Source of the DNA: Amycolatopsis australiensis
GTDB taxonomy: Bacteria > Actinomycetota > Actinomycetes > Mycobacteriales > Pseudonocardiaceae
Assembly (NCBI RefSeq): GCF_900119165.1
Contig: NZ_FPJG01000006.1
Coordinates: 5,456,001-5,520,000 of the forward strand
Direction of reading: 5' to 3'
DNA: 64,000 bases
Shown: in pieces, positions 1-64,000 of the stretch
Layout: each line of letters opens with the position of its first letter
Numbering within the stretch: the first letter of the stretch is position 1
Notes under the pieces: model-generated
The model's input: the letters and a program-made list of their open reading frames with translations, nothing else
Told to the model about the DNA's origin: nothing
Database searches by the model: none
Translations under genes and position numbers: made by a program

Positions 1-320
1 CCGGCCAGCTTCACCTGCCCGGCCTCGAAGTCCACTGTGGACACGACGACGGCGCGGGCGCCGATCAGCGCGTCGATGCCGGTGTGGTGGGTCGGCCCGG
101 CCAGGAGCCGGCGCTTGAGCGCGGGCCGGACCAGCACCAGCATCCCGACGGAGGCGACGGCGAACACGGCGACGTCGACGAACAGGTTCCCGGTGAGCAC
201 GTCGGCCCCGGCGCCGAACAGCGCGCCGACCCCCAGCGTGATCAGCACGAAGTCGCCGGAGACGACTTCGGCGATCATCAGGGCGATGCCGACGATCAAC
301 CAGACCAGTGCCCAGGACAT
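1..320 (-). CDS. NfeD-family membrane protein (3' end outside window)
   Basis: Membrane protein of the NfeD type. The start ATG is at 320-318 and the frame stays open to base 1, so the C-terminus is missing. The visible 106 residues begin with MSWALVWLIVGIALMIAEVV, then two further hydrophobic segments and the start of a soluble OB-fold-like region after about residue 80 (LIGARAVVVSTVDFEAGQVK), which is the usual NfeD plan. NfeD proteins usually pair with an SPFH/stomatin-type protein in membrane quality control; the partner would lie to the left and cannot be seen. The reading frame is clear; the family call rests on topology and the truncated OB-like region. Confidence 0.75.
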   Translation of the reverse strand, partial: MSWALVWLIVGIALMIAEVVSGDFVLITLGVGALFGAGADVLTGNLFVDVAVFAVASVGMLVLVRPALKRRLLAGPTHHTGIDALIGARAVVVSTVDFEAGQVKLA

Positions 321-404
321 GGCTTCATGCTCTCAGATCGCGCCGGTTCGCACCGGCACAGTGACGGGACGTAACCCACGCGTGACCTTGGACAAATCGG
401 ACAT

Positions 405-1220
405 TCAGCCCTCTTCCGCCGGCTCGGTGACGAAGTCGATGAGCCGTTCCACGGCCCCGATGAGCGGGGTCTCGAGGTCGCGGAAACTGCTCACCCCGCT
501 CAGGACACGTTGCCAGCCCTCGAAAGGTTGCCCCCAGCCGAGCGCGTCGCAGATTCCCTGCTTCCACTCCGTGCCGCGCGGGATCTTCGGCCACGCGTCG
601 ATCCCGACGGCCGCGGGTCGCACCGCCTCCCAGACGTCGATGTAGGGATGCCCGGTGACCAGCACGTTCTCGTCGCGGATGGCCGCCACCAGCCGGGACT
701 CCTTGCTGCCGGGGACCAGGTGGTCGACCAGCACGCCGAGGCGGCGGCCGGGGCCGGTGCCGAACTCGGCGATCCGGTCGGCGAGCACGTCGACACCGTC
801 GAGGGGCTCGACGACGACGCCTTCGACGCGCAGGTCGTGGCCCCAGACGCGTTCGACCAGCTCGGCGTCGTGCTTGCCTTCGACCCAGATGCGTGAATCG
901 CGGGCGACGCGGGCCTTCAGGCCCTGCACTTTCACCGACCCCGATGCCGAGACCTGCCGGGCCGGCGCCTTCGCGGGGGCGCGGCAGGGCACGAGCGTGA
1001 CCGGCTTGCCTTCCAGCAGGAACCCGGCGGGCGCGAGCGGGAACACGCGGTGGCGGCCCTTGGCGTCCTCGAGCACGACGTTCCCGTACTCGATCTTCAC
1101 CACCGCGCCGCAGTAGCCGCTGACCGGGTCCTCGACCACGAGACCGGGTTCGGCGGGGACCTCCGGCACCTTCTTGCGGCGCGGGCCGGCGAGCACGTCG
1201 TCATAGGAGTGGGAGCGCAC
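405..1220 (-). CDS. DUF3097 family protein
   Basis: 271-residue cytosolic protein with a GTG start, matching the actinobacterial DUF3097 family as I know it. It opens with MRSHSYDDVLAG and a short beta-rich segment (VVKIEYGNVVLEDAKGRH). The C-terminal two thirds contain IWVEGKHDAELVERVWGHDL and a later VLVDHLVPGSKES, resembling a Toprim-like acidic fold (E-G-K-H-D, then D-H-L-V). The function is unknown; a nucleic-acid or phosphotransfer role would be a guess. It follows the phosphotransferase gene after a 51-base gap on the same strand and may be cotranscribed with it. Confidence 0.8.
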   Translation of the reverse strand: MRSHSYDDVLAGPRRKKVPEVPAEPGLVVEDPVSGYCGAVVKIEYGNVVLEDAKGRHRVFPLAPAGFLLEGKPVTLVPCRAPAKAPARQVSASGSVKVQGLKARVARDSRIWVEGKHDAELVERVWGHDLRVEGVVVEPLDGVDVLADRIAEFGTGPGRRLGVLVDHLVPGSKESRLVAAIRDENVLVTGHPYIDVWEAVRPAAVGIDAWPKIPRGTEWKQGICDALGWGQPFEGWQRVLSGVSSFRDLETPLIGAVERLIDFVTEPAEEG

Positions 1221-1271
1221 GACCAGGCAACCTAGTGGTGATCGGGGTCCGGGCGGGTCATGCCACGCCGG

Positions 1272-2159
1272 TCAGCGCGCCATCTCCAGCAGGGCGTCGG
1301 TGAACGGCGTGTGCTCGCCGCGGCGCAGCGGCGCGTGGGCGGCCAGCGGCGCCAACGCGACGCACCACGCCCGGGCCCGTGCGGGGTCGAGGCCGGGCAG
1401 GTGGGGGCGGAGTGCCTCGATGCCGTCGTCGAGCGTGCCGCCGGCGGCGAGCGGCAGGTAGAGCCAGTCGGCGAGGTCGAAGGCCGGGTCGCCGACGCTC
1501 GGGCGCGGGTCGATGGCGACCAGGCCGCGGCGGGGCCCGGCGTCGAGGACGTTGCCCGGGTGCAGATCGCCGTGGACGACGGCCAGTGGTCCGTCCTCGG
1601 CGAGGGCGAGCGCACGGCCGCGGGCGCGCGCGAGCAGTTCGGGAGTCAGGTACGGCTCGACGGGCGAGCCGGGGAGGTTGCGTTCGGTGATGTCGAACAT
1701 GAACCTCACGCGGTCGGTCAGCGGTGGCAGATCCGCCGGGGGCGCGACGCCGTGCAGCTCGGCGAGCAGGGCGCCGATCTCCGGCCACGGGACGTCGCGG
1801 CCGCGCAGTTCGGTGCCGGGGACCAGCCCTTCGAGCAGGATCGCCCCGGCCGCCAGGTCGCTGTCGAGGACCTGCACCGCGCGCGGGCACCCCGCCCAGG
1901 CTCGCAGCCCGGCGAACTCCAGGCGGGCGACGTCCGGATCGGGCGTGAGCTTGAGGACCTGCAGGTCGCCGCGCGGGCCGGTGCACAGCAGGGTGCGGCC
2001 GGTGTTGCCGGGGCGGGTCTCGCGGACGGTGACTCCCCACCGCGCGCACAAGCGGGCCACCAGGTCCGGCAGCGCGTCGCACCAGGGCCCGGCCAGCTCG
2101 GCGCCGAAGCGGGCGGCCAGCCGGGCGCGGGCGGCGGCGTCGATCAGAACAGGGGCCAC
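1272..2159 (-). CDS. Aminoglycoside-phosphotransferase-like (APH/ChoK fold) kinase
   Basis: 295-residue small-molecule kinase-like protein. The GTG at 2159 is chosen because it gives a full N-terminal helix and overlaps the upstream gene by only 16 bases. The catalytic loop HGDLHPGNVL (about residues 190-200) and the metal-binding AIDPRPSVGDPAFDLADWL segment are intact, so the protein should be an active kinase. The substrate is unknown; the fold covers aminoglycoside, choline, homoserine and fructosamine kinases. Coupling to the SCO1664-family gene suggests a shared transcript. I would not call it a resistance gene. Confidence 0.85.
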   Translation of the reverse strand: MAPVLIDAAARARLAARFGAELAGPWCDALPDLVARLCARWGVTVRETRPGNTGRTLLCTGPRGDLQVLKLTPDPDVARLEFAGLRAWAGCPRAVQVLDSDLAAGAILLEGLVPGTELRGRDVPWPEIGALLAELHGVAPPADLPPLTDRVRFMFDITERNLPGSPVEPYLTPELLARARGRALALAEDGPLAVVHGDLHPGNVLDAGPRRGLVAIDPRPSVGDPAFDLADWLYLPLAAGGTLDDGIEALRPHLPGLDPARARAWCVALAPLAAHAPLRRGEHTPFTDALLEMAR

Positions 2160-2947
2160 GGGATGGCGCGCCAGTCGTCGCCCGGTTCCGGGAAGATGCC
2201 CTCGGCCAGCAGCAGGTCGGTGCGTTCGGCCAGCGCCCGGATCTCGAACGTCGTGATGTGCTCCGACAGCGTCTCGCCGAGGCCGCCGTCCAGCTCCGAG
2301 CGCAGCTTGCGCAGTTTCTCGACGGTGTCGGGCGGCACCGGTTCGCCGATCCAGCCCCACAGCACGGTCCGCAGCTTGGGGTCGGTGTGCAGGCAGATGC
2401 CGTGGTCGACGCCGTAGACGAGCCCGTCGACCCCGGGCAGCAGGTGCCCGCCCTTGCGGTCGGTGTTGTTGACGACGATGTCGAGCACGGCGAGGTCGCG
2501 CAGCCCGGCGTGGTCGGCGTGGGCCAGCACCGCCGGCTCGCCGAGCCGGTCGTGGGCGTGCAGGACCGGACGCCAGCCGTCGGGGACTTCGTCGGGCGGG
2601 AGCACCTCGACGAGGTCCTCCTCGGTGGTCTCGATCCACAGCTGGACCATGCCGGGCCCGAAGGGCCCGTCGCGCAGCACGGTCGGCGGGACCGCGCCGA
2701 TGCCGGCGGTGTCGCTGATGATCGCGGTGGCGACTTCGCGCCCGGCGAGGGTGCCGTCGGGGAAGTCCCACAGCGGCCGCTCCCCCGACACCGGCTTGTA
2801 CACGACCCGGCCGGTGACGCCGTCGAGTTCGATGGCGCAGAACAGCGTGACGTTGGAGGCGTCGACCAGGCGGCCTTCGACGTCGATGCGGCCGTGGGTG
2901 ACCAGCTCGCGGGACGCCGGGTCGGCCGGATCGGGGGTGGGGGCCAT
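2144..2947 (-). CDS. SCO1664-family protein (PI3/4-kinase-like fold)
   Basis: 267 residues, ATG at 2947, two bases after the DUF3090 stop. It matches the actinobacterial SCO1664 family (a TIGRFAM-type family of unknown function, related to Rv2133c). Typical segments are VVYKPVSGERPLWDFPDGTL (about 47-66), LAVLDIVVNNTDRKGGHLL and YGVDHGICLH; the NNTDRKxxH and VDHG blocks recall the catalytic and metal loops of lipid-kinase-like enzymes. The tight spacing with DUF3090 (upstream) and the overlap with the phosphotransferase (downstream) make a three-gene operon. The biochemical role is not known. Confidence 0.88.
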   Translation of the reverse strand: MAPTPDPADPASRELVTHGRIDVEGRLVDASNVTLFCAIELDGVTGRVVYKPVSGERPLWDFPDGTLAGREVATAIISDTAGIGAVPPTVLRDGPFGPGMVQLWIETTEEDLVEVLPPDEVPDGWRPVLHAHDRLGEPAVLAHADHAGLRDLAVLDIVVNNTDRKGGHLLPGVDGLVYGVDHGICLHTDPKLRTVLWGWIGEPVPPDTVEKLRKLRSELDGGLGETLSEHITTFEIRALAERTDLLLAEGIFPEPGDDWRAIPWPLF

Positions 2948-2949
2948 GG

Positions 2950-3525
2950 TCAGTCTTCGTCCGCGTCGGTTTCGCGCCGGTAGCCGTTCTGCCGGGGGCA
3001 GATGTGCCCGGTCGGGTCGAGTGGCTCCCCGCACAGCGGGCACGGCTTGCGGCCGGCGTTGACGACGCGGTCGGCGCGTTCGGCGAAGGCGCGGGCGGCG
3101 GCCGGGCTGAGGAAGACGCGGACGGCGTCCGGGCCCTCCTCGGTGTCGTCGAGCACGACGGTTTCGTCGACCTCGCCCTCGGTGATGGCGAGCAGCTCGA
3201 TGACGACCGCGCTGCTGTCGGCGTCCCAGCCCAGGCCCATGGTGCCGACGCGGAACTCCTCCTCGACCGGGACGGTGAGGGGGTCGACGTCGACGAGGTC
3301 CTCCGGGACGTCGTCGGGCACGTCGGCGCCGAAGCGGCTGGCGACCTCCTCCAGCAGCGAGCTGAGGCGCTCCGCGAGGACGACGACCTGCTGTTTTTCG
3401 ATGGTGACACTGATCGTGCGCACGTCCTCGGACGCCTGGAGGTAGAACGTGCGATCGCCGGGCTCGCCGACGGTGCCGGCGACGAACCGATCCGGCTGGC
3501 GGAAGACGTGGATTACGCGAGACAT
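2950..3525 (-). CDS. DUF3090 family protein
   Basis: 191 residues, ATG at 3525, first gene of the operon with SCO1664 and the phosphotransferase. The N-terminus SRVIHVFRQPDRFVAGTVG and the body match the actinobacterial DUF3090 family. The C-terminus has a zinc-ribbon-like CPLCGEPLDPTGHICPR block (CxxC...HxC), the only obvious functional clue. A -10-like TAGGGT lies just upstream (3541-3536), so the leader would be a few bases. In mycobacteria this gene (Rv2134c) directly follows the phosphomutase-like gene; here that partner is about 32 kb away at 35596-36303. Confidence 0.88.
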   Translation of the reverse strand: MSRVIHVFRQPDRFVAGTVGEPGDRTFYLQASEDVRTISVTIEKQQVVVLAERLSSLLEEVASRFGADVPDDVPEDLVDVDPLTVPVEEEFRVGTMGLGWDADSSAVVIELLAITEGEVDETVVLDDTEEGPDAVRVFLSPAAARAFAERADRVVNAGRKPCPLCGEPLDPTGHICPRQNGYRRETDADED

Positions 3526-3541
3526 AGCACTACCGACCCTA
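3526..3541 (-). promoter_or_regulatory. -10 element for the DUF3090 operon
   Basis: On the minus strand TAGGGT (3541-3536) lies 10 bases before the ATG at 3525. This fits a TANNNT -10 box with the transcript starting within a few bases of the start codon. It faces the divergent S9 peptidase promoter. Confidence 0.45.
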
Positions 3542-3589
3542 GGCCACCGGCGCATGATCGGCATCCGCCGCCCCACCTTCGCGGGCCGC

Positions 3590-3601
3590 TAGCCTCGGGG
3601 G
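3590..3601 (+). promoter_or_regulatory. -10 element, predicted leaderless start of S9 peptidase gene
   Basis: TAGCCT (3590-3595) is followed by six bases and then the GTG at 3602. This is the spacing of an actinobacterial leaderless promoter. No Shine-Dalgarno sequence precedes the GTG, which supports both the start choice and the leaderless reading. Confidence 0.5.
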
Positions 3602-5521
3602 GTGTCTCGGATTTCGCCGTACGGAACCTGGTCCTCGCCCATCACCGCCGCCGAGGTGGCCGCCGCCGGTGGCGGCCCGCAGTGGCTCGACGTCGTCGCC
3701 GGCGAGGTGTGGTGGGCCGAGGCGCGGCCCGGTGAGCAGGGCCGGGTCGCGCTGGTGCGTGCCGTGCCCGGCGGCGCGGAGGACGTGCTGCCCGCGCCGT
3801 GGAACGTCCGCAACCGGCTGCACGAGTACGGGGGGCGGCCGTGGGCGGTCGCCGACGGTGTCGTGGTGTTCACGCACTGGGTCGATCAGCGGGTTTACGC
3901 CCTGCGCGAAACCGGTGTGGCGCCGCTGACTCCGGAGCCGGCGCAGCCGCAGGGCGTCCGCTACGGCGATCTGCGCGCCGGGCGGGCCGGCGAGGTGTGG
4001 GCGGTGCGCGAGCGCGGTGTGGGGCCGCGGCCCACCGACGTCGAGCGGGAGCTGGTGGCCATCGCCGTGGACGGCGGCGGCGAGCGGGTGCTGGCCGCGA
4101 GCCACCACTTCCTGACCGTGCCGAAGCTGTCGCCGGACGGGCGGCACGCGGCCTGGTTCGGGTGGGACCACCCGGCGATGCCGTGGGACGGGACCGAGCT
4201 GTGCGTCGCCCCCGTCGCCGAGGACGGGTCGTTCGGGCCGCACCGCGTCGTGGCCGGCGGCCGGGACGTCGCGGTGTGCCAGGTCGAGTGGGAGACGGAC
4301 TCGACGCTGCTCGCGTTGCTGGACCCGGACGGCTGGTGGAACCTGCACCGCGTCGGGATCGACGGGCCGGTGACGAACCTGGCGCCGGTGGAGCGGGAGC
4401 TGGGCGGGCCGTTGTGGAAGGCGGGCTCGCGGTGGTTCGTGCCGCTCGGCGGCGGGCGGCACGCCGTTCTGGTGTCCGGCCGGCTCGCGGTGCTCGACGA
4501 GGCCGGCGGCTCGGTGACGCCGGTGGCCGAGGAGCTGACGGCGTGGTCGTCGACCGGGCTCGCGGTGCTCGGTGACGCCGTCGTCGGCATCGCCGGCGGC
4601 CCGGTCCGGGAGCCGGCGGTGGTGCGGGTCGGGCCGGACGGGGTGGTGACGGACCTGACGCCGCAGCCGGAGCTGCCGTCGGCGTACCTGCCGATGCCAC
4701 AGGAGCGGGTGTTCACCACCGACGCCGGCGAGACCGTGCCGGTGGTGCTCTACGAGCCGGCGAACCCGGACTTCGCGGCGCCCGAAGGCGAGCTGCCGCC
4801 GTTGCTGGTGCACGTCCACGGCGGGCCGACCGGGCAGTACCTGCCGGTGCTGGACCTGGAGGTCGCGTACTTCACGAGCCGGGGCTTCGCCGTGGCGGCG
4901 GTGAACTACGGCGGGTCGACCGGGTTCGGGCGAGCCTATCGCGAGCGGCTGCGGGAGCAGTGGGGTGTGGTGGACGTCGCGGACTGCGTCGCCGTGGCCG
5001 AGGCGCTGGCGGCGGCCGGGCTGGCCGACGGCGCGCGGCTGGCGATCCGCGGAGGCAGCGCGGGCGGGTTCACCGCGGCGGCGTCGCTGACGACGACGAA
5101 GACCTACCGGGCGGGCACCGTGATGTACCCGGTGCTGGACCTGGCCGGGTGGACCGGCGCCGAGGGCGACACGCACGATTTCGAGTCGCGGTACCTGGAC
5201 GGGCTGATCGGCCCGCTGCCCGCGGCGAAGCAGCGGTACGTCGAGCGGTCGCCGCTGGCGAACGCGGCGTCGCTGGCCGGGCCGGTGCTGTTCCAGCAGG
5301 GGCTGGAGGACCGGATCTGCCCGCCGGAGCAGGCGGACCGGTTCGTGGCCGGGCTGGCCGGGCGCGGGATCCCGTACGCCTACCAGCGGTTCGCCGGGGA
5401 GCAGCACGGGTTCCGGCAGGCGGCGACGATCGTGGCGGCGCTGGAGGCCGAACTGTCGTTCTACGGGCAGGTGCTGGGTTTCGAGACGCCGGGTGTGGCG
5501 CAGCTGGAGCTGTCGCGGTGA
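3602..5521 (+). CDS. S9 family (prolyl-oligopeptidase type) serine peptidase
   Basis: 639-residue cytosolic peptidase with no signal peptide. The first 370 or so residues form a degenerate beta-propeller; the alpha/beta-hydrolase domain starts near HVHGGPTGQY. The catalytic triad is readable: Ser486 in GGSAGG, Asp570 in LEDRI and His602 in EQHGF. This is the architecture of acylaminoacyl/dipeptidyl peptidases of family S9C. Its last bases GTGA contain the start of the LD-carboxypeptidase gene, so the two are translationally coupled. Coding third positions are strongly G-biased, unlike most plus-strand genes further right. Probable job: hydrolysis of short peptides. Confidence 0.93.
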   Translation: MSRISPYGTWSSPITAAEVAAAGGGPQWLDVVAGEVWWAEARPGEQGRVALVRAVPGGAEDVLPAPWNVRNRLHEYGGRPWAVADGVVVFTHWVDQRVYALRETGVAPLTPEPAQPQGVRYGDLRAGRAGEVWAVRERGVGPRPTDVERELVAIAVDGGGERVLAASHHFLTVPKLSPDGRHAAWFGWDHPAMPWDGTELCVAPVAEDGSFGPHRVVAGGRDVAVCQVEWETDSTLLALLDPDGWWNLHRVGIDGPVTNLAPVERELGGPLWKAGSRWFVPLGGGRHAVLVSGRLAVLDEAGGSVTPVAEELTAWSSTGLAVLGDAVVGIAGGPVREPAVVRVGPDGVVTDLTPQPELPSAYLPMPQERVFTTDAGETVPVVLYEPANPDFAAPEGELPPLLVHVHGGPTGQYLPVLDLEVAYFTSRGFAVAAVNYGGSTGFGRAYRERLREQWGVVDVADCVAVAEALAAAGLADGARLAIRGGSAGGFTAAASLTTTKTYRAGTVMYPVLDLAGWTGAEGDTHDFESRYLDGLIGPLPAAKQRYVERSPLANAASLAGPVLFQQGLEDRICPPEQADRFVAGLAGRGIPYAYQRFAGEQHGFRQAATIVAALEAELSFYGQVLGFETPGVAQLELSR

Positions 5522-6417
5522 GGCCGGCGCGGTTGCGGGCGGGCGACACGGTGGCGCTGGTGGCGCCGGCCGGGCCGGTACCGGCGGACTTGCTGGAGAA
5601 GGCGGTGCCGGTGCTGCGCGGCTGGGGTGTCGAGGTGCGGGTGGGGTCGTGCGTGCGGCTCGCGGCCGGGTCGCCGCCCTACCTGTCCGGTTCGGACGCC
5701 GCGCGGGCGGCGGAGTTCACCGAGGCGTGGCTGGACCCGGGTGTGCGGTGCGTGCTGGCGGCGCGCGGCGGCTACGGCGTGCAGCGGATGCTGGACCTGG
5801 TGGACTGGGCGGCGTTGCGGGAAGCGGGCCCGAAGGTGCTGGCCGGGTCGTCGGACGTGACGGCGCTGCACCGGGCCGTGAACGTCCACTTGGGACTGCC
5901 GAGCCTGTTCTCGCCGATGCCGGCGAGCGTGCTGTTCGACGACTGCGCGGTGGAGCACCTGCGGCGTGCGCTGTTCGAGCCGGAGCGGAACCGGGTGGTC
6001 CGCGGCGGTTCGCCGCTGGTGCCGGGGCGGGCGTCGGGTGTCTTGACGGGCGGGAACCTGTCGCTGCTGGCGGCGGGGATCGGGACGCCGGAGCAGGGGT
6101 CGGCGCGGGACGCGGTGGTGTTGCTGGAGGACGTCACCGAGAGCGTCTACCGGCTGGACCGGATGCTGACGCAGCTGCTGCGCAGCGGCTGGTTCGAGGG
6201 CGTGCGCGGGATCGTGCTGGGTTCGTGGGCGGCGTGCGGCGACCCGGCCGAGGTGCGGTCGCTGATGCTGGACCGGCTGGCGCCGCTGGGCGTGCCGGTG
6301 GTGGAGGAGTTCGGGTTCGGGCACGTGGCGTCGTCGCCGACGTTGCCGCTGGGCGTGCCGGTGACGGTGGACGCGGACCTGGGGACGCTGACGTTCGACT
6401 CCCCCGCGCTGACATGA
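5518..6417 (+). CDS. S66 family LD-carboxypeptidase (LdcA-like)
   Basis: 299 residues starting at the GTG inside the previous gene's GTGA stop. Family S66 enzymes remove the terminal D-alanine from tetrapeptide stem peptides during murein recycling; some members (MccF) inactivate peptide-nucleotide antibiotics. Seen here: N-terminal GDTVALVAPAGPV, nucleophile Ser112 in GSSDVTALH, a Glu in VVLLEDVTE and a His in GFGHVASSPTLPLG, i.e. a complete Ser-Glu-His triad. No export signal, so it acts in the cytosol. Coupling to an S9 peptidase suggests joint processing of imported peptides or muropeptides. Confidence 0.92.
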   Translation: MRPARLRAGDTVALVAPAGPVPADLLEKAVPVLRGWGVEVRVGSCVRLAAGSPPYLSGSDAARAAEFTEAWLDPGVRCVLAARGGYGVQRMLDLVDWAALREAGPKVLAGSSDVTALHRAVNVHLGLPSLFSPMPASVLFDDCAVEHLRRALFEPERNRVVRGGSPLVPGRASGVLTGGNLSLLAAGIGTPEQGSARDAVVLLEDVTESVYRLDRMLTQLLRSGWFEGVRGIVLGSWAACGDPAEVRSLMLDRLAPLGVPVVEEFGFGHVASSPTLPLGVPVTVDADLGTLTFDSPALT

Positions 6418-6824
6418 CCCCGGCGGAGGCTCGTTCCCGGTTCGCGTCGGCACGGGTGGCGCGGCTGGCGACCGTGTCGGGTTCCGGGGTGCCGCACCTG
6501 GTGCCGGTGACGTTCGCGGTGCGGGGTGACGTGGTGGTGTTCGCGGTGGACCACAAGCCGAAGTCGTCGACGTCGTTGCGGCGGCTGGCGAACATCGCTG
6601 CGAACCCGGCGGTGTGCTTCCTGGCCGACGAGTACGCCGAGGACTGGTCACGGCTGTGGTGGGTCCGGGCGGACGGGGTGGCGCGGGTGGTGCCGGAGGC
6701 CGAGCGGGCCGAGCCGGTGTCGTGGCTGGTGGCGAAGTACGCGCAGTACGCGGAACGGCCGCCGGAGCACGCGGTGGTGGCGACGGAGATCCACACCTGG
6801 CGAGGCTGGTCGGGGTCGGCCTGA
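6414..6824 (+). CDS. Rv0121-type PPOX-fold F420/flavin protein
   Basis: 136 residues, ATG overlapping the previous TGA (ATGA). It is a split-barrel (pyridoxamine-oxidase-like) protein resembling the Rv0121 subfamily of putative F420-dependent enzymes: RVARLATVSGSGVPHLVPVT, then VDHKPKSSTSLRRLANIAAN and DWSRLWWVRADG. The lysine/arginine-rich HKPK...LRRL stretch is the typical cofactor-phosphate contact region. It is the third gene of the S9/S66 operon. The substrate is unknown, and cofactor F420 rather than FMN is inferred from the subfamily. Confidence 0.88.
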   Translation: MTPAEARSRFASARVARLATVSGSGVPHLVPVTFAVRGDVVVFAVDHKPKSSTSLRRLANIAANPAVCFLADEYAEDWSRLWWVRADGVARVVPEAERAEPVSWLVAKYAQYAERPPEHAVVATEIHTWRGWSGSA

Positions 6825-6883
6825 ACTGCCGGCTCGGCACGGGGTTGTCGTGGCATAGCCCGGGCGTGGCTTACGAGGACCGC

Positions 6884-7051
6884 ATGACGGAAGTCGTGCC
6901 CGACGAAGATCTCTCGGTCGAGCCGACCGTGCGCGTCCACGCACCGGAGGAGCACAGCGTTCCGTACGACATCATGGTGTGGTTCACGGAGAAGCTGGCC
7001 GAAGAGATCGCACGCAGCCGCCCCGCCCATTCGGGCTACCAGGGCATGTAG
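6884..7051 (+). CDS. Small conserved-looking hypothetical protein
   Basis: 55 residues, MTEVVPDEDLSVEP... ending in HSGYQGM. AGGA at 6876-6879 lies four bases before the ATG and decides it over an in-frame GTG at 6866, which has no ribosome site. The protein is acidic at the N-terminus with an amphipathic middle (IMVWFTEKLAEEIARS). Its codon use is less GC-extreme than the shadow frames, which argues that it is real. I do not recognise the family. It sits 59 bases after the PPOX gene and is convergent with the mannosyltransferase. Confidence 0.55.
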   Translation: MTEVVPDEDLSVEPTVRVHAPEEHSVPYDIMVWFTEKLAEEIARSRPAHSGYQGM

Positions 7052-7083
7052 TGCGTGGCCGCTGCGGCCGCGCCAGCCAGACG

Positions 7084-8619
7084 TCAGTCGCGGAGGAACT
7101 TCTCCGGGCGGCGCCAGGCGTCGATCAACCCCAGCGGGTCCGGGCGCAGCAGGGACGCCGCCGAGTAGAGGCTTGCCACCACGACCAGCGCGATGAACCA
7201 CCAGTCGTACAGGGCCTGCTCGCCTGTCGGGTAGTACACCAGCGTCACGAACACCGAGACCGCCACCACCAGCGCCAGGTGCCTCGGCTGCCACTTGAAC
7301 GCCGACAGGAGTACGAAACCCCAAGTCAGGTACCACGGCAGGGTGGGCGGCATGAGGATCGCCACGGCGAGCAGCGAGATCCCCGCGCGGTACACCGCCT
7401 CCGTGCCGCCGCCGCGGGCCAGCCACCACTGGCGGATGCCGAAGCCGATCAGCACCAGCATTCCCGCCGCGCGGGCGACCGTGACGAACGGGGACACCTG
7501 GACGTCGACGATCAGGTGGACCAAGTTGTAGAACACCTCGCCGATGCCGGTCGGGATGTTCAGCCAGTTGGCGATGAGCTGCGGGGCCTTGAGCCCGGAC
7601 CACCAGCCGAGGTTGAGCGAGCCGAGCGAGATCCACGTACCCGCCACGAACACCGGCAGGAACAGCCCCACCGAGGCCGCGCCCGCGCGCAGGAAGTTGC
7701 GGACCTTCGACTCGCCGGTGAGGTGGTTGGCCCAGATCCAGACCAGGAACGGCAGGGCGATCGCCGCGGTCGGCTTGATCAGCATGCCGATGGTGACCAG
7801 GACGATCGCGACGACGTGCCGGCGTTCCAGCGCGGCCAGGACGCCGATCGTCAGGAACGCGAGCATCATCAGGTCGTTGTGCGGGCCGCCGAAGAGGTGG
7901 ATCACCATCATCGGGCTGGCCACCGCGAGCCACAGGGCGACCGGGAGCTTGCCGCCGAGATGCTTCACCAGCCGCGGCAGCGCCCACAGCGTGCCCGCCA
8001 GCCCGGCGAGCAGCACGACGCGCATGAGGATGACGCCGGCGATCATGTTGTCGCCGGTGGTGGCGACGACACCCTTGGAGATGAGCAGGAACAGCGGCCC
8101 GTACGGGGCCGGCGTGGTCTGCCAGAGCGGGTGGACGTTCTGCACGACGTTCGGCAGGACGTCGAGCTCGGCGGGGCCGTTGGCGTACGGGTCGAGGCCG
8201 TAGAGCAGCTGGGCGCCCTGGCCGAGGTAGGAGAAGACGTCGCGGGTGAACAGCGGCGGCGAGACGATCAGCGGCGCCATCCAGCAGGCGGCGGCCACGA
8301 GGATCGGGCGGCTGCCGATGCGGCCGGCCAGCACGTAGCGGCCGAGCCGGACCCAGGCCCAGACGACGAGACCGAACCCGGTGTAGAGGACGGCGTTGGC
8401 GAGCATGCGCCCGTGGCCGTAGCGGACCCAGGACAGCGGGCCGTGGCCGAGGACGGGGTCGGAGATCAGGATGCCGCCGGCGCCGAGCGCGGCGATCATG
8501 AGCAGCGTGCTGCCGACCGTGCCCATCGCGATCGTGCGGTACGGGAATCGCGAGGGCACGCGGAGCCGCTCGGCCAGCCCGGCCGAGGGCGTCTGCGTGG
8601 GGTCGGTGGTGGTCGCCAT
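7084..8619 (-). CDS. mptB: MptB-like polyprenol-phosphomannose alpha-1,6-mannosyltransferase
   Basis: 511-residue GT-C type integral membrane glycosyltransferase with about 12-13 hydrophobic segments. It resembles MptB, which extends the alpha-1,6-mannan core of lipomannan-type glycolipids using polyprenyl-phosphate mannose outside the membrane. Family-typical segments are WVRYGHGRMLANAVLYTGFG near residue 60 and the acidic loop PPLFTRDVFSYLGQGAQL (residues about 110-130, with the RDV Asp as likely catalytic acid). The ATG at 8619 is preferred; an in-frame GTG at 8640 would add seven residues. It appears monocistronic. Confidence 0.82.
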   Translation of the reverse strand: MATTTDPTQTPSAGLAERLRVPSRFPYRTIAMGTVGSTLLMIAALGAGGILISDPVLGHGPLSWVRYGHGRMLANAVLYTGFGLVVWAWVRLGRYVLAGRIGSRPILVAAACWMAPLIVSPPLFTRDVFSYLGQGAQLLYGLDPYANGPAELDVLPNVVQNVHPLWQTTPAPYGPLFLLISKGVVATTGDNMIAGVILMRVVLLAGLAGTLWALPRLVKHLGGKLPVALWLAVASPMMVIHLFGGPHNDLMMLAFLTIGVLAALERRHVVAIVLVTIGMLIKPTAAIALPFLVWIWANHLTGESKVRNFLRAGAASVGLFLPVFVAGTWISLGSLNLGWWSGLKAPQLIANWLNIPTGIGEVFYNLVHLIVDVQVSPFVTVARAAGMLVLIGFGIRQWWLARGGGTEAVYRAGISLLAVAILMPPTLPWYLTWGFVLLSAFKWQPRHLALVVAVSVFVTLVYYPTGEQALYDWWFIALVVVASLYSAASLLRPDPLGLIDAWRRPEKFLRD

Positions 8620-8682
8620 TTCCGTTCGGAGATTACACACCGCGCTCGCGCGGGTTTCCCGCAGTGCCGGTTTTCCGCCGGG

Positions 8683-10335
8683 TCACGTCCCGACCGCGCG
8701 GCGCTGGGCGGTGCCGCCGGGCAGGGCGGCCAGCAGGGACTTCGTGTACTCGTGCTGCGGGTCGAGCAGGACCTGCTCCACGGTCCCGGTTTCGACGAGC
8801 TCGCCGCGGTACATCACGGCGACCCGGTCGGCGATGTTCCAGGCCAGCCCGAGGTCGTGGGTGATCACGAGCGCGGCGAGGCCGAGTTCGCGGCGCAGCC
8901 GCAGCAGCAGCGCGAGGATCTCGCCGCGCACGGACGCGTCGAGCGAGGCGACCGGTTCGTCGGCCACCACCACCGACGGTTCGAGCGCCAGGGCACCGGC
9001 GATGACGACGCGCTGGCGCTGGCCGCCGGAGAGCTGGTGCGGCAGCCGGTCGGCGTATTTCTCCGCCGGCCGCAGCTCCGCGGCTTCCAGGGCGCGGTGG
9101 ACGACGGCGCGCTCGTCGGTCATGCCGTGGATCCGGGGGCCTTCGGCGACGGCTTCGTACACGGTGTGGGCCGGGTTCAAGGCACTGGTCGGGTCCTGCA
9201 GGACGAGCTGGACCTGTCGGCGGTAGGCCTTGAGGCCCGCGCCGCCCGCCGGCACCGGCCGGCCGGCGTAGCGGACCACGCCGGAGTCGGGTTTCTGCAG
9301 GCCGAGCAGGGTGCGCGCGAGGGTGGTCTTGCCGGAGCCGGACTGGCCGACCAGCGCGACGATTTCGTCGCGGGCGACGGCGAGGTCGACCCCGGCGACG
9401 GCGTCGATGCGCTTGCCGGTGCGGTCGCGGAACGACACGCGCAGGTTCTCCGCGGCCAGCAGCGGCTCTCCGCCGGTGACGCGGTCCGCCGGTTCGGGCG
9501 GCAGCGGGGTGGCGGTGGCCGGGGCGAAGCGGGACGCCGGGTCGCCGACGGTCGGGAACGCCGCGGCCAGCGCCCGGGTGTGCTCGTGCCGGGGCGCGGT
9601 CATCACTTCGGCGCTGGGGCCTTCTTCGACGATCTGCCCGTCGTACATGACGGCGATGCGTTCGCAGGTGGCGGCGAGCACCGACAGGTCGTGGCTGATC
9701 ATGATCAGGCCGATGTCCTGCTCGGCGACCAGCCGGGAGAGCAGGGCGAGGACCTGGGCCTGGACGATGACGTCGAGGGCGGTGGTCGGCTCGTCGGCGA
9801 TGATGAGCCGGGGCGAGCAAGCGAGGGCCATGGCGATCATGACGCGCTGCTTCTGCCCGCCGGACAGCTCGTGGGGGTAGGCGCCGGCGCGGCTCGGCGG
9901 CAGGTCGACCTGGGTGAGCAGCTCGGCGACGCGGGCGTCGACCTCGGCGTCGGTCGGGGTCTTCCCGCCGGGCGGGTGCAGCCGGATGGGCTCGGCGATC
10001 TGCTCGCCGATCTTGCGGACCGGGTTGAGGGCGTGCATGGCGCCCTGGAAGACGACGGACGCCTCGGCCCAGCGGACCGCGCGCAGCCGTCCCCATTTCA
10101 TGGCGGTGACGTCTTCGCCGTCGAGGACGATCTCGCCGGTGATCTTCGCGGTGCGCGGCAGCAGCCGCAGCACGCTCATCGCGACGGTGGACTTGCCGGA
10201 GCCGGATTCGCCGGCGACGCCGAGGGTGCCGCCGGGGTCGAGGGTGAGGCCGACCCCGCGGACGGCGGGCACTTCCTTCTCGCCCACGGCGTAGGTGACG
10301 GTGAGGTCCTTGAGCTGCAGCAGCGGGGTGGTCAC
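8683..10335 (-). CDS. Peptide ABC transporter, fused dual ATPase (DppD-DppF type)
   Basis: 550 residues carrying two complete ABC ATPase domains in one chain. Domain 1 (about 1-260): Walker [10 protein letters not shown], signature LSGGQ, Walker B LIIADEP. Domain 2 (about 280-530): [21 protein letters not shown]. Both domains have the C-terminal extension typical of oligopeptide/nickel importers. The GTG at 10335 overlaps the stop of the upstream permease (GTGA). It is the last gene of the order binding protein, permease, permease, ATPase. It should energise uptake of di- or oligopeptides through the two permeases beside it. Confidence 0.93.
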
Positions 10336-11237
10336 TTCTTCAACCTCGGGTTGAGCACGGTCTCCAGTCCCCGGCCGACCAGGGTGAAGCAGAGCACGAC
10401 GAGCACGATGGCGATGCCCGGCGGGAGCAGGTTCCACCAGGCGCCGCGGGTGACGGCGCCGTTGTTGAGCGCGGTCTCCAGCATCGCGCCCCAGGACACG
10501 GCGTTCGGGTCGCCGACGCCGAGGAACGCGAGGGTGGCGTCGGCGATGACGGCGTTGCCGACGACGAGGGTGGTGTTGGCCAGCACGAGCGGCAGCACGC
10601 CGGGCAGGACGTGCTTGCCGACCACGTGCAGGTGGCCGCCGCCCAGCGCGCGGGCGCGTTCGATGTAGGGGCGGCTTTCGATGGTCAGCGTCTGGGCGCG
10701 GACCAGCCGGGCGGTGCTGGGCCAGGCAGTGAGGCCGATGGCGACGATGACGGTGAAGACGCCGTGCGGCAGCACCGCCGAGAGGGCGATGGCCAGCACC
10801 AGCGACGGCAGCACGAGGAAGAAGTCGGTGAACCGCATCAGGATCGTCGAGGTCCAGCCGCCGAAGTGGGCGGCGGTGATCCCGATGAGGGTGCCGATGA
10901 GCACCGACAGCACGGTGGCGGAGAACCCGACGAGCAGCGAGATCCGGGCGCCCCACAGCGTCATGAGCAGCACCGAGCGGCCGTCGATGTCGGTGCCGAG
11001 CCAGTAGCGGGCGCTAGGGGGGTTGAGGGCGCCGCCGTCGGCCTTGGTGACGTCGAGGCCGGATTCGTCGGACAGCACCGGCAGCAGCAGGGCCATGACG
11101 ACGGTGACGGCGAGCAGGATCAGCCCGGTGAGCGCGCCTTTCTGGACGGTGAATTCGCGCCAGGTCCGGGCGACGGCCTGGCGGCGGCGGCGCCAGGCGA
11201 TCGCGCGCGGCGATTCGAGGGTTTCGGTGGTGGTCAT
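10332..11237 (-). CDS. Peptide ABC transporter permease (DppC type)
   Basis: 301 residues, six membrane segments after a cytosolic N-terminus of about 35 residues. It has the DppC/OppC plan: a large periplasm-facing loop with HWLGTD-like RYWLGTDIDGRSV near residue 80, and the ATPase-contacting EAA loop ERARALGGGHLHVVGKHVLP. The ATG at 11237 overlaps the stop of the DppB-type gene (ATGA) and its own end overlaps the ATPase start, so all three are translationally coupled. It forms the membrane channel together with the other permease. Confidence 0.93.
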   Translation of the reverse strand: MTTTETLESPRAIAWRRRRQAVARTWREFTVQKGALTGLILLAVTVVMALLLPVLSDESGLDVTKADGGALNPPSARYWLGTDIDGRSVLLMTLWGARISLLVGFSATVLSVLIGTLIGITAAHFGGWTSTILMRFTDFFLVLPSLVLAIALSAVLPHGVFTVIVAIGLTAWPSTARLVRAQTLTIESRPYIERARALGGGHLHVVGKHVLPGVLPLVLANTTLVVGNAVIADATLAFLGVGDPNAVSWGAMLETALNNGAVTRGAWWNLLPPGIAIVLVVLCFTLVGRGLETVLNPRLKK

Positions 11238-12253
11238 GAGGTGCGCACCCTCGGGTCGAGCACGCGGTAGAGCAGTTCCGCGAGCAGGTTCATCAGCACG
11301 ACGGCGCCGGCGAGGACGACGAAGACGCCTTGCAGGACCGGCAGGTCCGGGCCGTGGAGGGCCTGGTAGGTCAGCTGGCCGAGGCCGGGCCAGCTGAACA
11401 CGGCCTCGACCGACACCGCGCCGGAGACGACCATGCCGAACTGCATGAACACCAGCGTGGTGGTGGGCAGCAGCGCGTTCGGGACGGCGTGGCGGCGGCG
11501 GACGAGGTCGTCGCGCAGGCCCTTGGCGCGGGCGGTGGTGAGGTAGTCGGCGTTCATCTCCCCCAGCAGCGACGAGCGCATGATGAGCATGTACTGGGCG
11601 TAGAACACGGCCAGGAGCGTCACGCACGGCAGCACCAGGTGGTGCAGCACGTCGAGGGTCTGGGAGAGGAAGCCCGGCGCGGCGTCCGGGGAGTGCATGC
11701 CGCGGCTGGGGAACAGGCCGTTGGTGGCGACCAGCAGGATCAGGCCGAGCCAGAACTGCGGGACCGACCACAGGGTGAGCGCGATCCCGGTCTGGGTGCG
11801 GTCGAAGGTGCTGTCGCGGCGCCACGCCGCGCGCGTGCCGAGCCACAGCCCGAGGGCGACGGCGAGCACGGTCGCGCTGCCGACGAGCAGGATGGTCGGC
11901 CAGAGCCGTTCGTCGATCATGTCGCCGACCGGGCGGTTTTCCAGGTAGGACGTGCCGAAGTCGCCGTGCAGGAGCTTCCAGACGTAGTCGCCGAACTGCT
12001 GCAGCACGGGCTTGTCGACGCCGAGGCGTTCGCGCAGTTCCGCGACCTGCTTCGGGTCGGTGGGCCGCTCGCGGACCATGGTCGCGACCGGGTCGCCGGG
12101 CAGCATCCGGAACAGGAAGAAGAACAGCACGATCACCAGCGCGATGCTGACGACGGCTTCGACGAGTTTCTTGAGCACGAACCGGGCGGTGCCGGTCGAG
12201 CCGCGGTGCTCGGCGGGATCGACGAGCACCGCGGCTTGTTCGGGGGCGGTCAT
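11234..12253 (-). CDS. Peptide ABC transporter permease (DppB type)
   Basis: 339 residues. The first membrane helix (about 28-50, VSIALVIVLFFFLFRMLPGD) is followed by the PGDPVATMVRE loop that typifies DppB/OppB, then five more helices and the EAA loop TTARAKGLRDDLVRRRHAVP. The N-terminal 25 residues (MTAPEQAAVLVDPAEHRG) are longer than in E. coli DppB. The start at 12253 lies two bases after the binding-protein stop. It is the partner of the DppC-type permease. Confidence 0.93.
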   Translation of the reverse strand: MTAPEQAAVLVDPAEHRGSTGTARFVLKKLVEAVVSIALVIVLFFFLFRMLPGDPVATMVRERPTDPKQVAELRERLGVDKPVLQQFGDYVWKLLHGDFGTSYLENRPVGDMIDERLWPTILLVGSATVLAVALGLWLGTRAAWRRDSTFDRTQTGIALTLWSVPQFWLGLILLVATNGLFPSRGMHSPDAAPGFLSQTLDVLHHLVLPCVTLLAVFYAQYMLIMRSSLLGEMNADYLTTARAKGLRDDLVRRRHAVPNALLPTTTLVFMQFGMVVSGAVSVEAVFSWPGLGQLTYQALHGPDLPVLQGVFVVLAGAVVLMNLLAELLYRVLDPRVRTS

Positions 12254-12255
12254 GC

Positions 12256-14088
12256 TTACTCTCGGTCCTCCGCCGACTTGCCGCGGCGGCCGAGCATGAT
12301 GCCGCCGCCGACGAGCACGATCACCACGACGGCGCCGACGACGATCCACACGACGGTGCTGCCGCTGCCGGAGTCCGCGGCGGACTGGCTGCCGGCCGGG
12401 GTGGCGCCGTAGACGCCCCAGTAGCCGGACTGCTCGAGGATCGCGCCCTCGGGCTGGGGCTGCTTGGTGAAGCCGGAGAACTTGTCGGAGCGGTAGGCCT
12501 CGAGGGAGTTCTGGTAGTCGAGCACGACGTTCACGGCCTGGCTGGCGAGCCGGGCCTGGGCCTGCTTGACGATGCCGGCGCGCTTGGCGTCGTCGGTTTC
12601 GGCGAGCTGGGCGGCGCGCAGCCGGTCGTACTCGGGATCGCAGAAGAAGGTGTCGGTGGTGGCGCCCTTGCCCTGGGCGTTCGGCCGGGCCGCGCAGGTG
12701 TGCAGCTGCAGCGCGGAGTCCGGGTCCGGGTTGGTGGCGTAGCCGGAGACGGCGAGGTCGTACTTGCCGGCGTTGGTGCGGTCGTTCAGCTCGTCGTCGG
12801 AGACCAGCTCCTGCTTGACGGTGATGCCGATGTCCTTGAGCCAGCCGGAAACGTACTGGGCGAGGCGCTGGTCGTAGGGCCGGTTGGCGTGCCCGGTCAG
12901 GCGCAGTTCGAGCTTGCCGCCGCCGGGGGCGACGCGGACGCCGTCTGGGCCCTTGGCGTAGCCGGCCTGGTCGAGGGCGGCGTTGGCGGCGGCGATGTCG
13001 AACTTGACCTGCTCGTCCGGGGCCGGTTCCCAGTGGTAGGCGTGGTAGATCGGCGGGATGATGCCGGTGCCGATCTGGGCGTGCCCGCCGGTGACGCGGT
13101 CGACCACGGTCTGGCGGTCGATGGCCTGCACGATCGCCTTGCGCAGCCGGATGTCCTTGAGCGCGGGGTTGCCGTCGCCGATCGGCTGGTTTTCGCTGTT
13201 CTGGACGCCGAAGTTGAGGTTGATCTCGTCGTAGCGGCGGCCGGGGGCGGCGTTGGTGGTGATGCCGGGCTGGTTCTTGAGCGCGTCGAACTGGGTCGGG
13301 GTGAGCCGGTTGATGACGTCGACCTCGCCCTGGCGCAGGGCGTTGACGGCGGCTTCGGCGTCCTTGAACACCAGCAGCTGCAGCTCGTCGACCTGCGGGG
13401 CGCCGCGCCAGTAGTTCTTGTTGGCCTTGAACTTGACGTACTCGTTCTGCTTGTACTCGGTGAGCTGGTACGGGCCGTCGTCGACGCCGACGACCGAGAT
13501 GTCGTCGGTCTTGGGGTCGTTGAGGTCCTTGATCGGCGCCCAGACGTGCTCCGGCACGATCGGCACGTCGAGCAGGTTCATGTCCGACTGCACGGTCTTG
13601 GTCTTGATGACCAGCGTGGTGTCGTCGGGGGCGGTGACGGTCTCGAAGTTGGTGACGTAGCTGCCGTTGGCGGTGCGGGCGTTTTCGTCGGTGAGCATCC
13701 GGTTGAACGTGAACGCGGCGTCCTTGGCGGTGACCGGCTGCCCGTCGCTCCACTTGGCCCCGGAGCGGATCTTGAACGTCCAGGTGAGCTTGTCCGGTGA
13801 CGGGGTCCACGACTCGGCGAGCGCGGGCGAGGCCTGCGCGGTCTCGGCCGAGGGCACGGTGAGGAACTCGTAGATGAAGCGGCCGACCTGCGTCGACGCG
13901 GCGAGCGACGCAGTGAACGGGTTGAGGTGGTCGATGCCGGTGGTCAGCGCGACGCGCAGCACCTTGGCCTGCTGGGCCTGTGCGGGCGCGGCGAGCGGGA
14001 TCGCCGCCAGCGTCGCGGCCGCGAGGGCCGCGCCGGCGCGGGCGATGCGCCCGGTTCTGCGTGGAAAGTGCACCAAAAACCACCCCAT
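12256..14088 (-). CDS. Peptide ABC transporter substrate-binding protein with C-terminal membrane anchor
   Basis: 610 residues, SBP family 5 (DppA/OppA type). An N-terminal export signal ends near APAQAQQA; it has no lipobox cysteine. Instead the C-terminus carries a Ser/Gly-rich spacer, one hydrophobic helix (VVWIVVGAVVVIVLVGG) and a basic tail GRRGK, so the protein is probably tethered by this helix rather than by lipid. The body has the family pattern VLRVALTTGIDHLNPF and ARTANGSYV. The ATG at 14088 is used; an in-frame GTG at 14073 would give a shorter signal. It is the first gene of the importer operon. The ligand, expected to be peptide, is not proven. Confidence 0.92.
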   Translation of the reverse strand: MGWFLVHFPRRTGRIARAGAALAAATLAAIPLAAPAQAQQAKVLRVALTTGIDHLNPFTASLAASTQVGRFIYEFLTVPSAETAQASPALAESWTPSPDKLTWTFKIRSGAKWSDGQPVTAKDAAFTFNRMLTDENARTANGSYVTNFETVTAPDDTTLVIKTKTVQSDMNLLDVPIVPEHVWAPIKDLNDPKTDDISVVGVDDGPYQLTEYKQNEYVKFKANKNYWRGAPQVDELQLLVFKDAEAAVNALRQGEVDVINRLTPTQFDALKNQPGITTNAAPGRRYDEINLNFGVQNSENQPIGDGNPALKDIRLRKAIVQAIDRQTVVDRVTGGHAQIGTGIIPPIYHAYHWEPAPDEQVKFDIAAANAALDQAGYAKGPDGVRVAPGGGKLELRLTGHANRPYDQRLAQYVSGWLKDIGITVKQELVSDDELNDRTNAGKYDLAVSGYATNPDPDSALQLHTCAARPNAQGKGATTDTFFCDPEYDRLRAAQLAETDDAKRAGIVKQAQARLASQAVNVVLDYQNSLEAYRSDKFSGFTKQPQPEGAILEQSGYWGVYGATPAGSQSAADSGSGSTVVWIVVGAVVVIVLVGGGIMLGRRGKSAEDRE

Positions 14089-14173
14089 CGTTCTCGCTGT
14101 GAGCCTCCCCAAGGACGAGAAGTAACCACATACCGGGACAACCGCGCAATATGTTGGCGCCTCGGCAGGTGTC

Positions 14174-14189
14174 CGATCGTTATCGATCG
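14174..14189. promoter_or_regulatory. Inverted repeat between importer and M55 peptidase genes
   Basis: CGATCG-TTAT-CGATCG lies midway in the 169-base divergent region between the binding-protein start (14088) and the M55 peptidase start (14258). The position suits an operator serving both directions. The regulator is unknown and no regulator gene lies next to it. Confidence 0.35.
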
Positions 14190-14244
14190 CTTCCGGTGAC
14201 GGTGGGTGACGAGCGGTGCGTGCCCGGGGCCCGGGCGGTCTGGT

Positions 14245-14257
14245 TAGAGTGCCGGGC
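14245..14257 (+). promoter_or_regulatory. -10 element, predicted leaderless start of M55 peptidase gene
   Basis: TAGAGT (14245-14250) stands seven bases before the ATG at 14258, and no ribosome-binding site lies between them. This predicts a leaderless transcript. Confidence 0.5.
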
Positions 14258-15085
14258 ATGCGCATCATGGTCTCGGCGGACATGGAGGGCGCCACCGGCG
14301 TCACCTGGACCGACGACGTCGTGCCCGGTTCGCCGCAGTGGGACCGCTTCCGGCGGCTGTTCACCGGCGACGTCAACGCGGTGCTGGCCGGGCTGTTCGC
14401 GGCCGGGGCGAGCGATGTCCTGGTCAACGAAGCGCATTCGTCGCAGCGGAACCTGCTGCTGGAGGACCTCGACCCGCGGGCGCGGATGCTGACCGGGCGG
14501 CACAAGCCGCTGTCGATGATGCAGGGCATCGACTCCGGTGTGGACGGTGTGGTGTTCCTCGGCTACCACGCCGGTGCCGGGTTCGACGGGGTGCTGTCGC
14601 ACACGTACCTGGAGAACCAGATCACCGGCGTGTGGCTGGACGACGTGCCGGCGAGCGAGGGCCGGCTGAACGCGGCGGTGGCCGCGGAGTACGGCGTCCC
14701 CGTCCTGCTGGTTTCGGGTGACGACGAAACGTGTGAAGACGCCCGTGACTACGCTCCGGAGGCGGAGCTGGTCCAGGTGAAGGAGTGCGTGAGCCGGTAC
14801 GCGGCGATCTGCCTGCCGCCGGCGCGCACGGCGGAGCTGCTGACCGGCGCGGCGGCCGACGCCATGGCACTGGCCGGCCGGGAGGAGCGGCGCGTGCGGG
14901 CGCACCGGATCGAGGTGGAGTTCGACGCGAGCCACCTGGCGCAGGCCGCGGCGGTGGTCCCGACGGTGGAGCAGATCGGGACGCGCCGGGTCGGGTTCGA
15001 CGCGGTGAACATGACCGAGGCGATGAAGGCGTTCAAGGTCGTCACGGCGATCGCGGCGGGGGCGGTGCAGGGCATCTATGGCTGA
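14258..15085 (+). CDS. M55 family D-aminopeptidase (DppA-like)
   Basis: 275 residues. M55 peptidases are zinc D-aminopeptidases; in Bacillus the gene belongs to the dpp dipeptide operon. The metal and active-site signatures are in place: SADMEGATGV at 7-16 (Asp8, Glu10), a NEAHSS block near 60, GYHAGAGF near 105 and the conserved SxG/Asn region ENQITGVWLDD. The gene diverges from a complete peptide importer and overlaps the next gene by eight bases. Substrates may be D-Ala-containing dipeptides. It is cytosolic, so it would act after uptake. Confidence 0.92.
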   Translation: MRIMVSADMEGATGVTWTDDVVPGSPQWDRFRRLFTGDVNAVLAGLFAAGASDVLVNEAHSSQRNLLLEDLDPRARMLTGRHKPLSMMQGIDSGVDGVVFLGYHAGAGFDGVLSHTYLENQITGVWLDDVPASEGRLNAAVAAEYGVPVLLVSGDDETCEDARDYAPEAELVQVKECVSRYAAICLPPARTAELLTGAAADAMALAGREERRVRAHRIEVEFDASHLAQAAAVVPTVEQIGTRRVGFDAVNMTEAMKAFKVVTAIAAGAVQGIYG

Positions 15086-16376
15086 CGTCGTCGAGCTGTG
15101 CGCGGACCTGATCCGGTTCGACACGACCAACCGCGGCGGCAACGACGCCCGCCCCGAGCGCCCGGCAGCCGAGTACGTGGCCGCGTTCCTCGACGGCCTC
15201 GGCATCCCCTCCCGGATCCTGGAAGCCGCGCCGGGGCGGGCCAGCGTCGTCGCCCGCGTGCCGGGAACGGACCCGTCGCTGCCGGCGCTGCTGGTGCAGG
15301 GCCATCTCGACGTCGTCCCGGCGGACGCGGCGGACTGGTCGGTGCCGCCGTTCTCCGGCGAGGTCCGCGACGGGTACCTGTGGGGCCGCGGCGCGACCGA
15401 CATGAAGGACTTCGTGGCGATGGTGCTCGCGGCGCTGGCCGGCGGGGTGCGGCCCCGGCGGGAACTGGTGCTGGCGTTCGTCGCCGACGAGGAGGACCGC
15501 GGCGAGTGGGGCGCGCACTGGCTGGTCGCCCGGCACCCGGAGCTGTTCGAGGGGTGTGTGGCGGCGATCAGCGAGTCGGGCGGCTACACCTATCACGTGC
15601 CGGCGGCCGACGGGCGTGACGTGCACCTTTACCCGGTGGGGACGGCCGAGCGCGGGACGGCGCACCTGCGGCTGACCGCGCGGGGCCGGGCCGGGCACGG
15701 GTCGCGGCCGAACGAGGAGAACGCGGTCACGCGGCTGGTGGGTGCGCTGCACCGGATCGCCGCGCACCGCTGGCCGGTGTCGCTGACCCCGGCCGTGCGG
15801 GCGTTCCTCGAGCGGACCGGCGACGCGCTCGGCGTGCCGGTCGACCTGTCCTCTTCGGACGGTGTGGACGCGGCGGTGGCGGCGCTGGGCCCGGCGGGTT
15901 CGCTGGTGGTGCCGACGGTCCGCAACAGCACGACCCCGACGATGCTGGACGCGGGCTACAAGGTGAACGTGATCCCGTCGACGGCTTCGGCGCAGGTCGA
16001 CGTGCGGGTGCTGCCGGGGACCGAGGAAGAGCTGTTCGCGGCTGTGGACGAGCTGCTCGGCGACGGCGTGACGCGGGAGTTCGTGGCGCACCAGCCGCCG
16101 GTGCAGGCGCCGGTGGACTCGCCGTGGTTCTCGGCGATGGCCGCGGCCTTGCGGGCGGAAGATCCCGAGGCGGTCGTGGTGCCGTACTGCCTGGGAGGCG
16201 GGACGGACGCGAAGGCGTTCGCGCAGCTCGGCATCGACAACTACGGGTTCGCGCCGCTGTGGCTGCCGAAAGGCTTCCCGTACCGGGCGATGGCGCACGG
16301 CGTGGACGAGCGGGTGCCGGTGGAAGGCCTGCACTTCGGCACGCGCGTGCTGTCACGGTTCCTGGAGAGCTGCTGA
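15078..16376 (+). CDS. M20 family metallopeptidase
   Basis: 432-residue dinuclear zinc peptidase of the ArgE/DapE/CPG2 type. Metal ligands are visible in VQGHLDVVP (His, Asp), GRGATDMKD (bridging Asp), ADEEDRGEW (catalytic Glu and ligand Glu) and a final His in MAHGVDERVP. A lid domain occupies about 185-305 (AGHGSRPNEENAVTR). It starts eight bases inside the M55 gene, so it is translationally coupled. Together with M55 and the importer it suggests stepwise hydrolysis of imported peptides. A close relative lies at 42903-44225. Confidence 0.93.
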   Translation: MADVVELCADLIRFDTTNRGGNDARPERPAAEYVAAFLDGLGIPSRILEAAPGRASVVARVPGTDPSLPALLVQGHLDVVPADAADWSVPPFSGEVRDGYLWGRGATDMKDFVAMVLAALAGGVRPRRELVLAFVADEEDRGEWGAHWLVARHPELFEGCVAAISESGGYTYHVPAADGRDVHLYPVGTAERGTAHLRLTARGRAGHGSRPNEENAVTRLVGALHRIAAHRWPVSLTPAVRAFLERTGDALGVPVDLSSSDGVDAAVAALGPAGSLVVPTVRNSTTPTMLDAGYKVNVIPSTASAQVDVRVLPGTEEELFAAVDELLGDGVTREFVAHQPPVQAPVDSPWFSAMAAALRAEDPEAVVVPYCLGGGTDAKAFAQLGIDNYGFAPLWLPKGFPYRAMAHGVDERVPVEGLHFGTRVLSRFLESC

Positions 16377-16384
16377 GCCGGTCC

Positions 16385-16609
16385 TCAGCGCACCGGCGGG
16401 TCGGGCAGTTCCGCCTCGATGTCCGGTTCCGGCAGCGGCCGCGCGCCCGCGCCGCCGACCGGGGACGGCGGGAGCGGGCGGCGCGGCTCGCGCACCCCTG
16501 CCCCACCGTCGTCGTCCCCCGTGTCCTCCGGGTTGCCCGGGGCCGGCGGCGGTGCCGGGGATCGGTACTTGAGCTGCCGCGCGACTTTGCGGCGTTTCGC
16601 AGCGGCCAT
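16385..16609 (-). CDS. Small proline-rich, charged hypothetical protein
   Basis: 74 residues, starting MAAAKRRKVARQLKYRS, then about 50 residues rich in Pro, Gly and Asp, ending PEPDIEAELPDPPVR. The ATG is preceded by AAAGGACCGCC, a good ribosome-binding site, which is the main reason to accept it. The basic head and disordered acidic tail suggest an unstructured binding protein, but I recognise no family. It lies just after the methyltransferase on the same strand (stop at 16635), probably in one transcript. Confidence 0.6.
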   Translation of the reverse strand: MAAAKRRKVARQLKYRSPAPPPAPGNPEDTGDDDGGAGVREPRRPLPPSPVGGAGARPLPEPDIEAELPDPPVR

Positions 16610-16634
16610 GGCGGTCCTTTCGCCGAGGTGTCCG

Positions 16635-17279
16635 TTACCGCGTGAAGGTGGCCCAGTAGCGCAGGCCGTCGCGGACCGTCTCCAGGCTCACCAGGCGGAC
16701 GCCGTCCTGGGCGACGGACTCGACTTCCGCGCGGCTGAACGGCCACGGCGGGCTCTGCCACGCCGCCATGTCCTGCTTCTCCTCCGCCACTTCGGAGACG
16801 ATCGCGGTGCCGCCGGGGGCGAGGAACCCGGCCAGCGACCGCAGCGCCGCGGGCCGGTAGTCCCGGGGCATCGCCTGGATGTTGATGATCTCCACGACCA
16901 GGTCGAACGCGTGGCGCCACTGCGCGGGCGGGTGCAGCAGGTCCGCGACCACGTAGTCCACAGTGGACTGCGGGAAGCGGGCGCGGGCCGCCTCGACCGC
17001 GGCCGGGGCCACGTCGAAGCCCGTGACCCGCCAGCCCGCCGAGGCCAGCAGCTCGGGGTCGTCGCCCAGTGCGCTGCCGACCACCAGGGCCCGCCGGCCC
17101 GCGCCGGGGTGGTCGGCGGCCCAGGCGACCAGCTCCGCGGTGGGCGCGCCGCGGGTCCACGGCACGTCGGCTTCGCCGCGGGCGGCGGCGGTGTAGAGCC
17201 GGTCGAACCACCCGGTGGGGTCGCCTTGGGCGAGGGAGGCGCGGGCGAGTACGCGGTCGGCGGGGTCCGGCGTCGTCAT
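16635..17279 (-). CDS. SAM-dependent methyltransferase (class I)
   Basis: 214 residues with a Rossmann methyltransferase core: motif I ALVVGSALGDDPELLASAG near 65-85, the acidic residue after VTGFDVAP, then YVVADLLHPP and AIVSEVAEE. It resembles the thiopurine-methyltransferase/TehB-like group by its N-terminal WFDRLYTAAARGEADVPW segment. The substrate is unknown. The ATG at 17279 sits seven bases after a TAGAGT box on the minus strand, predicting a leaderless mRNA. Confidence 0.85.
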   Translation of the reverse strand: MTTPDPADRVLARASLAQGDPTGWFDRLYTAAARGEADVPWTRGAPTAELVAWAADHPGAGRRALVVGSALGDDPELLASAGWRVTGFDVAPAAVEAARARFPQSTVDYVVADLLHPPAQWRHAFDLVVEIINIQAMPRDYRPAALRSLAGFLAPGGTAIVSEVAEEKQDMAAWQSPPWPFSRAEVESVAQDGVRLVSLETVRDGLRYWATFTR

Positions 17280-17292
17280 CGTCGTGACTCTA
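17280..17292 (-). promoter_or_regulatory. -10 element, predicted leaderless start of methyltransferase gene
   Basis: On the minus strand TAGAGT (17292-17287) is followed by seven bases and the ATG at 17279. No ribosome-binding site is present. Confidence 0.5.
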
Positions 17293-17482
17293 GCGGCGGC
17301 GCCGGGCTCTCGAGACGGGTTCGGGCGGTCAGCCGGCGGCTCGCTCGCCGGAGGGCGGGTGTACGGGAGCGGGCGCATGGTCGCGCTGCTCGTCGGCGGA
17401 CTGGGCCACGGCGCCGGCGACCCGTAGCGGCTGGTCGCGTTCCCCTCGGTTGTCCAGTTCTGGCCAGGTTTGCCGAGCGGTC

Positions 17483-17497
17483 TTGACATCGATGTCA
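17483..17497 (+). promoter_or_regulatory. LacI-type operator overlapping the -35 box of the GH92 gene
   Basis: TTGACA (17483-17488) is a perfect -35 hexamer, and the 14-base perfect palindrome TGACATCGATGTCA (17484-17497) lies on top of it, 80 bases before the GH92 start. An even palindrome centred on CG is typical of LacI/GalR-family operators. A repressor there would block RNA polymerase. The -10 is weak (near 17506-17512). The remainder of the 297-base gap 17280-17576 contains no gene that I can support. Confidence 0.7.
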
Positions 17498-17576
17498 CCC
17501 GCGCGTTTCGCTCTCTGGGCACCGCCGGTCCCCCGTCCGTCGGTCCCCCGTTCACCCTCCAGAGCTTGGAGCAACG

Positions 17577-20500
17577 ATGCCCCGAAGCGCCAGACCGCCG
17601 GTCGCGTTCCTGGTGACCGCCGCCGTGGTCGCCGCCGGCCTGGTCGCCATCCCGGCGGCGGCGTCCGCCGCCGATGAAGCCCTGCCCGCCGATTTCTCCT
17701 CGTCCTTCGAGCCCGGCGACGTCCAGCCGGCGTGGACCGACACCGTCGACACCGACGCGGCCGGCAAGCCGCGCGCGTACGGCGTCAACGGCGCGAACGG
17801 CACCACGATCCCCGGCGACATCCGCGGCAAGGTCACCGAGACCAGCGCCAGCAGCGAGAACACCTCCGGCGGCGAGGTCGTGTCGAACCTGGTCGACGGC
17901 ACCACGGACACGAAGTGGCTGTCGTGGGACCCGACGGCGTGGGCGCAGATCACGCTGTCGGAGCCGACCGCGATCACGCACTACGCGATCTCCTCGGCCA
18001 ACGACTTCGCCGAGCGCGACCCCAAGGACTGGACGCTGCAGGGCTCGAACGACGCCAGCGCGTGGACCGACCTGGACACGCAGACCGGCCAGACGTTCGC
18101 CGAGCGGTTCCAGACGAACAACTACAAGCTGGCCGCGCCGACGGCGCCGTACAAGTACTTCCGGCTGAACGTCACGCGCAACAACGGCGGCCCGATCCTG
18201 CAGATGTCGGAGCTGCTGCTGGCCAACGACGACCCGGCACCGCCGCCGCTGCCGAACATGCGCAGCTTCGTCGACTCCGGCCCGACCACCGGCTACACGA
18301 ACAAGAACCGGGTCGGCTTCACCGGGCTCAAGGCGTTCCGCTACTCCGGCAGCCAGACCGCGACCGGGCACGGCTGGTCGTACAACAAGATCTTCGACGT
18401 CGACATCCCGGTCGTGGCCTCGACCGAGCTGTCGTACAAGGTGCAGCCGCAGTTCATCACCGGCGACCTGAAGTACCCGAGCACGAACGTCGCGATCGAC
18501 CTGGCCTTCACCGACGGCACCTACCTGCGCAACCTCGGCGCGACCGACCAGTACGGCTTCCCGCTGACCCCGGAGGGCCAGGGCGCTTCGAAGGTGCTCT
18601 ACGCCAACCAGTGGAACCTGGTGCGCTCGGCGATCGGGCAGGTCGCGAAGGGCAAGACGATCGACCGGATCCTGGTCGGCTACGACAACCCGGACGGCCC
18701 CGGCACGTTCCAGGGCTGGCTCGACGACGTCAAGGTCTCGGCCACGCCGACGCCGCCGGCGAGCCTCCGCCCGAGCGACAACGTGATCACCACGCGCGGC
18801 ACGATGGCCAACGGCACGTTCTCCCGGGGCAACAACTTCCCGGCCACGGCGGTGCCGCACGGGTTCAACTTCTGGACCCCGGTCACCGACGCGGGCGCCG
18901 ACAACGGCGGCTCGCCGCGCTGGCTGTACAACTACAGCACCCAGAACAACGCGCAGAACCTGCCCGCGCTGCAGGCATTCAGCGTCAGCCACGAGCCCAG
19001 CCCGTGGATGGGCGACCGGCAGGTCTTCCAGGTGATGCCGTCCGCGGCCGCCGGCGTCCCGGACGCCAACCGCGACGCGCGGGCCCTGCCGTTCAAGCAC
19101 AGTGACGAGGTCGCGCGGGCGCACTACTACGGTGTGCAGTTCCAGAACGGGATCAAGACCGAGATCGCGCCGACCGACCACGCGGCGATGTTCCGGTTCT
19201 CCTTCCCGGGCAGCGACTCGAGCCTGATCTTCGACAACGCCACCAACGCGGGCGGGCTGACGCTCGACACCGCGACCGGCACGCTGTCCGGCTACACCGA
19301 CACCGGCAACTACGCCGGCGCGGGCCGGATGTTCGTCTACGCGACGTTCGACAAGCCGGTCACCGCCGGTGGCAAGCTCACCGGGCAAGGCCGCGACAAC
19401 GTCACCGGCTACCTGCGGTTCGACGCCGGCGCGGACAAGACCGTGCAGATGCGGATCGCGACGTCGCTGATCAGCGTCGAGCAGGCGAAGAAGAACCTCG
19501 CGCAGGAGATCGCCCCGGCCGCGACGTTCGACTCGGTGCGTGACGCGGCGCAGAAGGCGTGGGACGACCAGCTGAAGGTGATCGAGGTCGAGGGCGCGTC
19601 GAAGGACCAGCTCACGACGCTCTACTCGAACCTCTACCGGCTGTTCCTGTACCCGAACTCGCAGTTCGAGAACACCGGCACCGCCGACAAGCCCGCGTAC
19701 CAGTACGCGAGCCCCGTCTCGCCGAAGACCGGCGCGGACACCGCGACCCGGACGGGGTCGAAGATCGTCGACGGCCAGCTGTACGTCAACAACGGCTTCT
19801 GGGACACCTACCGCACGACCTGGCCGGCGTACTCGCTGCTCACGCCGGACATGGCCGGGAAGATGGTCGACGGGTTCGTGCAGCAGTACCGTGACGGCGG
19901 CTGGATCGCGCGCTGGTCCTCACCCGGCTACGCGGACCTGATGACCGGCACCAGCTCGGACGTCGCGTTCGCCGACGCCTACCTCAAGGGCGTGAAGAAC
20001 TTCGACGTGAAGTCGGCTTACGACGCGGCGCTCAAGAACGCCACGGTGACGCCGCCGAACTCGGCGGTCGGCCGCAAGGGCCTGGACCAGGGCATCTTCC
20101 TCGGCTACACACCCAACACGGCCAGCGAGGGCTTCTCGTGGGCGATCGAGGGCTACGTCAACGACTTCGGCATCGCGAACCTGTCGAAGAAGCTGGCCGA
20201 CGAAGCCGCGCCGAACGACCCGCGCAAGGCGGAGTACCAGGAGAACTACGAGTACTTCACCAGCCGCGCCCAGCAGTACGTGAACCTGTTCGACCCGAGT
20301 GTCGGGTTCTTCCAGGGCAAGGACGCCAACGGGAAGTTCACCAAGACCAAGGACCAGTACGACCCGCGCTCGTGGGGCGGGGACTACACCGAGACCGACG
20401 GCTGGGGCATGGCCTTCACCGTGCCGCAGGACGGTCAGGGCCTGGCGAACCTCTACGGCGGCAAGGCCGGCCTGGCGAACAAGCTGGACCAGTTCTTCGC

Positions 20501-21902
20501 CACCCCGGAGACCGCCACCTTCCCCGGGTCCTACGGCGGGGTGATCCACGAGATGCGGGAGGCCCGCGACGTGCGGATGGGCCAGTACGGCCACTCCAAC
20601 CAGCCGGCCCACCACATCCTCTACATGTACGACTACGCCGGTCAGCCTTCGAAGACACAGGCGAAGGTCCGTGAGGCGCTGTCGCGGCTGTACAACGGCA
20701 GCGAGATCGGCCAGGGCTACCCGGGTGACGAGGACAACGGCGAGATGTCCGCGTGGTACATCTTCAGCGCGCTGGGCTTCTACCCGCTGCAGATGGGCAG
20801 CCCGGACTACGCGATCGGGTCGCCACTGTTCAAGAAGGCCACGATCCACCTGGCCGGCGGCAAGGACCTCGTGATCAACGCGCCGAAGAACAGCGCGAAG
20901 AACGTCTACGTCCAGGGCGTGAAGGTCAACGGCAAGGCGTACTCCTCGACGTCGCTGCCGCAGGACCTGATCGCGAAGGGCGGCGTCATCGACTTCGACA
21001 TGGGCCCGAACCCCTCGACCTGGGGCACCGGCCCGGACGACGCGCCGAAGTCGATCACCACGGGTGACGCGGTCCCGACGCCGCTGCACGACGAGACCGG
21101 CCCCGGCCGGGGCACGCTGTCCACTTCGGACGGCTCCAACGCCGCCGCGCTGATCGACAACACCTCGCGCACCCAGGCCGCCGTCACCGGCGCCCTGCAG
21201 TACCAGCTCAACAACACCGACGAGGCCGTCACGCACTACACGCTGACGTCCCAGACCGGTGCGGGCGACCCGAAGAGCTGGACGCTGAAGGGCTCCTACG
21301 ACGGCAAGACCTGGGCCGTGGCCGACCAGCAGACGAACCAGGCGTTCACCTGGCGGCAGCAGACCCGCGCGTTCAAGGTGGCCAACCCGGCGCACTACGC
21401 CTACTACAAGCTCGAAGTCACCGCGACCAGCACCGGCGCCCCGGCGCAGCTGGCCGAGTTCGAGCTGCTGGGCAAGCCGGACGCCGCCTGCACCCGCACG
21501 ATCACGGGTGCGTCGAACGGGCCGCTGCCGGTGACGTCCGGCACGGTGTGCCTGCAGGACGCGACAGTGTCGGGCCCGGTGACCGTGTCCGGCGGCGCGT
21601 CGCTGGTGGTGCGCGGCGGGACGATCACCGGCCCGCTCTCGGCCACCGGCGCCGGGCAGGTCGTGCTCAACCGCACCAAGGTGGGCGGACCGGTGGCGAT
21701 CACCGGGACGACCGGCACGGTGTCGATCGAGCTGACCGACGTCGGCGGCCCGGTCGCGCTGACCGGCAACCACGGCCCGGTGCTGACGTCGAGCACCGTG
21801 GGCGGCCCGCTGGCCTGCGCGGCCAACTCGCCGGCCCCGACGGACTACGACCTGCCCAACACCGTCCGCGGCCCCGCCGCCGGGCAGTGCGCGGCGATCT
21901 AG
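17577..21902 (+). CDS. Secreted GH92 alpha-mannosidase with discoidin domains
   Basis: 1441 residues; GGAG at 17568-17571 precedes the ATG. Domains: signal peptide 1-32 (cut near ASA-ADEA); F5/8-type discoidin domain about 88-219; jelly-roll region to 400; GH92 N-domain from about 403 (TTRGTMANGTFSRG); GH92 catalytic (alpha/alpha)6 domain about 670-1140 with HSNQPAHH and the GDEDNGEMSAW motif that holds the catalytic base; second discoidin module about 1228-1300; and a C-terminal Gly-rich repeat 1303-1441. GH92 enzymes are calcium-dependent exo-alpha-mannosidases, mostly alpha-1,2. The linkage cannot be read from sequence. Expected to be extracellular, acting on mannans or N-glycans. Confidence 0.95.
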   Translation: MPRSARPPVAFLVTAAVVAAGLVAIPAAASAADEALPADFSSSFEPGDVQPAWTDTVDTDAAGKPRAYGVNGANGTTIPGDIRGKVTETSASSENTSGGEVVSNLVDGTTDTKWLSWDPTAWAQITLSEPTAITHYAISSANDFAERDPKDWTLQGSNDASAWTDLDTQTGQTFAERFQTNNYKLAAPTAPYKYFRLNVTRNNGGPILQMSELLLANDDPAPPPLPNMRSFVDSGPTTGYTNKNRVGFTGLKAFRYSGSQTATGHGWSYNKIFDVDIPVVASTELSYKVQPQFITGDLKYPSTNVAIDLAFTDGTYLRNLGATDQYGFPLTPEGQGASKVLYANQWNLVRSAIGQVAKGKTIDRILVGYDNPDGPGTFQGWLDDVKVSATPTPPASLRPSDNVITTRGTMANGTFSRGNNFPATAVPHGFNFWTPVTDAGADNGGSPRWLYNYSTQNNAQNLPALQAFSVSHEPSPWMGDRQVFQVMPSAAAGVPDANRDARALPFKHSDEVARAHYYGVQFQNGIKTEIAPTDHAAMFRFSFPGSDSSLIFDNATNAGGLTLDTATGTLSGYTDTGNYAGAGRMFVYATFDKPVTAGGKLTGQGRDNVTGYLRFDAGADKTVQMRIATSLISVEQAKKNLAQEIAPAATFDSVRDAAQKAWDDQLKVIEVEGASKDQLTTLYSNLYRLFLYPNSQFENTGTADKPAYQYASPVSPKTGADTATRTGSKIVDGQLYVNNGFWDTYRTTWPAYSLLTPDMAGKMVDGFVQQYRDGGWIARWSSPGYADLMTGTSSDVAFADAYLKGVKNFDVKSAYDAALKNATVTPPNSAVGRKGLDQGIFLGYTPNTASEGFSWAIEGYVNDFGIANLSKKLADEAAPNDPRKAEYQENYEYFTSRAQQYVNLFDPSVGFFQGKDANGKFTKTKDQYDPRSWGGDYTETDGWGMAFTVPQDGQGLANLYGGKAGLANKLDQFFATPETATFPGSYGGVIHEMREARDVRMGQYGHSNQPAHHILYMYDYAGQPSKTQAKVREALSRLYNGSEIGQGYPGDEDNGEMSAWYIFSALGFYPLQMGSPDYAIGSPLFKKATIHLAGGKDLVINAPKNSAKNVYVQGVKVNGKAYSSTSLPQDLIAKGGVIDFDMGPNPSTWGTGPDDAPKSITTGDAVPTPLHDETGPGRGTLSTSDGSNAAALIDNTSRTQAAVTGALQYQLNNTDEAVTHYTLTSQTGAGDPKSWTLKGSYDGKTWAVADQQTNQAFTWRQQTRAFKVANPAHYAYYKLEVTATSTGAPAQLAEFELLGKPDAACTRTITGASNGPLPVTSGTVCLQDATVSGPVTVSGGASLVVRGGTITGPLSATGAGQVVLNRTKVGGPVAITGTTGTVSIELTDVGGPVALTGNHGPVLTSSTVGGPLACAANSPAPTDYDLPNTVRGPAAGQCAAI
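21480..21880 (+). repeat. C-terminal GP-V/L repeat in the secreted GH92 protein
   Basis: Within residues about 1303-1435 a short unit recurs: TVSGPVTVSG, TITGPLSATG, KVGGPVAITG, DVGGPVALTG and TVGGPLACAA, spaced about 20-25 residues. It looks like a small parallel beta-helix cap. Two Cys pairs flank it (CTRT...TVCLQ and LACAA...GQCAAI). Likely a secretion-stability or wall-binding module; function is inferred. Confidence 0.6.
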
Positions 21903-21915
21903 TCCACCCGATCGA

Positions 21916-21954
21916 CCGGGAAGGCCTCCTCACCCCGGTGAGGGGGCCTTCCCG
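21916..21954 (+). terminator. Strong hairpin terminator between the two GH92 genes
   Basis: CCGGGAAGGCCTCCTCACC pairs with GGTGAGGGGGCCTTCCCGG around a tiny loop (one G-T wobble), starting 13 bases after the stop of the first GH92 gene. No T run follows, as usual in high-GC actinobacteria. It should separate the transcripts of the two GH92 genes. Confidence 0.8.
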
Positions 21955-21988
21955 GCGTTCCGGGCCGCGGGCTGGGCCGTTCGGCGGA

Positions 21989-22000
21989 TACGGTGGGCGC
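21989..22000 (+). promoter_or_regulatory. -10 element, predicted leaderless start of second GH92 gene
   Basis: TACGGT (21989-21994) plus six bases leads to the ATG at 22001, right after the terminator. No ribosome site is present. The second GH92 gene therefore probably has its own promoter without the LacI-like operator. Confidence 0.5.
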
Positions 22001-25000
22001 ATGCCCGACGCCGTGTTCTTCTCCTCCTTCGAAACCGGTGACCCGCAGCCGGTGGACCCGGCCTTGCGGGTCGGCAGCGGCCCCGACCGCTCCCCCACGG
22101 CCAAGACCGGCGTCGGCTTCACCGGCCTCAAGGCCCTGCGCTACGACGCCCGCCCCGAGGCCGTCCTGTTCGAGCTGGACGTCCCGGTGACCGCGCGCAC
22201 CGAGCTGTCCTATGCGGTCTTCCCCGTCGCCGACGGTGAGATCCCCGCCTACCACGCCACCCGGGTCGCCCTCGACGTCGAGTTCGCCGACGGCACCTCG
22301 GCCGGCTTCGCCCCGGTGGACGACAAGACCCGCTACGTCGACCAGTGGAACCTCGTCCGGCGCCCGCTGGGGGCGTTCGCGGGCCGCCGCATCAGCCGGA
22401 TCGTGCTGCGCACCGCGTCCCCCGCGGGCGAGATCACCGGCTGGCTCGACGACGTCCGGATCGCCGAACGCCCCGAGCCGCCGCGCGAGCCCGCCGACTT
22501 CGTCCGCACCACCCGCGGCACGCACTCCAGCGGCGAATTCTCCCGCGGCAACACCTTCCCGGCCACCGCCGTGCCGCACGGGTTCAACTTCTGGACCCCG
22601 GTCACCGACGCCGGCGTCACCAACTGGATCTACTCCTACCACCGCCACAACGACGACCGGAACCGCCCGGCGCTGCAGGCCTTCGCGCTGAGCCACCAGC
22701 CGAGCCCGTGGATGGGCGACCGCCACACCTTCCACGTCATGCCCGGCACCGGCCCGGCCGAACCCGACCGCCGCCGGCGTGCCCTGGCCTTCACCCACGA
22801 CGACGAGACCGACTCGCCGCACCACTACGGCGTCCGGTTCGCCAACGGCATCACCGCCGACCTCGCGCCGACGTCCCACGCGGCGATCCTGCGGTGCACC
22901 TTCCCCGGCGGCCGCGGCTGGCTGCTGTTCGACAACACCGCCAACCGCGGCGGCCTGCGCCTGCACCCGGAACGGGGTGTCGTCACCGGCCACACCTGGA
23001 TCCGCAGCCGCCTCTCGGCCGGCGCGCGCCGGATGTTCGTCTACGCCGAAACCGACGTCCCGGCCCGGCGCGGCGGCAAGATCCACCGCCCGTTCTGGCG
23101 CACCGTGACCGGCGCCCTCGAGTTCGACGCGCCGGCGGTGACGCTGCGGATCGCGACGTCGCTGATCAGCCTCGCCCAGGCCAAGCGCAACCTCGAACTG
23201 GAGATCCCGGCCGGGACGCCGTTCGAACACGTCCGCGACCAGGCCCGGCAGCTGTGGCAGGACGTGCTCGGCCGCGTCGAGGTCGAAGGCGCCACCGAAG
23301 ACCAGCGGACCACCCTGTACTCGAACCTCTACCGGCTGTTCCTCTACCCGAACATCGCGCACGAGAACACACCGAAAGGCATCCGGCACGCGAGCCCGGT
23401 CGTGCGCCGGTGGTGGCCGAGCACCCGCACCCGCACCGGCGCGAAAGTCGTCGACGGCGAGCTGTACGTCAACAACGGCTTCTGGGACACCTACCGCACC
23501 ACCTGGCCCGCGTATGCGCTGCTCACCCCCGAGCACTGCGGCCGGATGGCCGACGGGTTCGTCCAGCAGTACCGCGAAGGCGGGTGGATCGCCCGCTGGT
23601 CCTCCCCCGGCTACGCCGACCTGATGACCGGCACCAGCTCGGACGTCGCGTTCGCCGACGCCTACCTCAAGGGCGTCAAGAACTTCGACGTCGAGGCCGC
23701 CTTCGACGCCGCCGTCAAGAACGCCACCGTCACCCCGCCGCACCGCGCGGTCGGCCGCAAGGGCCTCGACGAGTCGATCTTCCTCGGCTGGACCCCCTTC
23801 TCCGTCCCCGGCGGGCTCTCCTGGGCACTGGAAGGCTGCATCAACGACTTCGGCCTGGCCAACCTCGCCGACGCGCTGTCCCGGGAAAGCGATGGGCCAC
23901 GCGCCCGGACGTTCGCCGACTACGCCGCCTACTTCCGCGAGCGGGCCAAGAACTACGTCCACCACTTCGACCCCGCGATCGGCTTCTTCCAGGGCCGCCA
24001 CCGCGACGGCCGCCGCAGGTTCGCCCCCGAAGGCTACGACCCGGCCGCCTGGGGCGGCGACTTCGTCGAAACCAACGCCTGGAACACCGCCTTCACCGTT
24101 CCCCACGACGGCCCCGGCCTCGCCGCGCTGCACGGCGGACACGCCGGCCTTGAAGCCAAGCTCGACACCTTCTTCGCCACCCCGGAGACCGGCCGCCGGC
24201 CCGGCGCGTACGGCGGGCTGATCCACGAGATGACCGAAGCCCGCGACGTCCGCATGGGCCAGTACGGCCACTCCAACCAGCCGTCCCACCACATCCCGTA
24301 CGTCTACAACCTCGCCGGCGCGCCCGCCAAGACCCAGCGCGTCGTGCGGGAAGTCCTCCAGCGGCTCTACACCGGCAGCGACATCGGGCAGGGCTACCCC
24401 GGCGACGAGGACAACGGCGAAATGTCGGCGTGGTGGGTGTTCGGCGCACTGGGTTTCTACCCGCTGGCCACCGGCAGCCCGCGCTACGCGATCGGCTCGC
24501 CCCTGTTCGAAAAGGCCACCGTGCACCTCGGCGGCGGCAAGCGGCTCGTCGTCCACGCCCCCGGCAACACCGCCGAGACCGTCTACGTCCGCGGGCTCAC
24601 CGTCGACGGCCGGCCCCACGACGCGACCACCATCTCCCACGCCACCCTCGCCGGCGGCGCCGAGCTGGTCTTCGACCTCGCGACCGAGCCCACCGGCTGG
24701 GGCGCCCCGCCACCACCGGCCGCCCACCCGGACCCGGTCACCGACCTCACCGGCACCGCGACCGCCTCCGACGGCACGAACGCCGGCGCGCTGTTCGACG
24801 ACACCACCCGCACCCAGGTCACCTTCCGCACCACCACCCCGGCGATCGAGTTCACCGTCACCGGCCCGCCCCGCCCGGTCGTGCTCTACACGCTCACCTC
24901 CGGCACCCGCCGCGGCGACCCCAGCGCGTGGGTCCTCGAAGGCTCCGACGACGGCACCCGCTGGACCACCCTCGACGAACGCCACGGCGAGCTGTTCCGC

Positions 25001-25126
25001 TGGCGCCGCCAGACCCGTCCCTTCGCGCTCGCCCACCCGGCCGCGCACCCGCACTACCGGCTGCGGATCACCGCCACCCGCGGCGGCCGCGCCACCGTCG
25101 CCCAGTGGGAGCTGCTCGCCCGATGA
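22001..25126 (+). CDS. GH92 family glycosidase without signal peptide
   Basis: 1041-residue paralogue of the preceding gene, aligning from its middle jelly-roll to the C-terminal discoidin module but lacking the signal peptide, first discoidin domain and C-terminal repeat. GH92 N-domain from about 168 (TTRGTHSSGEFSRG), catalytic domain from about 428, GDEDNGEMSAWW near 800, and a discoidin-like tail to the end. All conserved motifs match, so it should be active as an exo-alpha-mannosidase, but in the cytosol or exported by another route. Its end overlaps the FUSC gene (ATGA). Sense-strand third positions are mostly C. Confidence 0.93.
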   Translation: MPDAVFFSSFETGDPQPVDPALRVGSGPDRSPTAKTGVGFTGLKALRYDARPEAVLFELDVPVTARTELSYAVFPVADGEIPAYHATRVALDVEFADGTSAGFAPVDDKTRYVDQWNLVRRPLGAFAGRRISRIVLRTASPAGEITGWLDDVRIAERPEPPREPADFVRTTRGTHSSGEFSRGNTFPATAVPHGFNFWTPVTDAGVTNWIYSYHRHNDDRNRPALQAFALSHQPSPWMGDRHTFHVMPGTGPAEPDRRRRALAFTHDDETDSPHHYGVRFANGITADLAPTSHAAILRCTFPGGRGWLLFDNTANRGGLRLHPERGVVTGHTWIRSRLSAGARRMFVYAETDVPARRGGKIHRPFWRTVTGALEFDAPAVTLRIATSLISLAQAKRNLELEIPAGTPFEHVRDQARQLWQDVLGRVEVEGATEDQRTTLYSNLYRLFLYPNIAHENTPKGIRHASPVVRRWWPSTRTRTGAKVVDGELYVNNGFWDTYRTTWPAYALLTPEHCGRMADGFVQQYREGGWIARWSSPGYADLMTGTSSDVAFADAYLKGVKNFDVEAAFDAAVKNATVTPPHRAVGRKGLDESIFLGWTPFSVPGGLSWALEGCINDFGLANLADALSRESDGPRARTFADYAAYFRERAKNYVHHFDPAIGFFQGRHRDGRRRFAPEGYDPAAWGGDFVETNAWNTAFTVPHDGPGLAALHGGHAGLEAKLDTFFATPETGRRPGAYGGLIHEMTEARDVRMGQYGHSNQPSHHIPYVYNLAGAPAKTQRVVREVLQRLYTGSDIGQGYPGDEDNGEMSAWWVFGALGFYPLATGSPRYAIGSPLFEKATVHLGGGKRLVVHAPGNTAETVYVRGLTVDGRPHDATTISHATLAGGAELVFDLATEPTGWGAPPPPAAHPDPVTDLTGTATASDGTNAGALFDDTTRTQVTFRTTTPAIEFTVTGPPRPVVLYTLTSGTRRGDPSAWVLEGSDDGTRWTTLDERHGELFRWRRQTRPFALAHPAAHPHYRLRITATRGGRATVAQWELLAR

Positions 25127-27210
25127 ACCACCTCCGCTCCGCCGCGCTCGACCGGCTGGCGGCGGCCGACCCCGGGCTGGTCCGGCTGCGCCTGGCCGGC
25201 TCCGCCGTCCTCGGCATCGTCCTCGCCGTCGCCGCCCTGCTGCCCACCCACGTGCCGCTGACCGTCATGCTCGTCGGCGCCGTCGCCGCGATGATGTCGG
25301 CCTTCACCGTCAACGACGCCACCCCCGGCGGCCAGGCCGTCACACTCGCGCTGGCGTTCCTCACCGGCGCCGCCTCGATCACCGTCGCCAGCCTCGGCTC
25401 GGCTCTGCCGCCGCTCGACAGCGTCGTGTTCGTCCTGCTGATCTTCGTCGCCGTCTACGCCCAGCGCTTCGGGCCCCGCGGCACCGCGCTCGGCTCGATC
25501 GGCTTCTTCCTGTTCTTCTTCCCGATGTTCCTACAGGCCCACCTCAAGCAGGTCCCGCAGCTGCTGATGGCACTGGCCGTCGGCGTCCTCGCCAACGCCG
25601 TGGTCCGCTTCGTCCTGTTGCGCCACCACCCCGAAGCCGAGTTCCTCCGCGTCCGCCGCGCCTTCCGCGCCCGCCTCGGCGCGGCCGTCCGCGCCACCGA
25701 GGCCTACCTGGCCGTCAACGGCTCCGAACGCACCCGCAAGCAGCTGCGCAGCGCACTGGCCCGGCTCCACGAATGCGTGCTGCTCATCGAAGACGCCGCC
25801 CCCGACGTCGTCGACGCCCGCGCCGCCGACCGCCTCCGCCGCCGCGCCATCGAAGTCGAGCTGGCCGTCGAATGGCTGGCCATCACCGTCCAGCGGACCT
25901 GCTCCGACGAGCTCGGCACCGACGTCCGCGACGACCTCATCGCCCGGCTCGCCCGCTTCCGCGCCCTGATGGAACGCGACCCGCGCGAGCTGCCGCTGAT
26001 CAGCCAGACCGGCGAGTTCAGCCGCATGCTCGTCGAAGGCAGCCGCATCGACTCCCACGCCGCCCCGGGCGACGGCGTCCGCAAGGCACTGGCCGAGCTC
26101 GCCCTGGCCGACGACCGCGCCCAGCGCGCCGCCGCCCCGGAAGCCACCCTCGACCCGCTCGACGAGGACGACGACGAGGAACCGACACCCGCGTTCGCCT
26201 ACGACAACCGCACCCGCAGCGCCATCCAGGCCGTCGTCGGCGGCGGGCTCGCCGTTCTCGGCGGCGAACTCGTCTCCCACCAGCGCTGGTACTGGGCCGT
26301 GCTCACCGTGTTCGTGGTGTTCATCGGCGCCTCCAGCGCCGGCGCCACCTTCGTCAAAGGCGTCCGCCGCCTCGGCGGCACCCTGATCGGCATCGTCGGC
26401 GGCGTCCTGCTCGCCCTGCTCGTCGGCGGCAACACCACGGCCACGCTCGCCCTCATCCTGGTGTGCGTCTTCGGCATGGTCTACACCGCCCGCGTCTCCC
26501 AGGTCGTGATGGCCTTCTTCATCACCAGCATGCTCGGCCTGCTCTACAGCCTGCTCGGCACGTTCAGCCTCCAGGTGCTCTGGATCCGCGTCGCCGAGAC
26601 CGCCGTCGGCGCCGCCGCGGGCATCCTCGCCGCCGTCGTGATCGTCCCGGTCCGCACCCGCTCGGTCATGCTCGACGACATCACCGGCGTGCTCGACGAG
26701 CTCGAGGAGTTCCTGGAACACGCCTGCGGCCTGCTCACCGGCGAGGAGAACGTCAACATCATCGAACTCTCCCGCGACCTCGACCGCGCCGTCGAACAGG
26801 TCCGCACCACCATCGAGCCGCTGACCCACCCGGTCAACCTGCGCAGCGCCCGCCGCGACTACGGCTGGCACGTGCTGACCACGCTCGAAACCATCGCCTT
26901 CCGCGCCCGCCACGTCGCCGCCCGCGCCCAGCCCGGCCAGCTCGCCGGCCCCACCGCCGACCGCCTGCGCCAGTTCACCGGACGGCTCCTGAGCAACATC
27001 GACGTCGTCCGCAAGGCACTGGAGTCGCCGGGTGGCCCCACACCCGGCACGCTCGTGCGCGACGACGGCACCCCGGTCTCCGACCGCGTCGAGCAGGCCG
27101 AGACCCGCGCCGTCCTGTCCAGCCTCAGCCACCTCGACGAAGCCCTCGTCTCCCTCGGCCGCGTCTTCGACATCCAGGCCACCGACCCCCGGACCCCGGC
27201 CAAGAAGTGA
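25123..27210 (+). CDS. FUSC family membrane protein
   Basis: 695 residues, ATG inside the TGA region of the second GH92 gene (ATGA). Two membrane blocks, each of about five or six helices (about residues 25-165 and 365-515), alternate with cytosolic alpha-helical regions (about 170-360 and 520-695). This is the fusaric-acid-resistance/aromatic-acid-exporter (AaeB/YccS) plan. FUSC members export aromatic or other organic acids; many are uncharacterised. Coupling with an intracellular-looking GH92 is unusual and suggests a shared substrate or stress, which is inference. Confidence 0.88.
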   Translation: MNHLRSAALDRLAAADPGLVRLRLAGSAVLGIVLAVAALLPTHVPLTVMLVGAVAAMMSAFTVNDATPGGQAVTLALAFLTGAASITVASLGSALPPLDSVVFVLLIFVAVYAQRFGPRGTALGSIGFFLFFFPMFLQAHLKQVPQLLMALAVGVLANAVVRFVLLRHHPEAEFLRVRRAFRARLGAAVRATEAYLAVNGSERTRKQLRSALARLHECVLLIEDAAPDVVDARAADRLRRRAIEVELAVEWLAITVQRTCSDELGTDVRDDLIARLARFRALMERDPRELPLISQTGEFSRMLVEGSRIDSHAAPGDGVRKALAELALADDRAQRAAAPEATLDPLDEDDDEEPTPAFAYDNRTRSAIQAVVGGGLAVLGGELVSHQRWYWAVLTVFVVFIGASSAGATFVKGVRRLGGTLIGIVGGVLLALLVGGNTTATLALILVCVFGMVYTARVSQVVMAFFITSMLGLLYSLLGTFSLQVLWIRVAETAVGAAAGILAAVVIVPVRTRSVMLDDITGVLDELEEFLEHACGLLTGEENVNIIELSRDLDRAVEQVRTTIEPLTHPVNLRSARRDYGWHVLTTLETIAFRARHVAARAQPGQLAGPTADRLRQFTGRLLSNIDVVRKALESPGGPTPGTLVRDDGTPVSDRVEQAETRAVLSSLSHLDEALVSLGRVFDIQATDPRTPAKK

Positions 27211-27240
27211 GAGCCGGGACGGCCCGCCGCCCCGGCTCTC
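27209..27240 (+). terminator. Hairpin terminator between FUSC gene and convergent DUF4360 gene
   Basis: GAGAGCCGGG pairs with CCCCGGCTCTC immediately after the FUSC stop. It lies 13 bases before the stop of the convergent DUF4360 gene and can serve both strands. Confidence 0.7.
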
Positions 27241-27252
27241 ACCGCGCTCCGC

Positions 27253-27882
27253 TCACGGACAGGTCAACCACGCGAAGTGGTAGGTGGTGGTGATGCTGCC
27301 GTCGGTCGAATCCATCGTCACGTAGCTGGTCGTCTTCTTCGGATCCGACGTCCCCGCCGCGGCCCGCAATTCCGTGTTGATGTTCAGATTGCGTTCCTCG
27401 CCGCACGGCTTGAACGCGATCGCGCCCACCTCGGTCGAATCGGTGAAATGCCAGTCGTCCTCGAACGGCCCGGCCAGCGGATGCTGCACGTACGCCGTCG
27501 GAGAATTACCCTGGAAATAGTAGTTCGCTCTTTCCAGCCCGGTCGCACCGCGTTCCAGGTGCGCGAATCCACGGTAGTCGGCCTGCGCGATTCCGTAGGT
27601 GAAGCCCTGCGGCACGTGCACCCGCAACCCGATCTGGCAGTTCTTCCGCGCGTCCAGCGGCCCCGCCCCGACGCCCACCAGTGCCGTGTAGGTGCTGTAG
27701 GTCACCGTGAACGCCGTGTTGTCCTGCGAGACCGCCACCGCGGCCGTGTTCGGCGGACACCCGGTGCCGTTGGCGTTGACGACGTCGATGACGATTTTGT
27801 CGGGCGGCGGCGGAGTGTTCCACGAATGCGGGACGACCACGGAGGACAGCGCCACAACGGCGGCAGCGACCGCAGAAAGCAT
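27253..27882 (-). CDS. Secreted DUF4360 family protein
   Basis: 209 residues. The ATG at 27882 is preceded by AAGGA with a five-base spacer. An N-terminal signal (MLSAVAAAVVALSSVV) is followed by a mature domain of the DUF4360 type, beginning DKIVIDVVNANGTGCPPNTAAVAVS and with four Cys (GCPP, KNCQIGL, KPCGEE, terminal TCP). The pairing of Cys suggests two disulfides outside the cell. The beta-rich DUF4360 fold is common in secreted actinobacterial and fungal proteins; its function is unknown. It stands alone with its own upstream region. Confidence 0.82.
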   Translation of the reverse strand: MLSAVAAAVVALSSVVVPHSWNTPPPPDKIVIDVVNANGTGCPPNTAAVAVSQDNTAFTVTYSTYTALVGVGAGPLDARKNCQIGLRVHVPQGFTYGIAQADYRGFAHLERGATGLERANYYFQGNSPTAYVQHPLAGPFEDDWHFTDSTEVGAIAFKPCGEERNLNINTELRAAAGTSDPKKTTSYVTMDSTDGSITTTYHFAWLTCP

Positions 27883-27892
27883 CGGAATCCTT

Positions 27893-27912
27893 CCCAATAC
27901 ATTCGAATTGGG
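27893..27912. promoter_or_regulatory. Inverted repeat upstream of the DUF4360 gene
   Basis: CCCAAT-N8-ATTGGG lies 11 bases upstream of the DUF4360 start in a comparatively AT-rich 266-base gap (27883-28148). The repeat sits where an operator over the start site would be. I see no gene in the rest of that gap. Confidence 0.3.
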
Positions 27913-28148
27913 TACGGGGGCGCCGACCATGGTAGCGAAAGGATCACGGAAGCAAACCCCGCTGAACGGAGCAACGCCGCGCAGTCGTCCCACCACGCGG
28001 CATTGCCCATCATCCGACAATTTCGCACTCCCCATTCCCGCCAGGTGCGGACGTATTCATGAGGAAAACGATTTCGCACCCCCGGTCCACCCGGTCGCCG
28101 CCGCGATCACCCCCGCGACGTCCGGGCTTGATCGTTTCACCGCGGAGA

Positions 28149-29209
28149 TCAGGAACAGCGCCAGGTGTACGGGTGGGAGTGGCGCGTCGCCGCGTCGTAC
28201 CGGTACCCGCCCGCGGTCCCGTCATCGCCGAGCACCACCGGCAGATCCGCCGCCACGTCACCGAACCTGCCGGCGAAGACACCCTGGTTCCACACGCCGT
28301 ACCTGGTCCCGGCCGCGTCGTTGCCGCCGCTCGCCTCGTCGATCCGGCCGACGATCAGGCCGGCGGCGTTGATCGTGAAGCCCGGGTTCCCGTTGGACAG
28401 GTTGTAGCTGGAGCTCGGCAGCACGTGCGCCGCGTGCTGCTGGTCCCAGTACACCCCGACCTTCTTGCCGCCGAACACGCCGTAGCCGACCACCCGCCCG
28501 TTCTTGACGGCCTCCGGCCACGCGTACTGCAGCCCCGGCAGGCCACCGAGGTGCGTCAGCGTCCCGTCCCGCCACAGATCCCCGCCCGAGAGCACGATCG
28601 TCCCGTCGGTGTCCACCGCGACCGGCCCGCCCCCGAGGACGGCGCCCCGGTCAGCAGCGTCACCGAACCCGGCTGGGCCGCGGGCCAGCGGACCGCGGTC
28701 AGCCCCGACCCGTCCTGCTTGCGCACCACCCCGATCACGTCACCCGACCCGGTGATGCCGGCCGCGGCCGACCGCGTGTACCCGGCCGGCAACTGGCCCG
28801 GCGCCGGGAACGGCAGCGCCACCAGCTTCCCGCCCGAGCTCTTGAACGCCCGCTCGAACACGAACCCCGAACCGAACAACGTCGTGTACGCCGTCCCGGC
28901 GACCGCCCCCGAACGGTTCTCCGCCGTCACCCGCGCCCCGCCGGTCCCGGCCGTGCCCAGATCGGCGTACGTCCCACCGGTCCACGACGCCGCCCGGGTG
29001 GTGTCGCCGAACTGGTCGCTCGGCAGCGCCCAGCCGGCGAACCCGCCGTTGTCGTCGGTGGCCGTCACGGCCGCGCTCACCGACGTGCCCGCGCCCAGCG
29101 CGGTGGGCTTCCAGGTGCAGGCGGCGGCCGACGTCGCGGCGGCCGCGGCCTGACCCGAACCCAGCAACCCCGCCGCCACCAGTGCACAACCCAGCGATCT
29201 GAACTTCAT
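28149..29209 (-). pseudogene. Secreted HAF-like repeat protein, frameshifted
   Basis: Two abutting frames on the minus strand make one protein of about 353 residues. Part 1 (29209 to about 28648) begins MKFRSLGCALVAAGLLGSGQ after AGGGGAGACG and has a signal peptide ending near AAAA-TSA. Part 2 continues with VLGGGPVAVDTDGTIVLSGG to the stop at 28149. The switch requires one extra base in the GC-rich stretch 28641-28650 (a run of four C). Repeated motifs such as AASWTGGTYADLG and DLWRDGTLTHLGGL resemble extracellular HAF-type propeller repeats. It is either a real one-base deletion or a sequencing error; the rest of both frames is undamaged. Confidence 0.7.
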
Positions 29210-29340
29210 CGTCTCCCCTTCGTCCGCGGCGGCAGGCAGCCGCCCCCGCCCGAACGTAACGACGCGGCGACACCGGATCCGGATTCGCCCGCCGTGACTA
29301 GGGAAACCACCCGAGATCCCCAGCGTCCACAATGGACGAA

Positions 29341-30192
29341 TCAGGCCACCAGCGCGGCGGCCCGCCCCAGCGTCTCCACCCCCGCCACCGACCACGGCCC
29401 GGCCGTGATCACGACCGCGTGCCCGATGCCCCACGCGGCGAACTCCGCACACCGCCTGGCGAACGACTCCGCCGGCTCCCCGGGCGCCAGCCGCGTGCTG
29501 ATCGTCTTCTCGATCGCCTCGTACGGCCGCCCGGCCTCGGCGCAGTGCCGCGCCAGGACAGCCAGCTTGTGCCGCACCGTCTTCCCACCGTCCGGGACGT
29601 CGAACACATTGCACGCATCGGCGTACCGCGCGACCAGCCGCAGCGTCTTCCGCTCGCCCGCCCCGCCGATCAGCACCCGCGGCCGCCGCACCGGCAGCGG
29701 GTTCCCGATCGGCCGGTCCAGCCGGTAGTGCGCACCCTCGAACGGCGAGTCGTCCCCCGCCCACATCCGCAGCGCCAGCCGCACGGTCTCGTCGAGCCGC
29801 TCGAACCGCTCGCCCACCGGCGGGAACGGCAGGCCCATCGCCCGCGCCTCCCCGTCGTGGTGCCCGGTGCCGATCCCGAACCACGCCCGCCCACCGGAGA
29901 GGACGTCGAGCGTCGTGACGGCCTTGACCAGCAACGCCGGCGGCCGGAACGTCACCGCCGAAACCATCGTGCCCAACCCGATCCGGCTCGTCCGCGCCGC
30001 GAGGAACCCCAGCGTCGTGTACGCCTCCAGCATGGCCGAATCCGGCGTGCTGTTCGGGTCCGCCTGCAGCAGGTGATCGGCCACCCACAGCGTGTCCAGC
30101 CCGGCGGCCTCGGCCGCCACGGCGACGTCCGCCAGGTCCCCGGCCGGCCCGCCGGCCCACGAGAAGTCCGTGACGCCGATGCTCACCCGCAT
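29341..30192 (-). CDS. LLM-class F420-dependent oxidoreductase
   Basis: 283 residues, TIM-barrel luciferase-like protein. N-terminus MRVSIGVTDFSWAGG; family blocks TLWVADHLL, RIGLGTMVSAVTFRPPALL, LDVLSGGRAWFGIGTGHH and RPRVLIGGAGERKTLRLVARYADACN match the F420-dependent group. The ATG at 30192 overlaps the previous gene's TGA by one base (TGATG). It is the last gene of a three-gene operon under the MarR-type regulator at 31062. The substrate is unknown; F420 rather than FMN is inferred from family. Confidence 0.88.
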   Translation of the reverse strand: MRVSIGVTDFSWAGGPAGDLADVAVAAEAAGLDTLWVADHLLQADPNSTPDSAMLEAYTTLGFLAARTSRIGLGTMVSAVTFRPPALLVKAVTTLDVLSGGRAWFGIGTGHHDGEARAMGLPFPPVGERFERLDETVRLALRMWAGDDSPFEGAHYRLDRPIGNPLPVRRPRVLIGGAGERKTLRLVARYADACNVFDVPDGGKTVRHKLAVLARHCAEAGRPYEAIEKTISTRLAPGEPAESFARRCAEFAAWGIGHAVVITAGPWSVAGVETLGRAAALVA

Positions 30193-30560
30193 CACGACCC
30201 CCTCGTGAGCAGTTCCATGTTGTGCCCGTCCGGGTCGGCGAAGTACACCCGGCGGCCGCCACCCACGACGTCGACCTCACCGGCCCGCTCGTGGAACGGA
30301 TCCGCCCAGTACGCGATCCCGGCCTGCTCGATCCGCGCCATCGCGGCGTCGAAGTCGGCTTCGCCGACCAGGAACGCGTAGTGCTGGGCGGTCACCCGAT
30401 CCACCCGCAGGTAGTCCAGCGTCACGCCGTTCGCCAGCTCGATCGGCACGAACGGCCCGGTCACCGGCCCGGTGCGCAGGCCGAGGATCCCGGCGAGGAA
30501 CTCCGCCGACTTCTCCCGGTCCGTGGCCCACACGATCGTGTGATTCAGCTCGACACTCAT
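30192..30560 (-). CDS. VOC (glyoxalase/dioxygenase-fold) protein
   Basis: 122 residues, one VOC module pair. It starts MSVELNHTIVWATDREKSAE, where the early His is the usual first metal ligand, and ends DPDGHNMELLTRGS with the usual Glu ligand. It is coupled by one base on both sides (TGATG) to the NTF2-like gene upstream and the LLM gene downstream. VOC proteins include lyases, dioxygenases and antibiotic-binding proteins, so the reaction cannot be named. The operon looks like a detoxification or small-molecule modification unit. Confidence 0.88.
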   Translation of the reverse strand: MSVELNHTIVWATDREKSAEFLAGILGLRTGPVTGPFVPIELANGVTLDYLRVDRVTAQHYAFLVGEADFDAAMARIEQAGIAYWADPFHERAGEVDVVGGGRRVYFADPDGHNMELLTRGS

Positions 30561-30967
30561 CACGCGTCCCCTCCCGGCGCGGACGCGAACGGCGGCGGCC
30601 CGCCGATCGGGCTCAGGTGGATGCCGGCCAGCCGCCAGCGGCCGTCGTCGCGCACCAGGACGTGCGTGGCGCGGAACCGGCCGTCCACCGGGTTGTCCCG
30701 GTGCTTCGCGACCTGGGTGTGCACGCCGATCGCGACGGCCGTCGTCCCGAAGTCGCGGACCTCGACCTCGTCCCAGGTGAGCCGCTCGGTCACCAGGTCG
30801 CCGCTGCGGTAGCGCGCCAGCCACTGGTCGCGGTCCAGGACGAAGCCGAGCGGCCCCACCAGCCGGAAGCCCTCGGCCGCCAGTCCCGCCAGCGCTTCGG
30901 TGTCTCCCCGTTCCTCGGCCGCGGCCCAGACCCGGCCCAGCTCGCGGACCTGCTCTTCGGTGCTCAT
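30560..30967 (-). CDS. NTF2-like (SnoaL/SgcJ-type) protein
   Basis: 135 residues of the cone-shaped NTF2/DUF4440 fold: an N-terminal helix pair MSTEEQVRELGRVWAAAEER, then LAGLAAEGFRLVGPLG and a terminal beta sheet including THVLVRDDGRWRLAGIHLSP. A ribosome site AAGGGGAACGCG precedes the ATG. It is the first gene of the operon and is read from a near-consensus promoter that contains the MarR-type operator. Members are hydrolases, isomerases or scaffolds; the catalytic residues are not diagnostic here. Confidence 0.85.
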   Translation of the reverse strand: MSTEEQVRELGRVWAAAEERGDTEALAGLAAEGFRLVGPLGFVLDRDQWLARYRSGDLVTERLTWDEVEVRDFGTTAVAIGVHTQVAKHRDNPVDGRFRATHVLVRDDGRWRLAGIHLSPIGGPPPFASAPGGDA

Positions 30968-30994
30968 CGCGTTCCCCTTTCGTTCGATATCTCA

Positions 30995-31023
30995 ACGTTA
31001 GATATCTAACCATTAGATGTCAA
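30995..31023 (-). promoter_or_regulatory. Promoter of the NTF2/VOC/LLM operon with embedded MarR operator
   Basis: Minus strand TTGACA (31023-31018), a 17-base spacer and TAACGT (31000-30995) make a near-perfect housekeeping promoter. The perfect 14-base palindrome GTTAGATATCTAAC (30997-31010) covers the -10 and the spacer. Related half sites GATATCT (30986-30992) and TTAGATGTC (31013-31021) flank it. A dimer of the neighbouring MarR-family protein bound here would occlude this promoter. Confidence 0.75.
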
Positions 31024-31027
31024 ACGC

Positions 31028-31061
31028 TTAGACTTCTCCGCACCTGCGCTAAAGTCCACCC
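31028..31061 (+). promoter_or_regulatory. Promoter of the MarR gene, predicted leaderless
   Basis: TTAGAC (31028-31033), 16 bases, TAAAGT (31050-31055), six bases, then the GTG start at 31062. The two divergent promoters are back to back, so one repressor array could control both. Confidence 0.5.
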
Positions 31062-31493
31062 GTGCCAGCACCCGCCACCGCCCCCATCGGCGTCGTCCTC
31101 GCCCGCACCGCCAAAACCGCCGGCCGCGCCTTCGACCAGGCCCTCGCCGCCGCCGGCGGCTCCCAGCCCGTCTGGCAGATCCTCATCTCCCTCAAAACCA
31201 CCCCCGTCGCCAACCAGCGCGAACTCGCCGACGCCGTCGGCATCCAGGGCGCCACCCTCACCCACCACCTCAACGGCATGGAAGCCGCCGGCCTCGTCAC
31301 CCGCCGCCGCGACCCCGCCAACCGCCGCGTCCACCTCGTCGAACTCACCGACGACGGCGAACAGCTCTTCCACCGCCTCGCCTCGGCCGCCATCGCCCAC
31401 GACCAGCGACTCCGCCACGGCTTCACCGAAGCCGAGATCGCCCACCTCGCCGACCTCCTCCACCGCCTCGCCGCCAACGTCACCGACAGCTGA
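31062..31493 (+). CDS. MarR family transcriptional regulator
   Basis: 143 residues with a winged helix: the dimer helix at 10-30, recognition region NQRELADAVGIQGATLTHHLNGMEAAG (about 47-73) and the wing RRRDPANRRVHLVELTDDG (about 78-96, with the typical D-x-R-x-x-x-V pattern). It diverges from the NTF2/VOC/LLM operon, and the 94 bases between contain a perfect palindrome on the operon promoter. By family habit it represses both units and is released by a small ligand. The GTG at 31062 is supported by the leaderless -10. Confidence 0.9.
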   Translation: MPAPATAPIGVVLARTAKTAGRAFDQALAAAGGSQPVWQILISLKTTPVANQRELADAVGIQGATLTHHLNGMEAAGLVTRRRDPANRRVHLVELTDDGEQLFHRLASAAIAHDQRLRHGFTEAEIAHLADLLHRLAANVTDS

Positions 31494-31556
31494 ACGGCGA
31501 GCTGGACAACCGGGGCTTCACCACCCGGACCCCCAGAGCGATCCTCGCAACAGTGA

Positions 31557-32624
<1,068 letters not shown>

Positions 32625-32639
32625 GCCCGCTCACGCGCT

Positions 32640-32672
32640 GAGGGCCGCCGTCCACCGTGGACGGCGGCCCTC
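32640..32672 (+). terminator. Terminator of mdh
   Basis: GAGGGCCGCCGTCCA and TGGACGGCGGCCCTC form a perfect 15-base stem with a three-base loop, beginning 16 bases after the mdh stop. Confidence 0.85.
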
Positions 32673-32742
32673 GTCATGATCGCCGAAAGCGAACTCCGCA
32701 CGCTCACAGCGAAACCACCGCCGGCCACGGCGGTTCCGGCCC

Positions 32743-32755
32743 TACCGTCAAGGCC
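32743..32755 (+). promoter_or_regulatory. -10 element, predicted leaderless start of clpP
   Basis: TACCGT (32743-32748) and seven bases precede the ATG at 32756, with no ribosome site. Just upstream is the small inverted repeat CCGCCGGCCACGGCGG (32718-32733). Confidence 0.45.
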
Positions 32756-33337
32756 ATGACGCTTCTCGCCGTACCCGACATGCAGGTGGCCACCCAGTCC
32801 CCCGACGACTCGGTCTACCAGCAGCTCCTGCGCGACCGCATCGTCTTCCTCGGCTCCGAGGTCAACGACGAAGTGGCCAACCGGCTCATCGCCCAGCTGC
32901 TCCTGCTGGCCGCCGACGACCCGGCCAAGGACATCACCTTCTACATCAACTCACCCGGCGGCTCGGTCACCGCGGGCATGGCCATCTACGACACGATGCA
33001 GCTCGTCAAGCCGGACGTCGCCACCTACGGCCTCGGCTTCGTGGCCTCCATGGGCCAGTTCCTGCTCTCCTCGGGCGCACCCGGGAAGCGCTACCTGCTG
33101 CCGAACACTCGGATCGTCATGCACCAGCCCTCAGCGGGCATCAGCGGCGCCGCCACCGACATCGCCATCCAGGCCGAGGTGTTCGGCAAGATGAAGCGCC
33201 GCATCGCGGAGATCACCGCCCGGCAGACCGGCCAGACGGTCGAGCGGATCACCGCCGACGCCGACCGCGACCGCTGGTTCGACGCCGACGAAGCCCTCGC
33301 CTACGGCTTCGTCGACCACATCGTCGCGGGCGCGTAG
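32756..33337 (+). CDS. clpP: ClpP-family protease subunit
   Basis: 193 residues. ClpP forms the barrel protease that works with Clp ATPases. Catalytic Ser98 lies in FVASMGQF and His123 in VMHQPSAG; the family blocks YINSPGGSVTAGMAIYDTM and the C-terminal ADRDRWFDADEALAYGFVD (Asp of the triad nearby) are intact. It stands alone between mdh and a convergent M3 peptidase, not beside clpX or a second clpP, so it is probably an extra paralogue rather than the main clpP1/clpP2 pair. The partner ATPase is unknown. Confidence 0.93.
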   Translation: MTLLAVPDMQVATQSPDDSVYQQLLRDRIVFLGSEVNDEVANRLIAQLLLLAADDPAKDITFYINSPGGSVTAGMAIYDTMQLVKPDVATYGLGFVASMGQFLLSSGAPGKRYLLPNTRIVMHQPSAGISGAATDIAIQAEVFGKMKRRIAEITARQTGQTVERITADADRDRWFDADEALAYGFVDHIVAGA

Positions 33338-33386
33338 ACCGCAATGGCCTGACTCTCCGCCTCGTTGCGGTTTTTGGCGCGGAGCC

Positions 33387-33422
33387 ACCGCGGGCCGATT
33401 TTGAAAAAAATCGGCCCGCGGT
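33387..33422. terminator. Bidirectional terminator with 16-bp stem and GAAA loop
   Basis: ACCGCGGGCCGATTTT pairs perfectly with AAAATCGGCCCGCGGT around a GAAA tetraloop. It lies between the convergent clpP (stop 33337) and M3 peptidase (stop 33447) genes. The T-rich/A-rich stem base and GNRA loop make it the most stable and symmetric hairpin in the window. Confidence 0.9.
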
Positions 33423-33446
33423 ATAGGTCGTTATACACTCAGGGAG

Positions 33447-35501
33447 TCAGACTCCGTTGAGGCCGCGGCGATTCAGCAGGGGTTCGATCTCGGGGTCGCG
33501 GCCGCGGAACGCGCGGAAGGCGTCCATGGGGTCGATGCTGCCGCCCCGGCCGAGGAGGGTGCGGCGGAAGTGGTCGCCGTTCTCGCGGGTCAGTCCCCCG
33601 TTTTCGCGGAACCACTGGACGGTGTCGGCGTCGAGGACCTCGCTCCAGATGTAGGAGTAGTACCCGGCGCTGTAGCCGCCGCTGAAGATGTGCGCGAAGT
33701 AGGTGGTGCGGTAGCGCGGCGGGATGGCGTCGAGGGCCACCCCGGCCTTGACGAGCGCGTCCGTCTCGAAGCGCTGGACGTCCTCGACGCGGTCGTCGGC
33801 GCCGAGGCGGTGCCAGGCCTGGTCGAGCAGGGACGCCGCCAGGTACTCGGTGGTGGAGAAGCCTTCGCCGTACTGCTGGGCGGCCAGGAGCTTGTCGACC
33901 TGCTCCTGCGGCAGCGCTTCACCGGTCTCGTGGTGCTTGGCGTAGTTGGCCAGGACCTCCGGCCACAGCATCCACATCTCGTTGACCTGGGACGGGTACT
34001 CGACGAAATCGCGGGGCACGTTGGTGCCGGAGAACGTCGGGTAGCGGACGGCCGAGAGCAGGGCGTGCAGGGCGTGGCCGAACTCGTGGAACGCGGTGAC
34101 GACCTCGTCGAAGGTCAGCAGGGTCGGCTCCCCCGCCGGCGGCTTGCCCACGTTGAGGACGTTGACGACCACCGTCTTGCGGTCCAGCAGCCGGGACTGG
34201 TCGACGAAGGTGTTCATCCAGGCGCCGCCGCGCTTGTTGTCTCGGGTGTAGAGGTCGAGCAGGAACAGCCCGAGCGGGCTGCCGTCGGCGTCGAAGACCT
34301 CGAAGGTGCGCACGTCGGGGTGGTAGGTCGGCAGGTCGGGCCGCTCGGTGAAGGTGAGGCCGTAGAGCTTGGTGGCGGCGAAGAAGACGCCGTCGGCGTA
34401 CACGCGCCCGGCTTCGAAGTACGGCCGCAGCGCCTCGGTGTCGACGTCGAAACGCTCGCGCCGGACCTGCGCCGCGTAGTACGGCCAGTCCGACGGCCGC
34501 AGCTTCGCGCCGGGCACGTCGGCCTCCAGCAGCTGCTGGAGCTCCGCGGCTTCGGCGCGGGCGTTCGCGACCGCCGCCGGCGCGAGCCGTTCGAGCAGGC
34601 CGGCCGCGGCTTCCGCGGTCTTCGCCGTCTCGTCGGCGATGACGTACGCCGCGTGGTTCGGGTAGCCCAGCAGCGCGGCCCGCTCGGCCCGCAGCCGCAC
34701 GATGTCCGCGACGACCGCGTTGTTGTCGAACTCGTTGCCGCGGTTGCCCCGCGCCATCGACGCGGCGTGGATGCGCTCGCGGACGTCGCGGTCGCGCAGC
34801 GTCTCCAGCGGTGACGCCTGGCTCGTCGGCAGTGTCAAGGTCAGCACGTACTTGCCGGACTCGCCACGGGCGGACGCGGCTTCGGCGGCGGTGGCGATCG
34901 CGCCCTCGCCGAAGCCGGCCAGCTCCGCGCGGTCGGCGATGACCACGGCCAGGTCGTTGGTGTCCTTGAGCAGGTTCTGCTGGAACTTGGTCTGCAGCGT
35001 CGACAGCTGCTCGTTCAGCTCGCGCAGGCGGGCCTGCTCGCGCTCGCCGAGGCCGGCCCCGGCGCGGCTGAAGTCGGTGTGCCGCCGTTCCAGCAGCCGC
35101 AGCGACTCCTCGTCGAGGCCCAGCTCGTGGCGCCGCGCGTGCAGGGCGTCGATCCGGGCGAACAGCTTCGGGTTCAGGTGGATCGCATCGTGGTGGGCGG
35201 CCAGCTTCGGCGCGAACTCCGCCTGGATGGCCTGGATCTCGTCGGTGCTGTTGGAGCCCGAGAGGTTGTAGAAGACGCTCGCGACGCGGCCGAGCAGCTC
35301 GCCGGCGCGTTCGAGGGCCACGATGGTGTTCTCGAACGTCGGCTCGGCGTCCTGCGCCGCGATCTGCTCGATCTCCGCGGCGTGCTCGGCCAGGCCGGCC
35401 TCGAACGCGGGCCGGTAGTGCTCGTCGGCGATCCGGTCGAAGGGCGGCAGGGCGTAGGGCAGCTCGCTGGGTGCGGCGAACGGGTTGTCCGGCGAAATCA
35501 T
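33447..35501 (-). CDS. M3 family metallopeptidase (Dcp/oligopeptidase A type)
   Basis: 684-residue zinc peptidase. The HEFGH zinc motif is at about residues 471-475 (FHEFGHALHALLS), followed some 28 residues later by the Glu of DFVEYPSQVNEMW, the third zinc ligand. Length and N-terminal NPFAAPSELPYALPPFDRI are typical of peptidyl-dipeptidase Dcp relatives. AGGAG seven bases before the ATG supports the start. No signal peptide, so it degrades oligopeptides inside the cell. It is preceded by the phosphomutase-like gene, with a 94-base gap. Confidence 0.95.
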   Translation of the reverse strand: MISPDNPFAAPSELPYALPPFDRIADEHYRPAFEAGLAEHAAEIEQIAAQDAEPTFENTIVALERAGELLGRVASVFYNLSGSNSTDEIQAIQAEFAPKLAAHHDAIHLNPKLFARIDALHARRHELGLDEESLRLLERRHTDFSRAGAGLGEREQARLRELNEQLSTLQTKFQQNLLKDTNDLAVVIADRAELAGFGEGAIATAAEAASARGESGKYVLTLTLPTSQASPLETLRDRDVRERIHAASMARGNRGNEFDNNAVVADIVRLRAERAALLGYPNHAAYVIADETAKTAEAAAGLLERLAPAAVANARAEAAELQQLLEADVPGAKLRPSDWPYYAAQVRRERFDVDTEALRPYFEAGRVYADGVFFAATKLYGLTFTERPDLPTYHPDVRTFEVFDADGSPLGLFLLDLYTRDNKRGGAWMNTFVDQSRLLDRKTVVVNVLNVGKPPAGEPTLLTFDEVVTAFHEFGHALHALLSAVRYPTFSGTNVPRDFVEYPSQVNEMWMLWPEVLANYAKHHETGEALPQEQVDKLLAAQQYGEGFSTTEYLAASLLDQAWHRLGADDRVEDVQRFETDALVKAGVALDAIPPRYRTTYFAHIFSGGYSAGYYSYIWSEVLDADTVQWFRENGGLTRENGDHFRRTLLGRGGSIDPMDAFRAFRGRDPEIEPLLNRRGLNGV

Positions 35502-35595
35502 CGGCGCAGGCTCCTGGTCGGGGTGACACTCTCGGTCCCGCCACCCTACGGGGTCCGCCGCCATCGATGTCAGCGCTTTCCGGAGGTGGCCCAGA

Positions 35596-36303
35596 TCACC
35601 GTCCGGTGGTACCGCCGACGACGGCGTCACTGGTCCCGGCCGTCTTCCGGCCGCGCTTCGGCTTCGGCTCGGGCGGCACGATGCCCCGCAGGTCGCCGCC
35701 GTGGTCGTTGACCCGCAGCACGAACGGCCGCGTCTCGGTGTAGCGCACGACCGAGATGGACGCCGGATCGACGACGATCCGCTGGAAGGCGTCGAGGTGC
35801 TGGCCGAGCGCGTCGGCCAGGATGGACTTGATCACGTCGCCGTGGCTGCACAGCAGCCAGACGGCGTGGTCGCCGTGCTCGGCGGCGATCCGCCGGTCGT
35901 GGGCGCGGACGGCGGCCACCGACCGCGCCTGCATCTGCGCGAGCCCTTCGCCGCCGGGGAACACCGCGGCCGACGCGTGTGCCTGCACCACCCGCCAGAG
36001 CGGCTCCTTGGCCAGGTGCTTGAGCTCCCTGCCGGTCCAGTCCCCGTAGTCCACTTCGGACAACCCGGGCTCGACCACCTTGTCGAGCCCGCGCGCGGCG
36101 GCCAGCGGCCCGACCGTCTGCTTGCACCGCAGCATCGGCGACACGACGAGCCCGGCCAGCGGCACGCCGTCGAGGCGGCCCACCAGGTTCTCCGCCTGGG
36201 CGCGGCCGGTGTCGTCGAGGTGGACCTTCGGGGAGCGCCCGGCGAGGACGCCGGAGCCGTTGGCCGTCGACTTGCCGTGCCGCAGCAGAATGACCGTACT
36301 CAC
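35596..36303 (-). CDS. MSMEG_4193/Rv2135c-type histidine phosphatase (phosphomutase-like)
   Basis: 235 residues with a GTG start. The histidine-phosphatase RHG motif (LLRHGKSTAN, catalytic His about 9) and the second His in LLCSHGDVIKS are intact, as is the acidic PGGEGLAQMQ loop. It matches the actinobacterial family near MSMEG_4193. The basic C-terminal tail PEPKPKRGRKTAG is an extension. It follows uppP after 24 bases. In mycobacteria the next gene is the DUF3090 gene; here the next gene is the M3 peptidase. Confidence 0.9.
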   Translation of the reverse strand: MSTVILLRHGKSTANGSGVLAGRSPKVHLDDTGRAQAENLVGRLDGVPLAGLVVSPMLRCKQTVGPLAAARGLDKVVEPGLSEVDYGDWTGRELKHLAKEPLWRVVQAHASAAVFPGGEGLAQMQARSVAAVRAHDRRIAAEHGDHAVWLLCSHGDVIKSILADALGQHLDAFQRIVVDPASISVVRYTETRPFVLRVNDHGGDLRGIVPPEPKPKRGRKTAGTSDAVVGGTTGR

Positions 36304-36327
36304 GGGCCCCAGCCTACGTGCCCGCGA

Positions 36328-37170
36328 TCAGTGGCCGACCGGCCCCGCGTTCGGGTCGAGCACCCCGGTGAAGATCAGCACGAACAGCAGCACGCCGAGG
36401 ACCAGCCGGTACACCACGAACGGCACGAAGCTGCGATTCTTGATGTAGGCCATCAGCCACGCGATCACCGCGTACCCGACGCCGAAGGCGACCAGCGTGG
36501 CCAGGATCGTCGGGCCCCACTGGGCAGGCACGCCGCCCGAACCGATGTCCTTGAGCTTGTAGACGCCCGAGCCGAACACCGCCGGCAGCGCCAGCAGGAA
36601 CGAGTACTCCGCGGCCTCGGCGCGGGTGTAGCCCAGCAGCAGGCCCGCGCTGGTCGTGCCGCCCGAACGGGACACCCCGGGAATGAGCGCCAGCGCCTGC
36701 GCGAAGCCGAAACCCAGCCCGTGCGGCACGGTCAGGTCGTCGAGCGTGCGCTCCTGCTTCCCGATCCGGTCGGCGAGCAGCAGGATCAGGCCGAACACGA
36801 TGAGCACGGTCGCGGTGATCCGCAGGTCGCGGAACGCACTGTCGATCTGGTCCTGCAGGAGCAGGCCCAGCACCACGATCGGCAGCGAGCCGACGATGAT
36901 CAGCCAGCCCAGCCGGGCGTCCGGGTCGCGGCGCCACTCCCCCTTGTACAGCGAGAAGAACCAGGCCCGCAGGATCTTGCCGATCTTCGGGCCGAAGTAG
37001 ATGATCACCGCCAGCTCGGTGCCGATCTGCGTGACGGCGGTGAACGCCGCGCCCGGGTCGTCCCAGCCGGCGAGCGCGGCGACGATCCGCAGGTGCGCGC
37101 TCGAGGAGATCGGCAGGAACTCCGTCAGGCCCTGGACCAGGCCCAGGACGAGTGCTTCGAACCAGCCCAC
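36328..37170 (-). CDS. uppP: Undecaprenyl-diphosphatase
   Basis: 280-residue integral membrane enzyme of the BacA/UppP family, which recycles undecaprenyl diphosphate to the monophosphate carrier for cell-wall synthesis and can give bacitracin tolerance. Both signature segments are present: [14 protein letters not shown] near 15-28 (catalytic Glu) and [13 protein letters not shown] near 170. About eight membrane helices. The GTG at 37170 is one base from the stop of the LLM gene, so the two are cotranscribed. Confidence 0.97.
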
Positions 37171-37171
37171 G

Positions 37172-38209
37172 TCAGGCCACCCCCGCCAGCTCGAGAGCTT
37201 CGACGGCGGTGCGCAGCGCGCCCGCCGGGTCCGGGGTGTACGGCGACACCGACAGGGTCGTCACGCCGGCCTCGGCGAATTCCGTCATCTTCTCCGCGAT
37301 CCGTTCCTTCGGGCCCAGCAGCGACGTCGCGTCGAGGAACTCCAGCGGCACCGCCGCCATCGCCCCCGCTCGGTCGCCGGCCAGGTATTTCTCCTGCACT
37401 TCGGCGGCTTCGGCCGCGAAGCCCATCCGGCAGGCCAGCCGGTTGTAGAAGTTCTTCTCCCGGCTGCCCATGCCGCCGAGGTAGAGCGCGGCGTAGGCGC
37501 GGACGGCGTCCGCGCACGCGGTCCAGTCGTCGCCGGGCACCAGCGGCACGGTCGGGACGACGTCGAAGCCGTCCAGGGTCCGGCCGGCCCGCTCGGCGCC
37601 GGCCCGGAGGTGAGCCAGCTGCTCCCCCGCGTGCGCCGGCGAGAAGAACACCGGCAGCCAGCCGTCGGCGATCTCGCCGGTCAGCTCCAGGTTCTTCGGG
37701 CCGATCGCCGCCAGGTAGAGCGGTATGTGCCTGCGGGCGGCCCGGACGGTCAGCCGCAGCGCCTTGCCGGGCCCGTCCGGCAGCGGCAGCGTGAAGTGCT
37801 CGCCCTCGTGCGCCAGCCGTTCCCGCCGCAGCGCCTTCCGCACGATCCCGGCGTACTCGCGGGTGCGGCCCAGCGGCGACGTGAAGCGGACGCCGTGCCA
37901 GCCCTCGGACACCTGCGGCCCGGAGACCCCGAGGCCGAGCCGGAACCGGCCGCCCGAAAGCGTGTCCAGTGTCGCGGCGGTCATCGCGGTCATCGCCGGC
38001 GTCCGGGCCGGGATCTGCAGCACGGCGGCCCCGACGTCGATCCGCGCCGTCTGCGCCGCGATCCACGTGAGCACGGTGACGGCGTCCGAGCCGTAGGCCT
38101 CCGCCGCCCACACGACGGCGTAGCCCAGCTCGTCCGCCTGTTTGGCCAGGGCCAGGTTCGCCGGGTCGTTCCCCGCGTCCCAGTAGCCGAGGTTGAGTCC
38201 GATTCGCAC
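37172..38209 (-). CDS. LLM-class F420-dependent oxidoreductase (Rv3520c type)
   Basis: 345 residues, GTG at 38209 giving [15 protein letters not shown], the characteristic start of the Rv3520c subfamily. Other subfamily blocks: [54 protein letters not shown]420-binding TIM barrel; substrate unknown. It is the first gene of the LLM-uppP-phosphomutase unit and diverges from the aldo/keto reductase. Starts within about 20 bases of the divergent promoter region. Confidence 0.9.
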
Positions 38210-38281
38210 GGTGCCAGACCCTAACGGGGGCCTTGATCGCGACACGACTCACCTTGGTCTCGTCCGGACGGGGGTGCCCAC

Positions 38282-38295
38282 TAGGCTCGGCGGTC
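38282..38295 (+). promoter_or_regulatory. -10 element, predicted leaderless start of aldo/keto reductase gene
   Basis: TAGGCT (38282-38287) and eight bases precede the GTG at 38296. No ribosome site. Confidence 0.4.
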
Positions 38296-39264
38296 GTGGA
38301 AAAGCGACTGCTCGGCCGCTCGGGACTGCGCGTCTCGCGGATGGCGCTCGGCACCATGACCTGGGGTGGCGACACCGACGCGGAAGAAGCGGCCAGCCAG
38401 CTGGTCGCCTTCGTCGACGCCGGCGGCACCCTGGTGGACACCGCCGACATCTACGGCGAGGGCGAGAGCGAACGGGTGCTCGGCTCGCTGCTCGGCGACC
38501 TCGTGCCCCGCGACGACGTCGTCGTGGCGACGAAGGCGGTCGCCCGGCGCGACGACGGCCCGTTCGGCGGCGGCGCTTCGCGCGGCGCGCTGCTCACCGC
38601 GCTCGACGGCTCGCTGAAGCGGCTCGGCACCGACCACATCGACCTCTGGCAGCTGCACGCGTGGGACAGCTGCGTACCGATCGAGGAGACGCTCGCCGCC
38701 CTCGAGTACGCGGTGACCAGCGGGAAGGTCCGCTACGTCGGCGTCTCCAACTACGCGGGCTGGCAGCTGGCGACGGCCGCCGCCCGCGCCGCCGCCGTCG
38801 CCCCCATCATCTCCACCCAGGTCGAATACTCGCTGCTGGAACGCGGCGTGGACCGTGAGGTGGTGCCGGCCGCCGAGCACCACGGCATCGGGCTGCTGCC
38901 CTGGGCCCCGCTCGGCCGCGGCGTGCTCACGGGCAAGTACCGCACCGGCACGCCCGCCGACTCGCGCGGCGCGAACAGCGCGTACGCCGGCTACGTCGAG
39001 CACCACCGCACCGACCGCGCCGCCCGGATCGTGCAGGCGGTCGCGACCGCCGCCGACGGGCTCGGCACGTCGCCGCTGGCGGTGGCGCTGGCCTGGGTCC
39101 GCGACCGGCCCGGCGTCGTCGCCCCGGTCGTGGGCGCGCGGGACACCGGCCAGCTCACCGGCTCGCTGGCCGCCGAGGACATCACCCTCCCGCCCGCCAT
39201 CCGCTCGGCGCTCGACGACGTCAGCGCCATCGAGGCCGGCTACCCGGAACGCTGGCCGCGGTAG
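38296..39264 (+). CDS. Aldo/keto reductase
   Basis: 322-residue NADPH-dependent (alpha/beta)8 reductase. The catalytic tetrad is visible: Asp and Tyr in DTADIYGEGESE, Lys in VVATKAV, His in WQLHAWD. The cofactor region is near the end (GTSPLAVALAWVRDRPGV, VVGARDTGQL). The GTG start gives VEKRLLGRSGLRVSRMALGT, a typical AKR N-terminus. The substrate is unknown. It diverges from the LLM gene and is followed by the lipoprotein gene after 91 bases. Confidence 0.93.
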   Translation: MEKRLLGRSGLRVSRMALGTMTWGGDTDAEEAASQLVAFVDAGGTLVDTADIYGEGESERVLGSLLGDLVPRDDVVVATKAVARRDDGPFGGGASRGALLTALDGSLKRLGTDHIDLWQLHAWDSCVPIEETLAALEYAVTSGKVRYVGVSNYAGWQLATAAARAAAVAPIISTQVEYSLLERGVDREVVPAAEHHGIGLLPWAPLGRGVLTGKYRTGTPADSRGANSAYAGYVEHHRTDRAARIVQAVATAADGLGTSPLAVALAWVRDRPGVVAPVVGARDTGQLTGSLAAEDITLPPAIRSALDDVSAIEAGYPERWPR

Positions 39265-39343
39265 GTGTCTGTTGGGTGACACGCACGTGACGGCGAGGGG
39301 TTCGAGGAGCATGCTGGTGAAGACCAACCACCGAGGGACAACC

Positions 39344-39355
39344 GGAGGCACAAGC
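39344..39355 (+). promoter_or_regulatory. Ribosome-binding site that sets the lipoprotein start
   Basis: GGAGG (39344-39348) with a seven-base spacer leads to the GTG at 39356. An in-frame ATG at 39311 would add 15 hydrophilic residues before the signal peptide and is therefore rejected. Confidence 0.7.
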
Positions 39356-40369
39356 GTGCGTCGGCTCACCGCCGTGTCGTGGATCGCGCTGCCGCTCGCC
39401 GGTGCACTGGCGCTCTCGGGCTGTTCTTCGGCGAAGTCGACCGGCGACGAGCTGCAGATCGTGGCCAACCCCGTCGCAGCGGGCCCCGCGGTCTCGCCCG
39501 CGGTGTCGGTCAAGCCCGCCGGGCAGGTCCTCCCCACCGGGTCCGTGTCCGCCCTCGCCGTCGACCCGGCGACGGCCACCCTCGTTGTCGCCGTCTCCGA
39601 GCCCCCTTCCCTGCAGCTGTACGACCTGAACGCGCTCGCGTCACCCGCGGTGAATATGCCGTTATACGGCAAGGCGAGCCGGCTGACGGTGTCGCCGGGG
39701 CGGGTCGAGGTGGCGGAGCCGCAGCCGGGGGTCGTGCAGCAGCTGACGTTGCCGGACCGGAAGCTGACCGAGACGAAGGTGGGCGGGAGCCCGGTGTCGA
39801 GCCTGGTCTACGGCGACGGCCGGCTGGTGGCGATGGGGGCGGCGAAGGACATCCGGGTGCTGCCGGCGAGCGGTCCGGCCCGGACGATCGGCGGGCAGCT
39901 CTACAGCGCCGACGACGTCGTCGACACCGGGAAGGGTGTCGTGGTGCTGGACCGGCTGCGGACGGCGGTGTTCTCGGTCGACGTCGCCGCGGGGAAGGTC
40001 GGCGAGGGCCTGCGCGCGGGTGACGGTGCGGCGAACGCCGTCGCGGACTCCTACGGGCGGGTGCTGGTGACGGACGCGCGGGCCGGGGCCCTGCTGGCGT
40101 TCTCCGCCGATCCGCTGATCCTGCGGCAGCGTTATCCCGTGCCCGGCGGCGCGTACGGGATCGCCTACGACGCGCGGCGGAGCCTGGCGTGGGTGACGCT
40201 GACCGGGCGCAACGAAGTGGTCGGGTTCGACGTCCGCGGCGGCGAGCCCGTCGAGAAGTACCGGTTCCCCACCGTGCGCCAGCCGGACTCGGTCGGGGTG
40301 GACGAGAAGAGCGGCCGGGTGCTCGTCGGCTCGGCCGCGGGAGAAGGGACCCAGGTGATCCAGCCATGA
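39356..40369 (+). CDS. Secreted beta-propeller lipoprotein (LppL-like)
   Basis: 337 residues. The lipoprotein signal VRRLTAVSWIALPLAGALAL is followed by the lipobox LSGC (Cys about 22), so it should be anchored outside the membrane. The mature part is a repeat protein of YncE/NHL propeller type (VSALAVDPATATLVVAVS, YGIAYDARRSLAWVTL, DSVGVDEKSGRVLVGS). In mycobacteria the lipoprotein gene lppL stands in the same neighbourhood as uppP and the DUF5703 gene; homology to it is inferred from position and type. Its stop overlaps the DUF5703 start. Confidence 0.85.
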   Translation: MRRLTAVSWIALPLAGALALSGCSSAKSTGDELQIVANPVAAGPAVSPAVSVKPAGQVLPTGSVSALAVDPATATLVVAVSEPPSLQLYDLNALASPAVNMPLYGKASRLTVSPGRVEVAEPQPGVVQQLTLPDRKLTETKVGGSPVSSLVYGDGRLVAMGAAKDIRVLPASGPARTIGGQLYSADDVVDTGKGVVVLDRLRTAVFSVDVAAGKVGEGLRAGDGAANAVADSYGRVLVTDARAGALLAFSADPLILRQRYPVPGGAYGIAYDARRSLAWVTLTGRNEVVGFDVRGGEPVEKYRFPTVRQPDSVGVDEKSGRVLVGSAAGEGTQVIQP

Positions 40370-40590
40370 CGACGGTCAGCGAGGCGGTGGTCGAAGGGGA
40401 TTGGGAGTATCGCCGCCTGCACCTCCCCCCGGGCGTGTCCCGGCGTGCGGCGGCGATCCAGCTCTCCATCCACGCGGAGTTCGCGGGCTGGGAACTGCGC
40501 ACGGTGCGCCTGTACGCCGACGGCACCCGCCGGGTCTGGCTGCGCCGCAAGAAGACGGCCGAGAGCCTGCCGGGCGCGCTGCCGACCTAG
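40366..40590 (+). CDS. DUF5703 family small protein
   Basis: 74 residues, ATG overlapping the lipoprotein stop (ATGA). The body GDWEYRRLHLPPGVSRRAAA and GWELRTVRLYADGTRRVWLR matches the small actinobacterial DUF5703 family. It is basic and likely cytosolic; function unknown. The translational coupling with the lipoprotein is the only functional hint. Confidence 0.85.
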   Translation: MTTVSEAVVEGDWEYRRLHLPPGVSRRAAAIQLSIHAEFAGWELRTVRLYADGTRRVWLRRKKTAESLPGALPT

Positions 40591-40642
40591 GCACCCGAGT
40601 CACTGCGGTGGTGAGTGGGGAACAGTGTTCTGCCCCTGTTGC

Positions 40643-41389
40643 TCAGCCCAGCACCCGGTTCAGCCAGTCACCCCAGGTCTTCTCCGCCACCTCGGCGTCC
40701 ACGTCCGGGGTGAACAGATGGTGGGCCGCCACCATCGGGCCGCGGAAGCCCCGCAGGAAGCGGAGCATCGCGTCGGCCGTGCGGATTCCCGTCGTCTGGT
40801 CGTTCGCCGCGTAGACCACGCCTTCCCGCGGGGCCCGGCCGTCCAGCAGGATCCGGACCCGGTCGCCCACCGCGGGCCGCGCGGGCAGGCCCAGTGCCTC
40901 GCCGAGCCGGGCCCAGGCGGCGTCCCAGTCCCCGATCGGCGGTCCGAACGCCGTCACCGGGACCGCCGTGCGGCCGCCGAAGTGCGTGACGTACTCGACC
41001 AGTGTGCGGAAGAACAGCGCGCCACCCGCGGTCATCGCCTCGAACTCGTCCTCCCAGTCTTCGCCGGGCAGGAAGCCGCTAGTGACGCAGCGGACCACCG
41101 AGCTGCCGCCGTCGCGGGCCTCGACGAGGAACTCGTAGGCGATCGTCCGCCCGTCCGGGGCGGGTTCGGTGCCGTAGGCGAGTTTTTCGAGCGGGTCCCA
41201 CTCCCGGATCCGGAACTCGGGCCGGTACCCGCCGAACGCGCCGCGGATGACGCCGCCGGTGCCGCCTTCGACCTCGTTGCGGCCCATGAACCACGAGTCG
41301 ATGCCGGGCCGGGTCGCGATGGCCGCCCAGATCTCTTCCGGCGTCGCGTCGACCTCGGCCGACTCGGTCAGCTCGAACTCACGCCCCAC
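40643..41389 (-). CDS. SRPBCC (AHSA1-type) domain protein
   Basis: 248 residues with a GTG start overlapping the HTH gene by 11 bases. The N-terminal 150 residues are an AHSA1/START-like lipid- or ligand-binding domain (ELTESAEVDATPEEIWAAIA, DSWFMGRNEVEGG). The extra C-terminal 90 residues look like a second half-domain. The HTH/SRPBCC gene pair is a recurrent actinobacterial arrangement; the SRPBCC protein may bind the signal or carry out hydrolysis. The ligand is unknown. Confidence 0.85.
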   Translation of the reverse strand: MGREFELTESAEVDATPEEIWAAIATRPGIDSWFMGRNEVEGGTGGVIRGAFGGYRPEFRIREWDPLEKLAYGTEPAPDGRTIAYEFLVEARDGGSSVVRCVTSGFLPGEDWEDEFEAMTAGGALFFRTLVEYVTHFGGRTAVPVTAFGPPIGDWDAAWARLGEALGLPARPAVGDRVRILLDGRAPREGVVYAANDQTTGIRTADAMLRFLRGFRGPMVAAHHLFTPDVDAEVAEKTWGDWLNRVLG

Positions 41390-41978
41390 CGGCGGCCTCC
41401 TCCGGGACGCTCGGGTGGACGGCGACGACCACCCGGTGCGGACGGCCCTTTTCGGCCGTTTCGTCGTGGTACTTCCCGACCAGCGCGGTGATCGCGGCCG
41501 TCAGCTCTTCGGCGAACGCGGCGCGGTCGGCCGCCGAGGCGAACCGGACCTCCCCGTCGAGCGCGAAGGTCGCGACGCGCTGTTTCGCCTTCGCCGCGCC
41601 GGTGATGAGCAGGCCGACGTCCCGGACGAGCCGTCCGGCGACGGCGAGCAGCCACCGGGCGGAGAGCCGGTCGGGTGACTGGGCGGGGTCCGGCTGGACC
41701 GCGCCCAGCGCGGCCGGCGAGATGACGTACGACGACGCCGTCGCCCGCATCATCCGCTCGGTGACGTTGCCTTTGCGCCGCTCCTCGACCAGCTCGACCA
41801 GCCCGTGCTTCTCCAGTGCCCGCAAGTGGTAGTTGACCTTCTGGCGCGGCAGGTCCACGCGGGCGGCCAGCATGGTGGCCGACGCCGGTTCCGCCAGCTC
41901 GGCCAGCAGCCGGGCCCGGACCGGGTCCAGCGACACCTCGGCCGCCGCCGGGTCTTCGATCACCGCCACGGAGAACAT
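41379..41978 (-). CDS. ArsR-like winged-helix regulator
   Basis: 199 residues. The winged helix occupies about 15-90: ARLLAELAEPASATMLAARV, QKVNYHLRALEKHGLVELVEE with a basic wing ERRKGNVTERMM. The remaining 100 residues are a ligand-binding or dimer domain without metal-site cysteines, so it is not a classical metal sensor. It overlaps the SRPBCC gene. The inverted repeat 42003-42020 upstream is a candidate autoregulatory site. Confidence 0.87.
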   Translation of the reverse strand: MFSVAVIEDPAAAEVSLDPVRARLLAELAEPASATMLAARVDLPRQKVNYHLRALEKHGLVELVEERRKGNVTERMMRATASSYVISPAALGAVQPDPAQSPDRLSARWLLAVAGRLVRDVGLLITGAAKAKQRVATFALDGEVRFASAADRAAFAEELTAAITALVGKYHDETAEKGRPHRVVVAVHPSVPEEAAGGA

Positions 41979-42002
41979 GCGGCCAGCCTCCAGCCGAACA
42001 CA

Positions 42003-42020
42003 GAAGTTGTCAAGAACTTC
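42003..42020 (-). promoter_or_regulatory. Inverted-repeat operator over the -35 box of the HTH/SRPBCC pair
   Basis: GAAGTT-GTCAAG-AACTTC is a perfect 6-6-6 inverted repeat. On the minus strand it contains TTGACA (42013-42008), a consensus -35 for the ArsR-like gene starting at 41978. It also overlaps the end of the upstream hydrolase gene (stop at 42010). Confidence 0.6.
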
Positions 42021-42903
42021 GGTTTTGTCGGTAGCTCGCGTTGACCAGCGCCACCACGCGTGGCAGCACCTGCGCCGCCGCCTCCAGCGGGACGACGTGC
42101 CCGACGCCGGGCAGCACCACCGTCGTCCCGCCGTCGAGCCCGCGGACCCACTGCTCGACGTCCGATGCGCGGACGATCCGGTCCCGCTCCCCCACGATCG
42201 CCGTCACCGGCAGGCCGCTGACCTGGGCCAAGGCGGCGTCGCGCGCGTAGGCGTCCAGCGCCGGGCGGAAGAGCGACACGGTGTGCGGCCAGTTGCCGCG
42301 GATCATCTTCACCGTCAGCTCGACCAGCTCCGGGTCCGGGTCGTCGCCGAACAGCCACCAGCGCAGGCCCGCGCTGACCGCCCGGCTCGTGTGCTCGCGC
42401 ACCACGCCGAAGAGCTTCGAGCCGAGCACCGCCTCGAGGTCGCGGGCCAGCTTGCCCAGCGCGTTCGGCCAGGTCGCCGACACCTCCGTGGCGAGAGTGC
42501 CCGACGACGTCGCGAGCAGCACCAGGCCCGAAACCCGCGCGGCGAACAGCTCCGGGTGCCGCTGGGACAGCGACATGATCGCGAGGCCGCCCATGTCGTG
42601 CCCCACCAGCACCACCCGGCCTTCGGGTACTTCGCCCGCCAGCAGCTCGGCGAGGTCGTCGGCGAGCTGGGCCATGGTCGCGGTGCCGCGCCGCGCCCGC
42701 CCCGATCCGCCGTGGCCGCGCTGGTCGTAGGTCAGCACGGCCACGGGACCGTCGGCCGCGTCCGGCACCAGCGGCGCGATCCGCCCCCAGCTGCGCTGGT
42801 CGAGCGCGTAGCCGTGGACGAACACCACGGTCACCGGCGCGGCCGGGTCGCCCCTGCGGACCACCTGCAGGGACGTGCCGTCGGCGAGCGCGAACGCGGT
42901 CAT
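42010..42903 (-). CDS. Alpha/beta hydrolase with Asp at the nucleophile position
   Basis: 297 residues. The fold is clear: oxyanion loop VFVHGYALDQRSW near 30, nucleophile elbow VGHDMGG with Asp103 where most relatives have Ser (GHSMGG), acid Asp in VGERDRIVRA, and His in GVGHVVPLEAA. An Asp nucleophile is the mark of epoxide hydrolases and haloalkane dehalogenases, but the usual HGxP loop of epoxide hydrolases is HGYA here. The ATG overlaps the M20 peptidase stop by one base (TGATG). Substrate unknown. Confidence 0.85.
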   Translation of the reverse strand: MTAFALADGTSLQVVRRGDPAAPVTVVFVHGYALDQRSWGRIAPLVPDAADGPVAVLTYDQRGHGGSGRARRGTATMAQLADDLAELLAGEVPEGRVVLVGHDMGGLAIMSLSQRHPELFAARVSGLVLLATSSGTLATEVSATWPNALGKLARDLEAVLGSKLFGVVREHTSRAVSAGLRWWLFGDDPDPELVELTVKMIRGNWPHTVSLFRPALDAYARDAALAQVSGLPVTAIVGERDRIVRASDVEQWVRGLDGGTTVVLPGVGHVVPLEAAAQVLPRVVALVNASYRQNRSS

Positions 42904-44225
42904 CAGCTCGAGCGCAGGAACCGGTCCAGCACGCGGGTGCCGAACTTCAGCGCCTCGACCGGGACCCGCTCGTCGACACCGTGGAACAGCGCCGAGAAGT
43001 CGAGGTCGGCGGGCAGCTTGAGCGGCGCGAAACCGAAGTTGCGGATGCCGAGCTGCTGGAACGACTTCGCGTCGGTGCCGCCGGAGAGCATGTACGGCAG
43101 CGTCTTCGCGCCCGGGTCTTCGGCCAGCACCGCGGCGCTCATCGCGTCGACGAGCGCGCCGTCGAACGTCGTCTCGACCGGCGGCAGCTCCATCCACTCC
43201 TTTTCGATGTCCGGGCCGAGCAGGTCGTCGAGCTCGCGGTCGAACGCCTCCAGGCGGCCGGGCAGGATCCGGCAGTCGACGGCGGCCTCGGCGACCGACG
43301 GGATGACGTTCGACTTGTAGCCGGCGGTCAGCATGGTCGGGTTGGCGGTGTCGCGCAGGGTCGCGCCGATCATCCGCGAGATGTTGCCGAGCTTGGCGAC
43401 CGAGCCCTCGAGGTCGTCCTCGGGGAAGTCCCAGCCGGTGATCTCGGTGACGCCGGCGAGGAACTCCTTCACGGAGTCGGTGAGCACCAGCGGGAAACGG
43501 TGGTTGCCGAGCTTGGCGACGGCTTCGGAGAGCTTGGTGACCGCGTTGTCGCGGTGGATCATCGAGCCGTGGCCCGCCGTGCCGCGCACGCGCAGCTTCA
43601 TCCAGCGGATGCCTTTCTCCGCCGTCTCGATCAGGTAGGCGCGGACGTCGTCCTTGAGCGTGATCGAGAAGCCGCCGACCTCGCTGATCGCCTCGGTGAC
43701 GCCCTCGAACAGGTCCGGCCGGTTTTCGACGAGCCACTGGGCGCCGTACTTGCCGCCGGCCTCTTCGTCGGCGAGGAAGGCGAAGACGAGGTCACGCGGC
43801 GGCACGATGTTGTTGATCTTGTAGTGGCGGGCCAGCGCGAGCGCCATCCCGCACATGTCCTTCATGTCGACCGCGCCGCGGCCCCAGACGTAGTCGTCCT
43901 GGACCGCGCCGGAGAAGGGGTGGACCGACCACTCGGACGGATCGGCGGGCACGGCGTCGAGGTGGCCGTGGATCAGCAGGCCGCCGCGGGAGCGGTCGGC
44001 GCCCTCCAGCCGGACGATCACGTTGTGCCGGTTCTTGCCGCCCGACTCGACGTAGGTGATCTCGTAGCCGGCGTCGGTCAGCTTCTCCGCGACGTACTCG
44101 GCCGCGGCCCGCTCGCCGACCAGCGTGTCGGGGTCGCCGGTGTTGGTCGTGTCGATGCGGATGAGCTCGCTGGTCAGCGTGACGGCCTCGGCCGCGGCGG
44201 CTTCGATCAGGTTCGGTTCGGTCAC
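42903..44225 (-). CDS. M20 family dipeptidase/peptidase (Rv2141c-like)
   Basis: 440 residues, GTG start. Metal-binding blocks: LIHGHLDAVPAD (His, Asp), GRGAVDMKDMCG (bridging Asp), ADEEAGGKYGAQW (Glu, Glu), GTAGHGSMIH lid entrance, and the late His in LFHGVDERVPVE. It closely resembles the other M20 gene at 15078, with the same DTTN...GDPD start. In mycobacteria a similar M20 gene lies a few genes from uppP, so this copy is probably the backbone orthologue. It is coupled to the alpha/beta hydrolase gene. Confidence 0.93.
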   Translation of the reverse strand: MTEPNLIEAAAAEAVTLTSELIRIDTTNTGDPDTLVGERAAAEYVAEKLTDAGYEITYVESGGKNRHNVIVRLEGADRSRGGLLIHGHLDAVPADPSEWSVHPFSGAVQDDYVWGRGAVDMKDMCGMALALARHYKINNIVPPRDLVFAFLADEEAGGKYGAQWLVENRPDLFEGVTEAISEVGGFSITLKDDVRAYLIETAEKGIRWMKLRVRGTAGHGSMIHRDNAVTKLSEAVAKLGNHRFPLVLTDSVKEFLAGVTEITGWDFPEDDLEGSVAKLGNISRMIGATLRDTANPTMLTAGYKSNVIPSVAEAAVDCRILPGRLEAFDRELDDLLGPDIEKEWMELPPVETTFDGALVDAMSAAVLAEDPGAKTLPYMLSGGTDAKSFQQLGIRNFGFAPLKLPADLDFSALFHGVDERVPVEALKFGTRVLDRFLRSS

Positions 44226-44270
44226 CGGCCATTCCTATCATTCGCCGGGGCGGTACCGCTGTCCGTGGGA

Positions 44271-44924
44271 TCAGCCGCGGCCCAGGGCCGACACGACCTC
44301 CGACACCGGGCGCAGGTGCTGGTTCAGCACGCGCAGGGCCTCGTCGGCGTCGTGCGCGTCGAGCGCGGCCACGAGCGTGCGGTGCTCGGCGTCGATCACC
44401 GGCAGCCGTTCCGGCCGGGCCTCCAGCGCGCGCACGGCGACCCGCTGCTGGCGCGACCGCAGCGTGTCGTACAGCTCGGTCAGCACCGAGTTGCCCGCGG
44501 CGTTGACGATCGCGCGGTGGAACGCGCGGTCCAGGCCCGACACGGCGAACCAGTCACGCGCTTTCCCGGCCCGGTCCATGTCCTCGATCAGGCCGGCCAT
44601 CTCGGCCGGCGCCCCCGCCCGCGCCGCGCAGACCTGGGTGATCGCATGGCCTTCGATCAGCCGACGGCTCTGGTAGACCTCCTCCAGCTCGCGCGCGGTG
44701 ACCGTCCGGACCTGCGCGCCCTTGCGCGGCAGCAGGCTGATGAAGCGTTCGGCCGCCAGGCGGTGGAACGCCTCGCGGACCGGCGTCCGCGACACCCCGA
44801 CCACCCCCGAGACCCACTGTTCGTCCAGGAACCGCCCGCCTTCGAGCTCGCCCGCGATGATCCCGTCGCGCAGCCACGCGTACACGCGGTCGCGCGCCGG
44901 GCCGGACGGAGCGCTGGTCGTCAT
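44271..44924 (-). CDS. GntR family (FCD-type) transcriptional regulator
   Basis: 217 residues: N-terminal winged helix with RVYAWLRDGIIAGELEGGRF and VSRTPVREAFHRLAAERF (about 12-75), then an all-helical FCD ligand domain with DRAFHRAIVNAAGNS and DAEHRTLVAALDAHD, which carry the metal-site His residues. GGGGAGAGGC precedes the ATG. It diverges from the aldolase operon, and the palindrome at 44978-44989 is its likely operator. It probably responds to an organic acid. Confidence 0.9.
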   Translation of the reverse strand: MTTSAPSGPARDRVYAWLRDGIIAGELEGGRFLDEQWVSGVVGVSRTPVREAFHRLAAERFISLLPRKGAQVRTVTARELEEVYQSRRLIEGHAITQVCAARAGAPAEMAGLIEDMDRAGKARDWFAVSGLDRAFHRAIVNAAGNSVLTELYDTLRSRQQRVAVRALEARPERLPVIDAEHRTLVAALDAHDADEALRVLNQHLRPVSEVVSALGRG

Positions 44925-44977
44925 GCCTCTCCCCTCGTTCGGCGGCCAGCTTAGCGTCTGGACCGAACGATATCCAT

Positions 44978-44989
44978 CGTGTATACACG
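44978..44989. promoter_or_regulatory. GntR/FadR-type operator in the divergent region
   Basis: CGTGTATACACG is a perfect 12-base palindrome whose centre GTATAC is the usual core of FCD-type GntR sites. A second related half site GTGCACAC follows (44990-44997). It lies between the GntR start (44924) and the aldolase start (45037). TACCGT at 45010-45015 is a candidate -10 for the aldolase operon. Confidence 0.7.
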
Positions 44990-45036
44990 GTGCACACAAC
45001 GATCGGAGCTACCGTCGTCCGCGCAGGAGGTCCCCG

Positions 45037-45792
45037 ATGTCCCCAGTCCCCGCCGACCGGCGCTACGCCGTCTGGCTCTCCGACCCCGGCTTCGCGGCCG
45101 CCGAAATCGCCCGCGGGATCGGCTACGGCGCCGCCGTCCTCGACATCGAGCACGGCGCCTTCGACCTGGCGGACCTCGAGCGGTTCATCCCGTTCCTGCG
45201 CGCGCTCGGGCTGGAGGTGCTGGCCAAGGTCCTCGGCCCGGAACGCGGCCCGATCCAGCAGGCCCTCGACTTCGGCGCCGACGCGGTCGTCATCCCGCAC
45301 GTCGAGAACGCCGCGCACGCGAAGGCCGTCACGGCGTATGCGAAGTTCCCGCCGCTGGGCGACCGCAGCTTCGCCGGCGGCCGCACCACCGGGTACCGCG
45401 GCTTCACCGACGCCTGGGTCGCCGAGCAGGACCGGCGCACCCGCTGCCTGCCGATGATCGAGGACGCGGGCGCACTGGAGGACGTCGCCGAAATCCTCGC
45501 ACTGGACACAGTGGACGGTGTGTTCGTCGGCCCGTCGGACCTGTCGCTGCGTCGCGAACGCGGCGCGTACACCCGCGAGGAAGGCGATTTCGCCGACCTG
45601 AAGCGCGTCGCCGACGCCGCCCGCGCCGCCGGGAAGCCGTGGATCCTTCCCGCGTGGAGCCGGGCGGAGAAGGAGTTCGCCCTCGCCAACGGCGCCGGGC
45701 AGCTGGCGCTCACCATGCAGCACGGCGCCCTCGCCGCCGGATTCACCGCGGCCTTCGAGGAGACCACGGCGCTCGCGGAGCAGGCGCGATGA
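45037..45792 (+). CDS. HpcH/HpaI family aldolase
   Basis: 251-residue class II aldolase-like TIM barrel, related to HpcH (4-hydroxy-2-oxo-heptanedioate aldolase) and garL-type enzymes. Seen: VLDIEHGAFD, VIPHVENAAHAKA, CLPMIEDAGALEDV (metal Glu) and VFVGPSDLSLRR (metal Asp). GGAGG at 45026-45030 precedes the ATG. It is the first gene of an operon with an MFS carrier and a nitrilase under the divergent GntR regulator. Likely cleaves a 2-oxo-acid derived from a hydroxy- or sugar acid. Confidence 0.9.
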   Translation: MSPVPADRRYAVWLSDPGFAAAEIARGIGYGAAVLDIEHGAFDLADLERFIPFLRALGLEVLAKVLGPERGPIQQALDFGADAVVIPHVENAAHAKAVTAYAKFPPLGDRSFAGGRTTGYRGFTDAWVAEQDRRTRCLPMIEDAGALEDVAEILALDTVDGVFVGPSDLSLRRERGAYTREEGDFADLKRVADAARAAGKPWILPAWSRAEKEFALANGAGQLALTMQHGALAAGFTAAFEETTALAEQAR

Positions 45793-47111
45793 CGACCGCC
45801 GAGAAGAGCAGAACCCGCACCGCGGGCCGGACCCGCTGGACGATCGCGGGCGTGCTCGGCGTCGGCTCGTTCGTCAACTACGTCGACCGCGTCAACCTGT
45901 CCATCGCCGGGCCCGAGATGATGCGCGAGTTCCACCTCAGCGCGGCCCAGCTCGGGGTCGTGGCGTCGGCGTTCCTGTGGACGTATGCGGTGCTGCAGCT
46001 GCCGATCGGCGCGATCATCGACCGGATCGGCGTCCGCTGGGTCAACCGCGCGGCCGCGCTGCTGTGGGCCGTCGCGTCGTTCCTGACCGCGTCGGCGGGC
46101 GGGCTCGGCCTGCTCATGGTGTCCCGGCTGGTGCTCGGGTTCGGCGAAGCGCCGACGATCCCGGCGGGCTGGCAGGCGATCGGCCAGTGGTTCCCGCGTG
46201 CCGAGCGCGGTCGCGCGACGGCGATCTTCGACGGCTGCGCCAAGATCTCCAACGTCCTGGGCATCCCGGTGATGGCCTTCCTGGTGACGGCGTTCGGCTG
46301 GCACTCCGCCTTCGTGTTCACCGGGATCCTCAGCCTCGGGTACCTGCTGGTGTGGTGGCTGCTCTACCTGACGCCGAAGCAGGCCCTCGCCCGCGGGCGG
46401 CTGTCGCCGGCGGAGTTCGCCTACCTGCGCGAGGGCGGCGCGGACGACGAGGACGCGCCCACGCCGAGTTCGCTGACCGGGCTCGGCAACCTCCTGCGCC
46501 GCCGCAAGACATGGGGGCTCGCCCTCGGGTACGCGTCCTACACCTACGCGTACTACGTCCTGCTGACCTGGCTGCCCGGCTACCTGGAGAAGCAGTTCGG
46601 CGTGAAGCTGCTGGCCGGCGGTCTTTACACGATGATCCCGTGGCTGGTGGCCGTGCTCGCGCAGTTCCTCGTCGGCGGGATCGTGCTGGACCGGCTGATC
46701 GCCCGCAGCGGCGACGAGACCAAGGCACGGCGGATCGTGCTCGTCGTCAGCATGCTGGTGTCGCTGTCGGTCGCCGGGGCCGCGTACGCCGGTTCCGTCG
46801 CGGTGGCGCTGGTGTTCCTCTCGATCGGCGCCGCCGGGCTCGCCGTTTCGGTGCCCGCCGGGTCGAGCATCGTGGCCGTCATCGCGCCGGAAGGCTGTTC
46901 CGGCACGCTCGGCGGGCTGGTCAACTTCGTCGCCAACCTGATCGGCATCGCCGCGCCGATCGTCACCGGCGCCGTCGTCGACGTGACGGGCTCGTTCGCC
47001 GGCGCGTTCCTGGTCACCGGCGTGGTGCTGCTCGCCGGCATCTTCTGCTACACGGTCGTGCTCGGCAGGCTCGACCGCATGCCCGCCGCTCCCCGGAAGG
47101 AAATCCCATGA
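45789..47111 (+). CDS. MFS transporter (anion:cation symporter type)
   Basis: 440 residues, ATG overlapping the aldolase stop (ATGA). Twelve predicted helices; the first-helix pattern NYVDRVNLSIAGPEM and the loop QLPIGAIIDRIGVRWVNR are those of the ACS family, which imports sugar acids such as galactonate and glucarate. The second half has LLTWLPGYLEKQFGVK. Position between an HpcH-type aldolase and a nitrilase supports uptake of an organic acid that the aldolase pathway degrades. It overlaps the next gene. Confidence 0.92.
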   Translation: MTTAEKSRTRTAGRTRWTIAGVLGVGSFVNYVDRVNLSIAGPEMMREFHLSAAQLGVVASAFLWTYAVLQLPIGAIIDRIGVRWVNRAAALLWAVASFLTASAGGLGLLMVSRLVLGFGEAPTIPAGWQAIGQWFPRAERGRATAIFDGCAKISNVLGIPVMAFLVTAFGWHSAFVFTGILSLGYLLVWWLLYLTPKQALARGRLSPAEFAYLREGGADDEDAPTPSSLTGLGNLLRRRKTWGLALGYASYTYAYYVLLTWLPGYLEKQFGVKLLAGGLYTMIPWLVAVLAQFLVGGIVLDRLIARSGDETKARRIVLVVSMLVSLSVAGAAYAGSVAVALVFLSIGAAGLAVSVPAGSSIVAVIAPEGCSGTLGGLVNFVANLIGIAAPIVTGAVVDVTGSFAGAFLVTGVVLLAGIFCYTVVLGRLDRMPAAPRKEIP

Positions 47112-47902
47112 CGTTCGTGGCTCTGGCCCAGTTCGCGCCCGGCGCCGACAAGGCCGCCAACCTCGCGCAGATCACGAAGCTGGCGGGCGACGCGGCCGGC
47201 CGCGGCGCCCGGGTGGTGGTGCTGCCCGAGTACGCGATGTTCACGGTCCCGGCGATGGACCACCGGTTCGTCGAGTCCGCCGAGGACCTCGACGGCGAGT
47301 TCGTGACGGGACTCCGGTCGCTGGCCCGGGACCGCGGCGTCGCGATCGTCGGCGGGATGAACGAGCGCCTCGACGGCACGCGGATCTCCAACACACTGGT
47401 GGCGGCCGCCCCGGACGGCACCGTGGCGGCGCTGTACCGCAAGATCCACCTGTACGACGCGTTCGGCTTCCGCGAGTCCGACGTGGTCCGCGCGGGCGAG
47501 CTGACCGAGCCGGAGACGTTCGAAGTGGACGGCGTCCGCTTCGGCCTGCAGACGTGCTACGACCTGCGTTTTCCTGAGATGACGCGCCGCCTCGCCGACG
47601 CGGGCGCGCAGGTGGTGCTGCTGCCGGCGGAGTGGGTGCCCGGGCCGTTGAAGGAGTACCACTGGAGCACGCTGGTCCGCGCCCGCGCGATCGAGAACAC
47701 GCTCTACGTGGCCGCGGCGGGCCAGGCGGCGCCGACGGGGTCGGGCACCAGCATGCTGGTCGACCCGATGGGCGTGGTGGTGACGTCGCTGGGCGAGCAG
47801 ACGGGCGTGGCGGTCGGCGAGGTGTCCGCGGAACGGATCACGCAGGTCCGGGCGAAGAACCCGGCGCTGCGGTTGCGCCGGTTCACGGTGGTGCCGCGTT
47901 AG
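47108..47902 (+). CDS. Nitrilase-superfamily carbon-nitrogen hydrolase
   Basis: 264 residues, start inside the MFS stop (ATGA). The Glu-Lys-Cys triad is complete: Glu41 in LPEYAMF, Lys112 in YRKIHLYD, Cys150 in LQTCYDLRFPE. It belongs to the amidase branch (omega-amidase/carbamoylase-like) rather than true nitrilases. As third gene of the aldolase operon it may remove an amide group from the imported compound. Substrate not deducible. Confidence 0.92.
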   Translation: MTFVALAQFAPGADKAANLAQITKLAGDAAGRGARVVVLPEYAMFTVPAMDHRFVESAEDLDGEFVTGLRSLARDRGVAIVGGMNERLDGTRISNTLVAAAPDGTVAALYRKIHLYDAFGFRESDVVRAGELTEPETFEVDGVRFGLQTCYDLRFPEMTRRLADAGAQVVLLPAEWVPGPLKEYHWSTLVRARAIENTLYVAAAGQAAPTGSGTSMLVDPMGVVVTSLGEQTGVAVGEVSAERITQVRAKNPALRLRRFTVVPR

Positions 47903-47919
47903 CCGGGTCCACTGTGAAC

Positions 47920-48412
47920 CGGCGCTCGTCGGCCTGATCTTCTCCCCGATCCCGCTGATCGGGGTGATCGCCTGGCCACCGGTGATCGTCGGCCGGGTCC
48001 TGTCCTTCGTCGGGGTGAGCCAGGCGAACAAGGGCGTGGCCAGCAACAAGGGGCTCGCGATCGCCGGTGTCGTGCTCTCCGCGATCGGCCTCGTCATCTG
48101 CGTGATCTGGGCGGCCGCGTCCGGTGTCGCTCGTCGCCGACACCGCGGGCTCGCTGCCGACCGCGCCGCCGGTGGTGCCGACCAGCGTGGCCGCCGCCGC
48201 GGCCCACCCTGGCACCGGCGAGCAGGCGGCCGCGAAGCACACGGTCGGGTACAAGGTGGCCCGGACCGGCAAGGCCGCGACCATCACCTGCACCACCGAC
48301 GGGATGACGAGCACCAGCCAGGAGCCGACGGCAAAGGTGTTCAAAGGAAGCCACCGCCGAGGGCGACGGCGTCGCCAGCGGCAACATCGGCACGCTCGGG
48401 AACGGCTGAGCT
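47920..48412 (+). pseudogene. Decayed DUF4190 / MmpS-like gene
   Basis: No start codon or ribosome site, but two readable fragments in different frames. Fragment 1 (about 47920-48115) reads LIGVIAWPPVIVGRVLSFVG and NKGLAIAGVVLSAIGLVICV, a DUF4190-type membrane pair. Fragment 2 (about 48124-48345) reads GYKVARTGKAATITCTTDGM then TSTSQEPTAKVF, like an MmpS-type extracellular domain. A frame change is needed near 48118-48125 and again after 48340. Known proteins join these two parts, so this is one broken gene lying between nitrilase and CaiB genes. Confidence 0.65.
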
Positions 48413-48430
48413 CGGCCGGCGGCGGGATGG

Positions 48431-48442
48431 CAGGATGCGGCC
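48431..48442 (+). promoter_or_regulatory. -10-like element before the CoA-transferase gene
   Basis: CAGGAT (48431-48436) and six bases precede the ATG at 48443; no ribosome site. The first base departs from the TANNNT consensus. Confidence 0.3.
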
Positions 48443-49618
48443 ATGCCCTCCCTGCCTCTCGACGGCGTCACCGTCGTGTCCTGCGAACAGGCCGTCGCCG
48501 CGCCGCTGGCCACCCGGCACCTCGCCGACCTCGGGGCCCGGGTGCTCAAGATCGAGCGGCCCGGCGGCGGCGACTTCGCGCGTGCCTACGACGAAACCGT
48601 GCACGGCCAATCCAGTCACTTCGTCTGGCTGAACCGGTCCAAGGAAAGCGTCACCCTCGATCTCAAGAGCGACGCCGCGGAGCCGGTCATGGCGGCCCTG
48701 CTCGACCGGGCCGACGTGTTCGTCCAGAACTTCGCGCCCGGCGTCGCCGAACGGCTGGGGCTGGGCGCCGCGCGGATCCGTGCGGCGCGGCCGCGGCTGA
48801 TCACCTGCTCGGTCTCGGGCTACGGATCGAGCGGCCCGTACCGCGACGCGAAGGCGTACGACCTGCTCATCCAGTCCGAAGCCGGGCTGGTGTCGGTGAC
48901 GGGCTCGGCGTCCGAACCGGCCAAGAGCGGCATCCCGGCCGCGGACATCGGCGCCGGGATGTACGCCTTTTCCGGCATCCTGTCCGCGCTGTACGAGCGG
49001 GAACGCACCGGGCGCGGCACCGAGCTCGAGGTCAGCCTGTTCGACTCGCTCGTCGAGTGGATGGGGTTCCCGCTCTACTACGCCGGTTACGGCGGCACGC
49101 CGCCGCCGCGGACCGGCACGAGCCACCCGGCGATCGCCCCCTACGGCACCTTCACCGCCGGCGACGGCACCGAGCTGGTGCTGGCCGTGCAGAACGAACG
49201 CGAGTGGGCGGCCTTCTGCGAGCACGTCGTCCGGCGGCCGGAATGGGTCACCGACGAGCGGTTCGCCACCGGAAGCGCCCGCGTCGCCAACCGGCCGGCG
49301 CTCGAACGCGAAATCGACGCGATCGTCGCGACGCTGACCGGCGCCGAGCTGGAGGCACGGCTGAGCGCCGGCCGGATCGCGCACGCCCGCCGCCGCGAGC
49401 TGCCCGACGTCCTGGCCCACCCCCAGCTCACGGCGCGGGAGCGGTTCGCGGAGGTCGCGACGCCGGGCGGGCCGGTCCGCGCCACGCTGCCGCCGATCAC
49501 CGTCCCCGGGCGCGCGCCGCGGATGGACCCGGTGCCGGCGCTCGGCGAGCACACGGACGCCGTCCTGACGGAGTTCGGCTTCGACGCGGCGGAGTTGCGG
49601 CGTCAGGGCGTCGTCTGA
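48443..49618 (+). CDS. CaiB/BaiF family CoA-transferase
   Basis: 391-residue class III CoA-transferase. N-terminal CoA-binding block GVTVVSCEQAVAAPLATRHL, then FVWLNRSKESVTLDLKS and NFAPGVAERLGLG. Catalytic Asp168 lies in PAADIGAGMY, at the position expected from formyl-CoA transferase. It moves CoA between carboxylic acids. The convergent CitE-like gene begins four bases beyond its stop region, a frequent pairing in acyl-CoA lyase pathways (activation of a dicarboxylate, then cleavage). Confidence 0.94.
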   Translation: MPSLPLDGVTVVSCEQAVAAPLATRHLADLGARVLKIERPGGGDFARAYDETVHGQSSHFVWLNRSKESVTLDLKSDAAEPVMAALLDRADVFVQNFAPGVAERLGLGAARIRAARPRLITCSVSGYGSSGPYRDAKAYDLLIQSEAGLVSVTGSASEPAKSGIPAADIGAGMYAFSGILSALYERERTGRGTELEVSLFDSLVEWMGFPLYYAGYGGTPPPRTGTSHPAIAPYGTFTAGDGTELVLAVQNEREWAAFCEHVVRRPEWVTDERFATGSARVANRPALEREIDAIVATLTGAELEARLSAGRIAHARRRELPDVLAHPQLTARERFAEVATPGGPVRATLPPITVPGRAPRMDPVPALGEHTDAVLTEFGFDAAELRRQGVV

Positions 49619-49622
49619 GGCG

Positions 49623-50387
49623 TCACGCGCCCAGGATCCGCCGGGCCCGCGCGAGCACCGGCCGGTCCACGAGCTGTCCGTCCACAGCGGACGCCGACGC
49701 GCCCGCGGTGAGCACTTTCGTGGCCCAGGCCAGCTCGGCTTCGGTCGGCGCGAAGCCGGCGCGGACCGGCTCGATCTGCCGCGGGTGGACGCAGAGCTTG
49801 CCGCCGAAGCCCATCCGGCGCGCGTAGCGGACGTCGGCCGCGAGCCGTTCGTCGTCGCGCAGATCCGTGGTGACGCCGTCGACCGGCGGCGCGAGCCCGG
49901 CCGCCGCCGACGCGATCACGAGCCGCGAGCGCGCGTAGGCGAACGGCTCCGGATCCTCGGGGGCCACGCCGAGCTCAGCGGCCAGGTCGACGCTGCCGAA
50001 GGCGAGCCGCGTCACCGACGGGGCGGCGGCCAGCTCCCCGGCGCTTTCGACCCCGCGCGCGGTCTCGACGAGGGCCACGACTTCCCGGAACGCGGTCAGC
50101 ACGCCGGGCGTCTCGGCCTTCGGCACCAGCACCGGGACGCCGCGCGCGGCCACCAACGCGGCGTCGGCGTCGAACCAGGGCGTGCCTGGGGCGTTGATCC
50201 GGACCATGGCGTGGTTCTCGGCGAGCCAGGCGGCGACCTCGGCGCGCGCGGTGTCCTTGTCGGCCGGGGCGACGGCGTCTTCGAGATCGAGGATCACGAC
50301 GTCCGCACCGGCGGCGACGGCCTTGCCGAAGCGGTCCGGACGGTCACCGGGCACGAAGAGGTAGGTGGTCGCGGTCACCGTGGTCAC
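49623..50387 (-). CDS. CitE-like CoA ester lyase (HpcH/HpaI superfamily)
   Basis: 254 residues, GTG at 50387. TIM-barrel lyase with TYLFVPGDRPDRFGKAVAAG near the start, VVILDLEDAV (metal Asp and Glu), VRINAPGTPWFDAD (substrate Arg), VALVETARGVESA and LAFGSVDLAAELG. It is of the length of malyl-/citramalyl-CoA lyase-like proteins, which cleave or form 3-hydroxyacyl-CoA esters. Convergent to the CaiB/BaiF gene. The substrate is not deducible. Confidence 0.9.
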   Translation of the reverse strand: MTTVTATTYLFVPGDRPDRFGKAVAAGADVVILDLEDAVAPADKDTARAEVAAWLAENHAMVRINAPGTPWFDADAALVAARGVPVLVPKAETPGVLTAFREVVALVETARGVESAGELAAAPSVTRLAFGSVDLAAELGVAPEDPEPFAYARSRLVIASAAAGLAPPVDGVTTDLRDDERLAADVRYARRMGFGGKLCVHPRQIEPVRAGFAPTEAELAWATKVLTAGASASAVDGQLVDRPVLARARRILGA

Positions 50388-50508
50388 GGTAATGCCCGGT
50401 GCGGAGCGCGGGTAAGGGGTGCGGGTGGCCGGGAGTGCGTGTTCACCCGATGCCGCGAGGGTGCCCTCAGGACGACCGTGGGTCCTCGGACGAAGGAGTG
50501 AGGACACG

Positions 50509-50670
50509 ATGCGCGGCGACTGGATCTACGACTGGGTGCGGGTGGAGATGGAGTACCGGGCGGGCCCGCCGCCCGTGGTACGGCGCGGCCGCGCGGACCG
50601 CCGGGCACCACGCCACTGGGCGGCGCTGTGGGCTGGATTGTTCCCGGCGCACAAGGCGCGTGAGGCGTGA
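50509..50670 (+). CDS. Small hypothetical protein
   Basis: 53 residues, MRGDWIYDWVRVEMEYRAGP, then an Arg-rich middle and WAALWAGLFPAHKAREA. GAAGGAGTGAGGACACG before the ATG provides a strong ribosome site, which is the chief support. Not recognised; Trp-rich and basic. It lies in the gap between the CitE-like gene and the second GntR gene. Confidence is limited by its size. Confidence 0.5.
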   Translation: MRGDWIYDWVRVEMEYRAGPPPVVRRGRADRRAPRHWAALWAGLFPAHKAREA

Positions 50671-50719
50671 CGCCGGGTCAAGTCGAGCACCTCCGCACCC
50701 GCCGGGCCTGAGAACGCAG

Positions 50720-51352
50720 TCAGGTCGTCAACAAGCCGTCCCGTGCGCGGGCCAGGTGGTCGCGCAGCTCCGCCTCAGCGCTTGCCGGGTTTCCGGAGGC
50801 GATCGCCGTCAGCAGGCGCCGGTGCTCCACCGCCAGTTCCGCCGGGTCCGGGTACGACCCGCGCAGGCGGGCCAGGCACAGCTGCATCTCCTCCTGCAGC
50901 GGCGGGTAGATCCGGTTCAGCCGGGTGCTGCCCGCCGCGGCGACGAGAGCCAGGTGGAACTCCGTGTGCGCTGCCACCCGCTCGCTCCACCCCGCCTCCG
51001 GTGGCAACGCCTCCAGCGCCGCCAAGGCCGCCGATGCCCCGGCCAAGGGACGCCCCTGGGAAATGATCAGGCGCGCAGCCGTCAGTTCCAGTGGCAGGCG
51101 GACCGTGAACAGGTCCCGCACGTCGTCGTCGGTCAGCACCGGTACGCGCAGCGACCGGCCCCCCGCACGCTCCACCAGGTGCCGCGCGACCAGTTCCTGA
51201 AGTGCCGAGCGCACCGTCGGGCGGGCCACGCCGAACGTCGTCGCCAGGCCCTGTTCCGTCAGCGGCCTGCCCGGTTCCAGCTCGCCGCTGAGGATCCGGT
51301 GGCGCACCTCCGCCACCAGCGCGTCCCGCGTGTTCGTCGTCTGCAGCACCAT
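50720..51352 (-). CDS. GntR family (FCD-type) transcriptional regulator
   Basis: 210 residues. Winged helix at about 8-70 (ALVAEVRHRILSGELEPGRP, GVARPTVRSALQELVARHLV) and an FCD-type helical domain with AHTEFHLALVAAAGSTRLN and VEHRRLLTAIASGNPASAE. The ATG overlaps the HAD gene's stop by one base (TGATG), so it is the second gene of a HAD-GntR operon. The inverted repeat at 52032-52047 upstream of the HAD gene is a possible target. Confidence 0.9.
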   Translation of the reverse strand: MVLQTTNTRDALVAEVRHRILSGELEPGRPLTEQGLATTFGVARPTVRSALQELVARHLVERAGGRSLRVPVLTDDDVRDLFTVRLPLELTAARLIISQGRPLAGASAALAALEALPPEAGWSERVAAHTEFHLALVAAAGSTRLNRIYPPLQEEMQLCLARLRGSYPDPAELAVEHRRLLTAIASGNPASAEAELRDHLARARDGLLTT

Positions 51353-52020
51353 CAGGAGCCGTGCACCCGTTCCACCGTCGCCACCAGGTCGCCGAGGCCG
51401 GGCAGCACGGCGTCGGCGATCGACGGGTCGTGCGGGTCGCCGTGCCGGTTGATCCACACCCGCGGGATGCCCAGCGCCTGCGCGGGAACCATGTCGTGGA
51501 AGTGGCTCTGCGCGACGTGCACCCAGGTGTCCCGAGTGGCGCCGAACGACGCCGCGAACCGCTCGAAATGCGCGTGCCCCGGCTTGTACGAGCCGACGTC
51601 TTCCGAGGTCACCACCGCGTCGATCGGCACGGCCAGCCGGCGCTGGGTCTCGCCGATCAGGTCGCGGTCGCAGTTGGTCAGCAGGGCGATCCGCCAGCCC
51701 GCTTCGCGCAACGCGGTGAGCGCGGGCCGGGTGTCCGGGAACACCGGCCAGTACGGCAGCCCGGTCCCGAGCACCGACGCGTCGTCGGGCGCCAGCTCCA
51801 GCCCCGCCTCGGCCGCCGTTCGCCGCACCGACTCGGCGAGCACTTCCCGGTAGCGCCGCACCGGCTTCTCCGCCTGGACCTGCGGCTCGATCCGGTTGTG
51901 GATCTCCAGCAGCTCGGCGCCACGGCCGGGGAACAGCAGCTCGAGCCCGGTCGTGATCCCGTGCCGCCAGTCCACCAGCGTGCCGAAGCAGTCGAACGTC
52001 GCCCAGCGCAATTCGGTCAT
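51352..52020 (-). CDS. HAD hydrolase, haloacid-dehalogenase type II-like
   Basis: 222 residues. HAD motif 1 is FDCFGTLVDW: the nucleophile Asp is followed by C-F-G-T, as in the L-2-haloacid dehalogenase group and its relatives. Motif 2 is LLTNCDRDL, the Lys is in GSYKPGHAHF and the terminal acidic motif is in VAQSHFHDMVPA. Probable phosphatase or dehalogenase of a small acid; not decidable. First gene of the operon with GntR. Confidence 0.9.
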   Translation of the reverse strand: MTELRWATFDCFGTLVDWRHGITTGLELLFPGRGAELLEIHNRIEPQVQAEKPVRRYREVLAESVRRTAAEAGLELAPDDASVLGTGLPYWPVFPDTRPALTALREAGWRIALLTNCDRDLIGETQRRLAVPIDAVVTSEDVGSYKPGHAHFERFAASFGATRDTWVHVAQSHFHDMVPAQALGIPRVWINRHGDPHDPSIADAVLPGLGDLVATVERVHGS

Positions 52021-52031
52021 ACAGTCAGTCT

Positions 52032-52047
52032 GCTATACGGTTATACC
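52032..52047. promoter_or_regulatory. Candidate GntR operator upstream of the HAD-GntR operon
   Basis: GCTATACGGTTATACC has TATA-containing arms in inverted order (G-TATA-N4-TATA-C with mismatches). It lies 12-27 bases before the HAD start, where a repressor would block initiation. Confidence 0.4.
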
Positions 52048-52058
52048 GAAGGCAACCG

Positions 52059-52823
52059 TCACCGCTTCCGATAGCGCAACGCACCCGCGTCGGCCTGCTC
52101 GGCGAGGTATTCGGCGAACGTGATCTTCCCTTCACGATGGTCCGGCGCCAGGTGCCCGCCGCCCGCGTACGCCCGGAAGGTCTCCCCCGGCACGGCCACC
52201 GGGACGGTCCGGCGACGCCGGCCACTCGCGGCCAGGACGGCCTCGGTCAGCTCGGCGGCCGGCAGGATCTCCGGGCCGCCGAAGTCGTCCGCGCGGCCCG
52301 AGGGGTCGCCCAGCGCCAGGTCCGCGAGCCGTTCCGCGACGTCCCGGACGTCGACGGGCTGGAACGAGACGCGCGGCACCGGCACCACCGGCAGCCGGGC
52401 CGCGCCGGCGAGCAGGGTCCGGACCAGCGCGTGGAACTGCGTGGCCCGCTGGATCGTGTACGGCAGCCCGGATCCGGCGATGAGCTCTTCGGTCTCGCGT
52501 TTCGCCCGGTAGTAGCCGAGCGGAACGCGGTCGACGCCGACGATCGAGACGTAGACCAGGTGCGGGGCACTCGCCCAGCGCGCCGCTTCGACGAGCGTGC
52601 GCGCCAGCGCCGCCTCGCGCCCGAAGTAGTCCGTGGCGCAGTGGACGACCACGTCGGTCCCGGCCACGGCGCTGTCGATGCCGCGCCCGGTCCGCAGGTC
52701 GCCGGGGACGACGTCCGGCGAGGCCCGCCGGCTCAGCACGCGGACCTCCTCGCCGGCCGCCCGCAGCCGCGCCACCACCGCGCCGCCCAGCTGACCGGTG
52801 CCGCCGGTGACCAGGATCCGCAC
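52059..52823 (-). CDS. NAD(P)-binding (NmrA/atypical SDR) protein
   Basis: 254 residues. The GTG at 52823 gives VRILVTGGTGQLGGAVVARL directly; GGAGG (forward CCTCC at 52832-52836) eight bases ahead favours it over an ATG at 52844. The dinucleotide loop GGTGQLGG, VLSRR, VVHCATD and the YVSIVGVDRVPLGYYRAKRE segment place it with NmrA/NAD-dependent epimerase-like atypical SDRs of the Rv-type. Tyr-Lys (YYRAK) is present. Substrate unknown. Convergent to nothing close; it follows the HAD promoter region. Confidence 0.9.
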   Translation of the reverse strand: MRILVTGGTGQLGGAVVARLRAAGEEVRVLSRRASPDVVPGDLRTGRGIDSAVAGTDVVVHCATDYFGREAALARTLVEAARWASAPHLVYVSIVGVDRVPLGYYRAKRETEELIAGSGLPYTIQRATQFHALVRTLLAGAARLPVVPVPRVSFQPVDVRDVAERLADLALGDPSGRADDFGGPEILPAAELTEAVLAASGRRRRTVPVAVPGETFRAYAGGGHLAPDHREGKITFAEYLAEQADAGALRYRKR

Positions 52824-52898
52824 GTCGACCACCTCCGGCGTCATCCTGGCACGAAGGTGCCCGCCGGGAAACGGCTTCCCGGCGGGCACCGGCGGCGC

Positions 52899-55800
52899 TC
52901 AGGTGCGGATGATGGTGAAGGTGGATGTCGTGTTGCGGATGTCCTGGTCGTTGTCGCTCAGCGTCAGCCCGGTGAAGGTCGCCGAGCCGACGGCCGGGCC
53001 CTGGCCCGGTTCCGGCAGCTCGTTGGCCCAGATGCCGATCCCGGACTTGGCGTCGAAGGCGTCCCCGCTGCGGTGCGCGCCGGTGATCGACACGTTCGTC
53101 AGCACGGTGTCCTCGACCGGGTGCTCCGGCGTGGTGCCGTCGTACTTGGTCTGGAACATGACGCCGCTGTAGGTCGGGCTCTGGATGTCCACATCGGACA
53201 CCCGGATCCCGCGGAACTCCTTGGACGCGGAGAACAGCCAGATCGCCGGAAAGGTCTGCTGGCCCCAGAAGTGGCCGCCGTCGCGGACGAGGGAGGCGTT
53301 CTGGACCGTCGTCGGCGGCGGCCCGAACCCGAGGAACGGGTAGCCGAAGTCGAGCGAGCTGATCGTGATCGCCGAATACGTCAGCGTGTCGGCGATGTAG
53401 AAGTTGCGGAAGGTGTTGTTGTACCCGCCGTACACCGCGAGCCCGGCCGCGCGCCACGGGGTGAGCGAGGTCAGGTTCTCGAACACGTTGTCGTACTGGT
53501 TGCCCTGGTTGATGTCCGTGGCGGCGAACAGCGCGAAGCTGTCGTCGCCGGTGGACCGGGCCTCGTTGTTGGTGACGTGGTTGCCGGTGCTGCCGTTGGT
53601 GAGGTTGATCCCGTCGGCGAAGGTGTCGCGGATCCGGGAGTTCTTGATCGTCGTGTTGTCCACGTTGGTGCCCCACACCATCACGACCTGGTGCTCCACC
53701 CAGATGTTGTCGATGGTCAGGTTCGCGACATCGGTCAGGTTGAACACCTTGCCGGGGCCGTCGATCCGGGAAGTGTAGTTCCCGAACACGGCGAACCCGC
53801 TGAACGTCGAGCCGTTCGCGCTCGCCTGCACGTCGACGCCGATGTCGGTGTTCTCCTGCCCGGACGGCGCGGAGAACTTCGTGAACCACGGCCCCGCGCC
53901 GGTGACCGTCACGGGCTTGCCGTAGACGTTCAGCTTGCTCGAGAGCGAGTAGTTCCCGGCCGGCAGGTAGACCCCGGTGAGGGTGGTGTCCTGCCGCACC
54001 TTGTCGAGCGCGTTCTGCACGTCCTGCTGGGTGAAGCCGGCCGGGACCGCGAAGTGCGCCGGGTCCGGGTTGGCCTGCGCGGTGGCCAGCTCGAAGTTCA
54101 CGAAGTCGATCGCGTAGTTCGTGCTGTTGGCCGCGTCCTTCTGCAGCTTGATCTTGTGCCCGGCCGGCACGGTCGTGCCGAGCAGCATGCCGGCCTCGTC
54201 GTAGATGTGCCGCGGTCCGCTGCCCGGTGAATTGCCCGGCCCGGTTTCGGCGCCGTAGAGCCACGCGTAGTGCGAGGTCAGGTCGATCGCCTTGAGGAAG
54301 GTGCCGTCGACGTAGACGTTCAGCGTGGCGTTGATGCCACCGCCGCCCGGCGCGTCCGGGATGGAGAACCGCGTGACGAGCGTGTTGGTCGCCGCGCGGG
54401 TGGTGAACTCCACCGACGCGCCGGTCGAGTTCAGCGTCACGGCCCTGCGTCCCGACGCCTCGCCCGCGAGGTCGCCGATCGTGCGGTTCGGGCCGACCAC
54501 CGCGGCGCCGCCGGCGACCACGCCGTCCTCGGCCTCGTACATGTCGTAGGGCATGTTCGCGCCGCGGCCGACGAACAGCGCCTGCGTGCCGGTGTTGTTG
54601 CCCTGCTTCACCGGCAGCTCGTTGGCGTCGTTGGCGACGACGGTCTTGACGGTGTACCGGCCGTTGGCCGCGCTCCACGTGCCGACGGTGACGGGAGCCG
54701 CGGTCGCTCCGGGCGCGATGGTCCCGGTGTAGCTTCCGGTCAGCGTCTTCACGACGGTGCCGTTCTGGTCGGCGATCGTCACCGTGACGCCGTGCCCGCC
54801 GCCTGCCGACGCGATCGTGCCCTGGTTGCGCAGCGTCGTGCTGAAGGTGACGACGTTGCCCGCGGCGGGGTTGTCCGGCGACCACGAGGTGGCCGCGACG
54901 AGGTCGGAGCTCTGGACCGGGCTGACGACCAGCGCGGTGGAGGCGGTGTAGGAGTTGTTGGCCTCGTTCTGTTCGATGACGGCGTTGGCCTCGTCGACCT
55001 TCGCGGTCAGCTGGTAGCTGCCCGCGTCCCGGGTGCCGATGTTCGCCGACACCGTCGTGGACGCGCCGGCGGCGAGCGCGCCGACGTTCGCGGTGCCGAC
55101 CTTGGTGGTGCCCAGGTAGAGGTTGACGTTCGTCGCGCCCGAGGCGGCCGTCCCGGCGTTGCGGACGGTCGCGGACGCGGTGATCGCGTCGGTCTCCACG
55201 GGGTTCTGCGGCGACCACGACACACCCGAGATCGTCAGGTCGGGGTTCGGCGCCGGGACGCCGAAGACCTGGAACTCCGCGGCCTGCCCGCCGCCGGCCC
55301 CGGAGTTGGCGGTGACGCGCAAGCGGACGTCGGCGGCGCGGCCGCCCACGGGGATCGTCACGGTGTTGCCGGTCGCGGGGTCGAAGCCGTAGGTCTGCGC
55401 GGGCACGAGCGTGGTGAACGCCGAGCTGCTCTGCTCACGGCCTTCGACGGCGATCGTCTGCGTCCGCGGGCCCCAGGCCGGGTCGGGGTTGAGCTTGACG
55501 ACGACCTGGTTCAGGTCGGCGTTCGAGCCGAGCGCGACGGTCAGCAGGTTCGGGTAGGTGCCGCCACCGCCCTCCCAGTACGTGGTCAGGGAGTTGTCGT
55601 TGGCGTTCGCGGCGACGAAGTCGTACTGCGCCGAAGACGCCGTGATGGGCTTGCCGAGCGCGAGGTTCGTGCCGGCCTGGGTGCCGGTGCGCGTCACGGT
55701 GTTGCTGTTCGCCGACTGGTTGCCCGCCGCGTCTTTCGCGCGGACGAAGTAGGCGACGGTCGCGCTGTCGGGCTGGCTGTCGGTGTAGGTCAGGACGTTT

Positions 55801-56486
55801 CCGGCGACGCTGCCGCGGAGCTGGCCGTTGGCGTAGACGTCGTAGCCGGTGACGCCGGTGTTGTCGGTCGAGGCCGACCAGGTGAGCCGGATCTGGCCGC
55901 TCGACGGCTGGGTGTAGGCGAGGTTGCCCGGCGCCGACGGCGGCTGCGTGTCCCCGCCGGCCGGGCCGTGCACCTCGAACTCGGACAGCTGCGCGGCGGG
56001 CCAGCCGGTGTTGGCGCTGACGTTCAACCGGACGAACCGGGGCTTGCCGGTGACGTCCACGGTGACCGTGTTGGCCTTGGCCGGGTCGAACAGGTAGCCG
56101 GCCGAGGGCTTCAGGTCGGTGAAGGTCGTCCCGTCGGTGCTGCCCTGCACGCTGAAGGTCTCGGTGCGGGCGCCCCAGTTCGCGACGGGCAGCTTGAGCA
56201 CGAGCTGCGCGACGTCCGTGGGGGCGCCGAGGTCGGCCTGGATCCATTGCGGGAACTGGTTGTTGGTGCTTTCCCAGTAGGTGTCCTGGTTCCCGTCGCC
56301 GGCGTTCGAGGCGGGATAGCCGGCGAGCTGGCTGCTGGCGGTGTAGGTGGCGACGGCGGCTTGGGCGGCGGGCTGGACGGCCGGGGCGGCCGCGGGCGTG
56401 GCGCTCGCCGGGACGGCGGGGGTGGCCAGGACGAGGGACAGGGCGGCGCAGGTCGCCGCGCGCGACAGAAGTCGCTTCGTTCTCAT
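52899..56486 (-). CDS. Secreted multidomain GH87-type alpha-1,3-glucanase
   Basis: 1195 residues. AGAGGAACCCC precedes the ATG. Order: signal peptide 1-30; discoidin domain about 45-175; FN3 about 185-265; second discoidin about 270-415; two CARDB domains about 420-640; a CBM-like segment starting YEAEDGVVAGGAA about 650-790; then a right-handed beta-helix to the end. The helix carries ADGINLTNGSTGNHV (Asp958) and STGDDSFALF (Asp981, Asp982). The 23-residue gap and adjacent Asp pair equal the catalytic triad of GH87 enzyme Agl-KA as I recall it (1067, 1090, 1091). Expected substrate: alpha-1,3-glucan of fungal walls or dental-type mutan. Confidence 0.8.
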   Translation of the reverse strand: MRTKRLLSRAATCAALSLVLATPAVPASATPAAAPAVQPAAQAAVATYTASSQLAGYPASNAGDGNQDTYWESTNNQFPQWIQADLGAPTDVAQLVLKLPVANWGARTETFSVQGSTDGTTFTDLKPSAGYLFDPAKANTVTVDVTGKPRFVRLNVSANTGWPAAQLSEFEVHGPAGGDTQPPSAPGNLAYTQPSSGQIRLTWSASTDNTGVTGYDVYANGQLRGSVAGNVLTYTDSQPDSATVAYFVRAKDAAGNQSANSNTVTRTGTQAGTNLALGKPITASSAQYDFVAANANDNSLTTYWEGGGGTYPNLLTVALGSNADLNQVVVKLNPDPAWGPRTQTIAVEGREQSSSAFTTLVPAQTYGFDPATGNTVTIPVGGRAADVRLRVTANSGAGGGQAAEFQVFGVPAPNPDLTISGVSWSPQNPVETDAITASATVRNAGTAASGATNVNLYLGTTKVGTANVGALAAGASTTVSANIGTRDAGSYQLTAKVDEANAVIEQNEANNSYTASTALVVSPVQSSDLVAATSWSPDNPAAGNVVTFSTTLRNQGTIASAGGGHGVTVTIADQNGTVVKTLTGSYTGTIAPGATAAPVTVGTWSAANGRYTVKTVVANDANELPVKQGNNTGTQALFVGRGANMPYDMYEAEDGVVAGGAAVVGPNRTIGDLAGEASGRRAVTLNSTGASVEFTTRAATNTLVTRFSIPDAPGGGGINATLNVYVDGTFLKAIDLTSHYAWLYGAETGPGNSPGSGPRHIYDEAGMLLGTTVPAGHKIKLQKDAANSTNYAIDFVNFELATAQANPDPAHFAVPAGFTQQDVQNALDKVRQDTTLTGVYLPAGNYSLSSKLNVYGKPVTVTGAGPWFTKFSAPSGQENTDIGVDVQASANGSTFSGFAVFGNYTSRIDGPGKVFNLTDVANLTIDNIWVEHQVVMVWGTNVDNTTIKNSRIRDTFADGINLTNGSTGNHVTNNEARSTGDDSFALFAATDINQGNQYDNVFENLTSLTPWRAAGLAVYGGYNNTFRNFYIADTLTYSAITISSLDFGYPFLGFGPPPTTVQNASLVRDGGHFWGQQTFPAIWLFSASKEFRGIRVSDVDIQSPTYSGVMFQTKYDGTTPEHPVEDTVLTNVSITGAHRSGDAFDAKSGIGIWANELPEPGQGPAVGSATFTGLTLSDNDQDIRNTTSTFTIIRT

Positions 56487-56735
56487 GGGGTTCCTCTGAT
56501 CCGGGGAGGGAGGGAGACGGGTGGAGACGAGCAGAACCGGGGAACGGACGCAGCGGGCGCGGTCCGGTGGCGCGCGCGGGCAGCACGGAACAGCCGTCAT
56601 GGGCACCTCTTCGTCGAGGGCTGGGCAGGATGTTCCTGACAGTTGCCTTGATTTCTCGTCGATCTGTCAGGTTCTTGCACTGATTCGTTCAAGAGTTACA
56701 GTGACGTGGGTCTCAAGTCAACGCCCGGACGCCGA
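56487..56735. promoter_or_regulatory. Upstream region of the GH87 gene with a spaced inverted repeat
   Basis: The 250 bases upstream of the glucanase hold no supported gene. An inverted repeat CCTGACAG (56635-56642) ... CTGTCAGG (56664-56671), arms 21 bases apart, lies 149-185 bases before the start, in an AT-richer stretch that also has TCTTG...CAAGA arms (56673-56697). It is a candidate regulator site for the glucanase. Confidence 0.4.
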
Positions 56736-56767
56736 AAGGCCTCCTCGCGGGGAGGCGAGGAGGCCTT
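56736..56767 (-). terminator. Hairpin terminator behind the HxlR gene and its tail repeats
   Basis: AAGGCCTCCTCGC and GCGAGGAGGCCTT form a perfect 13-base stem with a six-base loop. On the minus strand it follows the HxlR gene and the tandem repeat array, ahead of the glucanase promoter. Confidence 0.75.
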
Positions 56768-56826
56768 GGCAGCGAAGTTTCTGGCGGAGGGAGGTGGGGT
56801 GGATCGCCGCGCGGGCGCCCACGAAG

Positions 56827-57160
56827 CTCAGCGCCTGGCGCCGAGCCGGATCCCGGGATCCCGGCGCGCGGGCGCCCCCGGAATGTCAGCGCACGCCGGA
56901 GCTGGATCGCACGAGAATCGGGCGCGCAGGCCTTCCGCGCCTGGCGCCGAGCCGGATCGCGGGATCCCGGGCGCAGGCCACCGACCGCAGGGCACCGCAC
57001 CGCGCCCAGCCGGATCGCGAAGATCCCGAGGCGCAGGCCAACCGCGGAATGTCAGCGCACGGCGCCCAGCCGCATCACGCGAACACCGAGCGCGCAGCCG
57101 TCCCGCCGCAGCTCAGCGCACGGCGCCCAGGCGGATCGCGCGGGTGCCGGGTGCGTCGGC
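56827..57160 (-). repeat. Degenerate tandem copies of the 3' end of the HxlR gene
   Basis: Six imperfect units of about 50-61 bases start near 56827, 56885, 56935, 56991, 57051 and 57112, sharing the core GCGCCCAGCCGGATCGCG. The last unit is the real end of the HxlR gene: on the minus strand its core encodes IRLGAVR and the stop. The other units, read the same way, still spell IRLGARR-stop, VMRLGAVR-stop or close variants. The array is therefore a duplicated gene tail lying in the 3' untranslated region between the stop (57113) and the terminator (56767). Confidence 0.75.
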
Positions 57161-57550
57161 CGGGTCGCCGCAGTGCGCGCAGACCGTCGCCGGTGTCAGT
57201 ACCTCGCCGCATGCGTGGCGCCACAACGTCGGCGGTTCGCCCCGGTGGACGTACTTGTCGCCCCATGCCATCAACCCCAGCAGGATCGGCTGCAACGCGC
57301 GGCCGGCCTCGGTCGGGTAGTACTCGAAGCGCGGTGGGTGGTCCTCGTACTGCACCTTCTCGAGCACGCCCGCGTCGACGAGCTTGCGCAGCCGGGCCGC
57401 CAGGATGTCTCGGCTGGCGCCGGTGTTCTCCGCGATCCGGTTGAACCGCCGCTCGCCCAGCATGATCTCGCGCAGCGCCAGCAGGCTCCAGCGTTCGCCG
57501 ACGACCTCGAGGGCCTCGGCGACCGAGCATTCGCGACCGCGCCGGACCAT
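57113..57550 (-). CDS. HxlR family transcriptional regulator
   Basis: 145 residues; GGGAGGTGGC directly before the ATG at 57550. HxlR winged helix: CSVAEALEVVGERWSLLALR (the conserved Cys and W-x-L-L), FNRIAENTGASRDILAARLR (recognition) and the wing YEDHPPRFEYYPTEAGRAL. A C-terminal CGEVLTPATVCAHC segment could bind a metal. It diverges from the thiolase gene; the inverted repeat GAGTTG-N7-CAACTC sits on the thiolase -35. Likely a repressor of the thiolase that senses redox or a metabolite through the Cys. Confidence 0.93.
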   Translation of the reverse strand: MVRRGRECSVAEALEVVGERWSLLALREIMLGERRFNRIAENTGASRDILAARLRKLVDAGVLEKVQYEDHPPRFEYYPTEAGRALQPILLGLMAWGDKYVHRGEPPTLWRHACGEVLTPATVCAHCGDPADAPGTRAIRLGAVR

Positions 57551-57585
57551 GCCACCTCCCTGGGATTGAAAACCCAACCTAGCAC

Positions 57586-57601
57586 GTCACGCGACTGTGA
57601 C
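57586..57601. promoter_or_regulatory. Inverted repeat in the HxlR-thiolase divergent region
   Basis: GTCAC-GCGACT-GTGAC lies between the two divergent promoters, 36-51 bases upstream of the HxlR start. A second possible site for the regulator. Confidence 0.35.
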
Positions 57602-57614
57602 CTGGGGAACAAGC

Positions 57615-57647
57615 GAGTTGTGGAATCCAACTCACCGGGCGTATACC
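57615..57647 (+). promoter_or_regulatory. Thiolase promoter with overlapping HxlR operator
   Basis: TTGTGG (57618-57623), an 18-base spacer and TATACC (57642-57647) form a good promoter for the thiolase (ATG 57682, ribosome site GAGGAGG). The inverted repeat GAGTTG-N7-CAACTC (57615-57633) covers the -35 box. Confidence 0.65.
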
Positions 57648-57681
57648 GAAGGCATCCCCGATCTGCGAGGAGGCAGACGCC

Positions 57682-58878
57682 ATGACGGACGCGGTGATCG
57701 TCGACGCGGTACGGACCCCGATCGGCAAGGGCAAGCCCAACGGCACACTGGCCGGGGTGCACCCGGTCGACCTGCACGCCCACGCGCTGCGTTCGCTGCT
57801 CGAGCGCACCGGTGTCGACCCGGCGCGCGTCGACGACGTGATCAGCGGCGCCGTCGGCCAGATCGGCGAGCAGAGCACGAACACCGCCCGCTGGGCCGCG
57901 CTGGCGGCCGGGCTGCCGGAGTCGGTGCCCGCGGTGACCGTCGACCGCCAGTGCGGCAGCAGCCAGCAGGCCGTCCACTTCGCCGCGCAGGGTGTCATCG
58001 CCGGCGCGTACGACGTCGTGATCGCCTCCGGTGTCGAGTCGATGAGCCGGGTGCCGATGGGCAGCCAGGTGGCCGGGCGGGACCCGTTCGGCCCGCAGAT
58101 CGCCGCTCGCTACCCGGACGGCCTGGTGCCGCAGGGCATCAGCGCGGAGCTGATCGCCGCCAAGTGGGGCTTCACCCGGGCGCAGCTGGACGAGTTTTCC
58201 GCGGAAAGCCACCAGCGCGCCGCGAAGGCGTGGGCGGCGGGCAAGTTCGCGGGCGAGGTGGTGCCGCTCAAGGCACCGGGTCCCGACGGCGCCCTCGTGG
58301 ACGTCACGACCGACGAGACGGTCCGCCCGGCCACCACACCCGAGATCCTCGCCGGCCTCAAGCCCGCGTTCCGCGCGGACGTCTGGGAGCGGCGGTTCCC
58401 GGACCTCGGCTGGCACGTCACGGCGGGCAACTCGTCACCGATCAACGACGGCGCGGCGGCCCTCATGATCACCAGCAGCGAGACGGCGGCAGCGCTGGGC
58501 CTGCGGCCACGGGCCCGCATCCACAGCTTCGCGGTCGCCGGCGACGACCCGTTGTACATGCTGACGGGCGTCATCCCGGCAACGCGCACGGTACTGGCGC
58601 GCGCGGGACTGGAGGTATCGGACATCGACGCGTTCGAGGTGAACGAGGCGTTCGCCAGCGTGGTACTGGCCTGGCAGGCGGAGATCGGCGCGGACCTGGC
58701 GAAGGTCAACGTGAACGGCGGCGCGATAGCACTGGGCCACCCACTGGGAGGCAGCGGCGCCCGGCTGATGACAACGCTGCTGTCGGTGCTGGAGCAGACG
58801 GGCGGCCGCTACGGCCTGCAGACGATGTGCGAAGCGGGCGGCCTGGCCAACGCAACGATCATCGAGCGCCTGGACTGA
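57682..58878 (+). CDS. Acetyl-CoA acetyltransferase (thiolase)
   Basis: 398 residues. Thiolases join or split acyl-CoAs via a Cys nucleophile. Seen: Cys91 in DRQCGSSQQAVHF, the HEAFA-type motif as FEVNEAFASVVLAW, His in NVNGGAIALGHPLGGSGARL and the second Cys in MCEAGGLANA. GAGGAGG eight bases before the ATG. It is controlled by the divergent HxlR regulator, so expression is conditional; biosynthetic (acetoacetyl-CoA) and degradative roles cannot be told apart. Followed by a 98-base gap without genes. Confidence 0.96.
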   Translation: MTDAVIVDAVRTPIGKGKPNGTLAGVHPVDLHAHALRSLLERTGVDPARVDDVISGAVGQIGEQSTNTARWAALAAGLPESVPAVTVDRQCGSSQQAVHFAAQGVIAGAYDVVIASGVESMSRVPMGSQVAGRDPFGPQIAARYPDGLVPQGISAELIAAKWGFTRAQLDEFSAESHQRAAKAWAAGKFAGEVVPLKAPGPDGALVDVTTDETVRPATTPEILAGLKPAFRADVWERRFPDLGWHVTAGNSSPINDGAAALMITSSETAAALGLRPRARIHSFAVAGDDPLYMLTGVIPATRTVLARAGLEVSDIDAFEVNEAFASVVLAWQAEIGADLAKVNVNGGAIALGHPLGGSGARLMTTLLSVLEQTGGRYGLQTMCEAGGLANATIIERLD

Positions 58879-58976
58879 CCGGGCAGCCAAGAAACCCAGA
58901 CCCGCAACCCCGAATCCGAAGCCGTAGTCACAATGGCGCTTCGGGGTTGCGGAAAGCAGGAAAGCCGGGAACCACA

Positions 58977-59927
58977 TCAGTCCGGCTCCGGAGGCTCCTC
59001 GACACCATCACGCTCGGCCCACTCCAGCAGCGGATCGAGGGAGAAGACAGCGCCGTCGATCCCGGCATGAAGGTCACCCAGCTCGGCAAAGCGCGCCGGC
59101 ACGGTAGCGATGGTGAAGTCACCGGGCTCGACGTCGTCGATCTCGTCCCACCGGATCGGCGTCGAAACCGTGCCTTCCGGGTTACCCCGCACGGAGTAAG
59201 CGCTGGCGATCGTATGGTCACGGGCGTTCTGGTTGTAGTCGACGAACAGCATCCGCGGGTCACGGTCCTTGCGCCACCAGGTCGTCGTGACGTCGTCCGG
59301 AGCACGACGCTCCACCTCGCGCGCGAAGGCGAGAGCCGCCCGCCGGACCTCCGAGAACCCCCAACGGGGCTCGATCCGGACGTAGACGTGCAGCCCGCGG
59401 CCGCCGGAGGTCTTCGGCCAGCCGACCGCGCCGAGCTCGTCGAGAACCTCCTGGGCGACGTGCGCGACCCGGCGGACGCGGTCGAAGCCGCAGTCGGGCA
59501 TCGGGTCGAGGTCGATGCGCCACTCGTCGGGCTTCTCGGTGTCGGCGCGGCGCGAGTTCCACGGGTGGAACTCCACTGTGGACATCTGCACCGCCCACGC
59601 GACGTGCGCCAGCTCGGTGACGCACAGCTCGTAGGCGTGCCGTCCGTAGCGCGGGAAGTCGACCCGGACGGTCTCCAGCCACGGCGGCGCGCCGTGCGGG
59701 ACGCGCTTCTGGTGGACCTTCTCCCCCGCCACGCCCGACGGGAACCGGTGCAGCATGCACGGCCGCTCGCGCAGCGCGTTGACGATGCCGTCGCCCACCG
59801 AGAGGTAGTAGTTGACCAGGTCGAGCTTCGTCTCGCCGCGGGCCGGGAAGTACACCCGGTCGGGGTTGGAGATCCGCACGGTCCGGTGCCCGACCTCGAG
59901 CTCGACCGCCGCCGACTTCTGCGCCAT
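58977..59927 (-). CDS. Stand-alone LigD-type polymerase domain (AEP/primase fold)
   Basis: 316 residues corresponding to the polymerase domain of DNA ligase D used in bacterial non-homologous end joining, without ligase or phosphoesterase domains. Typical blocks: NPDRVYFPARGETKLDLVNYY, the metal-binding D-x-D in IDLDP (about 137-139), and SGGRGLHVYVRI with the phosphate-contact His. Mycobacteria have comparable separate proteins (PolD/PrimC type). No ku or ligD gene is adjacent here. Start ATG at 59927, 38 bases from the divergent PHP promoter. Confidence 0.93.
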   Translation of the reverse strand: MAQKSAAVELEVGHRTVRISNPDRVYFPARGETKLDLVNYYLSVGDGIVNALRERPCMLHRFPSGVAGEKVHQKRVPHGAPPWLETVRVDFPRYGRHAYELCVTELAHVAWAVQMSTVEFHPWNSRRADTEKPDEWRIDLDPMPDCGFDRVRRVAHVAQEVLDELGAVGWPKTSGGRGLHVYVRIEPRWGFSEVRRAALAFAREVERRAPDDVTTTWWRKDRDPRMLFVDYNQNARDHTIASAYSVRGNPEGTVSTPIRWDEIDDVEPGDFTIATVPARFAELGDLHAGIDGAVFSLDPLLEWAERDGVEEPPEPD

Positions 59928-59955
59928 GGCCCCGACCCTAGCCCGAAACCCCCGC

Positions 59956-59967
59956 TACCGTGGGTTC
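59956..59967 (+). promoter_or_regulatory. -10 element, predicted leaderless start of PHP gene
   Basis: TACCGT (59956-59961) and six bases precede the ATG at 59968; no ribosome site. Confidence 0.5.
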
Positions 59968-60804
59968 ATGCGCCTGCCGCCGGACGGGCACGTCCACACC
60001 GAATGGTCCTGGGACACCATGACCGGGTCGATGATCGGCTCGTGCGAGCGGGCGCTCGCGCTGGGGCTGCCGTCGGTGGCGTTCACCGAGCACGCGGACC
60101 TGACGCCGTGGCTGATCCCCGAGCCGGTCCGGCCGCTGCTGCCGGACCACTTCACGGTGCGGCTGCGGCCCGACGGCGTCCTCGAGCCGCCCGACCTCGA
60201 CGTCTCCGGCTACCTGGCCTGCGTGGCCGAATGCCGGGACCGGTTCCCGGATCTGCTGATCCTCTCCGGTGTGGAGCTGAGCGAGCCGCACTGGCACCGG
60301 GTGCGCGCCGACGCGCTGCTGGCCGCCCACGACTTCGACCGCGTGCTGGGTTCGGTGCACTCCCTGCCGGACGGGGAGCACCACCAGGAGCTGACGGTGG
60401 TCGCGGACCGGCCGCCGGGCGACCTGCTGCGGGCGTACCTGGCGGAGGTGCTGGACCTGGTCGAGTCGTCAGCGGGCTTCGCGGTGCTCGCGCACATCGA
60501 TTACGCGCTGCGGTCCTGGCCCGCGGCGGCGCCGCCGTTCGCGGCGGCGGACTTCGCCGACGAGTTCCGCACCGTGCTGCGGGCGCTCGCGGCGAGCGGC
60601 CGGGCCCTGGAGGTCAACACGAAGGTGCCGCTGCCGGGCGAGGTGGTGCGCTGGTGGTTCGAGGCAGGCGGCGACGCGGTCGCGTTCGGCAGTGACGCGC
60701 ACGAGCCGGCACTCGTCGGGCACGGTTTCGCGGAGGCGGCGGCGCTGGTCGAGGCGTGCGGTTTCCGCCCGGGCCGGACCCCGCACGACTTCTGGCGCCG
60801 CTGA
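59968..60804 (+). CDS. PHP-domain phosphoesterase (histidinol-phosphatase-like)
   Basis: 278 residues. The PHP metal cluster is visible: DGHVHTEWSWDT (motif 1), AFTEHADL (motif 2), LSGVELSEPHWH, VLGSVHSL (motif 3) and the final FGSDAHEP (motif 4). Such enzymes hydrolyse phosphate esters, e.g. histidinol phosphate; without his genes nearby the substrate is open. Divergent from the LigD-type gene. Confidence 0.9.
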   Translation: MRLPPDGHVHTEWSWDTMTGSMIGSCERALALGLPSVAFTEHADLTPWLIPEPVRPLLPDHFTVRLRPDGVLEPPDLDVSGYLACVAECRDRFPDLLILSGVELSEPHWHRVRADALLAAHDFDRVLGSVHSLPDGEHHQELTVVADRPPGDLLRAYLAEVLDLVESSAGFAVLAHIDYALRSWPAAAPPFAAADFADEFRTVLRALAASGRALEVNTKVPLPGEVVRWWFEAGGDAVAFGSDAHEPALVGHGFAEAAALVEACGFRPGRTPHDFWRR

Positions 60805-60805
60805 C

Positions 60806-62839
60806 TCAGGCGAGCGCGTGCCGCCCGTACGCCCGCGATTCGGCGCTCTGGTCCAGCAGCCGGGCCGCGACCCGGCCGATCGCCGCGTCCAGCTCGGCGC
60901 GGTCGCCCGTGCCCCAGTCGGCCAGCCGCTCGGCCAGCCAGTCGTGCCAGGCGCGGGTCACCTTGGCGAACTCCGCGCGGCCCGCGTCGGTCAAGTCCCA
61001 GCCATCGCGCGTGTAGCGCAGCTGCCCGGTCAGCTCCAGGCGGTTGAACGCCGGTTCCAGCACCGGTGCCGGCACGCCGAAGTGCTCGCCGATCGCCCGG
61101 AGGGTCGCCGGCTCCCCACGGCGTTGCCGCAGGTGGACCTGCAGCAGGCACCAGATGCCACCTTCGTCGAGGCCGGCACCGGCCCGTTCGACGATCGCCG
61201 GGGCGACCTGGCGGCGCTCGCGGAAGAACAGGGTCGCGACCGCGCGTTCCAGCTCGCGGTCGTCCGTCCGGGCCTCGGGCATCGCGAAGCCGTCGCCGAG
61301 GTCCGGCGCCGCCGCCCGCGCCGTGTCGCGCAGCGGGACCTCCTTGAGGAAGAACGCCAGCGCGAACGCCACCAGCCCGACCGGTGCGGCGGCGAGGAAC
61401 ACGACGTGCAGCGAGTCGCTGTACACCCGGATCACCGGCGCCGACACCGCCTCCGGCAGCGCGTGCAGGGCGGTCGGCACCTGCACCGCCCGCGGATCGA
61501 CGCCCGGTGGCAACGCGGCGACCGCGTGCGCCAGGTGGGGGGTCAGCTGGTTGGCGTACACCGTGCCGAAGATCGCCGCCCCGAACGAGCTGCCGATCGA
61601 GCGAAGGAACGTCACGCCCGAGGTGGCGACGCCCAGGTCGGCGTAGTCGACGGTGTTCTGCACGGCGATGGTCAGCACCTGCATGCCGAGCCCGATGCCC
61701 AGGCCGAGCACGGCCATGTACGCCGACGCCTCCCAGAACCCGGTGCCGGTGTCGAGCCACGACAGCAGGTAGAGCCCGATGGTCATGCCCGCGGCGCCGG
61801 CCAGGGGGAAGATCTTGTAGCGCCCGGTGCGGCTCACCGCGTTGCCCGCGGCGATCGACGCGACGAGCAGCGCGAGCACCATCGGCAGCAGCCGGACTCC
61901 CGACGACGTCGCCGACGTGCCCTGGACGTACTGCATGTACGTCGGCAGGTAGGACAACGCGCCCAGCATCGCGAAGCCGACGACGAAGCTCATGACCCCG
62001 CCGACGGTGAACACCGGGTTGCGGAACAGCCGCATCGGCAGCATCGGCTCTTTCGCGCGCAGCTCCGCGAAGACGAACGCGGCCAGCAGCACCACCGAGC
62101 CCGCCGCCATCCCGATGATCACCGGCGAGCCCCACGCGTACTGCGTGCCGCCCCAGCTCGTCACCAGCGTGAGCCCGGTGGCGGCCAGGCCGATGAGCAG
62201 GATGCCGAGGTAGTCGACGACCGGCTTGACCGCGGCACGCGCGTTCGGCATCGCCGACGACGCGACCACCAGCACCACCAGGACCAGCGGAATGTTGACG
62301 TAGAACGCCCACCGCCACGACAGGTGGTCGACGAAGAAGCCGCCCAGCATCGGGCCGGCCACGGTGACCACGCCGAACACCGAGCCGAGCACGCCCTGGT
62401 ACTTGCCGCGCTCGCGCAGCGGCACGACGTCGGCGATGAGCGCGGTCGAGGTGACCATGAGCCCGCCGCCGCCGAGGCCCTGCACCGCGCGCCAGACGAT
62501 CAGCCAGACCATGCTGTCGGCGAACCCGGCGCAGAACGAGCCGGCGCCGAACACGAGCACCGACAGCTGGAACATCAGCTTGCGGCCGAACAGGTCGCCG
62601 AGCTTGCCGACGACCACGGTCATGATCGTCTCGGCGAGCAGGTAGGACGTGACGACCCAGGACAGGTGCCCGGCGCCGCCGAGGTCGCCGACGATGGTGG
62701 GCAGGGCGGTGCCGACGATGGTCTGGTCCAGCGCGGCGAGCAGCATCCCGAGCAGGACGGCGCCGAACACGGCGTTGACCCGTGCCCTGCTCAGCGGCGC
62801 GGGTCCCGGCTCGCGGGCGACCTCCGCGGTGGCCGTCAT
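60806..62839 (-). CDS. DHA2 (14-helix) MFS exporter fused to a winged-helix domain
   Basis: 677 residues; GGAGGGTGGGAC before the ATG. Residues about 15-510 form a 14-helix EmrB/QacA-type drug:proton antiporter: LLAALDQTIVGTALPTIVGD (motif D1), GKLGDLFGRKLMF (motif A), GPMLGGFFVDHLSWRWAFYV (motif C). After the last helix (about 515) comes a soluble C-terminal domain of about 150 residues that reads as a MarR-like winged helix: LRAIGEHFGVPAPVLEPAFN, LELTGQLRYTRDGWDLTDAG. No stop or start separates the two parts. The fused domain may sense substrate or regulate the pump; that is inference. Confidence 0.9.
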   Translation of the reverse strand: MTATAEVAREPGPAPLSRARVNAVFGAVLLGMLLAALDQTIVGTALPTIVGDLGGAGHLSWVVTSYLLAETIMTVVVGKLGDLFGRKLMFQLSVLVFGAGSFCAGFADSMVWLIVWRAVQGLGGGGLMVTSTALIADVVPLRERGKYQGVLGSVFGVVTVAGPMLGGFFVDHLSWRWAFYVNIPLVLVVLVVASSAMPNARAAVKPVVDYLGILLIGLAATGLTLVTSWGGTQYAWGSPVIIGMAAGSVVLLAAFVFAELRAKEPMLPMRLFRNPVFTVGGVMSFVVGFAMLGALSYLPTYMQYVQGTSATSSGVRLLPMVLALLVASIAAGNAVSRTGRYKIFPLAGAAGMTIGLYLLSWLDTGTGFWEASAYMAVLGLGIGLGMQVLTIAVQNTVDYADLGVATSGVTFLRSIGSSFGAAIFGTVYANQLTPHLAHAVAALPPGVDPRAVQVPTALHALPEAVSAPVIRVYSDSLHVVFLAAAPVGLVAFALAFFLKEVPLRDTARAAAPDLGDGFAMPEARTDDRELERAVATLFFRERRQVAPAIVERAGAGLDEGGIWCLLQVHLRQRRGEPATLRAIGEHFGVPAPVLEPAFNRLELTGQLRYTRDGWDLTDAGRAEFAKVTRAWHDWLAERLADWGTGDRAELDAAIGRVAARLLDQSAESRAYGRHALA

Positions 62840-62868
62840 GTCCCACCCTCCTCGCTCGGCCTCCGAGG

Positions 62869-63348
62869 CTAGTGCGAGCTGTCCACTGTGGATAGCCACC
62901 CGTTCCGGTGACGCAAGGTCAGCTCGAAAGGCTCGAAGCCTTGCGCGCGGTAGAACGCCAAGGCGCCTTCGTTGGCAGCGTAAGCCTGCACGGTGACCTC
63001 GTTAGCGCCGTTTTCCGCGGCCCACGCGAGAAACGCGCGGACCAGGGCGGTGCCGGCGCCGGACCGGCGGTGCGCGGGGCCGACGCGCATGCTTTCCAGG
63101 ACGGCGGTGACGGCGGCGGGCCGCAGCGGATCCGGTGAGCGCAGCCGTCCGATCAGGTGGCCGCCGCCGGCCAGCAGGCACAGGCAGCGCGGGTCGCCGA
63201 TGAGGGCCGAGTAGTAGGCCGCGCCGTCGCGGGCGGGCCAGCCGGTGTCCATGAACGGATCCCGGCGGCCACCGTCCTCGGCGAACAGCGCCGCGGCCGA
63301 GCCGAGCAGCTCCGGGAGGTCTTCGGGGGTGCACAGGGAAACCGTCAT
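62869..63348 (-). CDS. GNAT family N-acetyltransferase
   Basis: 159 residues. Acetyl-CoA-binding motif A: SMRVGPAHRRSGAGTALVRA (R-x-x-G-x-G/A), and the C-terminal AYAANEGALAFYRAQGFEPF. The ATG at 63348 gives MTVSLCTPEDLPELL, a normal GNAT start. Substrate unknown. Its coding end contains one of the TCCACWGTGGA palindromes (62882-62892). Confidence 0.9.
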   Translation of the reverse strand: MTVSLCTPEDLPELLGSAAALFAEDGGRRDPFMDTGWPARDGAAYYSALIGDPRCLCLLAGGGHLIGRLRSPDPLRPAAVTAVLESMRVGPAHRRSGAGTALVRAFLAWAAENGANEVTVQAYAANEGALAFYRAQGFEPFELTLRHRNGWLSTVDSSH

Positions 63349-63395
63349 GGTCCACCACGGTAACCGCATGATTTTTCGGAGTAAATTTCCGGCTT

Positions 63396-64000
63396 TCAGG
63401 GCCGCGGGCGGGCCAGGCTCTCCAGCGCGAGCTGTTCCAGCTGCCCCGCCGCCGCGGCACTTCCCCCGGCCGCGCGGAACGACTCCCCCACCGCCTCCGC
63501 GGCCCGGCGGTACGACGGCTCTCGCAGCACCTTCCCGACCGCCTCCGCAATGCGGTCCGCGTCCGGGCGGGCGAAGCGCAGCCGGATGCCCGCTCCCGCC
63601 GTCACCACCTGGGCCGCCACGATCGGCTGGTCGTCGCGGATCGGGGCCACCACCAGCGGCAGCCCGTGCCACAGCGCCTCGCACACCGTGTTGTGGCCCG
63701 CGTGGCACAGCACCGCGGCCACCCTGCTCAGCAGCGCCAGCTGCGGCACCCGCGGCCGCACCAGGACGTTCGGCGGCACCGCGGCGAGCACCCCGCCCGG
63801 GTCGGCGAGCACCGCCCGCGCGTCCAGCCGGGCGAACGCCTCGGCCGCGGCCGCCAGGAAGCCCGCGCCCGCCTCGGTGTTGGCCGTGCCCAGTGACACC
63901 AGCACCGTCGGCACGGCCGGGTCCAGCCACTCCCACGGGAAGTCCGTTGTGGACGGACGCGCGCCCAGGGCCGGGCCGACGAGCCGGACCTGCGGCGGCA
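63396..64000 (-). CDS. MGT-type GT1 glycosyltransferase (5' end outside window)
   Basis: C-terminal half of a GT-B glycosyltransferase of the macrolide/UDP-glycosyltransferase class. The frame is open to the window end (…LVGPALGARPSTTDFPWEWL…). It contains VLVSLGTANTEAGAGF at the start of the nucleotide-sugar domain and the UGT-like signature PRVPQLALLSRVAAVLCHAG, then HNTVCEALWHGLPLVVAPIR (His, Asn and the Glu/Asp-Gln pair after it). These proteins glycosylate secondary metabolites or detoxify macrolides. Donor and acceptor unknown because the N-terminal domain is missing. Confidence 0.9.
   Translation of the reverse strand, partial: PPQVRLVGPALGARPSTTDFPWEWLDPAVPTVLVSLGTANTEAGAGFLAAAAEAFARLDARAVLADPGGVLAAVPPNVLVRPRVPQLALLSRVAAVLCHAGHNTVCEALWHGLPLVVAPIRDDQPIVAAQVVTAGAGIRLRFARPDADRIAEAVGKVLREPSYRRAAEAVGESFRAAGGSAAAAGQLEQLALESLARPRP

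Follow-up and report, generated by a model that had tools for sequence, protein, structure and literature searches.

According to the available part of a survey, 42.6% of bacterial satellites have units of over 30 nt (PMC6749651). The intergenic minisatellites and VNTRs of C. difficile, as described there, consist of tandem units longer than 30 nt that occupy one place without dispersed relatives. The array described here, which lies 3' of an hxlR-type regulator gene (hxlR), is similar in these respects. It differs from such general minisatellites, as that part of the survey presents them, in having a founder that can be traced to a gene end with its stop codon, and in its degenerate units (PMC6749651).

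A second described system is the array between rnc and fpg1 of M. tuberculosis (ETR-F / VNTR3239). Its intergenic region measures 279-358 bp, compared to 1-54 bp in other mycobacteria, and the array length goes with fpg1 expression (PMC2734929, in the part of the article at hand). Like the hxlR array, it is clade-specific and located behind a gene. In contrast to the hxlR array, its repeats are exact, begin 40 bp past the rnc stop and reach the start of the next gene, and the same part of the article does not describe them as derived from rnc (PMC2734929). In the open-access literature, no paper was found on bacterial arrays copied from a gene end including the stop, nor on HxlR with a tandem repeat in Amycolatopsis. 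The first-pass annotation had stated that no case of this kind was described. As to the kind of array this does not hold, given the M. tuberculosis array and two further loci found here (L162 and L030, see below); for repeats that cross a stop codon, the statement stands within the open-access literature.

Layout of the array and its surroundings

In the window, i.e. the whole 64-kb stretch of DNA that was analysed, hxlR is followed on the minus strand by its own 3' coding end in five full copies and a partial one. The features of the locus are as follows.

57113..57550, minus: hxlR-type transcriptional regulator gene (Pfam PF01638, E 5.8e-23, and orthologues)
57113..57176, minus: segment from which the repeat derives, the hxlR 3' coding end including its TGA stop; certain over the last ~26 nt, suggestive for the remainder
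57052..57112, minus: copy c1, 61 nt; reads VMRLGAVR-stop, stop in the +1 frame relative to hxlR
56992..57051, minus: copy c2, 60 nt; keeps an IRLGAVR/IRLGARR-type end, stop lost (TGC)
56934..56991, minus: copy c3, 58 nt; keeps an IRLGAVR/IRLGARR-type end, stop lost (GGA)
56886..56933, minus: copy c4, 48 nt; 5' part missing, stop kept in the +2 frame, peptide disrupted
56828..56885, minus: copy c5, 58 nt; IRLGARR-stop, in frame with hxlR
56798..56827, minus: partial copy c6, 30 nt; compare repeat family D5
56736..56767, minus: terminator-like hairpin, 13-bp perfect stem (arms 56736-56748 and 56755-56767), 6-nt loop
56714..56721, minus: TTGACTTG, conserved promoter-like box ahead of the alpha-1,3-glucanase gene, used as anchor
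52899..56606, minus: downstream neighbour, alpha-1,3-glucanase (CatAgl D1/D2; Pfam)

The tiling c1 to c6 is anchored on the hxlR stop codon; an alternative phase, U1 to U6 (47-61 nt), includes the gene tail. The hxlR start (ATG at 57550) was picked by eye from the match in relatives, and an upstream TTG at 57577 is also open. The peptides that the first-pass annotation had read in c1 and c5 were confirmed by reading the copies. Copies c2 and c3 keep IRLGAVR / IRLGARR, both without a stop.

The repeat is located where it had been reported, with degenerate units that share a core. TRF places it at 56943-57140 with a period of 60, 3.3 copies, 77% matches and a score of 216, compared to 66 for the next-highest score within the window. 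The 15 pairs among U1 to U6 score 19-58.5, with 66-91% identity over aligned columns. For 2961 random pairs of 59-nt segments drawn from the window outside the array region, the mean is 1.6, the 99th percentile 21 and the maximum 36. Ten unit pairs exceed this maximum, one equals it and four are below (U1/U5 33, U2/U4 30, U3/U5 25, U4/U5 19). The alignment of the six units against random segments, as proposed in the first-pass annotation, hence finds identity beyond chance, and the head-to-tail arrangement of units of ~10-100 bp is that of a minisatellite. The G+C content of the array is 0.77, compared to 0.61 in the neighbouring intergenic stretch, which is consistent with a coding origin.

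The perfect hairpin that had been noted after the array is present 30 nt past the partial copy c6, and the 71-nt stretch holding it folds with z -4.78. A like hairpin is found by eye directly after hxlR in most relatives, mostly between the stop and TTGACTTG. A sigma-70 promoter and simple terminator scan of the region was empty. This says little, since the same scan also missed the TTGACTTG box and the hairpin, the latter presumably owing to the shortness of the T run after its stem. The glucanase promoter region in the window (56650-56721, TTGACTTGAGACC...GTCACTGTAACTCTTGAACGAATC) appears strongly conserved by eye across the relatives shown.

Descent from the hxlR tail and absence in relatives

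On the minus strand, hxlR ends in ...AIRLGAVR-TGA at 57113. The view that the unit nearest the gene is the coding end of hxlR itself is borne out by local alignment of the last 90 nt of the gene with the array, which scores 49, compared to 33 for the best of 500 shuffles. The best alignment of the gene tail with c1 spans 61 columns. Homology between array and gene is certain for the final ~26 nt of hxlR. When tested alone, the gene segment preceding these 26 nt gives p 0.059 for c1 and p 0.17-0.80 for c2 to c5, which is only suggestive of this part as a repeat source. Since it matches only c1, at p 0.059, the full coding origin of the unit is left between two readings: the whole unit may be coding tail, or it may be tail plus old UTR. 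In either form, the hxlR tail is the source of the array.

Orthologous loci were collected from 60 relatives (58 with some HxlR match; loci from the 30 best matches), from 80 genomes of the genus (73 with any DNA match; loci again from the 30 best matches) and from a named genome collection (70 loci, the close named ones being Amycolatopsis). At least 70% identity was required and identical stretches were removed, which left 30 distinct orthologues besides the hxlR under study. Their C-termini read IRLGAV[R/H] in 26 cases (some with one more residue), VRLGAV[R/H] in three and VRLGVVR in one. The distance from the stop to TTGACTTG is 56-80 nt in 28/30, compared to 391 nt here; the remaining two, L039 and L013, showed no such box in the first 400 nt past the stop. 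No such array is present in any of the 28 orthologues that retain the promoter box. Because the orthologues carry the same tail without the array, the gene end is old and the array new, and ~330 bp were added in the lineage of this genome. The duplication across the stop from the hxlR tail, as proposed by the first-pass annotation, is supported by this comparison.

In a FastTree reconstruction of hxlR plus thiolase (55 sequences, midpoint root, branch support left aside), the genome is nested among array-less relatives, the nearest by distance being L041 at 0.16. Two genomes (L133, L134), which are the best DNA matches among those listed from the 80 genus genomes, were compared at four-fold sites of four genes each. 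They differ at 0.23-0.37 of these sites in hxlR, thiolase and glucanase, and at 0.29 and 0.45 in ligD. The 80 genus genomes yielded no second strain of the species, the best other match being 89% over 181 nt. Given unit identities of 66-91% and four-fold differences of 0.23-0.45, neutral drift since the split would be sufficient: the unit divergence of 9-34% is compatible with duplication after the split followed by drift, and no special rate would be needed.

Across the wider hxlR family, a TRF repeat beginning before the stop is found at two of 103 distinct loci (one additional locus was dropped for its short flank), namely the locus under study, which is counted in the 103, and L030. The tail test at the same loci also gives p <=0.02 for L050, L103 and L113, all without a TRF array; the match in L050 is located ~290 nt behind the stop, and L103 and L113 have p 0.02 each. 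Within the loci returned, the array seems confined to one locus and one lineage, as expected of a minisatellite.

Origin and possible functions of the array

The array is very probably a lineage-specific intergenic minisatellite that was seeded by a tandem duplication happening to cross a stop codon. A chance duplication, by slippage or unequal recombination, would have taken in the last part of hxlR together with its stop codon. Through further rounds, the five full copies and the partial one would have arisen in the interval from the stop to the old terminator, and these would have drifted since. The 3' untranslated part of the hxlR message would have been lengthened by ~300 nt, most likely without other effect, and we infer that the array has no function. 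The event is ordinary in kind, but its history can be read unusually well. With the ancestral state known from about thirty relatives, the locus shows the birth of a bacterial minisatellite from a gene end and its decay. It also advises caution, as copies downstream of a gene that seem to make sense do not necessarily serve as a device for reading or at the RNA level. The first-pass annotation was partly supported overall: its observation is confirmed and the origin it gave is right, while neither of the two functions it considered finds support.

One of these functions was a stop-codon backup, in which ribosomes passing the hxlR stop would end at a copied C-terminus. The hxlR frame is indeed open for 94 residues past the stop and closes at c5 as ...GIRLGARR-stop, and in-frame copied stops are found as the 15th codon in L030 and the 18th in L162 (by hand). 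Against this, c1 and c4 carry their stops in frames other than that of hxlR, c2 and c3 (2/5 copies) have lost theirs, and the next in-frame stop is only the 95th codon, in c5. By a hand estimate from base composition, 95 codons at 77% G+C would stay open by chance about one time in three, and a third of all copies would fall in frame with hxlR anyway. A 94-residue tail is not a faithful backup of the C-terminus either, and the 28 orthologues with the promoter box are array-less. A close in-frame second stop that is kept in relatives, as expected of programmed read-through or backup, is lacking, and such a role is very unlikely. The other function, an mRNA 3' element, can be widened to tuning of the hxlR mRNA or the glucanase gene, either by an RNA element in the 3' UTR or by a repeated binding site for a protein; it is somewhat less remote although still unlikely. 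The core is more alike than the remainder of the unit, and the expression correlate of the M. tuberculosis array, as given in the available part of that article (PMC2734929), would be a precedent. The 300-nt array, in contrast, folds with z +1.03, with 171/200 shuffles folding at least equally well. The six single units range from z -0.97 to +1.18, and no Rfam family matches the array at E up to 1. The array hence displays neither a fold beyond shuffles nor a known family, as a structured cis-regulatory RNA would. Furthermore, the hairpin and the promoter box stand between the array and the glucanase gene.

Similarity is higher in the last 26 columns than in the remaining ones (0.81 vs 0.61; p 0.003 for a fixed split, 0.034 for any window). 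For the five copies alone, the excess has p 0.011 with a fixed split and 0.14 with the window free, the latter value speaking against an RNA or binding element. This higher identity hints weakly at constraint or conversion and is the main finding that counts against a wholly neutral account; a plain alternative is that the junction of each new duplication shifted slightly within the other half of the unit. A much stronger core conservation, with 0/20000 shuffles when gaps were counted as differences, was considered and rejected: dropping columns with more than one gap gives p 0.003-0.018, and a free window weakens this further to 0.034-0.16.

Two other accounts concern where the sequence came from. 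The array could have preceded the gene, hxlR having gained its C-terminus by running into it, and the sequence shared by gene end and array would agree with this. It is refuted by the orthologues, which end in the same tail without such an array, and is highly improbable. Alternatively, a repeat of a MIRU- or REP-like family, mobile or dispersed, could have inserted behind hxlR. The size range of MIRU units includes ~60 nt, so the unit would fit. The unit is gene-derived, though, and no second array was found in the genome when 40 of 220 first-look candidates were scored, which gave one other match of 44 nt. A longer query returned four other short weak matches in the same genome (28-44 nt, E 5e-5 to 6e-4), one of which (L002) falls, judged by eye, close to where an unrelated coding sequence begins; short weak matches of the same sort are listed in many other genomes, too. 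Related copies at many loci, as in MIRU- or REP-like families, thus appear to be absent, and insertion of such an element is the least probable of all accounts.

Similar events and other repeats

In the same genome, a 54-bp near-perfect tandem duplication across a stop is found at L162 (G000:C6:2600001-2620000, ~9470-9580). The duplicated block takes in the stop of an AraC/GlxA-like regulator gene (named by eye from its translation) together with a small hairpin. The copy is in frame, and read-through would add 17 residues ending in the same C-terminus. L162 resembles the hxlR array in its tandem duplication crossing a stop codon; unlike the array, it has one extra copy of 54 bp that is nearly perfect and also carries 3' UTR. 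The second case, L030 (genome G036), is a distant hxlR homologue (58% identity) from another family of the order. Its 22-bp tail array (2.7 copies) begins 14 nt ahead of the stop and extends 47 nt past it. Like the locus in the window, L030 is of the hxlR family and has the tail repeated across the stop (CTCATCCGCGACTG three times in L030); the shorter unit, lower copy number and unrelated sequence of L030 set it apart as an independent event.

Gene tails were compared with the next 300 nt in 1.66 Mb of this genome, with a score threshold of 40. Scores of at least 40 are reached by two of 1047 sampled gene tails (hxlR and L162), one of 1047 heads and three of 711 middles; a third tail scores 38, without the stop. 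In G036, 0/276 tails, 0/276 heads and 0/188 middles score at least 40, its own hxlR with the 22-bp array being outside the tested sample and scoring only 30 by the same measure. As far as these small numbers tell, gene ends show no clear excess compared to starts or middles, and stop-crossing duplications are about as frequent as others. The broader proposal that stop-inclusive tail copying is a recurrent actinobacterial route to long 3' UTRs and, after loss of the stop, to new C-terminal extensions that close with a copied version of the former C-terminus, with the hxlR array as an advanced example under weak core selection, is offered as a long shot.

TRF on 864 kb of the genome finds many other arrays of at least 30 nt, some of them intergenic, and a few within some tens of bases of a gene 3' end (rough gene call from codon-position G+C). 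For eight other array/gene-end pairings in the genome sample, descent from the gene tail is not significant (p 0.108-0.998); five arrays were left out of this test (L157, L153, L137, L148, and L162 at 1229). Apparently intergenic arrays in G000 with units of 30-85 bp are found at L139 13127-13372, L155 7148-7332, L147 3354-3532, L156 6249-6464 and L151 5613-5762. The first three begin 29-43 nt behind the stop of a predicted gene, and the tail test of the genes nearest to all five gave no sign of descent. Unrelated intergenic arrays are also located behind distant hxlR homologues, namely in L130 (42 bp x 3.1, 3-131 nt past the stop) and L127 (43 bp x 2.7, 35-150 nt past the stop). Within the window itself, TRF finds a 15-bp unit in 3.5 copies at 30981-31032, between divergent reading frames, with palindromes resembling TTAGATATCTAA. 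This repeat adjoins a MarR-looking regulator gene (31062-31493, plus strand, by eye) and is probably its operator.
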